Below the pieces are notes generated by a model. That model saw nothing but the letters and a program-made list of their open reading frames with translations. It did no database searches and was not told the DNA's origin. From Thioalkalivibrio sp. K90mix (GTDB lineage Bacteria; Pseudomonadota; Gammaproteobacteria; Ectothiorhodospirales; Ectothiorhodospiraceae), in the NCBI RefSeq assembly GCF_000025545.1, contig NC_013889.1, forward strand, positions 2,101,501 to 2,165,500: DNA of 64,000 nucleotides. The letters are read 5' to 3'. This document shows, one piece after another, positions 1-64,000 of this stretch (positions are counted from its first letter, which is position 1; each line of letters opens with the position of its first letter). The position numbers were made by a program, and so were the translations under genes.

Positions 1-1
1 C

Positions 2-988
2 ATCGCCCGCGAGAACCGCATGACCCTGCCGCAGCTGCGCCAGGCCCTGCTGCAGGACGGTGTCGACTTCAACGCCTTCCGCGAACAGATCCGCAACGAA
101 CTGACCGTCAACCAGCTGCAGCGCCGCCAGGTCGACAACCAGATTCGCGTCAGCGACCAGGAGATCGCGGATCTGATCGCCTCCGAGAGCGGCGCCATTG
201 ACCGCGGCGTGCGCTATCGCATCGCGCATATCCAGGTCTCCCTGCCGCGCGGCGCGGACTCCGGCCAGATCGCCACCGCCCGCGAGAAGGCCCGCGAACT
301 GCGCCAGCGGGTGCGCGAAGGCGAGGACTTTGCCAGCGTGGCAATCTCCGAATCCGACGCCCCGGATGCCCTGGAGGGCGGCGATCTCGGCTGGCGCACC
401 GCCGGCGAGATCCCCTCCGTATTCGCCCGCGAGGCTGTGCTGATGCGCACCGGCGAGATCAGTGACGTGCTGCGCTCGCCGAACGGCTTCCACATCATGA
501 AGCTCGTGGACCGCGAAGGGGGCGACCAGACCCGAGTCCGGCAGACGCAGGTACGCCACATCCTGATCAGCCCCGACCAGGTCCGCAGCGACGAAGAGGC
601 CCGCCGCCAGGCCGAGTCCCTGTATAACCGCATCCGCGAGGGCAGCGACTTCGAGGCCCTGGCACGCGCGAACTCCGACGACCCCGGCTCCGCCGCCCAG
701 GGCGGCCAGCTCGGCTGGATCAGCCCCGGCGAGCTGGTGCCGGAGTTCGAAGAGGCGATGAACGCCCTGCAGCCGGGCGAGATCAGCGAGCCGGTGGAGA
801 GCCAGTTTGGCTGGCACATCATCGAGGTCCTCGACCACCGCGAGGTCGACACCTCGCGCGAGCAGATCCGAGCCCGTGCCCGCGAGATCCTGCAAAACCG
901 CAAGCGCGAAGAAGAGATCGAGCTGTGGATGCGGCGTCTGCGCGACGAGGCCTATGTCGAGTACCGCGTTGACGGCTTCGGCTCCTGA
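2..988 (+). CDS. surA: Periplasmic chaperone / peptidyl-prolyl isomerase SurA (5' partial)
   Basis: SurA escorts unfolded outer-membrane proteins through the periplasm to the BAM complex. The reading frame is open from base 2, so the signal peptide and most of the N-terminal chaperone domain lie outside the window. What remains is the end of the SurA N-domain, then two parvulin (rotamase) domains, each with the typical start (RYRIAHIQVS and VRHILIS) and the GGDLGW / GGQLGW loop, and a C-terminal helix rich in Arg and Glu. It is followed at once by pdxA, whose start overlaps its 3' end, as in the enterobacterial surA-pdxA-ksgA-apaG-apaH cluster. The internal ATG at base 20 is not the real start. 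Identification is firm. Confidence 0.95.
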   Translation: MARENRMTLPQLRQALLQDGVDFNAFREQIRNELTVNQLQRRQVDNQIRVSDQEIADLIASESGAIDRGVRYRIAHIQVSLPRGADSGQIATAREKARELRQRVREGEDFASVAISESDAPDALEGGDLGWRTAGEIPSVFAREAVLMRTGEISDVLRSPNGFHIMKLVDREGGDQTRVRQTQVRHILISPDQVRSDEEARRQAESLYNRIREGSDFEALARANSDDPGSAAQGGQLGWISPGELVPEFEEAMNALQPGEISEPVESQFGWHIIEVLDHREVDTSREQIRARAREILQNRKREEEIELWMRRLRDEAYVEYRVDGFGS

Positions 989-2018
989 CGCCCGGACGCC
1001 GGGTGCAATCCCGCGTCTGGCACTGACCGCTGGCGAGCCGGCCGGGATCGGGCCGGATCTGCTGATTGCCCTGGCCCACGAGCCTGGCGGTGGCACCCAG
1101 CGCGTCGCCATCGGCGATCCGGATGTCCTTGAGCAACGGGCGCAGCAACTGGGCCAGTCGATCCACCTGATCCCCTTCGACCCCGCACGACCGCGCACCG
1201 CTACACCGCGCGGGACCCTGGAGATCATCGCGGTCCCAGCCGGCGGCCCCGTGCAAACGGGCACCCTCGACGCCCGGCACGCCGAAGGCGTGCTGGCGAT
1301 GCTCGCCGCCGCCGCCGATGGCTGTCTCGATGGCACCTTCGACGCGATGGTCACCGGCCCGGTGCACAAGGGCGTGATCAACCGTGCCGGCATCCCCTTC
1401 AGTGGTCATACCGAGTGGCTGGCCGAACGCGCCGGCGCGCCCATGCCCGTGATGATGCTGGCGACCGAATCCCTGCGGGTCGCACTGGTGACTACGCACC
1501 TGTCCCTGCGCGACGTCCCCGACGCAATCACACCGGAGCGCATCGAGGCGGTCACCCGCGTACTGCACCACGACCTCGCCGAGGACTTCGGGATCGAACG
1601 CCCGCGCATCGGCGTGTGCGGGCTGAACCCGCACGCCGGCGAAGACGGCGTGCTGGGGCTCGAGGAGATCGAGGTCATCACCCCGACGCTCGACCGCCTG
1701 CGCGCCGAGGGCCTGGACCTGCGCGGGCCGCTGCCCGCGGATACCGCATTCACCCCGCGCGCACTCGCCGAGTTCGACGCGGTACTGGCGATGTATCACG
1801 ACCAGGGACTCCCGGTGCTCAAGCACGCGGGATTCGGACATGCGGTCAATGTGACCCTGGGGCTGCCCTTCGTGCGCACCTCGGTCGACCACGGCACGGC
1901 CCTCGACCTGGCCGGCAGTGGTCGCGCGGAGGTCGGCAGCTTCCTCGCAGCCGAGGGCCTGGCCCGGGAACTGGCCCGCCATCGCCTTCAGGCACAGGCC
2001 GCGCACGTCCATGGGTGA
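954..2018 (+). CDS. pdxA: 4-hydroxythreonine-4-phosphate dehydrogenase PdxA
   Basis: PdxA oxidises 4-phosphohydroxy-L-threonine in the DXP-dependent pathway to pyridoxal 5'-phosphate, using NAD(P)+ and a divalent metal. The family start motif LALTAGEPAGIGPD, the segment SGHTEWLAER and TTHLSLRDVPDAI, and the C-terminal metal/substrate region YHDQGLPVLKH followed by SVDHGTALDLAG are all present. The ATG at 954 gives 354 residues, with GAGG just upstream; a TTG at 969 would give 349 residues and is equally possible. Either start lies inside the end of surA, so translation is probably coupled. The stop overlaps a GTG that could start rsmA. Confidence 0.95.
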   Translation: MSSTALTASAPDARTPGAIPRLALTAGEPAGIGPDLLIALAHEPGGGTQRVAIGDPDVLEQRAQQLGQSIHLIPFDPARPRTATPRGTLEIIAVPAGGPVQTGTLDARHAEGVLAMLAAAADGCLDGTFDAMVTGPVHKGVINRAGIPFSGHTEWLAERAGAPMPVMMLATESLRVALVTTHLSLRDVPDAITPERIEAVTRVLHHDLAEDFGIERPRIGVCGLNPHAGEDGVLGLEEIEVITPTLDRLRAEGLDLRGPLPADTAFTPRALAEFDAVLAMYHDQGLPVLKHAGFGHAVNVTLGLPFVRTSVDHGTALDLAGSGRAEVGSFLAAEGLARELARHRLQAQAAHVHG

Positions 2019-2026
2019 CGCCGCAA

Positions 2027-2818
2027 ATGGGTAGCGCGCTGCCGCCGATCCGCAAGCGGTTCGGCCAGAACTTCCTGCATGATCAGGCCGTGCTCGCACG
2101 CATCGTCGGCGCGATCGCCCCGCGCCCCGACGACCCGGTGCTGGAGATCGGCCCCGGCCGGGGGGCCCTGACCGGCGCCCTGCTGGAACGCCTGAATCGT
2201 CTGGTCGCGGTGGAGATCGACCGTGACCTGGTGGCCGGCCTGCGCGCCGCCTTTGCCCCGGAGCGACTGGAGCTCCATGTGGGCGACGCCCTGGATCTGG
2301 ACCTGGCCAGCCTTGGCCCGCCACCGGAGGGTGGCTGGCGGGTCGTGGGCAACCTGCCCTACAACATCTCGACCCCCCTGCTGTTCCACCTGCTCGACCA
2401 GATGGAGGCCGTCCGCGACATGCATTTCCTCCTGCAGCGCGAGGTGGTCGAGCGCATGACCGCCGTCCCCGGCAGCAAGACCTATGGCCGGCTGACGGTC
2501 ATGCTCGCGGCGCGCGCCCGGGCCCAGTCGCTGTTCGGGGTCCCCCCCGGTGCCTTCCACCCGCCGCCCAAGGTCCACTCCGCGGTCGTGCGCATCACGC
2601 CACTGGAGGCGCCGCTGGTGGACAGCGCGCTGTATCCGGTGTTTGCAAAGGTTGTGAACCAAGCCTTCTCCAGCCGCCGCAAGACGCTGCGGCGGGGGCT
2701 TTCCGGACTGGTGGATGCCGCCCGAATCGAGGCCGCGCAACTCGACCCCGGCGCCCGCCCGGAGACCGTGGACGTCCACGGCTTCGCGGCGCTGGCGCGG
2801 ATGGTCGCGCTCAGCTGA
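2027..2818 (+). CDS. rsmA: 16S rRNA A1518/A1519 N6-dimethyltransferase RsmA (KsgA)
   Basis: RsmA dimethylates two adjacent adenines in helix 45 of 16S rRNA late in 30S assembly, using S-adenosylmethionine. The 263-residue protein opens with the family signature RKRFGQNFLHD, then the SAM-binding motif VLEIGPGRGALT, the catalytic motif NLPYNIS and the C-terminal FSSRRKTLRRGL. I chose ATG 2027; a GTG at 2015 that overlaps the pdxA stop as GTGA would add four residues and would suggest translational coupling. In most relatives apaG follows directly; here glk lies between. Confidence 0.96.
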   Translation: MGSALPPIRKRFGQNFLHDQAVLARIVGAIAPRPDDPVLEIGPGRGALTGALLERLNRLVAVEIDRDLVAGLRAAFAPERLELHVGDALDLDLASLGPPPEGGWRVVGNLPYNISTPLLFHLLDQMEAVRDMHFLLQREVVERMTAVPGSKTYGRLTVMLAARARAQSLFGVPPGAFHPPPKVHSAVVRITPLEAPLVDSALYPVFAKVVNQAFSSRRKTLRRGLSGLVDAARIEAAQLDPGARPETVDVHGFAALARMVALS

Positions 2819-2858
2819 CCGGCCCCGCCAGCGGGCCGCGATCCGCTATGATGAGTCC

Positions 2859-3845
2859 ATGGACTTCATCGTGGCCGACATCGGAGGGACCCGCACCCGG
2901 GTCGCACGCGCCCGCCACAGCGGCACGCACTGGTCGCTGCATGATATCCACCGCTATCCCAGCCGCGGCTTCCCGGATCTGGAGCAAATCCTCGAGACCT
3001 GGCGCAACGAGGTCGGACCGGCCGAGCCGCTGGCGGCTGCCGGTCTGGCCCTGGCTGGCCCCGTGCAGGACGGTCGGGCCCGCGCGACCAATCTCGACTG
3101 GCCCGAACTGGATGCGCGCGCACTCGAGCAGACACTGGGCATCCCGGTCGCCCTGATCAACGATTTCGCCGCTGTCGGCGCCTGCCTGGATGCCCTGGAA
3201 CCCGGAGACCGGATCACCCTGCAGAACGCAGCGGCCGATCCGGAGGGTTTGCGCCTGGTGGTCGGGGCCGGGACCGGTCTCGGGACCTGCCTGGTCGGCC
3301 CGTCCCAGCAGCTCGCCATCCATCCCGGCGAAGGGGGGCACGCACGCTTTTCCCCGGCCGACGCAGACGAGGCGGCGCTCGCGGCGTTCGTCAGCGCCGA
3401 GGAAGGGCTTTGTACCCGCGAGCACCTGCTCAGCGGTCGCGGCATTGCGCGCATCGCACGCTTCGAGCTGACACGCCGGGACGATGCCGCGCTGGCACGG
3501 GCCCTGGCCGCTGCCGATCCGGCCGCCGCCATCAGTGACCTGGCCGATGCCGGGCACGCGGTAGCCCTCGCGGTGGTCCAGCGTTTCGTGACGATCTATG
3601 CGGGACAACTGGCCGACATGGCCCTGACCGCCCTGCCCACCGGCGGGCTGTACCTGGCCGGCGGGATCGCCCCGCGCTGGGCTGATTACTTCCAGGACAC
3701 GGCATTTCTGCGGGCCCTGCATAATCGCCCACCGATGACCCACTTGCTTGAGCGAATGCCCGTGTCCCTTATCATGCACCCTGAACCCGGCCTGCTGGGC
3801 GCTGCCGTCAGCGCCTGGTTCCAGACAGGAGCTGCAACCGAATGA
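2859..3845 (+). CDS. glk: Glucokinase
   Basis: Phosphorylates glucose to glucose 6-phosphate with ATP. The 328-residue protein matches the bacterial Glk family (Pfam glucokinase): phosphate-binding DIGGTRTRVARA at residues 7-18, the catalytic-base region LINDFAAVG, the adenosine-binding VVGAGTGLGT and the GEGGHARF motif. A longer reading frame exists upstream, but it runs through the end of rsmA; ATG 2859 gives the normal Glk N-terminus. The stop overlaps the apaG start as ATGA, so glk is built into the rsmA-apaG-apaH unit. In an autotroph its role would be glycogen- or sucrose-derived glucose use, which is inference. Confidence 0.93.
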   Translation: MDFIVADIGGTRTRVARARHSGTHWSLHDIHRYPSRGFPDLEQILETWRNEVGPAEPLAAAGLALAGPVQDGRARATNLDWPELDARALEQTLGIPVALINDFAAVGACLDALEPGDRITLQNAAADPEGLRLVVGAGTGLGTCLVGPSQQLAIHPGEGGHARFSPADADEAALAAFVSAEEGLCTREHLLSGRGIARIARFELTRRDDAALARALAAADPAAAISDLADAGHAVALAVVQRFVTIYAGQLADMALTALPTGGLYLAGGIAPRWADYFQDTAFLRALHNRPPMTHLLERMPVSLIMHPEPGLLGAAVSAWFQTGAATE

Positions 3846-4234
3846 ATTCGCCCCGCGAAACCGAAGAACACGCCATCGAGATCGAGGTCGCCACGGCCTA
3901 TGTCGAGGACCAGTCGGAGCCCGATGACGACCGCTACGTGTTCGCCTACCACATCACGATCCGCAACTCCGGTGCGCTGACCGTGCAACTGCTGAACCGC
4001 CACTGGATCATCCGCGATGGCCGCGACCAGACGCAGGAGGTGCGCGGCGAAGGCGTAGTGGGCGAGCAGCCACGCATCGAGCCCGGTGACAGCTTCGAGT
4101 ACACCAGCGGCACGGTGATCGAGACGCCGGTCGGCACCATGGAGGGCAGCTACGGCATGCAGGACGAACGCGGCAACACCTTCGAGGCGCCGATCCCGCC
4201 CTTCACCCTCTCCGTACCCCGCACGCTGCACTAG
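3842..4234 (+). CDS. apaG: ApaG domain protein
   Basis: A 130-residue protein made of the single ApaG (DUF525) domain, an immunoglobulin-like beta fold. Typical family features are visible: the early YVEDQSEPDDDRYVFAYHI region, LLNRHWIIRDG, the glycine-rich VVGEQPRIEPGDSFEYTSG and a final PPFTLSVP. In enterobacteria apaG is linked with cobalt/magnesium resistance, but the biochemical role is not settled. The start overlaps the glk stop by four bases (ATGA) and apaH follows after 10 bases, so the three genes are probably cotranscribed. Confidence 0.95.
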   Translation: MNSPRETEEHAIEIEVATAYVEDQSEPDDDRYVFAYHITIRNSGALTVQLLNRHWIIRDGRDQTQEVRGEGVVGEQPRIEPGDSFEYTSGTVIETPVGTMEGSYGMQDERGNTFEAPIPPFTLSVPRTLH

Positions 4235-4244
4235 GCCAGTCGCT

Positions 4245-5072
4245 ATGGCCCTTTACGCCGTCGGCGACCTCCAGGGCTGCCTGGATCCGCTAAAACACCT
4301 GCTGGAGCAGGTCCGTTTCGACCCCACCACGGACCACCTGTGGCTGGTGGGCGACCTGGTCAACCGCGGGCCGGCCTCGCTTGGCTGCCTGCGCTACGTA
4401 CGCGCCCTGGGCGTTGCCGCGACTACCGTGCTGGGCAATCACGACCTGCATCTGCTGGCCTCCGCCGAGGGTGTACGCACCCCCGGCAACAAGGACACCC
4501 TGCGCCCCGTGCTGGACGCCCCGGATGCCGCCGAGCTGCTGGAGTGGCTGGCACAGCGCCCCCTGTTGCACACCGATCCCGCGGCTGGCTGGACCCTGGT
4601 GCATGCCGGCATCCCGCCCGACTGGGATCTCGAAACCGCGCAGACCGAAGCCCGGCGGGTGGAGGCCGAGCTGCGCGACCCCGCGCGACGCCATGCCCTG
4701 TTCGAGGTGATGTACGGCGACGAGCCCACCCACTGGGACCCGGAGTTGGCCGGGTATGATCGCCTGCGCTACACGATCAACGCCTTTACCCGCATGCGCT
4801 ACCTGATGCCCGATGGCGGTCTGGAATTCGCGGGAAACGGGCCACCGGAAGACGCCCCGGACACCCTGACGCCGTGGTTTGCCTGGCCGGGCCGCCCGAG
4901 CAGAGGCTTGCCCCTGGTATTCGGTCACTGGGCCGCCCTCGGACACCGCCGAGGACCCGACTGGCTGTCACTGGACAGCGGCTGTGTCTGGGGCCGAGAG
5001 ATGACGATCGCGCGCCTCGACGAGACCCGCGACCCCTATCAGATACGTACCTGGCGGGCAGCGTGCGGCTAG
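4245..5072 (+). CDS. apaH: Symmetrical bis(5'-nucleosyl)-tetraphosphatase ApaH
   Basis: Hydrolyses diadenosine tetraphosphate (Ap4A) and related alarmones to two ADP; it also removes Np4 caps from RNA in E. coli. The 275-residue protein is a calcineurin-type metallophosphatase: YAVGDLQGC (metal ligands), VGDLVNRGP, GNHDLHLL and VHAGIPPDWD occur in the expected order. Length equals the family norm. Last gene of the surA-to-apaH run; it converges with pmbA on the other strand, separated by only about 20 bases with no obvious terminator. Confidence 0.96.
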   Translation: MALYAVGDLQGCLDPLKHLLEQVRFDPTTDHLWLVGDLVNRGPASLGCLRYVRALGVAATTVLGNHDLHLLASAEGVRTPGNKDTLRPVLDAPDAAELLEWLAQRPLLHTDPAAGWTLVHAGIPPDWDLETAQTEARRVEAELRDPARRHALFEVMYGDEPTHWDPELAGYDRLRYTINAFTRMRYLMPDGGLEFAGNGPPEDAPDTLTPWFAWPGRPSRGLPLVFGHWAALGHRRGPDWLSLDSGCVWGREMTIARLDETRDPYQIRTWRAACG

Positions 5073-5091
5073 GAAGAAGGCTCCCAGGAGC

Positions 5092-6465
5092 TCATTCGCC
5101 GGCGACGGTCATCGATTCGACCAGGATCGAGCCGGTGTGGATGTTGCCCCGGCGGTCGACGTCGGTCCCCACCGCGACGATGCGCTGGTAGATGTCCTTG
5201 AGATTACCGGCGATGGTGATCTCTTCCACGGGGTACTGGATCTCGCCATTCTCCACCCAGAAGCCGGCGGCCCCCCGCGAGTAGTCGCCGGTGACCGCAT
5301 TCACGCCCTGGCCGATCAGTTCGGTCACCAGAAAGCCCGTGCCCATCTCGGCCAGCAGGGCGGCAAAGTCCCGCTCGCCCGGCTTCACGGTCACGTTGCG
5401 CGCGCCGCCTGCGTTGCCGGTGCTCTCCAGCCCCAGGCGCCGGGCGGCATAGCTGTCCAGGGTATAGCTTTGCAGTACGCCGTCAGCCACCAGGGGCCGG
5501 TTGCGCGTGCGCACGCCCTCGCCGTCGAACGGGGCACTGCCGAGCGCGCGCGGTGTCAGCGGGCGTTCCTCGATCTGCATCCAGTCGGGGAACACGGACT
5601 CCCCGACCGCATTCAGCAGGAACGAGCTGTGGCGATACTGTGCGGGGCCGGAGATCGCGCGGGTAAAGCTTCCGATCAGCGTGCGCGCCATCTCCGGGGC
5701 AAACAGCACCGGGCAGCTGCGCGTGGAGAGTTTGCGCCCGCCCAGTCGCCGCACGGTGCGCTCGGCGGCCTGACGCCCGATGGCCTCACAGGCGTCGAGG
5801 TCCGCCGCGTGGCGGGCCACGGTGTAGGCATAATCACGCTGCATGCCGGCATCGTCGCGCGCCACCAGGGCACAGGACATCGAGTGACGCGTGCTGCGAT
5901 ACCCGCCCATGAAGCCCTGCGAGTCGCCGAGAAAAGCGATCGCACGGCGGGTGCTGACGCTCGCGCCTTCGGAATTCTCGATCCGCGAATCGGCGGCAAA
6001 GCCCGCGGCCTCGATCGCACGCGCGAGTTCGGTCGCCTGTTCTGCATCGCAGTCCCAGGGGTGATCCAGGTCCAGGTCATCCCACTCCCCGGCCTTGAGC
6101 GCGGGATCGGGCATCCCGGCATGGGGGTCCGGCTCGGTGTAGCGTGCGATGCGGCAGGCGGCTTCGACCGTATCCAGCAGGGCCTGCTCGCCGAAATCGG
6201 TGGTCGAGGCGGCCCCCTTCGACTGGCCGAAATAGGCAATCAGCGACAGACTCTGGTCGCGCTCGTATTCCAGCGTCTCGATCTCGCCCTTGCGCACGGA
6301 GAGTTCCAGCCCGACGCTGTGGCTGACCACCGCCTGCACATCCGAAGCCCCCTGCGCACGGGCCGCGTCCAGGGTCCGCTGGACGCGATCCTGCAGGGAG
6401 TCGGCGGAATGGGACAGGGCCTGGATCTCGAGATCCGGCGCCATGCGTTCGGGGGATGTGCTCAT
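5092..6465 (-). CDS. pmbA: Metalloprotease PmbA/TldE
   Basis: PmbA (TldE) forms a heterodimer with TldD, a zinc protease that trims unfolded peptides and matures microcin-type peptides; PmbA itself lacks the HExxxH site. The 457-residue protein shows the family pattern: an N-terminal domain with LELSVRKGEIETLEYER and the C-terminal block SCPVLFAPEMARTLIGSF, EGVRTRNRPLVADGVL and AVTGDYSRGAAGFWVENGEI. Its partner tldD lies upstream on the same strand, with one small gene between. The first ATG was kept; a second Met at residue 8 is possible. Confidence 0.95.
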   Translation of the reverse strand: MSTSPERMAPDLEIQALSHSADSLQDRVQRTLDAARAQGASDVQAVVSHSVGLELSVRKGEIETLEYERDQSLSLIAYFGQSKGAASTTDFGEQALLDTVEAACRIARYTEPDPHAGMPDPALKAGEWDDLDLDHPWDCDAEQATELARAIEAAGFAADSRIENSEGASVSTRRAIAFLGDSQGFMGGYRSTRHSMSCALVARDDAGMQRDYAYTVARHAADLDACEAIGRQAAERTVRRLGGRKLSTRSCPVLFAPEMARTLIGSFTRAISGPAQYRHSSFLLNAVGESVFPDWMQIEERPLTPRALGSAPFDGEGVRTRNRPLVADGVLQSYTLDSYAARRLGLESTGNAGGARNVTVKPGERDFAALLAEMGTGFLVTELIGQGVNAVTGDYSRGAAGFWVENGEIQYPVEEITIAGNLKDIYQRIVAVGTDVDRRGNIHTGSILVESMTVAGE

Positions 6466-6499
6466 ACAGACGTCCGTTTGCGTTCAGATCAACAGGATC

Positions 6500-6526
6500 G
6501 GCGGGCCGGGTTCATTCCGGCCCGCC
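6500..6526 (-). terminator. GC-rich hairpin, probable terminator after the small gene at 6552-6815
   Basis: A perfect 10-bp stem (GGCGGGCCGG at 6500-6509 with CCGGCCCGCC at 6517-6526) and a 7-base loop lies between the stop of the small minus-strand gene and the pmbA start. There is no long T tract on either strand, so it may act as a pause or processing site that sets pmbA apart, and not as a full terminator. Confidence 0.5.
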
Positions 6527-6551
6527 TTGGTGCGTCATGCCCTGCGAGACT

Positions 6552-6815
6552 TCAGGAGGGGCGTCCCGTGTGCTTGTGCACGGCGCCAACGTTGCCCCAG
6601 CGCTCCAGGTCCTCGACGTGCACGCCGACCCAGTAGAGCTTGCCGACGCTGTCACGGGTCCAGCCACCGACCAGTTCCTGGCCCTCGCCCAGCTCGACGT
6701 GATCGGCGAAATGCTCGGCCCGTTCGCGGTCGCGGAAGACATGCCACTGCACGATCTTGTCGTGGCCATGACCCTCCGGCAGGGAATGTTCCTGATCCAG
6801 AAAATCCAGCTTCAT
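6552..6815 (-). CDS. Small conserved-looking protein between tldD and pmbA, function unknown
   Basis: An 87-residue soluble protein with no membrane segment or signal peptide and many acidic residues and histidines. A strong Shine-Dalgarno (AAGGAGG) stands five bases before the ATG, which is the main reason to accept it as a real gene. The sequence (for example IVQWHVFRDRERAEHFADHV and ELVGGWTRDSVGKLYWVG) looks like a compact alpha/beta fold, but I do not recognise a family. It sits 46 bases after tldD on the same strand and before pmbA, so it is likely cotranscribed with tldD. No function is assigned. Confidence 0.75.
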   Translation of the reverse strand: MKLDFLDQEHSLPEGHGHDKIVQWHVFRDRERAEHFADHVELGEGQELVGGWTRDSVGKLYWVGVHVEDLERWGNVGAVHKHTGRPS

Positions 6816-6861
6816 CTAAGCCTCCTTGTCGCTGCTCGTCCGCGGGCACTCCGGGCCGGCG

Positions 6862-8304
6862 TCAGGCCGCCTGGGTGCCCCCCACGGTCATGCCGTCGAT
6901 ACGCAGGGTGGGCTGCCCCACGCCTACCGGCACGCCTTGCCCTTCCTTGCCACAGGTCCCCACGCCGGGGTCCAGGCGCATGTCATTGCCCACCATCGAG
7001 ACGCGGGTCAGCACGTCCGGGCCGTTGCCGATCAGGGTCGCGCCCTTGACCGGATAGGTCACCTTGCCCTTTTCGACGCGATAGGCCTCGGAGGCGGAGA
7101 AGACAAACTTGCCGGACGTGATGTCCACCTGCCCGCCGCCGAAGTTGACCGCATACAGGCCGTCCTCCACCGAGGCGAGGATCTCCTCCGGGTCGGCCTC
7201 GCCCGCCAGCATGTAGGTATTGGTCATGCGCGGCATCGGCAGATGGGCGTAGGACTCGCGCCGGCCGTTGCCGGTCGACTGGACGCCCGTCAGCCGGGCG
7301 TTCATCTCGTCCTGCATGTAGCCGCGCAGGATGCCGTCCTCGATCAGCACGGTCTGCTGCGTCGCAGTGCCCTCGTCGTCCACATTCAGCGAACCGCGAC
7401 GCCCTTCCAGCGTGCCGTCGTCAACGATGGTGATGCCCTTTGCGGCCACCCGCTCGCCGATACGCCCGGAGAAGGCCGAGGTCCCCTTGCGGTTGAAATC
7501 GCCCTCCAGGCCGTGGCCAATCGCCTCGTGCAGCAGCACACCGGGCCAGCCGGGCCCCAGCACGACCTTCATCGTACCGGCCGGCGCATCGCGCGCCTCC
7601 AGGTTCACCAGGGCCTGGCGCACCGCCTCGCGGGCGTAGCCGGCCGCGCGATCGTTCTCGAGGAAGTAGCGATAACCGAAGCGGCCACCGCCCCCGGAGG
7701 TGCCGGATTCGCGACGATCGCCCTGCTGGGCGATCACCTGAACACTCAGGCGGACCAGCGGGCGCACATCCGTGGTCAGCTCGCCACGGGCGTTCAGCAC
7801 GAGGACCACCTCGTGTACCCCGGCGAGGGAGCACATCACCTGGGTCACGCGCGGGTCGGCGGCACGAGCCGCGGCGTCCACTTCCTTGAGCAGGTCGATC
7901 TTGGACTGCTCGTCCAGCGAGTCCATCGGATTCTCGGGGGCATACAGCGCCGGACGCGTGGGCATGCGACTCGCGACCGCGACCCGCCCGCTCTGGCCCG
8001 CATCGGCGATGCTGCGGGCGGTCCGGGCCGCATCCAGGAGTGCCGGCATCGCGATGTCGTCGGAATAGGCAAACCCGGTCTGTTCGCCGCGCACCACGCG
8101 TATGCCCACCCCGCGCTCGATATTGAAGCTGGCCGACTTGACGATGCCGTCCTCCAGCGACCAGCCCTCCTGGCAGGCAAACTGGAAGTAGCAGTCGCCC
8201 CCGTCCACGCCGCGGCCAAAGGTTGTGCCCAGCAGGGTGGTCAGCTCATGGTCGCCCAGGCCGGCCGGGTCGAGCAGGGTTTGTTGGGCAAGGCTGTCGA
8301 TCAT
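6862..8304 (-). CDS. tldD: Metalloprotease TldD
   Basis: The catalytic subunit of the TldD/TldE zinc protease. The 480-residue protein carries the family active site [12 protein letters not shown], with zinc ligands His259 and His264 and catalytic Glu260. Further family landmarks are [30 protein letters not shown] and a C-terminal [15 protein letters not shown] region ending in [15 protein letters not shown]. An AGGA ribosome-binding site precedes the ATG. The nit gene is upstream on the same strand and pmbA downstream; in many gammaproteobacteria yhdP, nit and tldD form one unit, as here. Confidence 0.97.
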
Positions 8305-8356
8305 GGAATCCTCGTAATTCAGGAAGGCGTCGTATCCAGTATGGAGCTTGGGGCCC

Positions 8357-8379
8357 GCGCCGGGCTTTCAAGCCCGCGC
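8357..8379 (-). terminator. Hairpin between nit and tldD, weak terminator candidate
   Basis: GCGCcGGGCTT and AAGCCCGCGC pair with a TC loop and one bulged base. No T tract follows on the minus strand, so full termination is doubtful; it could attenuate read-through from nit into tldD. Confidence 0.3.
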
Positions 8380-8412
8380 GCCACGCGGTTATGCCCGTCC
8401 CGGAAGGGCGAG

Positions 8413-9255
8413 CTAGACCGTCCCCGGACACGCCAGGCGTCGGTGCTCGATGGTGGGAAAAACCGTGCGGATGCGTTCGACCTGGGCATGATCCAGGTCC
8501 GCCAGCAGCACGCCGGGGTTGCGCTGCAACTGGTCGACCACCCGCCCCCAGGGGTCGACCAGGGCGCTGTGTCCGTAGGTCTCGCGACCGTTCACGTGAA
8601 ATCCGCCCTGAGCCGACGAGAGCATGTAGTACTGGTTCTCGATCGCGCGTGCACGCAGCAGGACATCCCAGTGAGCCTGGCCCGTCTGCGCGGTAAACGC
8701 CGCCGGCAGCGCGACCCAGTCGGCCCCCTGGTCCAGCAGGGCCCGAAACAGCTCCGGGAAGCGCAGGTCATAGCAGATCGCGAGCCCCATGCGCCCCACC
8801 GGGGTATCCACGACCACCACCTTGTCACCGCGCTCGAACACCTTCGACTCGGTATAGGCCTCGCTGCTGTCCGGCAGCTGCACGTCGAACAGATGGATCT
8901 TGTCGTATCGCGCCACCTGCTGGCCCTGGTCGTCGAACACCAGACAGGCCGAACGCACGCGCTGACCATCCACGGTCTGCAACGGCACGGTGCCTCCGAC
9001 GATCCACAACCCCAGACGGCGTGCCTGCTCGGACAGGAAGGCCTGCAGCGGCCCCGCCCCGTCGGCGGCCTCGGCGATGCCCAGGACATCCGTCTCCTGC
9101 ATCCCCATGAAGGCGAAATTCTCCGGTAGCACCGCCAGGCGGGCCCCCTTGTCTGCGGCCTCCTGCAGCAGACGTTTGGCCTCCAGCAGGTTCGCCTGAG
9201 GCTGGGGCCCGGAGGCCATCTGTATTGCCGCTACCTGAGTCATCAGCGCATCCAT
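8413..9255 (-). CDS. Nit-type carbon-nitrogen hydrolase (probable deaminated glutathione amidase)
   Basis: Member of the nitrilase superfamily, Nit1/YbeM branch, which hydrolyses deaminated glutathione formed by transaminase side reactions. The catalytic triad is visible: Glu45 in LPENFAFMG, Lys119 in RYDKIHLFDV and Cys161 in AICYDLRFPELFR. The 280-residue length is normal for the branch. The ATG at 9255 follows the yhdP stop directly (TAGATG); an ATG at 9243 (MTQVAAIQMASG) is an equally good start. It lies between yhdP and tldD, a common gammaproteobacterial order. Substrate is inferred from family membership only. Confidence 0.88.
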   Translation of the reverse strand: MDALMTQVAAIQMASGPQPQANLLEAKRLLQEAADKGARLAVLPENFAFMGMQETDVLGIAEAADGAGPLQAFLSEQARRLGLWIVGGTVPLQTVDGQRVRSACLVFDDQGQQVARYDKIHLFDVQLPDSSEAYTESKVFERGDKVVVVDTPVGRMGLAICYDLRFPELFRALLDQGADWVALPAAFTAQTGQAHWDVLLRARAIENQYYMLSSAQGGFHVNGRETYGHSALVDPWGRVVDQLQRNPGVLLADLDHAQVERIRTVFPTIEHRRLACPGTV

Positions 9256-12200
9256 CTAGTCGTCATTGTCATTGGCCGGCTGAACCAGAGTCTGCACCTC
9301 CGGATCGTCCCACGGACCGGTCACGCGATACTCCACGCGAGCAGCCTCTTCGATTTGATCCCCAATCCCCAGCACACGTTCCGCAAACAGCACCACCGCC
9401 CCGGTCACCGGGCCGCCGACCAGCGCTCCGACAATCGGCAGTGCCGTGCGCAGGCTCGGCACGACCACGATGTGGTGATCGTAATCCCGCGCGATCAGCC
9501 CGGTGCGGCCACTCAGACGCACCCGGGCGGATGGGCCCCGCATCTCGAGGTCAGGAACGTGCAGATTGCCATCTTGCAGCGTTGCCGTCGCCTCCAGCAG
9601 GTCGAATGACAGCCCTTCCGTGAACACGTCGCGGAAATCGAGGCGCAAGCGCCGCGGCAGCACATCCAGACTCACCAGTCCCAGCAGGCGCCCCGCTCCC
9701 GGCTCGACGTCGGCCAGACGGCCATCTTCCAGTTCCAGCTCCATCGTCCCGCCCAGCAGCGCCAGGCGCGGCGCATACAGCGGGCCAGGCCAGGACAGAT
9801 CCAGACGCCCCTCGCCCTCGCCTCCTACCAGCGCGCGGGAGAGTCGTGCCGATGTCAGGGCCCCGCCCCAGTCGTCCCCCGAGAGGCGGATGTCCAGACG
9901 GGTATCGGGCCGCCCGTCGGCGAGGACATGCCAATGGCCGCTCCCCTGGACCTGCAGATCACCGTCCGGTCCGCGAGCCCGCAGGCTGTCCACCCGCAGC
10001 CCCTGATTCACCGGACCCAGCGCCAGGTGCACATCGGCCAGGCGATACTCGCCCACTTGCAACCGGTCGAGGATCAGGTCCACCCCCGGCCACTCCCGCG
10101 GGTCCTCCGGCCCTCCTCCCTCGACAGCCCGAACGGTCGTATCGCTGTCCGGCTCGCCATCAAATTCCATGTCCTCAAGGATCAAATGACGCAGGCGCGC
10201 CTGCCAGCGGTCGCGCCCATCGCCGGACGCACGCCAGGTGGCGTTTCCCGACAACCAGGCCGACTGGGCCTCCAGGTCCCAGCCATCCTCGCGCCGCTGC
10301 CCCTGCAGACGCGTACCTGGAATCTCCAGCTCGCCCCAACGGATACGATCGCGCACGTCCAGCTCGATCCGCTGCAGACTCAGGCCGCCACTGCCATCGG
10401 CGGCTTCCACATCGCCCAGGTCCACATCCCGCGCCCAGGGCGCCTCGGCCAGCGCCTCCAGCCAGGGCTGGACGTCCAGTTCCGGCAAGCGTGCCCGTAC
10501 CGAGAGGCCCTCGCCAGGAAGCGAGAGCAGGGTTGCGGCCGGAATGCCAATCTCCAGCGCCATGGCCTGTACGTCCGTTCCGGCCGCAGCGGTCTGTGGA
10601 TCCACTCCGCGTGCAGCCGGGTCGTCCGGTGCCTGACTTGGACTCAGGCGCAGGTGGGCCCGCAACGTCTCGCCCAGCTGCACATGCCCGATGCTCGCAC
10701 GGCTGTGCCCGAACGGGAGCGTTACCTCCAGTGGGCGCCGCTCATCGGGATCCTTGCCAATCGGGCTGGGCCAGTCGATCCCGACGCCGACCAGATCCGA
10801 GCTCAGGTCGAGACGCACGCCATCGATGGCATCCCCCAGCCTCAGGGTTGCATCCCAGGTCGCGCGCCCCTCCAGATACGGCTGCAGGGCGGGTATCTCC
10901 TCCAGCCACGGTTCCAGCGGCTGGGGACCATGGGCGCGAATCGTGGCCTCTTCGCCGTTCAGCGGCCAGTCGGCGCTGACATTGATCCACTCCCCATGGA
11001 CCCGTGCCTGCACGTCATCGGCCCATATCCGGTCGTGGGTATCAAAATGCACCGCCCCTTCCACGGACTCGAATCCGGTGGGCCAGCCAGCGACCTCGGC
11101 CCGGGTATGCAGCAGATCCAGCCGTCCCTGCACACGGACATCCTGCAGGCGGTCCTCGTCGAGCGGCAGCGTAATGCCCAGGGCCAGACGCGTGGAACCC
11201 TCCAGTGTTGCCGCATCGCGAATCTCGGCGGCATCTTCCAGCAACCCGGCCTGACGCAGATACAGCATCAGGTCCTGTGCGGTGCCGTCGGCCGTGCCTT
11301 CGATCTCCAGGACCGGGGTGTCCATCATGTCGTCGATCCATACCTCGGTGCCGTGGACCGCCGTATCGAGGATGCGCCCCGAGACATCGGTCGCGCGGAA
11401 ACTCGCGTTGTGGAACAACAACCGCCCGCGCAGGTCCTCCGCTACCGGCCAGCCGGGCTCGTAATCGAGCAGACCTTCCTCGATATCCGCCCACAGGTCG
11501 AACACACCCGACTGATCCGTAAACGGGAAGTCGCGGCCACGGCCGCGATAGACCATACCGCCCCCGTCGGAGACCCCCGTCTGGATGCTCTCCGCCAGCC
11601 ACTGGTAAGTATTGGACGGCAACAAATGAATGGGCAGATAACGCTGGGTGTAGTCGCCGTCGGCGCGCAGGATATCCAGCGCCAGGTCCACGCGCGGGCC
11701 CGACTCGTGCCCGTCGAACAACAGCCGCATACGGCCACGGGCGGCCGCGTGCTCGTTCGCGACATCGAGCCCCTCCCCGGCGATGCGCCAGTCACCGGCC
11801 TCGTTGCGCTCGGCCCGCAGCCGCCCGCGCACCGTCTCGATCCACAGGGGGTCGTCAAACAGGGTGGGCATCTCGAAGCGCACATTGCGGCTGTCGAGGT
11901 CGAGCTCCAGCCCGCCCTCGCGCCAGGAGACCTCCCCGTCGACCCCCTGCACGCCCGGCCCGTAATCGCCCGCATGCCATTGCAGATCGCGCAATTGCGC
12001 TAGCCCCTCTACCGGCTCCAGACGTTCCCCGTCATGCCGTGCCCGCACCCAGGCATCGCCGAGCCGTCCGCGCGGGCGCACCTCGCGCAGGGGGTCGGCG
12101 AGCTCGGGCGCGCGCTGCTCCACCAGGAACAGCAGAGGTGCATAGGGTTCCACCTCCAGGTCCCGCGCCGCGAGTTCCAGCGCCTCGACAATCACCGCCT

Positions 12201-13158
12201 CGGGTTCCCCCCCGAGCGTATAGCGCAGGCGCAGATCGCCTGACCCCGGGCGCGTCGCGGTCCAGTTGGATTCATGGGCGGCGCCGCGCACCCGCCAGTC
12301 GAAGCGATGACCAAAGGCGCCCCCCGGCTCGCCCCCGGCTCCGTCCAGCTGGGTGTCGTGCTCGCCGCGCAGCGCGACCACGCGGCCATCGTCGATCTCG
12401 CCCCAAAGACGCAGGGCGGTCGTGCCGGGAGGCGGCTCCCAGCCCAGGCGCACCAGCCAGGGAGACCAGGCGCCCAGTGCCACCGGTTGGGTATCGAGGA
12501 AGAAACGTGCATCGCGGGCGGTCGCATCCGGCACCTCCACCCCCAGGACGAAATCACCGTCGGCCGCCCCTTGCATGGCGCCGTCGAGAAAAACGCGCAG
12601 CCGGCTCCGGGCATCCGTCCGCACGGCCAGGCGCCGCACATCCAGGACCGACTCCAGCCCCGCCCCGCGGTCCTCCCAGGTGATGTGCACCTCGCTCGCT
12701 TCGAGATCCGGCCAGCGCTCCACCGGGATCTCCAGCAAGGCGCCGTCGCCCAGCCCCACTTCGTAGCCGTGTACGTGAATCGCACCATCGGCCTCGCGGA
12801 CCACCCGGACCTCGGCGCCGGCCACCTCAACCTGCATCGACGGAAAACGGCTTCGCAGCGTTGCACCGGCGCTGAGTGACAGTCGCAGGCGCTCGAGATG
12901 CAGCGGCTCCTCGCCGGACAGGTCGACACTCACGCCCCGGGCGACCAGCGCCGGCGACCAGCCGGACCAGCCCAGCTCGATCTCGTCCGTGTGAATGGGG
13001 TAACCCAGCTGCGCGCTGGCCGTGGTCTCCACCCACTCATCCAGCCCGTCCCAGTGGGCCACCGTCAGGCGCAGGGCCAGCAAGGCAACCGCGGCCAGCG
13101 CAGTCAGCAGAAGGAGGACGCCAACAACGATACGAACAGAGTGTGACAGGGATCTCAT
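9256..13158 (-). CDS. yhdP: AsmA-like inner-membrane protein YhdP
   Basis: YhdP is a very large AsmA-like protein anchored in the inner membrane whose periplasmic part is thought to form a bridge that carries phospholipids to the outer membrane, together with TamB and YdbH. Here it has 1300 residues: a single N-terminal membrane segment (about residues 8-30, VVGVLLLLTALAAVALLAL), a long beta-rich region of repeated short strands, and the C-terminal AsmA-like part with LSGRTGLIARDYDHHIVV and VGALVGGPVTGAVVLFAERVLG, typical of the TIGR02099 family. I preferred the ATG at 13158 over a GTG at 13182, because the membrane segment then sits at the usual distance. Confidence 0.92.
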   Translation of the reverse strand: MRSLSHSVRIVVGVLLLLTALAAVALLALRLTVAHWDGLDEWVETTASAQLGYPIHTDEIELGWSGWSPALVARGVSVDLSGEEPLHLERLRLSLSAGATLRSRFPSMQVEVAGAEVRVVREADGAIHVHGYEVGLGDGALLEIPVERWPDLEASEVHITWEDRGAGLESVLDVRRLAVRTDARSRLRVFLDGAMQGAADGDFVLGVEVPDATARDARFFLDTQPVALGAWSPWLVRLGWEPPPGTTALRLWGEIDDGRVVALRGEHDTQLDGAGGEPGGAFGHRFDWRVRGAAHESNWTATRPGSGDLRLRYTLGGEPEAVIVEALELAARDLEVEPYAPLLFLVEQRAPELADPLREVRPRGRLGDAWVRARHDGERLEPVEGLAQLRDLQWHAGDYGPGVQGVDGEVSWREGGLELDLDSRNVRFEMPTLFDDPLWIETVRGRLRAERNEAGDWRIAGEGLDVANEHAAARGRMRLLFDGHESGPRVDLALDILRADGDYTQRYLPIHLLPSNTYQWLAESIQTGVSDGGGMVYRGRGRDFPFTDQSGVFDLWADIEEGLLDYEPGWPVAEDLRGRLLFHNASFRATDVSGRILDTAVHGTEVWIDDMMDTPVLEIEGTADGTAQDLMLYLRQAGLLEDAAEIRDAATLEGSTRLALGITLPLDEDRLQDVRVQGRLDLLHTRAEVAGWPTGFESVEGAVHFDTHDRIWADDVQARVHGEWINVSADWPLNGEEATIRAHGPQPLEPWLEEIPALQPYLEGRATWDATLRLGDAIDGVRLDLSSDLVGVGIDWPSPIGKDPDERRPLEVTLPFGHSRASIGHVQLGETLRAHLRLSPSQAPDDPAARGVDPQTAAAGTDVQAMALEIGIPAATLLSLPGEGLSVRARLPELDVQPWLEALAEAPWARDVDLGDVEAADGSGGLSLQRIELDVRDRIRWGELEIPGTRLQGQRREDGWDLEAQSAWLSGNATWRASGDGRDRWQARLRHLILEDMEFDGEPDSDTTVRAVEGGGPEDPREWPGVDLILDRLQVGEYRLADVHLALGPVNQGLRVDSLRARGPDGDLQVQGSGHWHVLADGRPDTRLDIRLSGDDWGGALTSARLSRALVGGEGEGRLDLSWPGPLYAPRLALLGGTMELELEDGRLADVEPGAGRLLGLVSLDVLPRRLRLDFRDVFTEGLSFDLLEATATLQDGNLHVPDLEMRGPSARVRLSGRTGLIARDYDHHIVVVPSLRTALPIVGALVGGPVTGAVVLFAERVLGIGDQIEEAARVEYRVTGPWDDPEVQTLVQPANDNDD

Positions 13159-13300
13159 TTCAGCCCCGACCGGCCGCAACACCGCCGGCCCGGTGTGCCG
13201 GGACCCCCGCGCAGTCTGGGCCCGTGCATCGCTGTCACGCCGTCCGTTTCCTCCTCCGTTCCTGGCTGGGGGCTCGTCTCCCCTGCGTGTCCCCGGCTAG

Positions 13301-13319
13301 AAAAAACCCCCTGGGGGTA
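13301..13319 (-). terminator. Probable rho-independent terminator after rng
   Basis: On the minus strand ACCCC-CAG-GGGGT is followed by six T residues. The stem is short (5 bp) but GC-rich, and the T run is in the right place, about 105 bases after the rng stop and before yhdP. Confidence 0.5.
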
Positions 13320-13354
13320 CCAACGCGAACGCGTACATGGATCAGTGTTTCCCC

Positions 13355-13426
13355 AGGAGCCTGTCGGACTTGGGGCCACTCTCCTGACCCACGCTCGCGA
13401 CGATCGCCCAAATCCGACAGGCTCCT
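13355..13426. repeat. Long inverted repeat overlapping the rng stop codon
   Basis: Bases 13355-13374 (AGGAGCCTGTCGGACTTGGG) pair with 13407-13426, 19 of 20 positions matching, around a 32-base spacer. The right arm runs into the rng stop codon (13425-13427). There is no T tract. It resembles a mobile intergenic palindromic repeat more than a terminator; no second copy was found in this window. Confidence 0.7.
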
Positions 13427-14939
13427 AGACGAACACTACGTCGAATTGCTCCTGGGTATATAGCGTCTCCACCTGGAAACGGATCGGGATACCGACAAAG
13501 CTCTGCAGCTCCGCCAGGCTGGCCGATTCCTCATCCAGCAGCAGGTCGATCACGTTCTGCGAGGCGAGCACACGCAGTTCGCGCGCGTCGTACTGTCGTA
13601 CTTCGCGCAGGATCTCGCGAAACAGCTCGTAGCAAACGGTCTCGGCCGACTTCAGATAGCCGCGCCCCGCACAGGTTGGACACGGCTCGCAGAGCTGGTG
13701 TTCCAGGCTCTCGCGTGTGCGCTTGCGCGTCATCTCGACCAGCCCCAGCGGCGAGACATCGCAGATCTGTGTCTTCACGTGATCGCGCTCGAGCGCCTTC
13801 TCCAGGGCACGGATGACCTGGCGTTTGTGCTCGTCGTCCTGCATGTCGATGAAATCGATGATGATGATCCCGCCGAGATTGCGCAGGCGCAGCTGGCGCC
13901 CGATCGCCTGGGCCGCCTCGAGGTTGGTCTTGAAGATCGTCTCTTCCAGCTTGCGATGCCCAACGAAGCCGCCAGTGTTGATATCCACCGTGGTCATCGC
14001 CTCGGTCTGGTCGAAAATCAGGTAGCCCCCGGACTTCAGCTCGACCTTGCGTTCCAGCGCTCGCTGAATCTCCTCCTCGACATTGAACAGATCGAAGATC
14101 GGGCGCTCGCCGGGGTAATGCTCGATCCGCCCCACCAGTTCCGGGAGGTACTGTGCGACGAACTCGCACACCTTCTGGTAGGTCTCGCGCGAATCGATTC
14201 GAATGCGCTCGATCTCGACCCCGACCATGTCGCGCAGGATGCGCAGCACCAGCGGCAGGTCGGCGTAGACCTCCTCCCCCGCGCTGGCCTCGGCAGCCGC
14301 CATCTGGATACTGTCCCAGACCTTTTTAAGGAAGGCCGTGTCGTTTTCCAGGGCCTCGTCGTCCACCAGTTCCGCCGCGGTGCGCACAATGAAGCCATGC
14401 TGCGGGGCGATCTCGTTGCGCAGGGCCTCCACCTTCTCGCGCAGACGACTGCGCGAACCCTCGTCCTCGATGCGCGTGGACACACCGACATTGCTCTGAT
14501 TGGGCATCAGCACCAGATGGCGCGACGGCACGGTGATGTAGGTCGTCAGCCGGGCGCCCTTGGTGCCCAGTGGGTCCTTGATTACCTGCACCAGCACATC
14601 CTGGCCTTCGCGTAGCAGCTCGCGGATGGTCTCGGCACGGCCGGAACCATTGCCGCCGCCGTTACCCGGACCGTTGGCCGACCCATGGCCGTCAAGTTCT
14701 TCGCGCTCCACCGGTGCCACGTCGGAGGCATGCAGAAAGGCCGTACGATCCAGGCCGATGTCCACGAAGGCCGCGTCCATGCCCGGGAGCACGCGTACGA
14801 CACGGCCCTTGTAGATATTGCCGACGATCCCGCGCCGACGGGTTCGTTCCAGGTGCAGTTCGGTCAGAACGCCGTTGTCGACCAGGGCCACGCGGCTTTC
14901 CTGGGGGGTGACGTTCATCAGGATTTCGGTACCGGTCAT
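13425..14939 (-). CDS. rng: Ribonuclease G
   Basis: RNase G is a single-strand endoribonuclease of the RNase E/G family, acting in 16S rRNA 5' maturation and mRNA decay. The 504-residue protein lacks the long C-terminal scaffold of RNase E. Seen in order: N-terminal ILMNVTPQESRVALVD, the S1-like domain with KGRVVRVLPGMDAAFVDIG, a Gly/Asn-rich insert at residues 84-101, the catalytic-metal segments TVDINTGGFVG and IIIIDFIDMQ, and the zinc-link cysteines CEPCPTC. Length is slightly above the usual 489 because of the insert. The stop lies in one arm of an inverted repeat. Confidence 0.95.
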   Translation of the reverse strand: MTGTEILMNVTPQESRVALVDNGVLTELHLERTRRRGIVGNIYKGRVVRVLPGMDAAFVDIGLDRTAFLHASDVAPVEREELDGHGSANGPGNGGGNGSGRAETIRELLREGQDVLVQVIKDPLGTKGARLTTYITVPSRHLVLMPNQSNVGVSTRIEDEGSRSRLREKVEALRNEIAPQHGFIVRTAAELVDDEALENDTAFLKKVWDSIQMAAAEASAGEEVYADLPLVLRILRDMVGVEIERIRIDSRETYQKVCEFVAQYLPELVGRIEHYPGERPIFDLFNVEEEIQRALERKVELKSGGYLIFDQTEAMTTVDINTGGFVGHRKLEETIFKTNLEAAQAIGRQLRLRNLGGIIIIDFIDMQDDEHKRQVIRALEKALERDHVKTQICDVSPLGLVEMTRKRTRESLEHQLCEPCPTCAGRGYLKSAETVCYELFREILREVRQYDARELRVLASQNVIDLLLDEESASLAELQSFVGIPIRFQVETLYTQEQFDVVFV

Positions 14940-15020
14940 GCTGGGTTTTTCTTCTTGTTGTTGTGAATGTGCAGGCCACGCCGATCTCCCGCGCGGACGC
15001 GGGACGCCGGCCCGGCGGGG

Positions 15021-16139
15021 CTACTTGGAGTCGGCTTCGGCGGGCTCGGGCGTTGCAGCCTGCTGCTCCGCCTCGCGCCTGGCCTCGAGCTTGTCGGTGC
15101 GCGGCCAGGACTTGATCACCGCATGCACCAGGGTCGCCAGCGGGATGGCAAAGAACACGCCCCACAGTCCCCAGATACCACCAAACACGAACACCGCCGC
15201 GATGATCGCGACCGGGTGCAGATTGACCACCTCGGAGAACAGCAGCGGAACGAGCACATTGCCGTCCAGGAACTGGATCACCCCGTAGGCGATCAACAGC
15301 CACGCAAACTCGCTGGACAGCCCGAACTGGAAGTAGGCCACGGCGGCTACCGGGATCGTCACCACCGCCGCCCCGATATACGGGATGATCACCGAAATGC
15401 CGACCATGAACGACAGCAGCACGGCATACTCCAGCCCGAACCAGTTGAAGGTCAGGAAGCTGACGGCCCACACAATCAGGATCTCGATGAACTTGCCGCG
15501 CACGTAGCTGGCGATCTTCACGTTGACCTCGCGCCACACCTCGCTGGCCAGGTGCGAGTCGCGCGGCATGAAGCTGCGCACCCAGTCGAGGATCAGGTCG
15601 CGGTCCTTCAGCATGAAGAAGACCATCAGCGGCACCACGATCAGGTAGATCACGACGTCCACCAGGTGCCGGGCGCCAGCCAGCGAGAACGAAACCACCC
15701 GCTGTCCGAGCATGGTGGCCTCGGCCTGGATGGCGCCCATCAACTCGCGCACCTGCTCGTCGGTGATCAGCTGCGGGTAGCGCTCGGGAAGCTGCAGGAG
15801 CAAGGCCTGCCCCTCGCGGATCATGCCCGGCAGTTCGCGGACCAGTTGTGTGACCTGAGCGGACATCAGCGGCACGACACTAAACAGCGCGGCGACTGTA
15901 AGCGCCAGGAAGACGAGCAGCACGATCGTCACCGCCAGCAGGCGCGGAACATGCAGACGTATCAGCTTCTGCACTGCTCCCTCCAGCAGATAGGCAATGA
16001 TCAGCGAGGCGAGCAGCGGGGCGAGAATGCGCCCGGCGAATACGATGATCAGGAATCCCGCCAGCAGCAGGAACGCCAGGATCACCACCTGGGGATCAGT
16101 GAAATGCCGTCGGTACCACTCGCGCAGGACGTCGATCAT
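15021..16139 (-). CDS. AI-2E transporter family protein (PerM-like permease)
   Basis: A 372-residue integral membrane protein of the AI-2E exporter/PerM family (UPF0118). It shows the family topology: a pair of N-terminal hydrophobic segments (VVILAFLLLAGFLIIVFAGRI and APLLASLIIAYLLEGAV), a further segment with ALTVAALFSVVPL, a soluble stretch, and C-terminal helices with the conserved VGISVIIPYIGAAVV and GNVLVPLLFSEVVNLHP. Family members export signals, sodium or amino acids, and the substrate cannot be read from sequence. It overlaps the upstream gene as ATGA and is the last gene of a four-gene set that starts with a LysR regulator. Confidence 0.88.
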   Translation of the reverse strand: MIDVLREWYRRHFTDPQVVILAFLLLAGFLIIVFAGRILAPLLASLIIAYLLEGAVQKLIRLHVPRLLAVTIVLLVFLALTVAALFSVVPLMSAQVTQLVRELPGMIREGQALLLQLPERYPQLITDEQVRELMGAIQAEATMLGQRVVSFSLAGARHLVDVVIYLIVVPLMVFFMLKDRDLILDWVRSFMPRDSHLASEVWREVNVKIASYVRGKFIEILIVWAVSFLTFNWFGLEYAVLLSFMVGISVIIPYIGAAVVTIPVAAVAYFQFGLSSEFAWLLIAYGVIQFLDGNVLVPLLFSEVVNLHPVAIIAAVFVFGGIWGLWGVFFAIPLATLVHAVIKSWPRTDKLEARREAEQQAATPEPAEADSK

Positions 16140-16624
16140 CGAGTCACGTCCCCTTTCGTCGAGTCACCCTTCGCCCGGGCGTCCGTGTCCTGACGCGTCG
16201 GGTCCTCGGCCACCACCTTTTCGTAGTGGGTCTGGAACACGACCTCCAGCTCGTCGATTACCTCCACCGCGGGACGCCCCTGCATGACATGCTGAGCCAT
16301 CAGCGCCGAGGTCTCGTTGAGCAGCTTGGAGCGATCCAGCATGTGATAGGTCGCCGACAGCCGGCGCATCGCCTTGACCACCGACTCCTGCTCCGGGCGC
16401 GGGATCGGCTCCGGCTCGGGCACCGGTTCCGGTGCCGGGGCCGGCGACTCCTGCTCGAGGAAACGCGCGAACTTCAGCAGGCTGGCCTGATCCTCGGGCG
16501 ACAGGCGTGACGCGATCTCGGCCAGCTCGCGCGCCGGATCGTCCTTTTTCTTCTTGCCACGGGCCAAGGCGGAGGCGACATCGCCCCCGCCCAGCCCGCT
16601 CGGACTGCCCATCGGAGGGAGCAT
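16136..16624 (-). CDS. Hypothetical protein with a Pro-Glu-rich linker
   Basis: A 162-residue protein with no recognised family. It has an N-terminal Gly/Lys stretch (ALARGKKKKDDPA), a short helical segment SPEDQASLLKFARFLEQES, a proline/glutamate linker (PAPAPEPVPEPEPIPRP), a second helical part (MRRLSATYHMLDRSKLLNE to EVVFQTHYEKVV) and a charged tail. No membrane segment or signal peptide. ATG 16624 begins two bases after the upstream stop, and the end overlaps the permease start (ATGA), so it is translated with both neighbours. The middle SLSPEDQASLLKFARFL pattern resembles short regulatory helices found in several DNA-associated proteins, but this is not enough for a function. Confidence 0.8.
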   Translation of the reverse strand: MLPPMGSPSGLGGGDVASALARGKKKKDDPARELAEIASRLSPEDQASLLKFARFLEQESPAPAPEPVPEPEPIPRPEQESVVKAMRRLSATYHMLDRSKLLNETSALMAQHVMQGRPAVEVIDELEVVFQTHYEKVVAEDPTRQDTDARAKGDSTKGDVTR

Positions 16625-16626
16625 GC

Positions 16627-17370
16627 CTATTCGTTCTCGATCTTCAGACTGAACACGGGCATCTTGCGCCGTTCCTGCATCAGACCGAGCTCCTTGACCA
16701 GGGCGACGATCACGTCCTCGGTGACCTTCTGCATCTCGCCCCACTCCATGCGCGCCTCGCCCAGCAACTCGCCCATGTTCGGCGGCGGGTTGTGCTTGGC
16801 CTCCATGATGATGTCTTCGAGCATGCCCGGCTTCATTTCCGGCCGGAACAAAAGCCCGTAGGTCAACTTGTCCGGCCGGATCGCCAGCCAGTCACCGTCG
16901 TCGTCCACCAGGACTGGCTCCAGCCCCTCCGGCAAATCCACGCGGCCGTTGACCAGCTGCAGTACGCGGCGCCCGTCCAGGGCCTCGGCCAGATCGTCCC
17001 CCTCGCCGGCCGCGGTCTTGTGCGCGGTCACGAAACGGGCCCGGTACATCGGGTCCTCATGCGCGGTGCCACCGGCCTGTTCGGCCACCAGCAGCCCGCC
17101 CATGCCCAGCCCGACCACCGGGCGCTGCGACCGGCGGAAGATATCGATCAGGGCCAGCTCGTCGGGGACCTGCGGGTTTTCTTCATGGTCGGCGGTCGGC
17201 CAGGCGCCCCCCAACAGCCACAGACCATCGAACTGGGCCGCCGACCCGGGGAGGTCCTGCCCTACAAACGGCCGGTAATAGGAAAAGCCGATATCGCGCT
17301 TCTCGAGCTGCGACTCGATCAGGCCGAGAAACTCGGAATAACTATGCTGCACTACGCAGTAATTCTTCAT
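16627..17370 (-). CDS. Class I glutamine amidotransferase-like protein lacking the catalytic Cys and His
   Basis: The 247-residue protein has the class I glutamine amidotransferase fold: FDGLWLLGGAWPTADHEE (oxyanion-side GG motif), the nucleophile-elbow region PVVGLGMGGLLVAEQAGG and the C-terminal YGLLFRPEMKP. In active enzymes these read GxCxGxQ and FHPE. Here the nucleophile position is Gly89 and the catalytic His position is Arg176, while the Glu is kept, so it should not hydrolyse glutamine. The C-terminal part (residues 180-247) is an extra helical domain. It is cotranslated with a LysR regulator (ATGA overlap) and precedes an unknown protein and a permease. A binding or regulatory role is inferred. 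Confidence 0.8.
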   Translation of the reverse strand: MKNYCVVQHSYSEFLGLIESQLEKRDIGFSYYRPFVGQDLPGSAAQFDGLWLLGGAWPTADHEENPQVPDELALIDIFRRSQRPVVGLGMGGLLVAEQAGGTAHEDPMYRARFVTAHKTAAGEGDDLAEALDGRRVLQLVNGRVDLPEGLEPVLVDDDGDWLAIRPDKLTYGLLFRPEMKPGMLEDIIMEAKHNPPPNMGELLGEARMEWGEMQKVTEDVIVALVKELGLMQERRKMPVFSLKIENE

Positions 17371-18326
17371 GTCGCGTCTTCTATTCGATTGGATTCTGTA
17401 TTCGCGGGGTTACCCTCGGCCGCGCCGGGCCCCAGGCCCGTGCAGTAGCCGCGCAGGAACTGCATCAGCACCTCCAGCGTCGGCACGCGGAACTGCTGGC
17501 GCGCATGCACCAGCGAGATCGGGCGTTCCAGCGGCGGGTCCAGCGGGATCGCCGCCAGCTCGCCCAGCGTCAGTTCCTTGGCGACCACAGCCTCGGACAG
17601 TACCGACACGCCCATGCCCGCCGCCACGGCGCCCTTGATGGCCTCCGGGCTGCCGAGCTCCATACACCCGCGCAGGGTATTGCGGTCGTAACCGGACCGC
17701 CCAAGGTACTCCATGATGACCTCGCGGGTCCCGGAACCCTCCTCGCGGCATATGAATGGCTGCTCGACAAACTCCGCGACCCGCACACTCTTGCGGCTGG
17801 CCAGTTCGTGCTCCGGCGGCACGATCAGGCGCAACTGGTCCACCGTGCAGGGCTGCACCAGCAGGGTGCGATGGTTCACCGGCGCCTCGACGATCCCCAG
17901 ATCGACACTACCCTCTTCAACCATCGCGACGACATTTTCGGTGTTGCCGACGCGCAGCCGGATGCCGATGTCCGGGTGTGCCCGACGGAAGGCCCCGAGC
18001 AAGGCCGGGAGCATGTACTCGGCCACCGTCATGCTCGCGCCGATCACGATCGCCCCGCCGTCGGCCCCCTTCAGCTCGCGCAGCGCGGCCTCGAGTTCGC
18101 CATAGGTATCGAAGATGCGCTCGGCATAGCGCTGCACCAGACGCCCGGCCTCGGTCAGGGTCACCCGATTGTGATTACGGTCGAACAGCCGCGTCTCCAG
18201 CTGCTCCTCCAGCTGGCGCACCTGGAAGGTCACCGCCGGCTGGGTCATGTGCAGGACCTCGGCCGCCCTGGTGAAGGACAAAAGGCGCGCCACCGTAAGA
18301 AAGACCTGCAAGCGTCGATCGGCCAT
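17367..18326 (-). CDS. LysR-family transcriptional regulator
   Basis: A 319-residue regulator: N-terminal winged helix-turn-helix (MADRRLQVFLTVARLLSFTR, with TQPAVTFQVRQLEEQL as recognition helix region) and a C-terminal periplasmic-binding-protein-like effector domain (GAIVIGASMTVAEYMLPALL, DLGIVEAPVNHRTLLV, ICREEGSGTREVIMEYL). The ligand is unknown; the sequence style is closest to the CbbR/CysL side of the family, which is only an impression. ATG 18326 gives the normal LysR N-terminus. Its stop overlaps the start of the amidotransferase-like gene (ATGA). It is divergent from a GGDEF/EAL gene. Confidence 0.9.
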   Translation of the reverse strand: MADRRLQVFLTVARLLSFTRAAEVLHMTQPAVTFQVRQLEEQLETRLFDRNHNRVTLTEAGRLVQRYAERIFDTYGELEAALRELKGADGGAIVIGASMTVAEYMLPALLGAFRRAHPDIGIRLRVGNTENVVAMVEEGSVDLGIVEAPVNHRTLLVQPCTVDQLRLIVPPEHELASRKSVRVAEFVEQPFICREEGSGTREVIMEYLGRSGYDRNTLRGCMELGSPEAIKGAVAAGMGVSVLSEAVVAKELTLGELAAIPLDPPLERPISLVHARQQFRVPTLEVLMQFLRGYCTGLGPGAAEGNPANTESNRIEDAT

Positions 18327-18406
18327 GCCCCACTCCGCAACCCGTACGATTCGGCATGCTACCAAGCCACTCGCAAGGGGGACAGCCAGAGGCACACCCG
18401 TGAACG

Positions 18407-18422
18407 ACTGGCACCAGCCAGT
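18407..18422. promoter_or_regulatory. Small palindrome in the LysR / GGDEF-EAL divergent region
   Basis: ACTGGC-ACCA-GCCAGT is a perfect 6-bp dyad in the 183-bp space between the divergent lysR and GGDEF-EAL genes. It could be an operator for the LysR protein, but it lacks the classical T-N11-A layout. The rest of this space holds an AT-rich TATATAAA stretch around 18462 that may contain a -10 element for the GGDEF-EAL gene. Confidence 0.3.
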
Positions 18423-18509
18423 GACCGGGGAATGAACTCACCAGTCTCGCGGGAATCGATATATAAAGTAGGGACAAGCTGACAAAACTCATTCCACCAA
18501 GGAACGCGC

Positions 18510-20246
18510 ATGGAGCGGCTTTCGGAGTTTGACCGACCCTGGCGTCCCGAATCCTGGCTGGGGGTGACCGGCGCCTGGCGCCTGACCGGCGTGGGACTGG
18601 TCCTGATCCTGATGGCCGGCGTCACACTACTGGTCTATCAGACCGGCGGCACCAGCACCGCCTATCTCAACTTCATCCTGATCCCGGTACTGCTGGGCGC
18701 CGCCCTGATGGGCCTGTGGGGCGGGCTGGCCTTCGGCCTGCTCGCCGGGCTTCTGCTGGGGCCGTTCATGCCCCTGAACGTGGACGAGGGGATCGCCCAG
18801 CCGACCCTCAACTGGGTGACCCGTGCCGGGATCTATCTGGTGCTGGGCGGGTTCAGCGGCTGGCTGTTCTCCCAACTGCGCCAGCACGCGACGCGGCTGC
18901 TCGATCAGGCCTACCACAACCCCGTCACCGGCCTGCCCAACCGCGAGTCACTGGAACAGCATGTCCGACAACTGATGACCCAGGCGGAGGGCTCGGAACA
19001 GCCCGCAACCCGGGTGTTCGTGATCAGCCTGCAAATGGAAAACTATGCGGACACGATCAGCGCCCTGGGCTTCGCCGCGGAGAGACCCCTGCTGACGGGG
19101 ATTGCCGAACGACTGCAGGCCGTCGCCGGGGGCCCGGACACCCTCGTCTACCATATCCACGACGACCACTTCGCCTTGCTGCTGCCTCACCGCAGCCGCC
19201 AGGAGTGCCTGGCCACTACACAGGAGGCTGTGGAAGAGTTGCAGGCGCCATTCGAGGTGCTCGGGCTGCCGGTTTACGTCGGGGCTCACGCCGGGGTGTC
19301 CTCGTTTCCGTTCCACGAACAGGACGACCCGCAAAGCCTGCTGACCAAGGCCTGGATGGCGATGCACGAGGCCAGTCAGTCGGGCCGGCGCTACCGCACC
19401 TACGACCGGCGCAGCAACGACGCCGGCCGCCAGACCGTGGAGCTGCTGGGCGAGCTGCAAAGCGCCCTGGAGGGCGACCAAATCCAGTTGCACTACCAGC
19501 CCAAGGTGACCCTGCAGCGTGGCGAACTGTGCGGCTTCGAGGCCCTGTTGCGCTGGCAACACCCGCACCGGGGACAGGTACCGCCGGATCGGTTCATTGC
19601 ACAAGCCGAGCGAACGGGGCTCATTCATGCCCTGACACTCAAGGTACTGGACCTGGCGATCGCCGACCTCCTGGTGCTGCGCGAACAAGGCATCCAGGCC
19701 CCGGTCAGCATCAATGTCTCGGCGCGCAATTTCCTCGATCCCGACTTTGCACAAACCATTATCGAACGTATCGAAGCCGCCGGCCTCCCGGCCTGCTCAC
19801 TGGAGCTCGAATTCACCGAAACGGCCCTGATGGCCGATCCCGATCAAGTCATCGAGGCCCTGCGGCGTCTGACGGAGCGCGGGCTCGCGCTCTCCATCGA
19901 CGACTTCGGCACTGGATACTCCTCTCTTGCCTACCTGAGGCGGCTCCCGATCACGACCCTCAAGGTCGATCAAACCTTCGTGTCCCACATGGCCACGCAG
20001 CGAGTGGACGAACAGATCACCCGCGCGGCCGTGGGCCTCGCGCACGACCTTGGCCTGAAGGTGGTCGCCGAAGGCGCGGAAGACAGCCAGACCCTCGACA
20101 TGCTGCGCGAACTGTGCTGCGACGCCGTCCAGGGCTTCGGGGTCGCCCGCCCCATGCCCTTCAGCGAGACATTGCAATGGGCACGCCATCAGACGGTCGA
20201 GCCCTCGTTGCGACGCGAGTGCGCACTGGAGCAGGACGCTCCGTGA
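18510..20246 (+). CDS. Membrane GGDEF/EAL protein, probable c-di-GMP phosphodiesterase
   Basis: A 578-residue signalling protein. Residues 24-124 form an N-terminal membrane sensor of about four segments (MASE-like). A GGDEF domain follows (about 135-300), but its signature is HDDHF at 217-221 in place of GGDEF, so cyclase activity is lost. The C-terminal EAL domain (about 312-560) keeps the key residues: FEALLRW, the Asn in INVSARN, the Glu in [33 protein letters not shown] and VQGF. It should therefore hydrolyse cyclic di-GMP, perhaps with the degenerate GGDEF as a GTP-binding regulator. An AAGGA site precedes the ATG. Confidence 0.92.
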
Positions 20247-20251
20247 TGATC

Positions 20252-20280
20252 TTGCGCCCGGCCGCCGGTTGGGCTAAGAT
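20252..20280 (+). promoter_or_regulatory. Candidate sigma-70 promoter for rpmB-rpmG
   Basis: TTGCGC (20252-20257) and TAAGAT (20275-20280) are separated by exactly 17 bases and lie about 40 bases before the rpmB start, just after the end of the GGDEF/EAL gene. Confidence 0.5.
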
Positions 20281-20320
20281 CCGCCGTCTTTTGCTAGACC
20301 CAATTTCCGGAGTCCCCGAG

Positions 20321-20557
20321 ATGGCTCGAGTATGTCAGGTGACCGGCAAACGACCGGCGACCGGTAACAACGTGTCTCACGCCCACCGCAAGACGCGGCG
20401 GCGTTTCCTGCCCAATCTGCACACCCACCGCTTCTGGGTGGAGAGCGAGAACCGCTTCGTGCGGCTGCGCGTGAGCAGCAAGGGCATGCGGATCATCGAC
20501 AAGCTGGGCATCGATGCGGTGCTCGCGGACTGCCGCGCCCGCGGCGAAAAGGTGTAA
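20321..20557 (+). CDS. rpmB: 50S ribosomal protein L28
   Basis: A 78-residue ribosomal protein with the L28 signature [20 protein letters not shown], followed by [17 protein letters not shown] and a basic C-terminus. Start chosen at ATG 20321, which gives the exact family N-terminus. rpmG follows after 10 bases, the usual rpmB-rpmG pair, and a strong terminator closes the unit. Confidence 0.97.
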
Positions 20558-20567
20558 GGAGCTCTCC

Positions 20568-20738
20568 ATGGCAGCGAAAAGCGCACGCGACAAGATCCGC
20601 CTGGTGTCCTCCGCCGGCACCGGCCACTTCTACACCACGTCGAAGAACAAGCGGAACATGCCCGAAAAGATGGAGATCAAGAAGTTTGATCCGGTCATCC
20701 GCAAGCACGTGATGTACAAGGAAGCCAAGATCAAGTAG
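20568..20738 (+). CDS. rpmG: 50S ribosomal protein L33
   Basis: A 56-residue ribosomal protein: [46 protein letters not shown]. It has no CxxC pairs, so it is the zinc-free form usual in gammaproteobacteria. AAGGAG stands eight bases before the ATG. Second gene of the rpmB-rpmG unit. Confidence 0.97.
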
Positions 20739-20774
20739 TCATTGCCCGGCGCCAGAGCGTCTGGTGGCAGATCT

Positions 20775-20801
20775 AAAAGCCCGGCCTGGCCGGGCTTTTT
20801 T
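20775..20801 (+). terminator. Rho-independent terminator of rpmB-rpmG
   Basis: AAAAGCCCGGCC-TG-GCCGGGCTTTTTT: a long GC stem flanked by A and T runs, 36 bases after the rpmG stop. The A run on the left means it can also work on the minus strand for the small gene at 20856. Confidence 0.92.
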
Positions 20802-20855
20802 ATTGCCTGCAGCCTTGAGTGGGTGCACCATCACGGACACCACTCACTCGGAGCC

Positions 20856-21065
20856 CTATCCTCCCCCGGCAGTTCCCTGTTGTGTCGCCGTCTCGGCCCA
20901 GCGCACCATCATGCGGCCCCACTGATGGGCAGTAGACGGGTCCAGTTCTATCTTGGTGTAGCGGCCGCCATCGCGGATAATGACCCTCAGGAGAGGGATC
21001 CCCGAGTCGTGCAGGATCTGCCGCAGCTCCACGACCTCGCCAAACGGCGCATCAATGGACTCCAT
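20856..21065 (-). CDS. Small conserved protein, function unknown (DUF6967-like)
   Basis: A 69-residue protein, MESIDAPFGEVVELRQILHD then LLRVIIRDGGRYTKIELDP and a final AHQWGRMMVRWAE. The pattern of a short beta hairpin followed by an acidic strand and a terminal amphipathic helix resembles the small DUF6967 type proteins seen in sulfur- and methane-oxidising proteobacteria; this is from memory and uncertain. ATG 21065 was chosen over an upstream GTG at 21095. Divergent from the EAL-HDOD gene, with 74 bases between, and convergent with rpmG across its terminator. Confidence 0.75.
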   Translation of the reverse strand: MESIDAPFGEVVELRQILHDSGIPLLRVIIRDGGRYTKIELDPSTAHQWGRMMVRWAETATQQGTAGGG

Positions 21066-21139
21066 GATGTGTTCGCTCTCTCCCGGGCCGGCCACACGCA
21101 GATCGGGCCGCCTCGCTCATCAACTGGCAAAGCGCAAGC

Positions 21140-22354
21140 ATGCACCCTATTTTTGTCGGCCGGCAACCCATCTTCGATGCGCACGAGCGCCTGGTCGGTT
21201 TCGAACTCCTGTTTCGCGCCGGCCACCGTAGCGAGGCGGCGGTGACCAATGGCGACGAAGCCACCTCGGACCTGCTGCGAAGCGCGTTCGTGGATATCGG
21301 CCTGCCCCATCTGGTCGGTCCGCACCTGGCCTTCGTCAATCTGACACGGTCCTTTCTCGACGACGACATCATCACCGGCCTGCCCCCCGATCAGGTGGTC
21401 CTGGAGATCCTCGAGGACATCGAGATCGATTCCGAGGTCGTCGCCGCGGTGCAAAGACTGAAGCAGCGCGGTTTTCGCATCGCCCTGGATGACTACCAGT
21501 TTCAGGTCCACCACTCGCCGCTGGTGGCGCTGGCGGACATCGTCAAACTCGATGTACTGGCGCTTTCCGCCGAGGCGCTGGCACGCGAGGTCGAGACGTT
21601 GCGCACGTTCGGCGTGGAGCTGCTGGCAGAGAAGGTCGAAACCGCCGAGTGCTACCACCACTGCCAGCAACTCGGTTTTCGCTACTTCCAGGGCTACCAC
21701 CTGTCGCACCCCCACGTAATCGAAGGCCAGCGTCTGGAGAGCCTGGAAGTCGCCCTGCTGAAGCTGCTGAAGACCCTGCACGATCCCCACCCTGAACCAT
21801 CGGAACTGGAACGCCTCATTGGCGCCGAACCCGATCTGGCTACCCAGATCCTGCGCATCGCCAACAGCCCCGCGTACCGCGCCGAACAGCCCACGGACGA
21901 TCTGGCTTCGGCGCTCGATCGTCTGGGGCAGGGGCGAATCCGCCGCATCGGGATGCTGCTGGTGCTCCACAATGCGGCCGGGCCCTCGGCCGCGGTCGAA
22001 CAGGTCATGATCCGCGCCCGCATGGGGATGCTGCTCGCCCGGGCGTGCAATCTGACAGCCCCGGAGTGCGAGTGCCACTTCTCTCTGGGGATGCTCTCCG
22101 GACTGGATCGCGTACTGGGCATCCCGCTGCGGCGCATCCTGAACGAACTGCACCTGGCGCCGGAGGTGGAAGAGGCGCTGATCGAGCACAAAGGCCCGCT
22201 GGCCCCCTGGCTGGAGACCATCGAGGCGTTCGAGGGGCCGGCAAACCCGCCCCCCGTCGGAGAATCCCCGGTGGCGCCACAGGTTGCCAGCCGGCTCTAC
22301 CTGGAATCGGTACGCTGGACCGAGGACATACTCGACGCGCTGTCCAGGACCTGA
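21140..22354 (+). CDS. EAL-HDOD signalling protein
   Basis: A 404-residue protein with a YuxH-type layout: an N-terminal EAL-like domain (residues 1-200) and a C-terminal HDOD domain (about 200-390). In the EAL part the signature is ELL (GFELLFRAG, Glu22), with the Asn in AFVNLT, ILEDIEI, ALDDYQF, KLDVL, LAEKVET and FQGYHLSHP. Enzyme activity is doubtful because the DD-FG loop is altered to DDYQF; many EAL-HDOD proteins signal without cleaving c-di-GMP. The HDOD part shows LATQILRIANSPAYR. A chorismatase gene begins three bases after its stop, so the two are surely cotranscribed. Confidence 0.9.
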   Translation: MHPIFVGRQPIFDAHERLVGFELLFRAGHRSEAAVTNGDEATSDLLRSAFVDIGLPHLVGPHLAFVNLTRSFLDDDIITGLPPDQVVLEILEDIEIDSEVVAAVQRLKQRGFRIALDDYQFQVHHSPLVALADIVKLDVLALSAEALAREVETLRTFGVELLAEKVETAECYHHCQQLGFRYFQGYHLSHPHVIEGQRLESLEVALLKLLKTLHDPHPEPSELERLIGAEPDLATQILRIANSPAYRAEQPTDDLASALDRLGQGRIRRIGMLLVLHNAAGPSAAVEQVMIRARMGMLLARACNLTAPECECHFSLGMLSGLDRVLGIPLRRILNELHLAPEVEEALIEHKGPLAPWLETIEAFEGPANPPPVGESPVAPQVASRLYLESVRWTEDILDALSRT

Positions 22355-22357
22355 CTG

Positions 22358-23302
22358 ATGGCACCCCACCTGCACAACCGGCTCGTCTCGCCCGGGACGA
22401 CGCTCCCGGACGGCCTCCACGTGCGGCTGGACGCAAGCGCGGGCATTCATGCCGAAAGCGGCCAGATCGAGGTCACCCCGGGTCTCGAGGCCCTGCCTCC
22501 GGATCTCTATATCGAGAACTGGTGGGGAGACGGCCCGGCGCGCGGCACCAGCGCCGCCCCCCTGCATCTGCTGGAGTTCGACGACGTCCTGTTCGCCGCC
22601 TGGCAGGGCCCGGATCACCCTCTGCGCGAACAAACCAAGCAGGCCTACCGTCAGCTGCTGAACGCCTGCCGGGAGCGCCGCTTCGAGCATCCGGCACGCA
22701 TCTGGAACTATTTCTCCGACATCCACGGTGACGAACAGGGCCAGGAACGCTACCAGGCCTTCTGTATTGGGCGCGCCGAGGCGCTGGAGACGCTCGAGGT
22801 CCCGCTGGGCAGCATGCCCGCGGCCACCGCGATCGGCACCCGGCAACCGGGCCTGTTCGTCTACCTGATCGCCACACGCGCCCCGGCTCGCGCGATCGAG
22901 AACCCGCGCCAGGTCAGCGCCTACCACTACCCGGAGCGCTACAGCCCGAGGAGCCCGGCGTTCGCCCGCGCCACGCTGCTGCTGACCGCGACCGGGCCCA
23001 TGCTGATGGTCTCCGGCACGGCGAGTATCGTCGGCCATGAAAGCCGCCATCCGGACGACGTGGTGGCCCAGGCACGCGAGACGGTGGCCAACCTGCAGGC
23101 CCTGCACGACACGGCGGGGCGCGAACTCCCCGGCCCTTCGTGGTTGCGGGTCTACCTGCGGCGCCCCGAAGATCGCGCCGCCGTCGCGGGGGTGATCGCC
23201 GAGCACTACAAGGCCATGAAGCCGGGCCCCGTGATCCAGTGGGCCCAGGGCGACATCTGCCGGCCAGAACTCCTGCTCGAGATCGAGGGCGTACATGCCT
23301 GA
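22358..23302 (+). CDS. Chorismatase (FkbO/Hyg5/XanB2-like), hydroxybenzoate-forming
   Basis: Chorismatases split chorismate into pyruvate plus a dihydroxy- or hydroxybenzoate. The 314-residue protein shows the family pattern: WNYFSDIHGD with EQGQERYQAFCIGRAEAL, the block ENPRQVSAYHYPERYSPRSP, SGTASIVGHESRH and the active-site end WAQGDICRPELLLEIEG. The closest known type is XanB2 of Xanthomonas, which makes 3- and 4-hydroxybenzoate for the pigment xanthomonadin and for ubiquinone. Product type cannot be decided by eye. It starts three bases after the EAL-HDOD stop and overlaps mutM by eight bases. Confidence 0.85.
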   Translation: MAPHLHNRLVSPGTTLPDGLHVRLDASAGIHAESGQIEVTPGLEALPPDLYIENWWGDGPARGTSAAPLHLLEFDDVLFAAWQGPDHPLREQTKQAYRQLLNACRERRFEHPARIWNYFSDIHGDEQGQERYQAFCIGRAEALETLEVPLGSMPAATAIGTRQPGLFVYLIATRAPARAIENPRQVSAYHYPERYSPRSPAFARATLLLTATGPMLMVSGTASIVGHESRHPDDVVAQARETVANLQALHDTAGRELPGPSWLRVYLRRPEDRAAVAGVIAEHYKAMKPGPVIQWAQGDICRPELLLEIEGVHA

Positions 23303-24110
23303 GCTCCCCGAGGTCGAGACCACCCGGCGCGGGCTGTCGCCTCTTCTTGAAGGCCAGACTATCGAATGGCTCGAGGTACGCAATGGGCGCCTGCGCTGGC
23401 CCGTACCGGAGGAATTGCCCGGGCGTCTGGCCGGGGCCCGCATCACGACACTGGCGCGACGCGCCAAATACCTGCTGCTGAACACCGATCGTGGCGGGGC
23501 ACTATTGCATCTTGGCATGTCCGGCTCGCTGCGCCACTGCATGCCGGGCGTCCCGCTGCGCACGCACGATCACCTGATCCTGCATCTGACGAACGGCGCG
23601 CAGGTGCGCTTTCATGATCCGCGCCGCTTTGGATGTTGCCTGCCGCTGCCGGAGACCGGCGAGCCACATCCCCTGCTGGCCGCACTGGGGCCGGAGCCCC
23701 TGGACGCCACATTCAACGGCGACCACCTGTTCCGCCGCAGCCGCGGGCGCCGGGGTCCGATCAAGGCCTTCATCATGGATCAGGATGTCGTGGTCGGCGT
23801 GGGCAACATCTATGCGACCGAGGCGCTGTTCCTGGCCGGAATCCGTCCGGGGCGGGCCGCCGGGCGCGTGACCCGGGCGGAATACGAACGACTGGCCGGA
23901 TTCATCCGCACCGTGCTGGGCGCGGCGATCGAACAAGGCGGCACGACCCTGCGCGACTTCCTGCGCGAGGACGGGACCCACGGGTACTTTCGCCAGTCAC
24001 TGCGGGTCTACGGACGCGCCGGAGAGCCGTGCCTGGAGTGTGCGACACCGCTGCGCAACCGACGCATCGGGCAGCGCGCCTCGGCGTACTGCCCGACCTG
24101 CCAACGGTAG
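23295..24110 (+). CDS. mutM: Formamidopyrimidine-DNA glycosylase MutM (Fpg)
   Basis: Removes 8-oxoguanine and ring-opened purines from DNA and nicks the abasic site. The 271-residue protein has the catalytic N-terminus PELPEVETTRRGL (Pro1 after Met removal, Glu2), the DPRRFG loop, the helix-two-turn-helix VGVGNIYATEALF and a C-terminal zinc finger, CLEC and CPTC. Overlaps the chorismatase gene by eight bases, so translation is coupled. Convergent with spoT. Confidence 0.97.
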   Translation: MPELPEVETTRRGLSPLLEGQTIEWLEVRNGRLRWPVPEELPGRLAGARITTLARRAKYLLLNTDRGGALLHLGMSGSLRHCMPGVPLRTHDHLILHLTNGAQVRFHDPRRFGCCLPLPETGEPHPLLAALGPEPLDATFNGDHLFRRSRGRRGPIKAFIMDQDVVVGVGNIYATEALFLAGIRPGRAAGRVTRAEYERLAGFIRTVLGAAIEQGGTTLRDFLREDGTHGYFRQSLRVYGRAGEPCLECATPLRNRRIGQRASAYCPTCQR

Positions 24111-24151
24111 CGAGCGAGCCGCGCGCGAACAAGCATCGCCCGGGAACCCTG

Positions 24152-26323
24152 CTAACCGCGCTGGCGCGCGATACGCAGCACATCCGGCAGGCGCCGCAGG
24201 CCTCGCATGATCTGGGCCAGGTGCTGGCGATCGCTGACCGTCAGCAGGAAGGTCATCGCGGTGGAGTGCCCGTCCTGTTCGTTGAACGAGATGTGCTCGA
24301 TATTCGAGCCGTTGTCGGCGATCACGGCCGCCATGTCGGCCAGCGCACCGCGCCGGTTGGCGGTGCGGGTGCGCACCGCCGCGGTGAACTGCAGTTCCGG
24401 CTCGTGTGACCATTCGAGCGCGATTGTCTTGTCCGCCCGGTCGCGGCTCTCGTGCAGCACGTTACGACAGCTCTCCCGGTGCACCACAAGGCCACGACCC
24501 GCGCTCAGCTGGCCGATAATCGGGTCGCCGGGGATCGGGTGGCAACAGCGGGCATAGTTCAGCACCAGACCCTCGGTACCCTTGACCGCCAGCGTGGTCT
24601 GGGTAGTGTTGTCGGCCTCCGCGCTCTCCTTGCCCACCATCTGGCGTGCGACCAGCGAGGCCATGCGGTTGCCCAGCCCGATATCCACCAGCAGGCTGTC
24701 CAGGTCCTGTAGCTGCATCGCGTCGAGCAGCTGATCCAGGCGCGCCGGCGAGATCTGCTTGAGGGAGGTGTCCAGTGCGCTCAGGGCCTTCTCCAGCAGG
24801 CGTTCGCCAAGGGCACGGGCCTCGTCCGACTGCATCGACTTCAGGCAATGCCGGATGCCGGACCGGGCCTTGCCAGTGACAACGAAGGACAGCCAGGCCG
24901 GGTTGGGGCGCGCGCCGGGGGCGGTGACGATCTCCACCGTCTGTCCGCTTTGCAGGCGCACCGAAAGCGGTGCCAGCTGGCGATCGATCTTCGCCGCCAC
25001 GCAGCGGTTGCCGACGTCGGAGTGCACCGCGTAGGCAAAATCGATCGGTGTCGCATCGCGCGGTAGAACCAGGATGTCGCCCTCGGGGGTGAAGGTGTAG
25101 ACCTCGTCCGGGAACAGATCGACCTTTACGTTTTCCAGGAACTCGATGGAGTTGCCGACGCTGTTCTGGATCTCCAGTACATCCTTCAGCCACTCGCGGG
25201 CCCGGCTCTGCGCGGTGCGCGCGGACTCGCCCCCGGCCTTGTACTGCCAGTGCGCGGCGATCCCGCTCTCGGCCACGCGATCCATCTCGGTGGAGCGGAT
25301 CTGCACCTCGATCGGGATGGCCTGCGGGCCGAACAGGATGGTATGCAGCGACTGGTAGCCGTTCGACTTGGGGATCGCGATGTAGTCCTTGAAGCGCCCC
25401 GGCACCGGCTTGTAGAGGTTGTGCACCACACCCAGCGAGCGATAGCAGGTGTCGACATCGTCGACGATGATGCGGATCGCGAAGACGTCGAACACCTCCT
25501 CGAACGAGTGGTGCTTGTCGCGCATCTTGCGATAGATGCTGTACAGGCTCTTTTCGCGCCCGGAGATTCGCCCGACGATCCCGGCCGCCTCCATGCGCGA
25601 GCAGATCGCCTGTTCGATGTTCTTCATCGGTTCGCGCCGGTTGCCCCCGGCCCGCTGCACGGCGCGTTCCAGGACCGCGGCCCGCCAGGGGTGCTTGGCG
25701 GAAAAGCCGAGCTGCTCCAGCTCGCGGCGGATCGCGTTCATCCCCAGGCGCTGGGCAATCGGCGCGTAGATCTCCAGGGTTTCCTTGGCGATGCGGCGGC
25801 GCTTGTCCGGGCGCATCACGCCCAGGGTGCGCATGTTGTGCAGGCGGTCGGCCAGCTTGATCAGGATCACCCGGATATCGCGGGTGATCGCCAGCATCAT
25901 CTTGCGGAAATTCTCCGCCTGCGCCTCGGCCTTGGACTGGAACTGCAGGTGGGTGAGCTTGGAGACGCCATCGACCAGCTCGGCCACTTCCTCGCCGAAC
26001 TCGGCGTGGATGCGATCCTTGCTGGTGGCGGTATCCTCCATGACGTCATGGAGGATCGCGGCACAGATGGCCTTGTGGTCCATCCGCATCTCGGCCATGG
26101 TCCGGGCCACGGCCAGGGGGTGGTAGATGTACGGCTCGCCGGTCTTGCGGGTCTGACCTTCGTGGGCCTCCGCGCCCAGCAGATAGGCGCGATAGACCTC
26201 CTCGACTTCGTCCGGCTCGAGGTAAGACTCGAGCTCGGAACATAGATCGCTGATCAGGAATCGGGTCGAGTCACCGGGAACCGGCGATGCGGCCCCGGGC
26301 ACGGCTGGCTGCCCAGCGGCCAT
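24152..26323 (-). CDS. spoT: Bifunctional (p)ppGpp synthase/hydrolase SpoT
   Basis: Controls the stringent-response alarmone. The 723-residue protein has, in order: an HD hydrolase domain (YHPLAVARTMAEM and AAILHDVMEDT, intact His-Asp at residues 92-93), the synthetase domain (DVFAIRIIVDDVDTCYRSLG and PKSNGYQSLHT), TGS domain (LPRDATPIDFAYAVHSDVGN), a helical/zinc-like part (YARCCHPIPGDPI) and a C-terminal ACT domain. The intact HD motif marks it as SpoT-type, not RelA. The order gmk-rpoZ-spoT is the standard gammaproteobacterial one; rpoZ is 14 bases upstream. Confidence 0.97.
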   Translation of the reverse strand: MAAGQPAVPGAASPVPGDSTRFLISDLCSELESYLEPDEVEEVYRAYLLGAEAHEGQTRKTGEPYIYHPLAVARTMAEMRMDHKAICAAILHDVMEDTATSKDRIHAEFGEEVAELVDGVSKLTHLQFQSKAEAQAENFRKMMLAITRDIRVILIKLADRLHNMRTLGVMRPDKRRRIAKETLEIYAPIAQRLGMNAIRRELEQLGFSAKHPWRAAVLERAVQRAGGNRREPMKNIEQAICSRMEAAGIVGRISGREKSLYSIYRKMRDKHHSFEEVFDVFAIRIIVDDVDTCYRSLGVVHNLYKPVPGRFKDYIAIPKSNGYQSLHTILFGPQAIPIEVQIRSTEMDRVAESGIAAHWQYKAGGESARTAQSRAREWLKDVLEIQNSVGNSIEFLENVKVDLFPDEVYTFTPEGDILVLPRDATPIDFAYAVHSDVGNRCVAAKIDRQLAPLSVRLQSGQTVEIVTAPGARPNPAWLSFVVTGKARSGIRHCLKSMQSDEARALGERLLEKALSALDTSLKQISPARLDQLLDAMQLQDLDSLLVDIGLGNRMASLVARQMVGKESAEADNTTQTTLAVKGTEGLVLNYARCCHPIPGDPIIGQLSAGRGLVVHRESCRNVLHESRDRADKTIALEWSHEPELQFTAAVRTRTANRRGALADMAAVIADNGSNIEHISFNEQDGHSTAMTFLLTVSDRQHLAQIMRGLRRLPDVLRIARQRG

Positions 26324-26337
26324 GAGTCAGTGTTTCC

Positions 26338-26613
26338 CTAGCGTTCGTCGGCTTCCAGCTGCTCCAGATGGCGGATCGTGCTGAAGTCCAGCATCTGCTT
26401 CTGGGGCCGTTCATCGTGCTCGTCGAACACCTCGGTGCCGACCAGCCCTTCGGCGATCTCGCGCAGGGCGATGACCGTGGGCTTGTCGTTGTCCTCGGAT
26501 ACACGGGGCTCCTTGCCGTGGGCGATGTGACGGGCCCGGCGGGCCGCCATCAGCACCAGTTCGAAGCGATTGTCCACTTTTTCGAGGCAGTCCTCGACGG
26601 TGACGCGTGCCAT
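26338..26613 (-). CDS. rpoZ: RNA polymerase omega subunit
   Basis: The 91-residue omega subunit helps assemble RNA polymerase and forms part of the ppGpp site 1. Family features: [46 protein letters not shown]. Lies between gmk and spoT on the same strand with short spacers, as expected. Confidence 0.97.
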
Positions 26614-26647
26614 GGGTACTCCGGTTATGAGTCGTTAATACTGCATG

Positions 26648-27298
26648 TTACGCCGTGCCCGGCGTACTCGCCAACAGATTCCGTATCGTCGATGCGGAAC
26701 GAATCTCCTGCTCCACCGTGCGCAGACGGTTGGAGCGGAAGATGCTGGCCAGGTCACTGACCGCCCGCTCGAAATCCGAGTTGACGACCGTGTAGTCATA
26801 TTCACGGAAATGCGTGCAATCGGACTCCGCGTCGCGCAGGCGGCGCTGGATCACCTCTTCACTGTCCTGCCCGCGTCCGCGCAGGCGCCGCTCCAGCTCG
26901 TCGCGCGACGGCGGCAGGATGAAGATCGAATGTGCATCCGGCACGGCCGCGCGCACCTGGCGCGCGCCCTGCCAGTCAATCTCCAGGATCACGTCCATGC
27001 CGGCATCCAGGCGTTCCTCAACGCTGGCGCGCGCGGTACCGTAGAAGTTGTCGAACACCTTCGCGTGTTCCAGCAGTTGGCCATCCTCGATCATGCCGAG
27101 GAACTCCTCGGCCGAGACGAAGTGATAGTGCTCGCCGTTCACCTCGCCGGCGCGCGGCTTGCGCGTCGTATGCGAGACCGAGACCTCGACCTGTTCCACC
27201 CGCTCCAACAAAGCGGCAACCAAGCTGGTCTTGCCTGCGCCCGATGGCGCGGAAACGATATAGAGGGTGCCGCGAACGGCCTGGGAAGTGGCGGTCAT
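26648..27298 (-). CDS. gmk: Guanylate kinase
   Basis: Phosphorylates GMP to GDP with ATP. The 216-residue protein has the P-loop SAPSGAGKTSLVAALL, the GMP-binding region SHTTRKPRAGEVNGEHYHFV and the lid/Walker B area VILEIDWQGARQVRAAVPD. First gene of the gmk-rpoZ-spoT unit; a tRNA gene lies upstream on the same strand. Confidence 0.97.
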   Translation of the reverse strand: MTATSQAVRGTLYIVSAPSGAGKTSLVAALLERVEQVEVSVSHTTRKPRAGEVNGEHYHFVSAEEFLGMIEDGQLLEHAKVFDNFYGTARASVEERLDAGMDVILEIDWQGARQVRAAVPDAHSIFILPPSRDELERRLRGRGQDSEEVIQRRLRDAESDCTHFREYDYTVVNSDFERAVSDLASIFRSNRLRTVEQEIRSASTIRNLLASTPGTA

Positions 27299-27383
27299 GA
27301 ACGCGTCCGCAGGAGCAGAACAGGAATGGAATCATCGGCTGGCTGCCGGCCAGAAACGACCCGGCACACCAGGGAAATAGAGT

Positions 27384-27460
27384 TGGTCGGAGTGAAAGGA
27401 TTCGAACCTTCGACCCCTGCCTCCCGAAGGCAGTGCTCTACCAAGCTGAGCTACACTCCG
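27384..27460 (-). tRNA. tRNA-Pro(CGG)
   Basis: On the minus strand a full 77-base cloverleaf is read: acceptor stem CGGAGTG pairing with CACTCCG, D arm GCTCAGCTTGGTAGAGC, anticodon stem CTGCC / GGCAG with loop TTCGGGA (anticodon CGG), T arm with GGTTCGAATCC, discriminator A and an encoded CCA. It decodes the proline codon CCG, frequent in this GC-rich genome. Confidence 0.97.
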
Positions 27461-27576
27461 AACCGAGCCCGCTATTATGCCGAGCCACTACGGGCGTGTC
27501 CATGCCCTGTGCCAGCCGAACCTTCGATCCCATCGACGTCACCGGCAAATGGCCCCAAACCGCCGGTGTGAACGGG

Positions 27577-28545
27577 TCAGTGATCGCGGCCGACGGCGAA
27601 ACGCGCGAGGTCGATCAGGGCCTGGCGGTGTGGCGACTCGGGGAGCACGGACACCGCGGCAATCGCCGCCTCGGTCTCTGCGGCCGCGCGTTCGCGGGCG
27701 TAGTCCAGGGCCCCGGTGGCGTGGACGATCTCGAGGACCGCCTCCACCTGCTCACGCCCGCCGTCCTCGATCGCCTGACGCACCACGGTCTGCTGCTCCG
27801 GCGTACCGACCCGGATCGCCTGGATCAGCGGCAGGGTCGGCTTGCCCTCGGCCAGGTCATCGCCCATGCGCTTGCCGGTCACGGCATCGTCGGAGGAATA
27901 GTCGAGCACATCGTCGATCAGCTGGAAGGCCGTACCCAGATGCATGCCATAGTGGGCGAGCGACTCTTCCTCGGCCCGCGGACGCTCGCCAAGGATGGCG
28001 CCCAGCTGGCAGGCGGCCTCGAAAAGCTTGGCCGTCTTCGACTGGATCACGTTCATGTAGCGTGCCTCGTCGACGTCGGCGTCATGGCAGTTCATCAACT
28101 GCATCACCTCGCCCTCGGCGATCACGTTGGTCGCGTGGGCCAGGATCTCCATCACCCGCATCGAGCCCACCTCGACCATCATCTCGAACGCGCGCGAGTA
28201 GAGAAAATCGCCGACCAGCACCGCGGCTTCGTTACCGAAGATGTGGTTCGCGGTCTCGTTGCCCCGGCGCATCTCGGAGGCGTCGACCACATCGTCATGC
28301 AGCAGGGTCGCGGTGTGGATGAACTCCACCACCGCGGCCAGTACGACAGGCTCATCGCCCTCGACCGCACAGGCTCGCGCCGACAGGGTCGCCAGCAAAG
28401 GCCGCAGGCGCTTGCCCCCGGAGTGGATAATGTAGTGGCCCAGCTGGTTGATCAGCACCACCGGCGAACTGAGCCGGTCACGGATGCACTGGTCGACCGC
28501 CTGCATGTCGTCTGCAGCCAGCTCTCGGATTGCGTTGATGGACAT
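27577..28545 (-). CDS. ispB: Octaprenyl diphosphate synthase (IspB-type)
   Basis: Long-chain trans-prenyl transferase that builds the polyprenyl tail of ubiquinone/menaquinone. The 322-residue protein shows SGGKRLRPLL, the first Asp-rich motif LLHDDVVDASEMRRG and the second LIDDVLDY, plus GKPTLPLIQAI. Chain length (C40) is inferred from family and from the conserved position opposite rplU-rpmA. The quinone link is notable because a chorismatase that may supply the head group is about 5 kb away. Confidence 0.93.
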   Translation of the reverse strand: MSINAIRELAADDMQAVDQCIRDRLSSPVVLINQLGHYIIHSGGKRLRPLLATLSARACAVEGDEPVVLAAVVEFIHTATLLHDDVVDASEMRRGNETANHIFGNEAAVLVGDFLYSRAFEMMVEVGSMRVMEILAHATNVIAEGEVMQLMNCHDADVDEARYMNVIQSKTAKLFEAACQLGAILGERPRAEEESLAHYGMHLGTAFQLIDDVLDYSSDDAVTGKRMGDDLAEGKPTLPLIQAIRVGTPEQQTVVRQAIEDGGREQVEAVLEIVHATGALDYARERAAAETEAAIAAVSVLPESPHRQALIDLARFAVGRDH

Positions 28546-28636
28546 GCGGGTAGGCGCGCCAGTATGAGGAAGTTGGTAGGCGCTGGCATGCTAGGAAGGC
28601 CCCGGTGGGGTGTCAAGCGCGCACCACGGGTTGGCA

Positions 28637-28665
28637 TTGACCCGGGAGCCACTCGCTGCTAGCAT
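28637..28665 (+). promoter_or_regulatory. Sigma-70 promoter of rplU-rpmA
   Basis: TTGACC (28637-28642) and TAGCAT (28660-28665) with a 17-base spacer, about 80 bases before the rplU ATG, in the divergent space with ispB. Confidence 0.65.
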
Positions 28666-28746
28666 TTCCGCCCTTTCGCGAGACCGGCTTGAGTTCCAAA
28701 CTCTACGGGCCGGTCCACACAGGTATCGCAACGGAGTCCCAGGGAA

Positions 28747-29058
28747 ATGTACGCGATCATCGCAACAGGTGGTAAACAGTACCGCGTCGCCGAAGGTGAC
28801 GTGATCCGCATCGAAAAGCTTGAGGCCGAAGCCGGCTCCGAGGTCGAGTTCGACCAGGTGCTGATGGTCGGTTCGGGCGACGATGTCCGCGTCGGGGCCC
28901 CGCTGGTCGACGGCGGCAAGGTAACCGCCAAGGTCGAAGACCATGGCCGCGCCAAGAAGGTCCACATCATGAAATTCCGGCGCCGCAAGCATTCGCAGAA
29001 GCAGATGGGGCACCGTCAGCACTACACCACCGTGCGCATCACCGGCATCGCCGGCTGA
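28747..29058 (+). CDS. rplU: 50S ribosomal protein L21
   Basis: The 103-residue protein begins [20 protein letters not shown] and contains [20 protein letters not shown], both L21 signatures. Standard rplU-rpmA-obgE order; L27 follows after 32 bases. Confidence 0.98.
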
Positions 29059-29090
29059 GGCACTGGGCATTACTCAGGAGATTTTGAGGC

Positions 29091-29351
29091 ATGGCACATA
29101 AGAAGGCAGGCGGGAGTACCCGCAACGGGCGCGATTCCGAGAGCAAACGCCTGGGCGTGAAGCGCTTTGGTGGCCAGGTCGTGCGCGCCGGCAACATCCT
29201 CGTCCGTCAGCGCGGGACGCAGTATCATCCCGGCGAGAACGTGGGTTGTGGCAAGGACCACACGCTGTTCGCGAAGGTCGACGGCCAGGTCGTGTTCAAG
29301 GTCGGTGGCCCGAACAACCGGCGCTTCGTGAGCGTGCAGCCGCAGCAGTAA
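29091..29351 (+). CDS. rpmA: 50S ribosomal protein L27
   Basis: The 86-residue protein begins [20 protein letters not shown], whose N-terminal tail reaches the peptidyl transferase centre, and has the conserved [25 protein letters not shown]-like site (CAGGAGA) precedes the ATG. A terminator follows. Confidence 0.98.
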
Positions 29352-29370
29352 GCGGACACGCCACTGGTAG

Positions 29371-31649
<2,279 letters not shown>

Positions 31650-31734
31650 ATGCATTGTCCCGGCGATCCCACCGCTCAACGAATGCGGTAAGGTGCCCGC
31701 ATCCCGAATCACCGACCCGAGCCAAGGAGCCCGC

Positions 31735-32124
31735 ATGTCGCGCGAAATCATCCAGACCGAAAACGCCCCGGCCGCGATCGGCCCCTACTCCCAGGCCGTG
31801 CGCGCCGGCGACACCCTGTACCTGTCCGGCCAGATCCCTCTGGACCCGGCCACGATGGAACTGGTCGACGGCGGCATCGAAGACCAGATTCGCCGTGTGT
31901 TCGACAACCTGAAAGCCGTGCTGGAGGCCGCCAATGCGGATTTCTCCGACATCGCCAAGCTGAACATCTTCCTGATCGACCTGACCCACTTCCCGCTGGT
32001 CAACAAGATCATGAGCGAGGTCTTCGCCGAGCCGTATCCGGCCCGCGCCGCGATCGGCGTGGCCGCCCTGCCCAAGGGCGCGCAGGTGGAGATGGACGCC
32101 ATCGCCTGGTGCCCGCGCGGCTGA
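31735..32124 (+). CDS. ridA: RidA family enamine/imine deaminase
   Basis: Hydrolyses reactive 2-aminoacrylate-type imines made by PLP enzymes, protecting them. The 129-residue protein shows [22 protein letters not shown], the conserved [14 protein letters not shown] and the end [19 protein letters not shown] with the catalytic Arg in PARA. AAGGAG lies seven bases before the chosen ATG 31735; an upstream ATG at 31693 has no such site. recG follows after 19 bases; in gammaproteobacteria spoT-ridA-recG often cluster, here ridA-recG is kept apart from spoT. Confidence 0.95.
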
Positions 32125-32143
32125 TCCGCGCGCGGCGACCGCG

Positions 32144-34207
32144 GTGGACCTGCAGACGCCGCTGACGGGGTTCAAGGGTGTCGGCCCCGCGGTGGCCGAG
32201 CGCCTGGCCCGTCTGGGCCTGGAACAGGCCCGGGACCTCCTCCTGCACCTGCCACTGCGTTTCGAGGACCGCACCCGGCTGACCCCGATCCGCGCCCTGC
32301 GCCCGGGACTGTCCGCCCTGTTCGAGGGCCGGGTCACCCACGCCGAGGTCGTCCATCGCCGCCGCCGCATGCTGGTGGTCACGCTGGAAGAGGACGGCGC
32401 GTCCATCCTGCTGCGGTTCTTCCATTTCGGCAGCGGCCAGCAGCGCCGCCTGAGCCCGGGTACGCGCATTCGCGCCTTCGGCGAACCGCGCGGCATGCCC
32501 GGCGCGATGGAGTGCGTGCACCCGGAACTCCAGGTGGTAGGCACGAAACCACCCGTGCTGGAAACCCACCTCACCCCGATCTATCCGACGACCGAGGGCA
32601 TCTCGCAGAAGCTCCTGCGTCAGCTGGTCACCGAGGCCCTGCCGACGACCGAGCAGCTGCCCGACCTGCTCCCGGAACTGAACCAGCGCCAGCTACCCGG
32701 GCTGCACACGGCCCTGCAGCAGCTGCACCACCCCCCGGCACGGGCCGAGGTCCTGGATGCACTGGACACCGCCGAGCAGCGCGGGCCCGCGCGCACCCGC
32801 CTGGCACTGGAGGAGCTGACCGCCCACCAGCTCGCCCGCATGGAACAAAACCGCACCCCACAGGATGCGCGCCGCGCGCCGGTCATCCGTCCCGCGGGCG
32901 CGCTGTGGCGACAACTGCGCGACCAGCTCCCGTTCGCACCCACCAGCGCACAGGAGCGCGTGATCCACGAGGTGCGTGAGGACCTGGCCCGCCCGACCCC
33001 GATGAACCGGCTGGTGCAGGGCGACGTCGGCTCCGGCAAGACCCTGGTCGCGGTCGCGGCCGCCCTCGCGGCAGTGGAAGCCGGCCATCAGGTCGCATTC
33101 ATGGCCCCCACCGAGCTGCTCGCCCGTCAGCACGGGCGCAATCTCGCCCAGTGGCTGGAACCGCTGGGCGTTTCGGTGGCATGGCTGGGCGGACGCCAGG
33201 GCGCCAGCGAGCGGGGTCAGTTGCTTTCGGAACTGGCCAGTGGCCATCGCCAGGTCGCGATCGGCACCCACGCCCTGTTCCAGGAAGAGGTCCGCTTCCA
33301 CCGCCTGGGACTGGCGATCATCGACGAGCAGCACCGCTTTGGCGTGCACCAGCGCATGGCCCTGCGCGACAAGGGCAATGGCCAGATGCCGCATCAGCTG
33401 ATCATGACCGCAACACCAATCCCGCGCACGCTGGCCATGGCCCTGTATGCCGACCTGGACAGCTCGGTCATCGACGAGCGTCCGCCGGGGCGCACGCCCG
33501 TGCGCACCGCACTGATCAGCCACGAGCGTCGTGACGAAGTGATCGACCGCATCCGTGCCGCCTGCGGCTCCGGGACCCAGGCCTACTGGGTCTGCCCGCT
33601 GGTGGAGGAATCCGAACAACTGGAGGCGGAATCCGCCGAAGCAACCGCCGAACGCCTGCGCGAGGCGCTGCCGGAGCTGAGCATCGGACTGGCCCACGGG
33701 CGCATGAAGGGGCCCGAGCGCGATACGGTGATGGAACGCTTTCGTGCCGGCGCGCTCGATCTGCTGGTCGCCACCACGGTGATCGAGGTCGGCGTGGATG
33801 TCCCCAATGCGAGCCTGATGATCATCGAGAACGCCGAACGCATGGGGCTGTCACAGCTGCACCAGTTGCGTGGCCGTGTCGGGCGCGGCAACACCGCCTC
33901 TGCCTGCGTGCTGCTTTACCGCCCGCCGCTGGGCGAAACCGCCCGCGAGCGCCTGGAGGCGATGCGCCGGACCGACGACGGCTTCGAGATCGCGGAGGTG
34001 GACCTCCGGTTGCGCGGCCCCGGCGAGCTGCTGGGCACGCGCCAGACGGGCGACCGCAGCTTCCGTGTGGCCGACTGGTCGCGCGATCAGGACCTGCTGG
34101 AGGAGGCCACAGAGCTGGCCCTGCGCATGCGCGAGGACCCGCCACGCGCGGCGGCCCTGATCGAACGCTGGCTGGGCAGCGCCACGCGCTACGCCACCGT
34201 CGGCTGA
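32144..34207 (+). CDS. recG: ATP-dependent DNA helicase RecG
   Basis: Reverses stalled replication forks and branch-migrates Holliday junctions. The 687-residue protein has an N-terminal wedge/OB domain (LTGFKGVGPAVAERLARLGL onward), helicase motif I VQGDVGSGKTLVA, motif II IIDEQHRFGVHQR, motif III MTATPIPRTLAM, and late motifs VEVGVDVPNA with QLHQLRGRVGRG and the TRG-like LLGTRQTGDR. Start is a GTG at 32144, giving the usual N-terminus (MDLQTPLTGFKGVGP). Confidence 0.97.
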   Translation: MDLQTPLTGFKGVGPAVAERLARLGLEQARDLLLHLPLRFEDRTRLTPIRALRPGLSALFEGRVTHAEVVHRRRRMLVVTLEEDGASILLRFFHFGSGQQRRLSPGTRIRAFGEPRGMPGAMECVHPELQVVGTKPPVLETHLTPIYPTTEGISQKLLRQLVTEALPTTEQLPDLLPELNQRQLPGLHTALQQLHHPPARAEVLDALDTAEQRGPARTRLALEELTAHQLARMEQNRTPQDARRAPVIRPAGALWRQLRDQLPFAPTSAQERVIHEVREDLARPTPMNRLVQGDVGSGKTLVAVAAALAAVEAGHQVAFMAPTELLARQHGRNLAQWLEPLGVSVAWLGGRQGASERGQLLSELASGHRQVAIGTHALFQEEVRFHRLGLAIIDEQHRFGVHQRMALRDKGNGQMPHQLIMTATPIPRTLAMALYADLDSSVIDERPPGRTPVRTALISHERRDEVIDRIRAACGSGTQAYWVCPLVEESEQLEAESAEATAERLREALPELSIGLAHGRMKGPERDTVMERFRAGALDLLVATTVIEVGVDVPNASLMIIENAERMGLSQLHQLRGRVGRGNTASACVLLYRPPLGETARERLEAMRRTDDGFEIAEVDLRLRGPGELLGTRQTGDRSFRVADWSRDQDLLEEATELALRMREDPPRAAALIERWLGSATRYATVG

Positions 34208-34270
34208 ATCAGGGCCGCACGGAACACCCGCCCCGGTCATCCATCAGACAAGAGAGCAAAGGAGCACTCA

Positions 34271-34528
34271 ATGCCCGTTGAATCACTGTTATTGCTGCTG
34301 CTGATCGGCGGCATCGCCGGCTGGCTCGCGGGGTTGCTGGTCCACGGCGCCGGTCAGGGCATCCTGCTGAATATCGTGATCGGGGTCATCGGGGCGGTGC
34401 TGGGCGGCTGGCTGTTCACCCAGCTGGGAGTCCCGACGGCCGGCCTGATCGGCACGCTGGTGGCGGCCACTGTCGGGGCCATCCTGCTGCTGGCGCTACT
34501 GCGCCTGATCGCACCACGCAAGTGGTAA
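34271..34528 (+). CDS. GlsB/YeaQ/YmgE-family small membrane protein
   Basis: An 85-residue protein of the transglycosylase-associated (GlsB/YeaQ/YmgE) family, often raised in stress. Three membrane segments are visible, with GGIAGWLAGLLVHG in the first, LLNIVIGVIGAVLGGWLF in the second and VAATVGAILLLALLRLI in the third. GGAGC precedes the ATG. A second small membrane gene follows 24 bases later. Confidence 0.9.
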   Translation: MPVESLLLLLLIGGIAGWLAGLLVHGAGQGILLNIVIGVIGAVLGGWLFTQLGVPTAGLIGTLVAATVGAILLLALLRLIAPRKW

Positions 34529-34552
34529 ACAAACCGCATGGAGGGAGACGCG

Positions 34553-34741
34553 ATGATCCAGATCCTCGGCATTGTCCTGCTGGTCGGTGGCCTGATCGCG
34601 GCCATCGTCGGCCTGCAGGACAGCTTTGGCCTGCGTGAGCGGGCGGCGCGCCTGTTCCTTGGCCGCTTCACCCAGCGCACGCTTGCCCTGCTGATCGGGG
34701 GCATCACCGCCGCGGTCGTGGGGCTCGCCCTCCTGGTCTGA
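34553..34741 (+). CDS. Small two-helix membrane protein (DUF3185-like)
   Basis: A 62-residue protein with two membrane helices: ILGIVLLVGGLIAAIVGLQD and ALLIGGITAAVVGLALLV, joined by a charged loop. GGAGGGA stands seven bases before ATG 34553; an earlier ATG at 34538 is less well placed. It resembles the DUF3185 group. Likely cotranscribed with the preceding GlsB-like gene, so perhaps envelope stress; no function is known. Confidence 0.75.
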   Translation: MIQILGIVLLVGGLIAAIVGLQDSFGLRERAARLFLGRFTQRTLALLIGGITAAVVGLALLV

Positions 34742-34758
34742 CCCCCCTCAGCCACCCC

Positions 34759-34786
34759 TCAGAGCATGATATTTATCATGCTCTGA
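34759..34786. promoter_or_regulatory. Perfect 13-bp palindrome upstream of the FadL-like gene
   Basis: TCAGAGCATGATA (34759-34771), TT, then TATCATGCTCTGA (34774-34786): 13 of 13 positions match. AT-rich centre within GC-rich surroundings. No T run follows, so it is not a normal terminator. It lies 119 bases before the porin start and 18 bases after the small membrane gene; a dimeric repressor site is the likeliest reading. Confidence 0.55.
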
Positions 34787-34904
34787 CACGGCAAAAAGGT
34801 TGGCGAATATCATTCTACCCGGTAGGGTCCGAACCGGGAGCAGGCGGTCACCCCGGGACAGGGGCCAGGCCCTGCCCCGCCCATAACAAGACCAGGGGGA
34901 CCGC

Positions 34905-36203
34905 ATGACGCACCATTCCACGCGCCGACTGGCGCTCTGTGTCGCCGTCGCCGGCGCCATGTTCGCCGCGCCGACCACCCTGCTCGCGGCGGGGTTCTAC
35001 ATCCAGGAACAGGGCGTCACAGGCCTTGGCCGGGCCTACGCCGGCGAGGCCGCCGCAGCCAATGATGCCAGCACCATCTACTTCAACCCCGCCGGCATGA
35101 CGCGCCTGGAAAGCGGCGAGTTTCAGGCCAACGTGCACCTGCTGATGCCACGCACACGCCTAAGCGACCAGGGCTCATCGGCCACCGGCGCCTTCGGTGA
35201 ACAGCCCATTGACGGCGGCAGCGGCGGCAACCCATACGATCCGACCCCCGTCCCGAATCTCTACTGGGCCGAGCGCTACGGCGAGCGCCTGTGGCTGGGC
35301 GTGGGGCTGACCGCACCCTATGGCCTGGCCAACGACTACGACGACGATTTCTTCGGGCGCTACGACTCCACCGATACCGACCTGAAGGTGATCAACCTGC
35401 ACCCGTCGATGGCCTTCGAGTTGAGCGAACGCGTTTCCATCGGCGGTGGTCTGGACCTCCATTACGCGAACGCGACGCTGCGCAGCGCCGTCCCCTCGCC
35501 CGCGGGCCCCGACCCGGACACCGATGGCGAATTCAAGCTGGAGGGCGACAGCTGGGATGTCGGTTTCAACCTGGGCCTGCAGGCCGACCTGACCGACGCG
35601 ACCCGGCTGGGCCTGCACTACCGCCACGGGGTGAGCCAGACCCTGCGTGGCACGGCGACGGTTACCCCACCGCAGGGGCTGGGCGAGAGTACGACGATGT
35701 CCGCCCAGGCCCGGCTCAAACTGCCGGATGTCGCGAGCGTCGCCCTGTCGCACGAGTTCGATGCGCGCTGGACCGGGCTTGTTCAGTACACCTGGTTTCG
35801 CTGGTCGAACTTCGACGAAATCGATGTACGCAGCGCTGGTGGTTCCATCCAGACGGTGGAGCAGGCCTATCGCGACAGCTACGCCATCGCGCTGGGCGCC
35901 GAGTATCAGGCCAACCCGCAGTGGACGCTGCGCGCCGGCATCCAGTACGACCGCACGCCAACCCGCGACGGCTTTCGCAGCACGCGCACACCGGATGGCG
36001 ATCGCATCTGGTACACGGTCGGCGCCAGCTACCGCGCCAGCGATCGCTTCAGCTTCGACTTCGGCTATGCCTATATCGACGTCGGCAGCGAGTCGATCGA
36101 GCTCGAATCGGAATTTGCGGAAGTCGGGGTGAGCACCGAGACTCGCGGGCGCACGCGCGGCGATGTGCACGTCCTGTCGGCCGGGTTGCGCTACCGCTTC
36201 TGA
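34905..36203 (+). CDS. FadL-like outer-membrane transport protein
   Basis: A 432-residue outer-membrane beta-barrel of the FadL/TodX family, which lets long-chain fatty acids or other hydrophobic molecules cross the outer membrane. Residues 1-28 are a signal peptide ending LLAAGFY; the mature N-terminus GFYIQEQGVTGLGRAYAG and NDASTIYFNPAGMTRL are family signatures of the hatch domain. Alternating strands follow to a terminal Phe (GLRYRF), the normal barrel end. Substrate unknown. AGGGGG precedes the ATG. It stands alone, with a palindrome upstream. Confidence 0.92.
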   Translation: MTHHSTRRLALCVAVAGAMFAAPTTLLAAGFYIQEQGVTGLGRAYAGEAAAANDASTIYFNPAGMTRLESGEFQANVHLLMPRTRLSDQGSSATGAFGEQPIDGGSGGNPYDPTPVPNLYWAERYGERLWLGVGLTAPYGLANDYDDDFFGRYDSTDTDLKVINLHPSMAFELSERVSIGGGLDLHYANATLRSAVPSPAGPDPDTDGEFKLEGDSWDVGFNLGLQADLTDATRLGLHYRHGVSQTLRGTATVTPPQGLGESTTMSAQARLKLPDVASVALSHEFDARWTGLVQYTWFRWSNFDEIDVRSAGGSIQTVEQAYRDSYAIALGAEYQANPQWTLRAGIQYDRTPTRDGFRSTRTPDGDRIWYTVGASYRASDRFSFDFGYAYIDVGSESIELESEFAEVGVSTETRGRTRGDVHVLSAGLRYRF

Positions 36204-36237
36204 TGCCTGCCGGGGCGAGGGATCACGCCCCGGCCCT

Positions 36238-37197
36238 TCACGGCGTCACCCGTTCTACTCCGCACGACTCCACTAGGGCCGCTCGATCCGCCGGGGCCAG
36301 GTCCTCGCGACCCGCGTTCGCCGGGCCCAGCTCCGCGTGCATGACCGCGGCGGGATCATCGACGTGCCCGATCCCCAGGGCATGGCCGAGCTCGTGTGCC
36401 AGCGTCAGGCGCAACTCGTCAAAGTCGCTCGCCTTGTAGACCGTGATGCTGCGACGGTTGCCCTGTTGCTGGTAGATCGCCATGTCGAAACCGCTGCCCA
36501 TGGCCGCTGCCCGGTTGTACTGCTCGACCTGTTCATTGAAGGCCGCAACCTCGCGTTCCAGCTCGCGCCCGGCCGCGTTCAGATCCGCCCGGCGATCCTC
36601 CAGCCCGCGGCGGCGTTCCTCCAGTCGATCGTGCTCCTCGCGCAGCTCTCGCGCCCCCTGCTCCAGACGCTCGCGGGCCTGTGCACTGTGCTCCACCCGA
36701 CCCGCGTTCCAGTCGGCGACCCGGCCTTCATGCGCGCGGCGCCGCTCGTCGAACCCGCGCACGCGGCGTTCGTACAGCTCGACGTCGGCATTCAGCGCCG
36801 AGCGATGGCGTTCCAGGCGCTCGCGGGCATCGTCGATATCCTCTTGCGCCCGATCCAGCTGCGCGCGCGAGCGCTCCCGTGCCATGGCGCCGGCCTGACG
36901 TTCGTCGAACACCAGCCGCACGGCCATTCCCTCGCCGTCGCGCGCGGTGAACAGCCGTTCTTCGGTATGGGTCTCCCACATCGCCACCGCGGCATCGAGT
37001 GCGCGGCGCACTTCGTCGGGCTCCAGCTCGAAGCGCGGGTCGATCTCGCCCAGATGCATCTCCACCGGAATCGCACAGCCGGGCGCGGCCGGATGCCCCC
37101 CGCCCGCCAGGAAATCGCGCGGATCGCCATCCAGCAACACGGCCCCGCCCAGCACCACGGCACCCGCACCGCCCAGCACCCATAACGGTATGGCCAT
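36238..37197 (-). CDS. Metzincin-type zinc protease with a coiled-coil middle
   Basis: A 319-residue exported or membrane-anchored protein. Residues 4-22 (PLWVLGGAGAVVLGGAVLL) form a signal anchor. The N-terminal part after it carries IPVEMHLGEIDPRF, a matrixin-like strand. A long Arg/Glu-rich coiled coil (about residues 100-235) is inserted before the zinc site HELGHALGIGHV (HExxHxxGxxH) and a Met-turn AVMHAELG. Such motifs mark M10/M57-type metzincins. GGAGGGG precedes ATG 37197. Convergent with the porin gene. Substrate unknown; the split of the protease domain by a coiled coil is unusual. Confidence 0.8.
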   Translation of the reverse strand: MAIPLWVLGGAGAVVLGGAVLLDGDPRDFLAGGGHPAAPGCAIPVEMHLGEIDPRFELEPDEVRRALDAAVAMWETHTEERLFTARDGEGMAVRLVFDERQAGAMARERSRAQLDRAQEDIDDARERLERHRSALNADVELYERRVRGFDERRRAHEGRVADWNAGRVEHSAQARERLEQGARELREEHDRLEERRRGLEDRRADLNAAGRELEREVAAFNEQVEQYNRAAAMGSGFDMAIYQQQGNRRSITVYKASDFDELRLTLAHELGHALGIGHVDDPAAVMHAELGPANAGREDLAPADRAALVESCGVERVTP

Positions 37198-37316
37198 GCA
37201 TCCCCTCCGAGATCCCCAAGCGCAACATGCCACCGATCTGCGGCATTCGCCAATTTGCTCCCCTGCAGACGCCGAGGCACCATGAACCGCACACATTTCG
37301 CAGGGAGAGCCCCATC

Positions 37317-37757
37317 ATGATGCCTCGTTTCAGCCTTTACGGCCTGCTGGCCGCCATCCCGTTCGCGTTCCTGCCACTGGTGGCCCAGGCCGAAACACCG
37401 AACATTCAGCCGGGCGAGTGGGAGTACACCAACACCACCACCATGGAAGGCGCACACCAGATGCCGGAGCAGACCGAGACCTACACCGAGTGCGTGACCG
37501 AGGACGACCTCGCGCGCGGCGAGGAGATGATCGAGGCGCCCGAGGGCTGTAGTGTGGACAGCATGGACATGCGCGCGGACGGCGTGGACTACACCATGAC
37601 CTGCACCGATCCCGACGGCACCAGCATGGACATGCAGGGCTCGATGCAATTCATGGGAGATCGCGCCGAGGGTGAAATGCGCAGCGAGATCGACTCGCCG
37701 ATGGGCCCCATGTCCGTGCGCATCACCGTTGAAGGCCAGCGCATCGGCGACTGCTAG
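37317..37757 (+). CDS. DUF3617 periplasmic protein
   Basis: A 146-residue protein with a signal peptide (FSLYGLLAAIPFAFLPLVAQA, cut near AQA-ET) and the DUF3617 pattern PGEWEYTNTT, two conserved cysteine pairs (ECVTEDD, GCSVD, MTCTD and the terminal GDC) and many Met residues. Function of the family is unknown. Divergent from the metzincin gene (119 bases between) and convergent with ruvA. Confidence 0.85.
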   Translation: MMPRFSLYGLLAAIPFAFLPLVAQAETPNIQPGEWEYTNTTTMEGAHQMPEQTETYTECVTEDDLARGEEMIEAPEGCSVDSMDMRADGVDYTMTCTDPDGTSMDMQGSMQFMGDRAEGEMRSEIDSPMGPMSVRITVEGQRIGDC

Positions 37758-37779
37758 GAGCTGTTTTTTGCCATATCGG

Positions 37780-37805
37780 CCCGGCCCCGGTAATACCGGG
37801 CCGGG
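37780..37805. terminator. Hairpin between DUF3617 gene and ruvA
   Basis: An 11-bp GC stem with one bulged C and an AAT loop lies between two convergent genes. There is no T run beyond it on either strand, so efficient termination is unproven; the place suggests a shared bidirectional terminator. Confidence 0.5.
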
Positions 37806-37808
37806 TAC

Positions 37809-38414
37809 TCAACGCCTTACGGTCGCACGCAGTGCGAGACGCACGAGCGACTCCACCGAGTCGGCCTGATCGCGCACGGCGGCGACCATCTTCTCCGCGC
37901 TGGCGCGTGGATAACCCAATGACTCGAGCGCTGCCAGGGCCTCGCCGTCCATCGCGGCACCCGGGATATCGGCCCCTGCGTCGGCACCCCCCGGCGCAGC
38001 CGCGAATCCCATCTCGGCCAGGCGCTCGCCCAGCTCCAGCACCACGCGTTCAGCCGTGCGCTTGCCGATCCCCGGGACCTTGGCCAGCCCGGTCACGTCA
38101 CCGCCGCTGATCAGGCCGGCGAGTTCGTCACCCGCATAGGTCGAGAGCATCGCGAGCGCGAGTTTGGCCCCGATCCCGTTGACTCGGATCAGGCGCCGGA
38201 ACAGATCGCGGTCGCGCTTGTGCATGAACCCGAACAGCTGGTGCGCATCCTCACGTACCACGAGGTGCGTGGTCAGGACCACGGTCGCGCCCGGCTCCGG
38301 CAGGGCCGCCAGCGTGGAGAGCGGGACCTCGACCTCGTAGCCCACACCCCCCGCATCGATCACCACGCCATTCACCTCGCGGCTGATCAGCGTCCCCTCC
38401 AGCCGGGCAATCAC
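37809..38414 (-). CDS. ruvA: Holliday junction DNA helicase subunit RuvA
   Basis: Tetrameric junction-binding protein that directs the RuvB motor. The 201-residue protein has domain I (IARLEGTLI, GVGYEVEVPLSTLAALP), two helix-hairpin-helix motifs (LIRVNGIGAKLALAML and LAKVPGIGKRTAERVVLEL) and a C-terminal UBA-like domain (EALAALESLGYPRASAEKMV) that contacts RuvB. Start is a GTG at 38414 that overlaps the ruvC stop as GTGA. No ruvB follows; next is an unrelated gene on the other strand. Confidence 0.96.
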   Translation of the reverse strand: MIARLEGTLISREVNGVVIDAGGVGYEVEVPLSTLAALPEPGATVVLTTHLVVREDAHQLFGFMHKRDRDLFRRLIRVNGIGAKLALAMLSTYAGDELAGLISGGDVTGLAKVPGIGKRTAERVVLELGERLAEMGFAAAPGGADAGADIPGAAMDGEALAALESLGYPRASAEKMVAAVRDQADSVESLVRLALRATVRR

Positions 38415-38926
38415 GGGCGCCCCCCAATCACGGCCGAGGCGGCGCCTGCCAGACGCGCCTGGTGCTGGGCGGTATGGGCATGGCACAGCGCGACGGCCAG
38501 GGCATCGGCGGCATCGCTGCTGGCCGGTTCGGTCAGACGTAACAATTGCTGCATCATGTGCTGGACCTGCTCCTTGTCCGCGCTGCCCACGCCGACCACG
38601 GCCATCTTGATCGCACGCGGGGCATATTCATGTACCGGGAGCCCGGCCTGAGTCGCCGCGCAGATGGCGGCCCCCCGGGCGTGCCCCAGCTTGATCGCCG
38701 ACTGCGCATTGCGCGCGACGAACACCGTTTCGATCGCCAGCACGTCGGGCTTGAGTTCGCCGATCACCTCGACCACGCCGGCGAAGATCTCGCCCAGTCG
38801 TTCGGGAAACCCCTTGGATCTGGGCCGGATCACGCCATGGCCGCGGGAACGGCCCTGGCCCTTGGCGTACTCGATCACCGCAAAGCCAGTGATCCGCGAT
38901 CCGGGGTCGATACCAAGGATGCGCAT
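38411..38926 (-). CDS. ruvC: Holliday junction resolvase RuvC
   Basis: Cuts Holliday junctions symmetrically. The 171-residue protein has the catalytic acids in RILGIDPGSRITGFAV (Asp7), LAIETVFVARNAQSAIKLG (Glu), and DAADALAVALCHAH (two Asp). Order yebC-ruvC-ruvA is standard. 21 bases separate it from yebC. Confidence 0.97.
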   Translation of the reverse strand: MRILGIDPGSRITGFAVIEYAKGQGRSRGHGVIRPRSKGFPERLGEIFAGVVEVIGELKPDVLAIETVFVARNAQSAIKLGHARGAAICAATQAGLPVHEYAPRAIKMAVVGVGSADKEQVQHMMQQLLRLTEPASSDAADALAVALCHAHTAQHQARLAGAASAVIGGRP

Positions 38927-38947
38927 TCGCTTGTCCAGGAACTCGCG

Positions 38948-39685
38948 CTACTGCCCCACGCCTTCCGGGAAGTCGGCGTTGGTAAAGACGTTCTGCACGT
39001 CATCCAGGTCGTCCAGCATCTCCAGGAGTTTCAGCACGGATTCGGCGGTCTCCGCATCCAGTGGCGACAGGGTCTCCGGGCGCCAGGTGACCTCCGAGCT
39101 CTCCGGCTCCAGCCCTCGGTCCAGCAGCGCCTGGCGCACGTCCTGATAGGTATCGGGCTCGGTAATCACCTCGATCGCGCCGTCGTCCTCGACCTGCACG
39201 TCCTCGGCCCCACCCTCTAGCGCGGCCTCCATGACCGTCTCGTCGTCCAGCCCCGGCGCAAAACGAATCACGCCCTTGTTCTGGAACAGGTAGGCCACCG
39301 AGCCATCGGTCCCCAGGTTGCCACCCATCTTGGAGAAGGCGTGACGCACCTCGGCCACGGTCCGGTTGCGATTGTCGGTCATGCAGTCGACCAGGATCGC
39401 CGCGCCGCCCGGGCCATAGCCCTCGTAGCGGATCTCCTCCATCGCGGCCCCGTCGGTCTCGCCAGCGCCGCGCTTGGCCGCGCGCTCGATGGTATCCCGC
39501 GTCATGTTGGCGCCGAGCGCCTTGTCGATCGCCAGGCGCAGGCGCGGATTGGTCTCGGGGTCGGACCCGCCCTGCCGGGCAGCGACGGTGATCTCGCGGA
39601 TCAGCTTGGTAAAGAGTTTGCCGCGCTTGGCGTCCTGGGCGTTCTTGCGATGCTGGATGTTCGCCCACTTGCTGTGGCCTGCCAT
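38948..39685 (-). CDS. yebC: YebC/PmpR family regulatory protein
   Basis: A 245-residue protein with the family start [20 protein letters not shown], the region [20 protein letters not shown] and [20 protein letters not shown]. YebC-type proteins act as DNA-binding regulators in some species and in others help translate proline-rich runs on ribosomes. First gene of the yebC-ruvC-ruvA unit. Confidence 0.96.
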
Positions 39686-39845
39686 TCGGTCACGACTCCT
39701 TGGGTTGGGTTCGTTGGGCGCGGCCAGGCGACCGCGAGACCCGCACAGTCTAATCGACTGGGGCTGTCGGGTTCATGCCAGGATGCGAAGTGACGCTGGA
39801 TGGAACCGCGCAGGGCTTGCACGGGAGCAGGAAAGGTCTGTCTTT

Positions 39846-40400
39846 CTAAGGACGCAGCAACGGTCCCTCGACGGCCTCGCGGGCCTCGCGCCCGGCCAGT
39901 TGCTCGATCAGGGTCAGGGCAAAGTCCATCGCCGCGCCCGGACCGCGGCCGGTGATGATGCGCCCGTCAACCTCGACCAGTCCCCCGGTAGAGGGGATGC
40001 CCGATTCATCCAGCGCACCGGTAAACGAGGTCACCCGGTGACCTTCCAGCACCCCCGCCTGCGCCAGCGCCTTGGGCCCGGCGCAGATCGCGCCCAGCCA
40101 GCCGTCGCGCTCTGCCTGCGCCCGCAGCATCGCCTGTACATGCGGGTTGTCGCGCAGGTGATCGGCCCCCGGCAGACCACCGGGCAACACGATCAGGTCG
40201 AAGGCATCGTCCTGAATGGCATCCAGCGTGGTATCGGGCTGGATCACCGTCCCGCGGGAACAGCGCACGGGGCCCTGTTCGAGCCCCGCGACCGTGACCT
40301 CGAAGCGCGCGCGGCGCAACAGGTCGATGATGGTGACGGCCTCCAGCTCCTCGGCCCCGGCCGCCAGCGGCACCAGGACACGTGGTGTTTCCTCCGTCAT
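39846..40400 (-). CDS. DJ-1/PfpI family protein, YajL-like
   Basis: The 184-residue protein belongs to the DJ-1/ThiJ/PfpI superfamily: VLVPLAAGAEELEAVTIIDL (Glu near the active site), LIVLPGGLPGADHL, and the nucleophile elbow GAICAGPKALAQAG with the conserved Cys. YajL/DJ-1 proteins act as oxidative-stress chaperones or glyoxalase-type deglycases, a disputed activity. It follows ctpA after 14 bases, probably in the same transcript. Confidence 0.88.
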   Translation of the reverse strand: MTEETPRVLVPLAAGAEELEAVTIIDLLRRARFEVTVAGLEQGPVRCSRGTVIQPDTTLDAIQDDAFDLIVLPGGLPGADHLRDNPHVQAMLRAQAERDGWLGAICAGPKALAQAGVLEGHRVTSFTGALDESGIPSTGGLVEVDGRIITGRGPGAAMDFALTLIEQLAGREAREAVEGPLLRP

Positions 40401-40414
40401 GGCCGCACCCCCAA

Positions 40415-41701
40415 TCAGCGCTGACTGTAGATGTTCAGCCCTTTGAGCAGATTCAGGGCCTCGCTCAGACCGTAATCACGCTCGGCCAGGCTCTCGCCAT
40501 TGTCGTCATCGTCTTCCGGCACGTCCTCGCCCTGCAGCTCGCGCTGCATACGCGCCTGGGCGTCACGCTCATCCTCGCCTTCGGCACGCGTGACCGTCAG
40601 GTTTTCCAGCCGGATGTCGGGTGCTACTCCCTCTTCCTCGATGTTGCGCCCATCCGGCGTGAAGTAACGCGCCGTGGTCAGCTTGATACCGGTGTTCTCG
40701 GTCAGCGGCAGGATTGTCTGCACCGAACCCTTGCCAAAGGTGTTCTGGCCCATGACCACCGCGCGCTTGTGATCCTGCAGGGCGCCGGCCACGATCTCGG
40801 AGGCCGAGGCCGAACCCCGGTTCACCAGTACCACCATCGGGGCACCGCCGAGCACATCACCCGGCGAGGCCTGATAGCGGAACTGAGAGTCCTCCAACCG
40901 ACCCTCGGTATAAACGATCAGCCCTTCCTCCAGGAAAGCATCGGACACACCGACCGCACCATTCAGGATGCCGCCCGGATTGTTGCGCAGATCCAGCACC
41001 AGGCCGCGCAGATCGCCCTCTTCCTTCAGCTCTTCGACGGCTCGCACAACGTCACGCGCGGTGCGCTGCTGGAAGTTGCTGATACGCAGGTAGCCATACC
41101 CGTCTTCGAGAATCTCGGAGCGCACACTCTGGACCTGGATACGGTCACGGGTAAGGGTGATCTCCTTCGGCTGGTCCTCGCCCTCGCGGACGATGGTCAG
41201 AGTAATGTCGGAGCCCTTCTCGCCGCGCATCTTGGAGACGGCATCGGACAGCGTCATGCCCTGCACCGATTCACCGTCCAGGCGAATGATCAGGTCACCC
41301 GCCTCGATGCCGGCCTTGCTCGCCGGGGTGCCATCGATCGGGGCAATGACCTTGACGAAGCCATCCTCCATACCGACCTCGATCCCCAGACCGCCGAACT
41401 CGCCGGAGGTGCCGACCTGCATGTCCTCGAAGTCCTGTTCGTCCAGGTAGGCCGAATGCGGATCCAGCCCGGACAGCATCCCCTGGATGGCGTTATCCAG
41501 CAGCTCCTTGTCGTCCACCTCGGTGACGTAATTGCGCTTGATGCGCATATACACCTCGGTAAACCGCTGCAGGTCCTCCACCGGCAAGGCATTCTGTGCG
41601 CCATTCTCGCGATCGGCATACACCGCCACCGACACGCTAAGCATGACACCGACCACCAAACCCACCACCAGGGCGTACCCGGTGCGACACGACTTCTTCA
41701 T
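40415..41701 (-). CDS. ctpA: C-terminal processing protease CtpA (S41)
   Basis: Periplasmic serine protease of the S41A family that trims proteins at their C-terminus and controls cell-wall hydrolases. The 428-residue protein has a signal anchor (TGYALVVGLVVGVMLSVSVAV), a PDZ domain (FGGLGIEVGMEDGFVKVIAP to DLIIRLDGESV) and the catalytic block VNRGSASASEIVAGAL with Lys in NTFGKGSVQT. The C-terminal tail is acidic. ATG 41701 replaces an upstream start without the hydrophobic N-terminus. Downstream of envC, the usual arrangement, so both may act in septal wall remodelling. Confidence 0.95.
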   Translation of the reverse strand: MKKSCRTGYALVVGLVVGVMLSVSVAVYADRENGAQNALPVEDLQRFTEVYMRIKRNYVTEVDDKELLDNAIQGMLSGLDPHSAYLDEQDFEDMQVGTSGEFGGLGIEVGMEDGFVKVIAPIDGTPASKAGIEAGDLIIRLDGESVQGMTLSDAVSKMRGEKGSDITLTIVREGEDQPKEITLTRDRIQVQSVRSEILEDGYGYLRISNFQQRTARDVVRAVEELKEEGDLRGLVLDLRNNPGGILNGAVGVSDAFLEEGLIVYTEGRLEDSQFRYQASPGDVLGGAPMVVLVNRGSASASEIVAGALQDHKRAVVMGQNTFGKGSVQTILPLTENTGIKLTTARYFTPDGRNIEEEGVAPDIRLENLTVTRAEGEDERDAQARMQRELQGEDVPEDDDDNGESLAERDYGLSEALNLLKGLNIYSQR

Positions 41702-41842
41702 TACCGATCCTCTAGAAACGGAGGTATTTACCGGGTCGATGGTAGCACCGGGAATCTGACCCATGCCTGAACGCCCGACTGCGTCTGCTGTTTTCGCCCG
41801 ACAAATCCTTCAAACACGGTCACGTTTTTTTCGTGATGCTCG

Positions 41843-43042
41843 TCATTGAGATAGCCACCAATCCTCAGGGTTCAACGGATCGCCATTTCGCCGAATTTCG
41901 AAGTACAGCCCCGGCGCGATCGCCTCGCGACCCGCGCCGGCCAGAGCCATGCGCTCGCCGCCTTCGATTTCCTCGCCCTCGGCGACCAGGATCTCCTCCA
42001 GGTTGCTGTACAGCGTCAGGTAACCGCCCCCGTGATCGAGGATGACCAGAAAGCCGTATCCCTGCATCCAGTCGGCGTAGACCACGCGGCCAAAGTGGAC
42101 GGCATGTACCGCCTCGCCATTGTCGACCTCCAGAACGGTCCCCCGCCAACGGGACTGCAGACGACTGCCACGCGGCTCGTTGAAACGCCGGACGACCGAG
42201 CCTTCGGCGGGTCTGGGGAGTTCCCCCTGGAGGTCGGAAAATGCCACATCGGACCGTACGGGCCCCCGATCGGGCGGAGGGTCGCCACGCGCCGCGCGCT
42301 CTTCGCGCTCCGCCGCATCACGCTCCACCTCGCGGATCAGCTCCTCCAGCGTCTCGGCATTGCGCTCCAGGCGCGCCAGCTCCAGCGCCTCGTCCTCGAT
42401 CGCGCGTTCCAGCTCGTCCATCGCCGCGCGCTGCCGTTCCTCCTCGCGCTCGAGCTCGGCCACCACCTCGCGCAGCTCCGCCTCCTGCTCGGCCAGCACC
42501 GCCTGCTCGCGCTCCAGATCATCGCGGGCGGCCCGCAACACCTCGAGTTGCTCGCCCAGGGCCGCCAGTGCCTCGGCCCGTGCCTCGCGCAAGCGCGCGG
42601 CGATCTCCGGATGCAGCCGGCTCAGCTCGCCGTCGCCACCGGTACCCGGCACCCGCCCCGGGTGCCGGTCGCGCTGCCACTGGTCTCGCAGCAGTCGCCC
42701 CGCCTGCACGCGTTCTTCGCGCAGGCGATCCTCTTCCTGTTCGACACGTGCCTCGTGCTCGGCGATCACCTCGGCCTGCTGCTCGCGTTCGGCCTCCAGT
42801 TCGCGCAGTTCGCGCCGCGACTCGCTGCTGCCCCGGGCCGCCCGCTCGAGCTCGTCCTCCAGGCGCTCGAGCGCCGCCTGGCGCTCCTCCTGGCTGCGCT
42901 CCAGGTCGCGGATGGCCTCCAGCGTCTCCTCCAGTTCGGCCTCTGGTTCAAACGCCGACACGGTGCCCGCGGGGGCCAGCAAAAATGCCGCCAGAACAAG
43001 CAGTAAGGGGTATCGGGAAGTCAAGATTGCGCAAATTCGCAT
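41843..43042 (-). CDS. envC: Murein hydrolase activator EnvC
   Basis: EnvC activates the amidases AmiA/AmiB at the division site. The 399-residue protein has a signal peptide (LLLVLAAFLLAPAGTVSA), a long coiled coil (residues 30-260, dominated by Glu, Arg, Leu) and a C-terminal LytM domain (VHAVHFGRVVYADWMQGYGF, ILDHGGGYLTLYSNL, LYFEIRRNGDPL). The metal ligands of active LytM enzymes are replaced, as is normal for EnvC. Upstream of ctpA and divergent from the ArsR gene. Confidence 0.94.
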   Translation of the reverse strand: MRICAILTSRYPLLLVLAAFLLAPAGTVSAFEPEAELEETLEAIRDLERSQEERQAALERLEDELERAARGSSESRRELRELEAEREQQAEVIAEHEARVEQEEDRLREERVQAGRLLRDQWQRDRHPGRVPGTGGDGELSRLHPEIAARLREARAEALAALGEQLEVLRAARDDLEREQAVLAEQEAELREVVAELEREEERQRAAMDELERAIEDEALELARLERNAETLEELIREVERDAAEREERAARGDPPPDRGPVRSDVAFSDLQGELPRPAEGSVVRRFNEPRGSRLQSRWRGTVLEVDNGEAVHAVHFGRVVYADWMQGYGFLVILDHGGGYLTLYSNLEEILVAEGEEIEGGERMALAGAGREAIAPGLYFEIRRNGDPLNPEDWWLSQ

Positions 43043-43121
43043 ATCGGGGTACGTTTAGGTACTTATATTCTCACCCGGTTACGGGCCTGCTGTTTCGCAA
43101 AATAAAATAAAGAGGCATGCC

Positions 43122-43457
43122 GTGAGCAACGAAACGGTCGAAGAAGAAAAGATGGTCGAAGACGAACTGATGTCCCAGGACGAGGACATCGAGCGGGCCT
43201 CGCGCTCGCTCAAGGCCATGTCCCACCCCCTGCGGCTCAAGATCCTCTGCATTCTCGGCGATCGCGAGATCAGCGTACAGGAAATCGTCGATCAGGTCGG
43301 GACCTCGCAGAGCAACATTTCGCAGCACTTGGGCATCCTGCGCGACAAGGGCATCCTGGCGACCCGCAAGGATGCGAACCGCGTCTACTACCGGGTGGGG
43401 GACTCCCGCACGCTGCGCCTGATCGGTATGATGCAGGACGTTTTCTGCAGCTCCTGA
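43122..43457 (+). CDS. ArsR-family regulator with the SqrR/BigR cysteine pair
   Basis: A 111-residue winged-helix repressor: LKAMSHPLRLKILCILGDRE, the recognition helix VGTSQSNISQHLGILRDKG and a wing VYYRVGDSR. It lacks the CxCxxC metal site of ArsR. It has exactly two cysteines, Cys43 in RLKILCILG and Cys109 in QDVFCSS; these match the pair in SqrR/BigR/YgaV that forms a polysulfide bridge when sulfane sulfur is present. A 20-residue acidic N-terminal extension is extra. GTG start. It heads a run with a rhodanese and a glutaredoxin, so it probably reports persulfides and controls that run. Confidence 0.87.
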   Translation: MSNETVEEEKMVEDELMSQDEDIERASRSLKAMSHPLRLKILCILGDREISVQEIVDQVGTSQSNISQHLGILRDKGILATRKDANRVYYRVGDSRTLRLIGMMQDVFCSS

Positions 43458-43485
43458 CATCCTCATTACCGACCCGGCCGCCTGA

Positions 43486-43914
43486 ATGCTCGAAAGACTC
43501 CCTGAATTCCTGTCCAACCACCCGATCCTGACCGGTGCCCTGCTCGCGGTCGTCGGGATGATCCTGTTCACCGAGTTCCGCCGCCTGACCCGCAAGTACC
43601 GCACCCTGTCGCCGAGCGAGGCGGTGCGCGTAATCAACCAGGACGACAGCCTGGTGCTGGACGTGCGCGAGGACAACGAGATCGCCTCCGGCCGCATTGG
43701 CGGTGCCAAGCACATCCCGGTGGGCAGTCTGCAAAAGCGTATGGACGACATCGCCCAGTACAAGGACAAGCCGGTGGTGGTGTACTGCCGCAGCGGCAAC
43801 CGCTCCGCGACGGCCGCCTCGCAACTGACCTCGGCGGGTTTTCAGGATGTCGTGAACCTGCAGGGTGGCATCCAGGCCTGGCAATCCGCGGGCATGCCAA
43901 TCAAGAAGAAGTAA
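43486..43914 (+). CDS. Membrane-anchored rhodanese (YibN-like)
   Basis: A 142-residue protein with one N-terminal membrane segment (PILTGALLAVVGMILFTEF) and a rhodanese domain, with VLDVREDNEIASGRIGGAKH and the active-site loop VVYCRSGNRS (catalytic Cys). Rhodaneses move sulfane sulfur between carriers. YibN is the E. coli counterpart in the same cluster with grxC, secB and gpsA. Its stop overlaps the grxC start (TAATG). Role in persulfide handling is inferred from the domain and from the regulator upstream. Confidence 0.92.
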   Translation: MLERLPEFLSNHPILTGALLAVVGMILFTEFRRLTRKYRTLSPSEAVRVINQDDSLVLDVREDNEIASGRIGGAKHIPVGSLQKRMDDIAQYKDKPVVVYCRSGNRSATAASQLTSAGFQDVVNLQGGIQAWQSAGMPIKKK

Positions 43915-44192
43915 TGCGCTTCGAGGTCTATGGCACGGTCCGCTGTCCCTTCTGTCTGCTGGCCCGCCGGCTGCTGATCCACCACGGCTATCCCTTCGAC
44001 GACCACCCGGTGGATCGCGAACCGGGGGCGCGCGCGGAGATGGAGCAGCGGGCCGGGCGCAGTTCGGTACCACAGATCTTCCTCGGCGATACCCACATCG
44101 GCGGCTACGACGAGTTGCAGGCGCTGGATCGCTCCGGTGAGCTGCAACGCATGGCCGAAGCGGCCGGGATCGAGCGCACCGGCGTGAGCTGA
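43914..44192 (+). CDS. grxC: Glutaredoxin 3
   Basis: A 92-residue dithiol glutaredoxin: EVYGTVRCPFCLLARRLL with the CPFC site, SSVPQIFLGDTHIGGYDEL with the cis-Pro and GSH-binding GGxDD-like loop. It reduces protein disulfides or glutathione mixed disulfides. Cotranslated with the rhodanese; secB follows after 71 bases. Confidence 0.95.
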   Translation: MRFEVYGTVRCPFCLLARRLLIHHGYPFDDHPVDREPGARAEMEQRAGRSSVPQIFLGDTHIGGYDELQALDRSGELQRMAEAAGIERTGVS

Positions 44193-44263
44193 GCCCATTC
44201 CGGTGCCGCATTCCTATACGATGCCCCGACACGAACCCAACTTCCACGACTCGGAACGACATC

Positions 44264-44800
44264 ATGGCTGAAGAAACCTCCAACACCAGCGGTAACGGCG
44301 CGGGCGCCCAGGGCAACACCCAGGACAACCCCGGCTTCTCCATCCAGAAGGTATTCATCAAGGACATCTCGTTCGAATCGCCGGACGCTCCCGAGATCTT
44401 TCTGAATGAGTGGAAGGGTGACACCAACATTCAGCTGAACACCAACGCCCGCCCGATTCGCGAAGAGGAAGGCGTGTTCGAGGTCGAGCTGAAGCTGACT
44501 GTAACCACCGAGTCCAATGGCAAGACCGCCTACCTGGTCGAAATCAACCAGGCCGGTGTCTTCATCATCCGGGGCTTTCCGCGCGACCAGCTCAACCAGC
44601 TTCTGGGCTCCTATTGCCCGAACCTGCTGTTCCCGTTCGCGCGCGAAACCGTCGCAGACCTGGTGCTCAAGGGTGGCTTCCCGCAGCTGCTGCTGCAGCC
44701 GGTCAACTTCGAGGCGCTGTACCAGCAGCACCTGGAAGACCAGAAAAAGGCGTCCGGAGACTCGCAGGCGGCCGCGCCGGAGTCGACCTCCCAGGCCTGA
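44264..44800 (+). CDS. secB: Protein-export chaperone SecB
   Basis: Tetrameric chaperone that keeps preproteins unfolded for SecA. The 178-residue protein contains FSIQKVFIKDISFESPDAPE, NTNARPIREEEGVFEVELKL, AGVFIIRGFPRDQLNQLLG and NLLFPFARETVADLVLKGGF, QLLLQPVNFEALY, all SecB signatures. Slightly longer than E. coli SecB because of an N-terminal Gly/Asn-rich tail and an acidic C-terminal tail. Confidence 0.97.
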   Translation: MAEETSNTSGNGAGAQGNTQDNPGFSIQKVFIKDISFESPDAPEIFLNEWKGDTNIQLNTNARPIREEEGVFEVELKLTVTTESNGKTAYLVEINQAGVFIIRGFPRDQLNQLLGSYCPNLLFPFARETVADLVLKGGFPQLLLQPVNFEALYQQHLEDQKKASGDSQAAAPESTSQA

Positions 44801-44815
44801 CCGGGGCCCGCACCC

Positions 44816-45814
44816 GTGCGCATCGCACTCCTGGGTGGCGGCTCCTGGGGTACCGCGCTGGCGATCCACGCCGCGCGGCTGCACCAGGACGTCGTGCTCT
44901 GGGTCCGCAAGGACGAGACGGCCGAGCGGCTGAACCGCGAGCGCGAGAACGCCCGCTATCTGCCTGGCATCCCGTTCCCGGAAACCCTCTCCATCACCGC
45001 CGACCCCGGTGCGATCGACGACGCGGACCTGATCCTGATCGCGGTCCCGTCCGGGGCCTTTCGCGAGACCCTGCGCTGGATGCAACCGCGCCTGTGTGAA
45101 GGGCAGACGGTCGCCTGGGCGACCAAGGGGCTCGAGACCTCCAGCGGAGCGTGGCTGCACGAGATCGCCGAGGAAGAACTGGGCACTGACTTCCCGCCTG
45201 CCCTGGTCTCCGGCCCCTCCTTCGCCGCCGAGGTGGCCCGCGGACAGCCCACCGCGCTCACGGCGGCCTCGCAGAGCGGGCGCAGCCTGGACCAGCTGAC
45301 CGGAGCCCTGCACGGTGAGGCCCTGCGCATCTATCGCAACCCCGACGTGATCGGCGTAGAGCTCGGTGGCGCGTTAAAGAACGTGCTGGCAGTCGCGACC
45401 GGGATCGCCGACGGCGCGGGCTACGGCGCCAACGCCCGTGCGGCACTGATGACCCGTGGACTGGCCGAGATGCAGCGCCTGGGCGAGGCTGTCGGGGCCC
45501 AGCCAGGCACCCTGACCGGGCTGTCCGGACTGGGCGACCTGATCCTCACCTGCACCGATGACCAGTCGCGCAACCGCCGACTGGGGCGCCTGCTGGGCCA
45601 GGGCTATGACCTGGAGACGGCCCGCGCCCGTATCGGACAGTCGGTCGAAGGGGTGGAGACCGCACGCCAGATCAGTGCCCGCGCCAGGGCCCTTTCGGTG
45701 GACATGCCCATCTGCGCCGAAGTCCACGCGGTGCTCTACCAGGGTCGCCCCGTGCGCGAGGCCGCCCGCCGGCTGCTGGAGCGCGACCCGACCCACGAGA
45801 ACCCGGCCGGGTAA
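44816..45814 (+). CDS. gpsA: NAD(P)H-dependent glycerol-3-phosphate dehydrogenase GpsA
   Basis: Reduces dihydroxyacetone phosphate to sn-glycerol 3-phosphate for phospholipid synthesis. The 332-residue protein has the nucleotide-binding start RIALLGGGSWGTALAIHAAR, the loop DLILIAVPSGAFRETL, the catalytic Lys in VELGGALKNVLAVATGIADG, and LSGLGDLILTCTDDQSRNRR. GTG start. Classic position after secB. Confidence 0.97.
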   Translation: MRIALLGGGSWGTALAIHAARLHQDVVLWVRKDETAERLNRERENARYLPGIPFPETLSITADPGAIDDADLILIAVPSGAFRETLRWMQPRLCEGQTVAWATKGLETSSGAWLHEIAEEELGTDFPPALVSGPSFAAEVARGQPTALTAASQSGRSLDQLTGALHGEALRIYRNPDVIGVELGGALKNVLAVATGIADGAGYGANARAALMTRGLAEMQRLGEAVGAQPGTLTGLSGLGDLILTCTDDQSRNRRLGRLLGQGYDLETARARIGQSVEGVETARQISARARALSVDMPICAEVHAVLYQGRPVREAARRLLERDPTHENPAG

Positions 45815-45896
45815 CCCCGAGCCGAACCCGCGCAATCGCAGCCGCCCGCATGGTTCGTTACGGTGGACGGATATCGTTCACAGCTGGGAGGCATCC

Positions 45897-46475
45897 ATGC
45901 GCAAGGCGTGGAAGGAACTGGATCTCGAGGGCGGCGGCCTGCAAGCGATCAACGCAAAACTCGCGGCCGAGATGCGCGCGCGCCCGCCCGCCTACATCGC
46001 CTGGATCCTGTTTCCCCTGGGGCTGCATCGCTTCTACCTGCGCGAACCGCTGGGCGGAATGGGTTTTGTCGGCCTGAGCGTGGCGACGCTGATCGTGGCC
46101 TGGCTCCTGGCCGGCTGGTGGTGGCTGATTCCAGCCGGTGCCATGCTTGGCTGGGCGGCATTTGATCTTGTCTGGATCGACCGCCGTGTGACCGACTACA
46201 ACAAGGAGCTGCGCAAACAGCTGTTCCTGCGCAAGGGCCACAAACCGCCGCAGGACTATCGCGGCCGCTATACCAGCGACGAAGACGCCCAGCGCGAACT
46301 GGCCGAATACCAGTCGATCAAGGAAGGCGAGCGCGCCGGGCACCCGGGCCCGGCCGGGGCGAATCGACGTGATCGCGATGTGGGCGGCAAGCGGCGCATG
46401 CCGAGCTTCAACGAGCAGGAAGCCATGCTGCGCCAGATGCGCTCACGCAAGAACAGCGAAACCGGGGACGACTGA
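45897..46475 (+). CDS. TM2-domain-like membrane protein
   Basis: A 192-residue protein with a TM2-like hairpin: AYIAWILFPLGLHRFYLREP then GMGFVGLSVATLIVAWLLAG and a third segment LIPAGAMLGWAAFDLVWI. The DxF/HRFYL loop between helices is the TM2 signature. N- and C-terminal parts are cytoplasmic and charged; the tail ends in a Lys/Arg-rich stretch. GGGAGG stands six bases before ATG 45897. Function unknown. Convergent with the next gene. Confidence 0.8.
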   Translation: MRKAWKELDLEGGGLQAINAKLAAEMRARPPAYIAWILFPLGLHRFYLREPLGGMGFVGLSVATLIVAWLLAGWWWLIPAGAMLGWAAFDLVWIDRRVTDYNKELRKQLFLRKGHKPPQDYRGRYTSDEDAQRELAEYQSIKEGERAGHPGPAGANRRDRDVGGKRRMPSFNEQEAMLRQMRSRKNSETGDD

Positions 46476-46526
46476 CGCCGCCCCAGCCCCGGAACCCACG
46501 CCCGCACGGGCGGGTACAAACGCCCC

Positions 46527-46817
46527 CTAGTTATCGCCCGGACGCCAGACGCCACTGGCCTCCTGTTGCGGCGGCGGGGCGGCCTGCTTGCGGCTCTCCA
46601 TATCCACGAACACCGACTCGGTGAACTGCGAGAGCTGCTTGAGATACTCCTTGCGCTCGTTCACCGACTCCGGCATCTGGGCCACCAGAAAACCGGTAAT
46701 CGCGCTCAGATACTGCACGGCCACGATGGGCTGCTGGGCCTTGGGATCGGTCTCGACCAGCACATCCTGAATCTTCTGGATCAGGTCGCCGGACAGCTGC
46801 AGGGTATCGTCGCTCAT
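46527..46817 (-). CDS. Small hypothetical protein
   Basis: A 96-residue protein with no recognised family. It is predicted mostly helical (DLIQKIQDVLVETDPKAQQP, YLSAITGFLVAQMPESVNER, EYLKQLSQFTESVFVDME) and ends in a Pro/Gln-rich tail. No signal peptide or membrane helix. It follows a gap of about 110 bases upstream that may contain its own promoter. I cannot assign a role. Confidence 0.75.
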   Translation of the reverse strand: MSDDTLQLSGDLIQKIQDVLVETDPKAQQPIVAVQYLSAITGFLVAQMPESVNERKEYLKQLSQFTESVFVDMESRKQAAPPPQQEASGVWRPGDN

Positions 46818-46929
46818 GATGCTCTCTCGGTTATCAAATGTGTGAACAGGCTAAGGCAAGGCCGCCGTGCCCAAAAGTGAACGCAAAGCCGGGGGGACTT
46901 TCCGCTGAATCGTGCGAGGCGCAAGGTCC

Positions 46930-48606
46930 TCACCACGGCCGTGGCGGTGGCTCGCGCTCGTCCTTGCCGTCATCGTCCGGGCCGGATTCGGGCGCATCAT
47001 CCTCGCTGTCATAGTCCTCGTTCATGCGATCCGCCGGAACCTGCCAGGGCTCGCTGGGCAGAACCGTCCGCTCGCCCGGGCGTGGGGCCCAGCGTTCCTG
47101 CTCCAGCCCCCGGATCAGCCCGACGATCATCATCAGGATCACCAGCGAAAATGGCAGGGCGGCCAGGATCACCGCGCTTTGCAGGACCTCCAGCCCGCCC
47201 GCCAGCAACAGCACCGCGGTGATCAGGCCAATCAGGGCACCCCAGATGGTCAGGTGCCGCTTGCGATGCACGGTAGAACCGTGAGCCAGCAGGGTGTTGA
47301 TCACGACGATCCCGGCGTTGGCCGAGGTCAACAGGTAGGTGGCGATCAGGATCGTGATCAGCCCGCCCCCGATCTTCGCCACCAGCCAGGGCTCCAGCGT
47401 GTCCATGGTCGCAAAGGTCGCCATGGTCAGGTCCTCGGAGACCTTGTCGGCAATGTCCGCGACCCCGTTGACCTCCGCGTACAGGGCTGTACCGCCCAGC
47501 ATGGACAGCCAGAAAAAGGTGATAACCGTGGGCACCAGCAACACGCCCAGGACGAATTCGCGCAGCGTGCGCCCGCGCGAGATGCGCGCGATAAACAGCC
47601 CGACGAACGGGGCCCAGGCCAGCCACCAGCCCCAGTAGAACACTGTCCAGTCGGAGTGCCAGGGATCCGTCTGATGGGCGTGGGTGTACAGCGAAAGCCC
47701 CAGCAGATTCTGCAAATAGCTGCCGGAGGACTGGACGAACAACGCCAGCAGGTACTGGGTCGGCCCCCATATCAGCAGCAGTCCCATCAGGGCCACGCTC
47801 AGCCACATATTGGCCTGCGAGACCCGCTGCACGCCGACCTGAACACCGGTAATCACCGAAACAATCGCAATCACCGTCAGCAGCGCCGCCAGGAACAGCT
47901 GTCCATTTTCGCCGCCGGAAATCCCCAGGGTATGCACCAACCCGGTGTCCAGCTGCTGAATACCCAGCCCCAGGGTGGTCGCGATCCCGAACACGGTGGC
48001 GAGGATGGCCAGCAGATCCACGATATCGCCGGGCCAGCCATGGCTGTACTTTCCGATCAGGGGATGCAGCGCGGAACGAAGCGCCAGCGGTTGCCCCCTG
48101 CGGAAGCCGAAATAGGCGAGGATGAGCGCCAGCAGGGCAAACACCGCCCAGGCATTGAGACCCCAGTGAAAATAGGTCAGCACCATGGACATGTCGGCGG
48201 CCTCGGCCGTCTCGCCATTGTCCAGCAGGAACGGGTTGCCCCCGTAGTGGCTGAGCGGCTCGGCCACCGCCCAGAACAGAAGGCCCACGCCCATGCCGGC
48301 GGCGAACAGCATCGCCAGCCACGACACCGTGGTGAACTCCGGTACCTCGTCGTCGCGCCCCAGGCGCACGTTCTTGTAACGCCCGACCCCCAGCCAGATC
48401 ACGATGACCAGGAACAGGGCCATCGCGACCACGTAGTACCACTCGAGAAAGGGTGTCAGAAAGGCGCGGGTATCAAAGACGACCCGTTCGAGCTGCTCGG
48501 TGCGGTAGATCGCAAACAGCGCGATCAGCACCACCAGCAGCAGCGCGATCGGGGCCACACGCGGGTTCAGCCCCTTGAAGGGTCCTCGGGTCGCGACGTT
48601 GTACAT
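46930..48606 (-). CDS. BCCT-family betaine/choline/carnitine transporter
   Basis: A 558-residue sodium- or proton-coupled transporter of trimethylammonium compounds, with the usual 12 membrane helices. BCCT hallmarks seen: AAGMGVGLLFWAVAEPLSHY (glycine-rich stretch and part of the Trp box), VFYWGWWLAWAPFVGLFIAR and ISRGRTLREFVLGVLLVP. A long charged C-terminal tail (about residues 505-558) may sense osmotic conditions, as in BetP/OpuD. Uptake of glycine betaine is the likely job in a salt-adapted organism, inferred from family. Followed by a zinc peptidase gene upstream on the same strand. Confidence 0.94.
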   Translation of the reverse strand: MYNVATRGPFKGLNPRVAPIALLLVVLIALFAIYRTEQLERVVFDTRAFLTPFLEWYYVVAMALFLVIVIWLGVGRYKNVRLGRDDEVPEFTTVSWLAMLFAAGMGVGLLFWAVAEPLSHYGGNPFLLDNGETAEAADMSMVLTYFHWGLNAWAVFALLALILAYFGFRRGQPLALRSALHPLIGKYSHGWPGDIVDLLAILATVFGIATTLGLGIQQLDTGLVHTLGISGGENGQLFLAALLTVIAIVSVITGVQVGVQRVSQANMWLSVALMGLLLIWGPTQYLLALFVQSSGSYLQNLLGLSLYTHAHQTDPWHSDWTVFYWGWWLAWAPFVGLFIARISRGRTLREFVLGVLLVPTVITFFWLSMLGGTALYAEVNGVADIADKVSEDLTMATFATMDTLEPWLVAKIGGGLITILIATYLLTSANAGIVVINTLLAHGSTVHRKRHLTIWGALIGLITAVLLLAGGLEVLQSAVILAALPFSLVILMMIVGLIRGLEQERWAPRPGERTVLPSEPWQVPADRMNEDYDSEDDAPESGPDDDGKDEREPPPRPW

Positions 48607-48633
48607 GCGCTTCCTCCCTGAAGTGTCCGGCCC

Positions 48634-49797
48634 TCAGACGCGGTGCGTATGCAACAGTTCCCGCTCGCCTGCGGACCGGTTACCGGTGCGGAAATCCTGG
48701 ATCACCCGATGCACGAAACCCAGTTTCGAGATCGCTTCCGGCGTCAGCACGAATGGATAGACATGGGCATGACCCATGCTGCGATTCAGGCTGTTCAACG
48801 CCGCGGCCAGCGGCAGCCAGTGCGCGACCAGGGCGTCCGGATCGTCGGTCGCGTAGGCATCGAAATGCGACTGCCCGCCCTGCGGCCCGAGCCTCGCCGC
48901 CTCTCCGACACTGGGCGCGACATCCATACCATAGGCCGCCGCCGTGTCCAGCGCATCGACGATATGCAGGTAATGCGCCCAGGTCTCGGCCCAGTCCTCC
49001 CATGGGTGGGAACTGGCATAGGCGGATACGAAATGGTCCTGCCAGTCGCTGGGCGGGCCGTTCTCGTAATGGCGGCGCAAGGCCTCGTCGTAGGCAATGC
49101 GTTCGTCCCCGAAACGATTGCGGAAGTACTCGTGCCAGCGCGTGCCCCGGATCAGCCGGTCCCAGTAGTAATGCGCCGATTCATGACGAAAGTGGCCGAG
49201 GATGGTGCGGTAGGGCTCGGCCATGGCCTCGCGCATGCTCTCGCGCACGGACGGGTCCGCCTCCGCGATGTTGAGTGTAATCACGCCGTTCGCATGCCCG
49301 GTTACCACGCCGCCACCCTCGTGGAAATCGGGGTTCGGGTCGGCAAGAAAATCGAACGCCACGCCGGCGGAGTCCGTCTGCTTGGACACAACGGGTAACC
49401 CCAGGCGCAACAGGCTGTAGACCAGGCGCCGCTTTTCCGTCTCCATCCGTTCCCACAGGCGCGCATTGCCGGGCACGCTCAGATCCGGGATGGTGCGGTT
49501 CAGCCGGCACGCGCGGCAATAGCCCTCCGGATCATCGTGGCGCACCATCCAGTTACAGACCGCGTCCACCGCGTAGTGGCGGCACTGGCGATAAAGCGGC
49601 CCATCGGGTTCGCCCGCGACACGCCACAGCCCGCCCGGGATCGGCTCCCCGGAGGAATACAGTGCATCCCCGGCCATCTCCAGCGCCGACAGCTCAAGAC
49701 GGTCGGGCAGAAAGCCCAGGCGATAACCACAGCGATTGCAGTAGGTGTTGTCGAAGTAAATGACACTACCGCAGCTTTCACACTCGAACAGCTGCAT
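48634..49797 (-). CDS. Putative zinc peptidase (Mx/DUF2248 type) with N-terminal zinc ribbon
   Basis: A 387-residue protein. Residues 4-24 hold a zinc ribbon (CESCGSVIYF, NTYCNRCGY), followed by further cysteines (YRQCRHY, CNWMVRH, YCRACRLN). The middle has the zinc-peptidase motif GHFRHESAHYYWDRLI (HExxH) and a downstream WEDWAETWAHYLHIVD with candidate third ligand. The pattern fits the putative zinc-binding metallopeptidase family (DUF2248). Substrate unknown. Situated between the betaine transporter and a lipoprotein hydrolase. Confidence 0.85.
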   Translation of the reverse strand: MQLFECESCGSVIYFDNTYCNRCGYRLGFLPDRLELSALEMAGDALYSSGEPIPGGLWRVAGEPDGPLYRQCRHYAVDAVCNWMVRHDDPEGYCRACRLNRTIPDLSVPGNARLWERMETEKRRLVYSLLRLGLPVVSKQTDSAGVAFDFLADPNPDFHEGGGVVTGHANGVITLNIAEADPSVRESMREAMAEPYRTILGHFRHESAHYYWDRLIRGTRWHEYFRNRFGDERIAYDEALRRHYENGPPSDWQDHFVSAYASSHPWEDWAETWAHYLHIVDALDTAAAYGMDVAPSVGEAARLGPQGGQSHFDAYATDDPDALVAHWLPLAAALNSLNRSMGHAHVYPFVLTPEAISKLGFVHRVIQDFRTGNRSAGERELLHTHRV

Positions 49798-49900
49798 TGC
49801 GACCTCCCGAAAAGCGCACCACCGCGATTCACGGCGCGCCTTTCAGCCTACGCCAAAACCGCTGCATGCGTCGCGTGCATTCCCATCCCCGATCGCCCTG

Positions 49901-51169
49901 TCAGGAGCCAGACTCGAGCAGCATCTGCACCCGCTCCAGCGCCATCGGATGCGTGAGAATCCCCGCATGCGTGGTATCCACCCCATAGACGCTGCTCGCC
50001 ATCGCCTGAATCGGGGGGTACAGCATGGTCGCCAGGGTGAGCACGCCGTCCGTACCCGCACGCGCCCCGCTTTCCGGGCGGCGGAAGCTGAACAGCAGAT
50101 GCAGTTCGGTCTCCTCCAACAGCTCCGACTCGAACAACCGCCGCTGGTATTCACTACCGGGCACCATGTCGCGCCAGACCGGGATCACCACCGGCGAGCG
50201 ATCGACCCCCGACTGCGCAGCCGCATGCCCATGCCAGGGCGTAGACAGCGCAATCATTCGCGGGATATGGGCCGGCGACGCGCGACGTGCGCGCTCATGC
50301 AGAAAGCCCTTTGCCACCAGGCCGCCCATACTGTGCGCAACGACCGGCAGCGACTCCACTTCATAGCGCAACTCGATTTCTTCCAGAGTCTGGGCCAGGT
50401 GTGCGGCGATGGACTGCAGGGGGAGCCCGGACGGGTAGTAATACAGCCAGGGCTGGTAGCGCTCGCGATCGAGTTGGTCGATGAGTTCGGCGAACCCCCG
50501 CGGGGAGCCATTCATCCCATGCACGAACAGCACCGGGATGCGGTCGGGGTCGTAGGGCTCCAGGAAATAGATCCCGGCATAACCAGCCAGCATGAAATCC
50601 ACCGGCCGCCACTGGCTCCCGCGCGCGACATCGTCGTCGAAACGCGGATCATCCAGCGTGGTCACTTCCCCGAACGCCGTGACCCCCCCAACGCTGATGG
50701 GACTGCCATCCGGACCGGCACCGCGCATGACGGGCAGCGCGATCGCATGCCCCGCGACCCCTTCACCCTCGATCTGGATCTCCATATTGCCCAAGCGCGT
50801 GCCCGCAGGGCAGTCCAGCATGCCGCCCTGGTTCGCCAGGTATACCGGCGCCCCCGCCTCGTGCTGGCCGTCACGTTCGGGGTCGGCAAAGGCCAGGACC
50901 TGGTAACGCCCCGGCGCCAAGCCAAAGAACCACTCGCCGCCACCGGCACTCACGACATGGTCCACCGGTTCCGGAACCGCGCCCTCCTCCATCGGCGCGC
51001 GGAATACCGCGACCACATACGGCCCCGGGACCGCGTCATCCGCCACTACGGTGCCGGAAATCGTGCAGGCCTGGCCCATCATCTGCATTTGTCCACGCGC
51101 ATCCCACAACCCGCAGCCCGTCAGCCACCCCGCCGCCAGCACCAGCGCGGCAATCCTTGCTCCGTCCAT
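49901..51169 (-). CDS. Lipoprotein with alpha/beta hydrolase domain
   Basis: A 422-residue secreted lipoprotein: signal peptide with lipobox LTGC (Cys near residue 19), so it is membrane anchored. Residues about 36-125 form a beta-sandwich with ISGTVVADDAVPGPYVVAVF and APGRYQVLAFADPE, of the transthyretin/CnaB kind. The rest is an alpha/beta hydrolase: oxyanion motif FVHGMNGSPRGF, the nucleophile elbow VAHSMGGLVAKGFL (Ser in HSMGG), and probable acid/His near GTDGVLTL and THAGIL. Esterase or lipase activity is likely, substrate unknown. ATG 51169 chosen to give the lipobox. Confidence 0.85.
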   Translation of the reverse strand: MDGARIAALVLAAGWLTGCGLWDARGQMQMMGQACTISGTVVADDAVPGPYVVAVFRAPMEEGAVPEPVDHVVSAGGGEWFFGLAPGRYQVLAFADPERDGQHEAGAPVYLANQGGMLDCPAGTRLGNMEIQIEGEGVAGHAIALPVMRGAGPDGSPISVGGVTAFGEVTTLDDPRFDDDVARGSQWRPVDFMLAGYAGIYFLEPYDPDRIPVLFVHGMNGSPRGFAELIDQLDRERYQPWLYYYPSGLPLQSIAAHLAQTLEEIELRYEVESLPVVAHSMGGLVAKGFLHERARRASPAHIPRMIALSTPWHGHAAAQSGVDRSPVVIPVWRDMVPGSEYQRRLFESELLEETELHLLFSFRRPESGARAGTDGVLTLATMLYPPIQAMASSVYGVDTTHAGILTHPMALERVQMLLESGS

Positions 51170-51314
51170 GTCCGCCTTCCTGCCCACCCGGATCAGTCCA
51201 ACAAGCGGCTCGTGCGTCTCGCCGCCCACCTGTTCCTCTCAGGATAGCGGCGCACGCGCCCGATCGCCTGCTGCCACCCGGTATCACCGTGACCGGAACG
51301 CCACGGACTTCCCA

Positions 51315-51342
51315 CAAAAAAGGCCCGCACGCAGCGGGCCTT
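51315..51342 (-). terminator. Rho-independent terminator of clpB
   Basis: On the minus strand AAGGCCCGC-TGCGT-GCGGGCCTT is followed by a T run (TTTTTTG), 27 bases after the clpB stop. Confidence 0.9.
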
Positions 51343-51368
51343 GCGATCATGGACAGAAGCGGACCGGA

Positions 51369-53957
<2,589 letters not shown>

Positions 53958-53999
53958 TGGGAAACCCCTCGGTCAAATCTTGGTGAACTGACACGAACG

Positions 54000-54025
54000 A
54001 TGGGGGCAATGCTCGCAGCTTCAAG
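54000..54025 (-). promoter_or_regulatory. Sigma-32 (heat-shock) promoter of clpB
   Basis: On the minus strand CTTGAAG (with CTTGAA at 54025-54020) is followed after 13 bases by CCCCCAT (54006-54000), matching the sigma-32 pattern CTTGAAA-N13-CCCCAT. It sits about 43 bases upstream of the clpB ATG, in the space after pgeF. Confidence 0.8.
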
Positions 54026-54047
54026 CTGGCAACGCCGAATACCGGTT

Positions 54048-54866
54048 CTACCAGGGAAACGAGGATTCTTCTGCCATGCCACGGTCATCGTCCGGCTCGC
54101 CGATCCAGACCAGGGTGCCCATGCGCCCGGTCTCGCCGTCCCGGCGGTAGGAGTAGAACCGCCCGGCCTCCGAATAGGTGCAGCGCCCGCCGCCTGCCAC
54201 ATGCACGACATCGACCCGCTCCAGGCGGTGCCGGGCCAGCGCGTAGATGTCCGCGTGGAAATGCCCGTTCGGTCCGGGGCGGAACGCGGGCGCGGCCTCG
54301 ACATCGTGATCGAGGAAGGTATCGCGTACCTCCGGCCCGACCTCGAAGGCCTCCGGCCCGATCGCCGCGCCCATCCAGGCGCGGATCTCCGCCTCCGGAC
54401 GCGTAATGCGCAAGGCCTCGACGGCCGCCTCCAGCACCCCGTCGGCCAGCCCGCGCCAGCCAGCATGCGCGACGGCCACTGCCTCGCCATCGTCGGTCGC
54501 CAGCACGACGGGCAGGCAGTCCGCCGTCTGCACGGCACAGACCACACCAGGGACGTCGGTGAACACTGCATCGGCTTCGGGCACCTCGTCCTGCTCCCGG
54601 GCCTCCAGCAGGTCCTCGGCCCGAATCACGCGCGTGCCGTGGACCTGCCGCGGCCAGGCAACGGGCTCCGCGATCCCCAGGCTGTGTTCCAGGCGGTAGC
54701 GGTTCTCGGCGACATGTTCGGGGTCATCGCCGGTATGCAGGGCGAGATTCAGCGAGTGCCAGGGGCCCGTACTCACGCCCCCCTCGCGGGTGCTCTGTAC
54801 CGCCCAGACACCCGACGGAAGGTCGCCGAAATCCGGCGCGAGCGTGGGGATCAGTTCAGCGGTCAT
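54048..54866 (-). CDS. pgeF: Peptidoglycan editing factor PgeF (laccase-domain, YfiH)
   Basis: A 272-residue protein of the YfiH/DUF152 family, once called polyphenol oxidase; PgeF trims wrongly incorporated L-Ser from cell-wall precursors in E. coli. Metal/catalytic residues are present in QVHGTRVIRA, QTADCLPVVL and VAHAGWRGLADGVL, and the conserved end CTYSEAGRFYSYRRDG. Start ATG 54866 lies 11 bases inside the rluD end, with GGGAGG upstream, so translation is coupled to rluD. Conserved bamD / rluD-pgeF-clpB arrangement. Confidence 0.94.
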   Translation of the reverse strand: MTAELIPTLAPDFGDLPSGVWAVQSTREGGVSTGPWHSLNLALHTGDDPEHVAENRYRLEHSLGIAEPVAWPRQVHGTRVIRAEDLLEAREQDEVPEADAVFTDVPGVVCAVQTADCLPVVLATDDGEAVAVAHAGWRGLADGVLEAAVEALRITRPEAEIRAWMGAAIGPEAFEVGPEVRDTFLDHDVEAAPAFRPGPNGHFHADIYALARHRLERVDVVHVAGGGRCTYSEAGRFYSYRRDGETGRMGTLVWIGEPDDDRGMAEESSFPW

Positions 54867-55815
54867 GGTCAGCCTCCCGGTCGGTACGCAGGGCGGCGAG
54901 CAGGGCCTCGAAATCCTCGGGCACGGGGGCCTCGAAGGCGAGCACTTCGCCACTGTCAGGATGCTCGAATTCCAACCGCGCCGCATGCAGTGCCTGGCGG
55001 CGAAAAGCCGCGAGCGCCGCCTTCGCCGCCTCGCCCATGCCGCGCACCGGGCGCGGGCGCCCCCCATAGGCGGGATCACCCACGATCGGGTGCCGGATAT
55101 GCGCCATGTGCACGCGGATCTGGTGGGTTCGCCCGGTCTCCAGACGCACGTTCAGCAGGGTATGCGCCGGGAAACGCTCCGCCACCCGGTAGTGGGTCAC
55201 CGCCGGCTTGCCACCCCCCGTGACCGCCTGACGCTTGCGATCCACCGGATGGCGGCCGATCGGCTCTTCGATCGTGGCACCGCTGATCACGCGACCCTGT
55301 ACCAGCGCCCGGTACTCGCGGTGCACCGTACGCTGCTGCAACTGGCGCACCAGCGCGGTCTGCGCCTGCGGCGTACGCGCCACCACCATCAGCCCGGTGG
55401 TGTCCTTGTCCAGCCGGTGCACCACGCCGGCGCGCGGCAGCTGCGAGAGGTTCGGGTCATGGTGCAGCAAGGCATTCACCAGGGTGCCGGCACGATGCCC
55501 CGCCGCCGGATGCACCACCAGCCCGGCCGGCTTGTTGATCACCAGTACGGCGGGGTCCTCATGGACGATATCCAGCGCAATGGGCTCGGGCTCGGCCTCC
55601 AGGACCGGGGCCTCCGGGGGCTCCAGCACGACATGCTCGCCGCCCTGCACCGGCGTGCGCGGTTTCGGCTGGCCACCGTTCACGGTCAAGGCCCCTTCCT
55701 TCAGCCACTGGGTCAGCTGGCTGCGCGAATACTCCGGGAACAGCCGCGCCAGCGCGGCATCCAGCCGCTGGCCGGCCTCTTCCTCGGGGAGTTCCGCGGA
55801 TCGCGGTTCGTTCAT
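54856..55815 (-). CDS. rluD: 23S rRNA pseudouridine synthase RluD
   Basis: Makes pseudouridines 1911, 1915 and 1917 in helix 69 of 23S rRNA. The 319-residue protein has an N-terminal S4 domain (GQRLDAALARLFPEYSRSQL), then the catalytic motif HRLDKDTTGLMVVAR with the Asp in HRLDKDT, and RTHQIRVHMAHI. Divergent from bamD, as in most gammaproteobacteria. Confidence 0.97.
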   Translation of the reverse strand: MNEPRSAELPEEEAGQRLDAALARLFPEYSRSQLTQWLKEGALTVNGGQPKPRTPVQGGEHVVLEPPEAPVLEAEPEPIALDIVHEDPAVLVINKPAGLVVHPAAGHRAGTLVNALLHHDPNLSQLPRAGVVHRLDKDTTGLMVVARTPQAQTALVRQLQQRTVHREYRALVQGRVISGATIEEPIGRHPVDRKRQAVTGGGKPAVTHYRVAERFPAHTLLNVRLETGRTHQIRVHMAHIRHPIVGDPAYGGRPRPVRGMGEAAKAALAAFRRQALHAARLEFEHPDSGEVLAFEAPVPEDFEALLAALRTDREADHDR

Positions 55816-55921
55816 TGGCGATACTCGTCTCGATTGTCCCGAACCTGCGAACGGCCAGGCACCGCCATCAGGTGTGATGTTGTAGAATCCGCGAACATTG
55901 GTTCATCTGCGAGGCCCCATC

Positions 55922-56761
55922 GTGATTTCTGCCCCGAACCTGCTGCGTCTGCTGGCCGTACTGCTCCTGGCGCTCATGATCGCCGGTTGCGCCGGCCGCG
56001 AAGACCCGACTCTTGGCTGGTCGGCCAGCCAGCTCTACGGCGAGGCCAAGAACGCGCTGAACGAGGGCAATTACGACCAGGCCGTTGAATACTACGAGAA
56101 ACTCGAGGCCCGCTATCCGTTCGGCCGCTACGCCCAGCAGGCGCAGATCGAAATCCCGTATGCCTATTACAAGGCCCGCGAGCCGGAGGCCGCCATCGCC
56201 GCGGTGGACCGCTTCATCCAGCTCAACCCGCGCCACCCGAATCTGGATTATGCCTACTACCTGCGCGGGCTGATCAATTTCAACCGCCAGCAGGGCTTCC
56301 TTGCCAACCTGTTCCCGCGTGACCCGGCGGAGATGGACCCCGAGCCCTTCGAGCAGGCCTTCCAGGATTTCGACCGCCTGATTCGAGAGTTCCCGGACAG
56401 TCGCTACGCGCAGGACTCCTACCTGCGGATGGTCTACATCCGCAACGCGCTGGCCGCCTACGAACTGCGCGTGGCCGAGTTCTACATGGAGCGCACCGCC
56501 TGGGTGGCGGGCGCCGAGCGCGCGCGCCACGTGCTGGCCACCTATCCCGGTGCCGAGGTCCAGCCGCAGGCCCTGGGTGTGCTGTGGCGCGCCTACACCG
56601 AGCTGGGGCTCGAGGACTATGCCGACGCGACCATGCAGGTCCTGGAGCTGAACTACCCCGACGCGGCTGTCGCCGTACGCGCCGGCGAGCCGATCGAGAT
56701 GCGCGAGCCGCGCGGCGGCCTGTGGCGCGTGTTCGACCGCCTGCCGTTCTTCACGAACTGA
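55922..56761 (+). CDS. bamD: Outer-membrane assembly lipoprotein BamD
   Basis: Essential subunit of the BAM complex. The 279-residue precursor has a hydrophobic leader with lipobox IAGC and five TPR-like helical repeats, with LYGEAKNALNEGNYDQAVEY, FGRYAQQAQIEIPYAYYKA, AIAAVDRFIQLNPRHPNLDY and VLATYPGAEVQPQAL. Start is a GTG at 55922 with GAGG seven bases upstream; a TTG at 55898 has no such site. The SurA gene at the window start works in the same pathway. Confidence 0.95.
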   Translation: MISAPNLLRLLAVLLLALMIAGCAGREDPTLGWSASQLYGEAKNALNEGNYDQAVEYYEKLEARYPFGRYAQQAQIEIPYAYYKAREPEAAIAAVDRFIQLNPRHPNLDYAYYLRGLINFNRQQGFLANLFPRDPAEMDPEPFEQAFQDFDRLIREFPDSRYAQDSYLRMVYIRNALAAYELRVAEFYMERTAWVAGAERARHVLATYPGAEVQPQALGVLWRAYTELGLEDYADATMQVLELNYPDAAVAVRAGEPIEMREPRGGLWRVFDRLPFFTN

Positions 56762-56785
56762 CCGGGGAGCATGCCTGCTCCCCGG
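56762..56785 (+). terminator. Hairpin after bamD
   Basis: CCGGGGAGC-ATGCCT-GCTCCCCGG, a perfect 9-bp stem starting at the bamD stop. No T tract follows; it may stop or slow transcription before the repeat region. Confidence 0.5.
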
Positions 56786-56800
56786 CCGCGCGAAAAAGCT

Positions 56801-56898
56801 GTCATTGCGAGGAACCGCAGGCGACGTGGCAACCGCGGCTTCCTGAACCCGTAGTGTCCGCGGCGGGTGCGTTGCTCAGCCCGCCTGCGACGAGCCCC
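56801..56898. repeat. Intergenic repeat, copy A
   Basis: Begins GTCATTGCGAGGAACCGC and continues with AGGCGACGTGGCAACCGCGG and CTTCCTGAACCCG. The same motif order returns at 58756 (copy B), with about 35 of the first 45 bases alike. It lies between bamD and glnB and carries no gene. Confidence 0.7.
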
Positions 56899-56907
56899 TG
56901 GGGTTAG

Positions 56908-57351
<444 letters not shown>

Positions 57352-57362
57352 TCATTGCGTAC

Positions 57363-57375
57363 ATGGACGCCCCCG
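57363..57375 (+). repeat. IS1111 subterminal inverted repeat, end downstream of the transposase
   Basis: ATGGACGCCCCCG, exact inverse of 58736-58748. Confidence 0.88.
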
Positions 57376-57633
57376 GTTTGCCAAGCGTTTGAGTAGATGG
57401 TTTCGGGGCGACGATTGCTCCCGTACATTCGGACTGCGTGTGCGGCTTTCATTCGCCACGGTCCCGGATGGATTCCGCGGGTGGAGGGTCCCAGCGAGGT
57501 CGCGCACTCGAGGTGCTTCGCAATGATCGGACTGGCCCCCACCGGGATCGCTCCCGTTGCCATCATGCTCAATCGCTTGCGCAATCGAGGGTTGGGTACG
57601 TAATAACGCGTTCGCTTCTCCGTTTTTTCAGGC
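57376..57633 (-). ncRNA. Candidate bridge/seek RNA region of the IS1111 element
   Basis: This 258-base noncoding stretch between the transposase stop and the end repeat is where IS1111 elements encode their target-choosing RNA. On the minus strand it contains TCATTGCGA (complement of 57518-57526), identical over nine bases to the rebuilt insertion site GTCATTGCG/AGGAG across the junction. CGTACAT also occurs both at the left element edge (57358-57364) and inside (57422-57428). Inner dyads exist around 57535-57600 (for example GCGCAATCG near CGATCGC-like segments). RNA limits and folding are not determined. Confidence 0.5.
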
Positions 57634-58665
57634 TTACGCGGCGGCGCCGCGTAAGCCGGGGTCAAACGTCCGGTCATGGGCCATCAGGGCCCAGACCGTG
57701 CGGGCATTCTTGTTGGCCAGGGCCACGGTGGCCACGTTGGAACCGCGCCGCTGGCGTAACCCTTCGAGCCAAGGGTCGCCGCCCTCGCCGCGGCGCTGAT
57801 CCGCCAACAGGGCGGACCGCGCCCCGTGGATCAGCAGCATGCGCAGGTAGCGGTCGCCGCGCTTGCTGATCCCCAGCAGGTTCGACTGGCCGCCACTGGA
57901 GTGCTGCTTGGGCACCAGCCCCATCCAGGCGGCCAGCTGGCGACCGTTCTTGAAGTGCCGGGCATTGCCGATCGCGGCGACCAAGGCGGTCGCGCTGATC
58001 GATCCGATCCCCGGGATCTCGGCCAGGCGCCGGCTGACTGCATGACTTCGATGCCAGGCCTGGATCTGGCGCTCCTGTTCCTTCACGGCCTGGTCCAGTC
58101 GCCGCAACTCGTCGAGCCGGTCGGCCAGCAGCGTGCGGAACAGATCCGGCAAGCCGTTCTCCGCGTCCTCCAGGATCCCCGGGAGCTCGCGGAACAGGGT
58201 CGTCATCCCCTGGGGCACCACGATCCCGAACTCAGCCAGCAAGCCGCGCAACTGGTTGGCCTGCGCGGTGCGCGCCTTGATCTGGCCCTCGCGCACCCGG
58301 TGCAAAGCCAGTACCGCCTGCTGGTCGGGCGTCTTGATCGGCACGAAACGCATGTTCGGGCGGGTCACCGCCTCACAGATCGCCTCGGCGTCCGCCCGGT
58401 CGTTCTTGTTCGTCTTCACGTAGGGCTTCACGAACTGCGGCGCCATCAGCCGCACCTCGTGCCCCAACGCCTGCAACTCACGGGCCCAGTAATGGGCACT
58501 CCCGCAGGCCTCCATGCCCACCCGGCACGCCGGCAGCTGCGCCAGGAACGCAAGCAGCTTCTTCCGCGTGATCGCCTTCGAAAACACCTTCCGGCCCTGC
58601 GCATCCACGCCGTGGACCTGAAACACGTTCTTCGCGAGATCAATGCCGAGTGTTGTAACCTGCAT
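57634..58665 (-). CDS. IS110-family transposase (IS1111 group)
   Basis: An apparently intact 343-residue DEDD recombinase. N-terminal RuvC-like domain: TLGIDLAKNVFQVHG (first Asp), VGMEACGSAHYWAREL (Glu), KTNKNDRADAEAICEA (two Asp). C-terminal Tnp20 domain: LAEIPGIGSISATALVAAIG, AAWMGLVPKQHSSGGQSN with the proposed catalytic Ser, and SKRGDRYLRMLLIHGARSAL. GGAGG stands seven bases before the ATG. Reading frame has no stop or frameshift, so the element may still be active. Confidence 0.95.
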   Translation of the reverse strand: MQVTTLGIDLAKNVFQVHGVDAQGRKVFSKAITRKKLLAFLAQLPACRVGMEACGSAHYWARELQALGHEVRLMAPQFVKPYVKTNKNDRADAEAICEAVTRPNMRFVPIKTPDQQAVLALHRVREGQIKARTAQANQLRGLLAEFGIVVPQGMTTLFRELPGILEDAENGLPDLFRTLLADRLDELRRLDQAVKEQERQIQAWHRSHAVSRRLAEIPGIGSISATALVAAIGNARHFKNGRQLAAWMGLVPKQHSSGGQSNLLGISKRGDRYLRMLLIHGARSALLADQRRGEGGDPWLEGLRQRRGSNVATVALANKNARTVWALMAHDRTFDPGLRGAAA

Positions 58666-58735
58666 CTGGACGCCTCCGTCGCTTCGAGTGAGAGTTCACA
58701 CCCCCACTCTGGCACATCGCGATGCCGTAATAGGG

Positions 58736-58748
58736 CGGGGGCGTCCAT
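58736..58748 (-). repeat. IS1111 subterminal inverted repeat, end upstream of the transposase
   Basis: CGGGGGCGTCCAT on the plus strand, inverse of 57363-57375. Confidence 0.88.
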
Positions 58749-58755
58749 TCCATTG

Positions 58756-58862
58756 AGGAGCCGAAGGCGACGTGGCAATCGGTTTCCTGAACCCGCGTCG
58801 TTTGCATCCAGCGCTGCGTTTGCCCGGCCCGATTGCTTCGTTGCTACGCTCCTCGCAATGAC
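58756..58862. repeat. Intergenic palindromic repeat, copy B (split by the IS)
   Basis: Starts AGGAGCCGAAGGCGACGTGG, continues CAATCGGTTTCCTGAACCCG, and ends with GATTGCTTCGTTGCTACGC and TCCTCGCAATGAC (58831-58862). The end is the inverse of GTCATTGCGAGGAGC, the motif cut by the IS at the other side (57351-57359). So the unit has terminal inverted repeats of about 30 bases and the IS entered one of them. The space to the nadE stop holds nothing else. Confidence 0.7.
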
Positions 58863-58891
58863 CGGGTCCGACGCCGCGATCTGCGGAGCAC

Positions 58892-60586
58892 TCAGTCCGG
58901 GCGGTAGCCGGAGGTGATCGGGTAGCGCCGGTCGCGGCCGAAGGCCCGCCGGCTGACACGCACGCCGGGCGGGGCCTGACGTCGCTTGTACTCGGCCCGG
59001 AAAACCAGCCGCGCGATGCGCTCCACAGTGGCATGATCAAAGCCATCGGCCACGATCTCCTCCACCGAGCGCTCCTGTTCGACGAAGGCCTCCAGCACCG
59101 CATCCAGCACCTCGTAGGGGGGCAGCGAATCGGCATCCTTCTGGTCGGGCGCCAGTTCGGCGCTGGGCGGACGCTCGATCACCCGCTCGGGGATCGCCGC
59201 GCCACGCGTATTGCGCCAGCGCGCCAGGCGGTACACCCACTGCTTGGAGACATCCTTGAGTGGGGCAAAGCCGCCGTTCATGTCGCCATACAGCGTGGAA
59301 TAGCCGACGGCCATCTCCGACTTGTTGCCGGTCGCCAGCAGCAGCTTGCCGCTGCGGTTCGACAGTGCCATCAGCAGCACCCCGCGGGCGCGCGACTGCA
59401 GGTTCTCCTCGGTCACATCCCCCGCATGGGCGGGCATCGCGTCGAACGCCGGTGACAGGCCCTCGAGGAAGTCCTGCACCATCGGCTCAATCGCGATCTC
59501 GTGGTACTCGATACCCAGCAGCCGGGCCTGTGCCTCGGCATCCTCGATACTCATCGACGCGGTGTAGCGATACGGCATCATCACCGCCGTCACGGCGGCC
59601 GGACCCAGGGCGTCCACCGCCAGTGCGGCCGTCAGCCCCGAGTCGATGCCGCCGGACAGGCCCAGCAGCACGCCGGGAAACCCATTCTTGGCGACATAGT
59701 CGCGGATGCCGATCATCAGGGCCTGGTAGAGGTCGCGGGCATCCGCCTCGTCCGGCTCCGGGCCGGGGTCGGTCAGCGTCGGGCGGATGCCGCAGGCGGA
59801 CAGGTGCATGGTCTCGGGACGGGGCTGCAGTTCGATCCCGGACGGTCCGCGCCGGCCCTGCACCAGGGCATACCCGGTCGCCCAGGCCGGCAGCACCGCG
59901 CGCGCGCCATGCGCGGCGTCGTGCACGAAGGAGCGGCCGTCGAACACCAGCTCGTCCTGACCGCCCACCTGGTTCACGTAGACCACCGGGCAGCCGGTCT
60001 CGGCGACCCGCGCGCCCACCACCTGCAGGCGCTCCTCGGCCTTGCCGCGATGATAGGGCGAGGCATTCAGGTTCAGGATCAGTTCGGCGCCGGCCGCCTG
60101 TGCGGCAGCGGCTGGCGCCGCCTGCCAGATGTCCTCGCAGACGGTCAGGCCGATCCGCCAGCCCGCCAGCTCAACCACGCAGGCCTGATCGCCCGCGACG
60201 AAATAGCGCTGTTCGTCGAATACCGAATAGTTGGGCAGGACCTGCTTGGCATAGCGCGCGATCTCGCGACCGTCGCGCAGCCACAGCGCGGCGTTCACCA
60301 GACCCTTCTCGGTGGGAACCGGCGCGCCGAGGATCACGTCGATGCCCGCTACCGAGCGTGTAATCGCGGCCAGGGACTGCTCCACCGCGCGCAGGAAGGC
60401 CGGGCGCAGCAGCAGGTCCTCCGGGGGGTAGCCGGTCAGGGCGAGTTCGGGGAAGACCACCGCGCGCGCACCGGCGGCGCGGGCCTGTTCGATCGCGTCC
60501 TCGATCAGGTGGCGGTTCGTATCCAGCCCGCCCACGATCGGGTTGATCTGGGCCAGGGCCAGCGGCAGGTCATCGGTGGACGCCAT
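58892..60586 (-). CDS. nadE: Glutamine-dependent NAD+ synthetase
   Basis: Amidates nicotinic acid adenine dinucleotide to NAD+, taking ammonia from glutamine. The 564-residue protein has an N-terminal nitrilase-type glutaminase (PELALTGYPPEDLLLRP with Glu, AKQVLPNYSVFDEQRYF with Lys, LTVCEDIWQ with Cys) and a C-terminal synthetase with the P-loop GVLLGLSGGIDSGLTAALAV and GNKSEMAVGYSTLYGDMNGG. sucD is nine bases upstream. glnB was probably the next gene downstream before the IS arrived. Confidence 0.97.
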   Translation of the reverse strand: MASTDDLPLALAQINPIVGGLDTNRHLIEDAIEQARAAGARAVVFPELALTGYPPEDLLLRPAFLRAVEQSLAAITRSVAGIDVILGAPVPTEKGLVNAALWLRDGREIARYAKQVLPNYSVFDEQRYFVAGDQACVVELAGWRIGLTVCEDIWQAAPAAAAQAAGAELILNLNASPYHRGKAEERLQVVGARVAETGCPVVYVNQVGGQDELVFDGRSFVHDAAHGARAVLPAWATGYALVQGRRGPSGIELQPRPETMHLSACGIRPTLTDPGPEPDEADARDLYQALMIGIRDYVAKNGFPGVLLGLSGGIDSGLTAALAVDALGPAAVTAVMMPYRYTASMSIEDAEAQARLLGIEYHEIAIEPMVQDFLEGLSPAFDAMPAHAGDVTEENLQSRARGVLLMALSNRSGKLLLATGNKSEMAVGYSTLYGDMNGGFAPLKDVSKQWVYRLARWRNTRGAAIPERVIERPPSAELAPDQKDADSLPPYEVLDAVLEAFVEQERSVEEIVADGFDHATVERIARLVFRAEYKRRQAPPGVRVSRRAFGRDRRYPITSGYRPD

Positions 60587-60595
60587 CGCGGCGTA

Positions 60596-61471
60596 TCAGG
60601 CGCGATCGAGCGCGGACTGCATGGCCTGGCCGAGTTCGGCCGGGCTCTCGGCCACGCTCGCCCCGGCCGCACGCAGGGCCGCCATCTTCTGTTCGGCCGT
60701 GCCCTGGCCGCCGGCGATGATCGCCCCGGCATGGCCCATGCGACGTCCGGGCGGCGCGGTGGCGCCCGCGATGTAGGCCGCCACCGGCTTGTCGAACTCG
60801 TTCTCGATATAGCGCGCGGCGCGTTCCTCGGCATCGCCGCCGATCTCGCCGACCAGCAGCACGCCGTCGGTCTCCGGGTCGTCGCGGAACAGGCGCAGGC
60901 AGTCGACGAAGTCAAGCCCCTGGATCGGGTCGCCACCGATACCGATACAGGTACTCTGGCCCAGGCCCCGATCCGAGGTCTGCTTGACGGCCTCGTAGGT
61001 CAGGGTGCCGGAACGCGAGATGATGCCGATGCGCCCGCGCTGATGGATATAGCCGGGCATGATGCCGACCTTGCAGGCATCCGGCGTGATGATGCCGGGG
61101 CAGTTCGGCCCGATCAGGCGCGTCGAACTGCCGGCCAGGACCTGCTTCACGCGGATCATGTCCTGTACCGGGATGCCCTCGGTGATGCACACGGCCAGCT
61201 CGATGCCGGCATCCGCCGCTTCGCAGATCGCATCGGCCGCGAACGGGGCCGGGACATAGATCATGCTGACGGTCGCGCCGGTCTGCGCCACCGCATCAGC
61301 GACGGTATCGAACACCGGACGGTCCAGATGCGTCTGCCCACCCTTGCCGGGCGTCACGCCCCCGACCAGACGGGTGCCGTAGGCGATCGCCTGCTCGGAG
61401 TGGAAGCTGCCCTGCTTGCCGGTAAAGCCCTGGCAGATCACCTTCGTATCGCGGTCGACGAGGATGCTCAT
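60596..61471 (-). CDS. sucD: Succinate-CoA ligase alpha subunit
   Basis: The 291-residue subunit binds CoA and carries the phospho-histidine of this citric acid cycle enzyme. Seen: [20 protein letters not shown] (CoA domain), [20 protein letters not shown], and the active-site His in [19 protein letters not shown]. Its ATG overlaps the sucC stop by four bases. Confidence 0.97.
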
Positions 61472-62628
61472 GCCACGGCCTCCACCACGGTGCGCGCCGC
61501 GCGGTCGAGGTCCGCGGCCGGGATCACGTCCAGACCGGAGCTGGCCAGCGCCTCGCGGCCCTGTTCCGCGTTGGTACCCTCCAGCCGCACGACCACCGGC
61601 ACCTGGACCTGCACCTCGCGGATCGCGGCGATGATGCCCTCGGCGATCAGGTCGCAGCGCACAATGCCGCCAAAGATATTCACCAGCACCGCCTTCACCG
61701 AGGGGTCCGACAGGATCAGCTTGAACGCGGCCGTGACCCGCTCCACCGTCGTGCCGCCGCCGACATCCAGGAAGTTGGCCGGCTCGCCACCGTGGTGCTT
61801 GATCAGGTCCATCGTGGCCATGGCCAGCCCCGCGCCGTTCACCATGCAGCCGATGGAGCCGTCCAGGCGGATGTAGTTGAGGTCGTGCTCGTGCGCCTCT
61901 TCCTCGGCCGGGTCGCGCTGGCGCGCGTCACGTTCGGCCATCAGCGCCTTCTGGCGGTAGGCGGCGGAGTCGTCCACGGTCAGCTTGGCGTCGATGGCCA
62001 GCAGCTGGTCGTCAGCGGTCAGCACCAGCGGGTTGATCTCCAGCAGCTGCGCATCCACCTGCTGGAACAGGGCATGGGCATTGGTCACCAGTTGCGCCAT
62101 CGCCTTGGCCGGCTCGCCCGACAGCCCGAGGGCAAACGCGACCCGCCGTCCGTGAAACGGCATCACGCCCGTGGCCGGGTGGATCGGCAGGGTGATCACC
62201 GCCTCGGGCCGCTCGGCGGCCAGGGTTTCGATGTCCATGCCCCCCTCGGCGGAGACCACCAGCGCCAGGCGCTCGCGGGCCCGGTCCACCAGCAGGGCGA
62301 AATAGAACTCGCGGGCGATGTCCGCGGCTGGCTCCAGCAGGAGCTGATCCACCGGCAGGCCCTCGGGGCCGCTCTGCCCGGTGACCAGACGCGAGCCCAG
62401 CAGCTTCTCCGCCGCCTCGCGCGCGGCCTCGGGGGAATCCGCCATCACCACGCCACCGGCCTTGCCGCGTCCGCCGGAATGCACCTGAGCCTTGACCAGC
62501 ACACGCTCGGCGCCCAGTGCCTGCCAGGCCGCGGGGAGTTCGTCAGTGTGGGTGATCACCTGTCCGTCGGGAACGGGGATGCCGGCGTCGCGAAAGCGCG
62601 CCTTGGCCTGAAATTCGTGGAGATTCAT
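61468..62628 (-). CDS. sucC: Succinate-CoA ligase beta subunit
   Basis: The 386-residue subunit has the ATP-grasp fold and sets nucleotide choice. Seen: [57 protein letters not shown], and [37 protein letters not shown]. sucC-sucD-nadE are tightly spaced and likely one transcript. Confidence 0.97.
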
Positions 62629-62710
62629 GGGTGTGGAGGATAGCGGTGCGCCCGTTGCCCTACAACTACGGGGCCCTACAACTGCAGGGGCGAACGCGAG
62701 GGGTGGTTTC

Positions 62711-63091
62711 TCAGGCGGCCTGCACCGGGATGCCGTGGCCGGTGCGCACGATCGCGTTGCGGGCGTCGAGATACACGAGGTTCGGGGTGAATTCGCGGGC
62801 CGCGGCGGCCTCCATCTGCGCGTAGGCGCAGATGATCACGCGGTGCCCCACCGCCGCCTTGTGCGCGGCCGCGCCATTGACCGAGATGATGCCGGAGCCC
62901 GGCTCGCCCTCGATCGCGTAGGTGGTGAAGCGCTCGCCGTTGTCCACGTTGTAGATCTGGATCTGCTCGAACGGCAGGATGCCGGCGGCTTCCAGCAGCC
63001 GCGTATCAATGGCGCACGAGCCCTCGTACTCCAGCTCACAATGAGTGACCTGGGCCTTGTGCAGCTTGCCCTTGAGCATGGTGACGTGCAT
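62711..63091 (-). CDS. panD: Aspartate 1-decarboxylase PanD
   Basis: Makes beta-alanine for pantothenate. The 126-residue zymogen cleaves itself between Gly24 and Ser25 ([11 protein letters not shown]) to make a pyruvoyl group. Seen also: [14 protein letters not shown] and [23 protein letters not shown] 63091 gives the standard N-terminus ([11 protein letters not shown]). panC lies upstream on the same strand. Confidence 0.97.
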
Positions 63092-63183
63092 CGGCGATTT
63101 TCCCGGCGATAACCTCTGGGGGCGCAAAATTATCCGCGATTGTGCCAGGCGCGGCAAATGCCCCACCCCGAATCGGGCACGGA

Positions 63184-64000
63184 TCAGTTCGTCGGGCGGG
63201 TGCGGACGTTGTCGATCAGACGGACTTCCGCCAGCCACGCGGCGGCCAGCACGACCAGGTCCTGATCGGCCAGCGCCACGCCATGCTCCGGCTCGGCCAG
63301 GTCCTGCGCGCGGCGGATGGACAGGTATTCGGGGTCGAAGCCGGCCTCGCGGAGACGATCGCAGGCACGCCCCTCGACCTCGGGGATGCGCTCGGCATCG
63401 AATACGGTCGCGCCCCGGCAGACCGTGGCCACTTCGTCCAGCACGCGCTTGAGCTCCGGCGCGATCACCCGCGCCTCTTCGGGCAACTGGTCGTTGCGCG
63501 AGCTGCAGGCCAGGCCATCCCTCTCGCGTACTGTCGGGATTGCCTCGACCCGCACCGGGATATCCAGCCCCTGCACCATCCGCTCGATCAGCTTGAACTG
63601 CTGGTAGTCCTTCTCCCCGAACAGCGCGATATCCGGCCGCACCAGGTTGAACAGCTTGGTTACCACGGTGGCCACGCCGTCGAAGTGCCCCGGACGAAAG
63701 GCCCCTTCCAGAATCTCCGAGAGCCCCGGCACCACCACGCGTACCGGTGGCATGCCGTCGTTCGGGTACATGTCCTCCTCCGACGGGCAGAACACCGCGT
63801 CCACACCCGCCTCGGTCAGCAGGCGCGAGTCCTCCTCCAGGGTGCGCGGATAGCGCTCCAGGTCCTCGGGGCGGTCGAACTGCATCGGATTCACGAAAAT
63901 CGAAACCACCACGCGCTGCGAACGCGCCCGGGCATGCCGGATCAGCGTCATATGCCCCTCGTGCAGGTGCCCCATCGTGGGGATCAGGGCAATGGTTCCG
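63184..64000 (-). CDS. panC: Pantothenate synthetase PanC (5' partial)
   Basis: Joins pantoate and beta-alanine with ATP to form pantothenate. The frame is open to the window edge ([16 protein letters not shown]), so the first roughly 20-25 residues lie outside. Seen: the HIGH-like [42 protein letters not shown] and the KMSKS-type [11 protein letters not shown]. It precedes panD, and panB would be expected beyond the edge. Confidence 0.96.

Follow-up and report, generated by a model that had tools for sequence, protein, structure and literature searches.

RNA guides of the kind considered here were described in 2024, and the element analysed below is a further seekRNA / bridge RNA member. For IS1111 elements, PMC11187229 reports experiments that establish the order of the two target guides in the RNA (T, then B) and the need for the noncoding end. 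The accessible part of that paper describes abundant RNAs of 70-100 nt, in which only target matches are assigned, and promoters formed at the junction of the circular element; in the IS110 group, according to the same source, the RNA lies upstream of the gene and the guide order is reversed. Donor nucleotides of IS1111 members were predicted by inspection in PMC11208160 (six elements, including ISPa11). We found no systematic donor covariation for IS1111 in the accessible parts of PMC11187229 and PMC11208160 or in open-licence literature listings.

We analysed an insertion sequence in a 64,000-nt stretch of DNA from Thioalkalivibrio sp. K90mix (the window). As judged from its sequence, it has in common with the IS1111 seekRNA elements ISEc11, ISPa11, ISKpn4 and ISPst6, as PMC11187229 presents them, a DEDD transposase (covering both Pfam domains), subterminal inverted repeats (11-13 bp in the group), terminal extensions of 7 and 3 nt, a long 3' noncoding end, the order T before B and a junction promoter. 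ISPa11 likewise targets a REP (PMC11187229). Compared by description with the seekRNAs of that paper, the donor guides of the present elements covary and lie partly outside the 70-100 nt. With the bridge RNA of the IS110 family (IS621; PMC11208160, as far as accessible) our element shares a two-loop RNA with guides for both sides of the target (5/7 for the B guide of the window) and both sides of the donor. Unlike the IS110 group proper (IS621 type), which has an upstream RNA and no long subterminal repeat, it carries its RNA downstream of the gene and has subterminal repeats of 13 bp.

The insertion sequence and its target

The element is intact, and the genome holds two copies that are 100% identical to each other. 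We assigned its ends from the 13-bp inverted repeats, which pair with zero mismatch, together with the 7/3 extension rule given in PMC11187229 (Table 1). An earlier note, made from the letters alone, had placed the transposase on the minus strand with a long noncoding end after its stop, and had recognized in this the IS1111 layout. Both points stand, as 274 nt separate the transposase stop from the element end and 90 nt precede the start. The Pfam domains of the transposase are DEDD_Tnp_IS110 and Transposase_20, and a sequence search leads to the solved transposases of ISCro4 (E 1.2e-7) and IS621 (E 2.4e-7). Residues D9, E52, D89, D92 and G258 are invariant in 9/9 aligned transposase sequences; the four acidic ones are, in our own reading of the alignment, the likely DEDD residues. 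The S-G motif of the window transposase is GLVPKQHSSG, in agreement with the IS1111 family motif GL-P----S(t)G, and its S257 is not invariant among the nine.

Table 1. Window positions of the element, its flanks and the parts of the predicted guide RNA
Feature	Positions	Strand	Remarks
IS1111-type insertion sequence, complete, 1396 bp	57360..58755	-	Subterminal inverted repeats and 7/3 nt extensions
DEDD transposase gene, 343 aa	57634..58665	-	Pfam PF01548 and PF02371
Left terminal extension CAATGGA (donor, right side of circle junction)	58749..58755	-	
Left subterminal inverted repeat ATGGACGCCCCCG	58736..58748	-	
Right subterminal inverted repeat	57363..57375	-	
Right terminal extension GTA	57360..57362	-	
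-35 box TTGGCA	57379..57384	-	Sequence only; putative circle-junction promoter with TA|CAAT, spacing 17
Left half of interrupted target repeat, AGGAGCCGAAGGCGACGTGGCAA on +	58756..58778		
Right half of interrupted target (transposase strand CGCAATGACG)	57350..57359		
Predicted guide RNA (seekRNA / bridge RNA), both loops	57410..57560	-	Covariance model R1, 95.7 bits, E 6.3e-24 (window is a training sequence)
Target-loop stem, 5' arm	57537..57544	-	Helix 1; 7/8 pairs formed in window
Target guide T, TCATTGCGA	57518..57526	-	Complementary to top strand at target -1..+8
Hairpin GCAC-CTCGA-GTGC between T and B guides	57504..57516	-	Helix 2 (3 pairs), 100% of cells paired
Target guide B, GACCTCGC	57494..57501	-	Top-strand sense; matches CCT|CGC, mismatched at target -4 and -5
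Target-loop stem, 3' arm	57479..57486	-	Consensus fold
Donor guide T', AATCCAT	57468..57474	-	Complementary to left-end positions 3-9 (6/7)
Donor stem GGAC, pairs with GTCC at 57431-57434	57461..57464	-	Helix 3, 100% of cells paired
Donor-side hairpin GTGGC...GCCGC	57442..57459	-	Helix 4, 90% of cells paired, 4/5 pairs changed on both sides
Donor guide B', ATGTAC (right end ATGTA and first left-end base C)	57423..57428	-	6/6; second heptamer of the earlier note

Joined across the element, the flanks read GTCATTGCG|AGGAG on the + strand and equal one uninterrupted repeat (L005) over at least 30 nt. Both genome copies are inserted at CCT|CGCAATGACG and interrupt a palindromic repeat, which in the window copy is CCTTCGGCTCCT|CGCAATGAC. 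The uninterrupted target 13-mer CTCCTCGCAATGA occurs exactly at 6 other sites of the genome and with one mismatch at 9, as against 1 for the reversed control.

The palindromic repeat is REP-like, with several units at 56800-56850, 57350-57359 and 58756-58870 (CATTGCGAGGA...GGCAA). Three pairs of inverted units of this region are found again elsewhere in the genome.

Target guides in the window and its relatives

We collected the best 80 of 552 relatives found in genomes, which with the window make 81 elements. Canonical ends and usable flanks were obtained for 52 of them, and the automatic end search lost the other 29 (15 without a repeat found, 14 with a noncanonical best repeat or too short a flank). 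The repeat start was shifted by hand in L047, L057 and L056, and likewise tried in L062, which was still dropped; the right end of L056 is irregular and its target doubtful. Twelve plasmid loci were hand-picked among the 60 matches listed, three of which (L104, L111 and L127) lack recognisable ends. The first 10 plasmid relatives contributed 8 elements with ends, giving a test set of 60 (52 + 8); L127 and L128 were examined later and are outside this set.

In these 60 elements a segment about 165 nt before the element end, T, is complementary to the right side of the target, and a second segment about 25 nt after it and about 140 nt before the end, B, matches the left side and the junction. 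In the window the two lie at -167 and -140. We scored each element's T against the complement of target +1..+8 (at least 7/8) and its B against target -5..+2 (at least 6/7), on its own target and on swapped ones, that is, those of another element with at least 6 of the 13 positions different (n=3258). With search windows and thresholds that were fixed after earlier guide-target comparisons had been inspected, T passed on 47/60 own targets versus 42/3258 swapped, B on 51/60 versus 95/3258, and both together on 44/60 versus 0/3258. Of the 44 elements passing on both counts, 38 have T and B spaced 24-26 nt apart. This agreement between guides and targets across relatives is decisive.

The window itself is one of the 16 elements that do not reach both thresholds: its B guide (CCTCGC), mismatched at -4 and -5, fits 5/7 in the fixed register. 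T fits at fewer than 6 of 8 positions in six elements (L054, L056, L061, L082, L089 and L095); for L082 a fit is obtained at a shifted position. The guide rule had already been noted when the eight plasmid elements were retrieved; 7 of them pass both thresholds, and L103 fails T at 6/8. L041, which comes from an unrelated bacterium, interrupts a repeat like that in the window and shares with the window copy the target core and both target guides, T and B. In line with the earlier note, both genome copies, the ends in another species of the genus (G032) and L041 share the target core.

We aligned 40 elements, leaving out of the 60 those judged divergent (12) and near-duplicates (8). A structure-free information scan of the 165 columns of this alignment gave, at the top of its ranking, 14 column pairs made up only of guide columns; RNA column 70 equals target -2 in 40/40 sequences. 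We built a quick tree from 59 transposases, without the frame-damaged L110; on it, parsimony requires 9-30 changes at each of the 13 target positions. Thus, shared descent alone does not explain the guide match.

One target class, GTA(A/T)G|CG, recurs in several genera (L022, L027, L029, L032, L033, L036, L037, L042, L050, L051 and L103). B fits 7/7 in all 11 of these elements and T at least 7/8 in 9.

Two elements of Candidatus Nitrotoga, L052 and L089, have nearly the same RNA and different flanks, that of L089 being poorly matched, which may reflect either loose targeting or a later change of the flank. In L128, on a plasmid of Aeromonas salmonicida, the donor guide fits the ends and target guide B misfits the flank; this copy may have been moved by a later rearrangement.

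Predicted fold and donor guides

A covariance model built from the 40 aligned elements, the window being one of the 40 training sequences, places the RNA in the noncoding end of the element, and in the consensus structure the target loop has TCATTGCGA on its 5' side. The candidate bridge/seek RNA proposed in the earlier note for this end is supported by guide-target and guide-donor covariation in the relatives. The consensus fold has four helices with 20 pairs, in which 95.8% of 800 cells are paired, as compared with 22-37% when slid by 1-3 columns, and 15/20 pairs have changes on both sides. Since the fold was written on the row of L022 after an RNAalifold fold had been inspected, the comparison with slid columns leans towards it, the covariation measures less so. 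In helix 1 95.6% of cells are paired over the 40 sequences, with 7/8 pairs changed on both sides. When RNAalifold is run on the 40-element alignment, all four helices come back, two of them shortened by one pair, together with three further short ones. The loop between helix 1 and helix 2 carries T on one side and B on the other, and the donor guides T' and B' stand before and after helix 3, respectively. Taken alone, the window RNA has no folding advantage over shuffled sequences (z 0.04), and its minimum-energy structure is not that of the consensus. A scan of the window against Rfam at the gathering score returned only a tRNA, with no family for the guide RNA.

By eye we had noticed that the RNA near -70 varies in step with the right extension and left-end base 1. 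For a count, the RNAs were anchored by a pattern that is independent of the ends and was chosen after this inspection; 58/60 elements could be anchored. The 3-nt right extension and left base 1 are copied in the RNA, all four letters, in 57 of the 58 anchored elements, whereas 20000 label shuffles average 15.7 and never exceed 30. The agreement includes the extensions ATA (9), CTA (4), GCA (3) and ACA (3), and its sole exception is L056 with the irregular right end. The RNA near -110 tracks positions 6 and 7 of the left extension, with a standard pair at position 6 in 59/60 and, at position 7, a Watson-Crick pair in 46/60 and G-U in 10 more. Independent donor-guide pairs on well-supported branches of the tree number 1-2, too few for a test. 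Judged on these sequences, donor covariation is a quantified extension of a known kind.

The rule common to the family is ATGTA followed by the first base of the left end. It accounts for a second heptamer, CGTACAT, by which the earlier note had linked the element edge to the inner region. The inner copy is there (ATGTACG on the transposase strand, its first six letters being B'), while the last two letters (CG) of the edge copy turned out to be flank bases. The earlier note mentioned neither the second target guide nor the donor-guide role of this heptamer. The base at target +1 is that at left-end +1 in 58/60 elements. One shared base is seen in the present elements, versus a core of reportedly two in IS621.

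It is possible, albeit unlikely, that the RNA reads the target alone, that the protein recognises the donor ends via the subterminal inverted repeats, and that the copies ATGTAC and AATCCAT are a DNA-level or ancestral feature. Indeed, an 82-nt ISEc11 seekRNA sufficed in a reporter assay, as reported in PMC11187229. The present RNAs span some 100 nt between the start of T and the end of B' (window, 104 nt), and if the geometry of ISEc11 is the same, 82 nt cannot hold both guides; for this reason the donor covariation sits uneasily with the published RNA. However, the donor triplet and base follow the ends through all the extension types listed above, parsimony on the quick tree needs 11 changes in the right extension and nine in left base 1, and T' and B' flank a covarying helix. 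For IS1111 at large, we consider it reasonably probable that the full RNA is a two-loop bridge RNA with a donor guide selected to track the extensions and a one-base core (mostly C/T), and that the short seekRNA of bench experiments is a form, processed or minimal, from which half of the donor guide is missing. The difference between a seekRNA (target only) and a bridge RNA (target and donor) gives a simple test for IS1111.

A proposed cycle, and related copies in sister genomes

The ends, target, guide positions, guide-target and guide-donor covariation and consensus fold are established here from sequence, and with them the noncoding stretch is very probably the guide-RNA end of an IS1111-type insertion sequence. 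We infer transcription, enzyme binding and strand exchange as follows. Excision would join the element ends into a circle, whose junction would build the promoter TTGGCA-17-TA|CAAT; this would read the transposase gene and then the noncoding end. By sequence, the -10 box of the circle junction is TACAAT in 28/60 elements and TATAAT in 21/60, and left-end +2 is A in 58/60, a preference that fits a -10 box formed at the junction. The RNA would then fold into two loops. One of them, the target loop, would use TCATTGCGA to pair with the top strand to the right of the insertion point, and CCTCGC to pair with the bottom strand across the junction; the other, the donor loop, would pair with the left-end extension through AATCCAT, and through ATGTAC with the right end and the single base (C) common to target and donor. 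Finally, the DEDD recombinase would place the element, in a single orientation, in the palindromic repeat at CCT|CGCAATGAC.

That the guides are an old relic, reflecting a former target of an element that no longer moves, appears quite improbable. Only two full copies were found in the genome, as such a relic might have, but the 343-aa frame is open with its acidic residues invariant, the ends are complete, the two copies identical and the boxes of the junction promoter present.

The 9-nt identity of TCATTGCGA to the rebuilt target was confirmed on the minus strand at 57518-57526, and the chance first put on it, about 1-2 percent, agrees with our shuffles of the noncoding end, 1.8% of 5000 of which contain a junction-spanning 9-nt match on either strand; taken alone, the match is weak. 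That the 274-nt noncoding end and the target share a functionless 9-mer by chance, perhaps as a fragment of the nearby repeat, is nevertheless extremely improbable, provided that the ends are correctly assigned, as most relatives, though their targets differ, have the target complement at the same position, with both guides fitting 44/60 own and no swapped targets at the thresholds above.

In the guide-RNA reading, the address code would be readable as target -5..+2 and +1..+8, the donor right extension with one base, and the left extension, so that landing sites may be predictable from sequence for many such insertion sequences.

With the covariance model, the RNA is detected in 6 of the 47 family genomes, that of the window included. 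Read by eye, T fits 9/9 and B 6/7 in G043; B fits 7/7 in both G014 and G011, with T at 6/8 and two G-U in the former and partial in the latter; and one copy in G046 has T at 8/9 with a G-U, its left end not being found. In G032 two element ends lie on different contigs with flanks GGCCT| and |CGCAATGACGG, and their CCT| and |CGCAATGACG are those of both genome copies; a contig of this genome (G032:C51) gave a weak match to the model. A regular-expression scan for ends at eight sister-genome loci found none, because the repeats differ in these genomes.

In G043 (C1, about 1015850-1018647) two copies of an IS1111 relative, L008 and L015, stand head to tail, 1403 bp apart and separated by exactly 8 nt, CGTCTTGG, which their own T guide reads. 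Perhaps a second CTTGG|CG site served here for an alternative excision or insertion. A further match to the RNA model, L137 (G046:C5 202958-203086), keeps the donor half and the right end, and the 5' part of its target loop is replaced by other sequence; it is apparently a truncated copy. A fuller relative is present at 82703 on the same contig.
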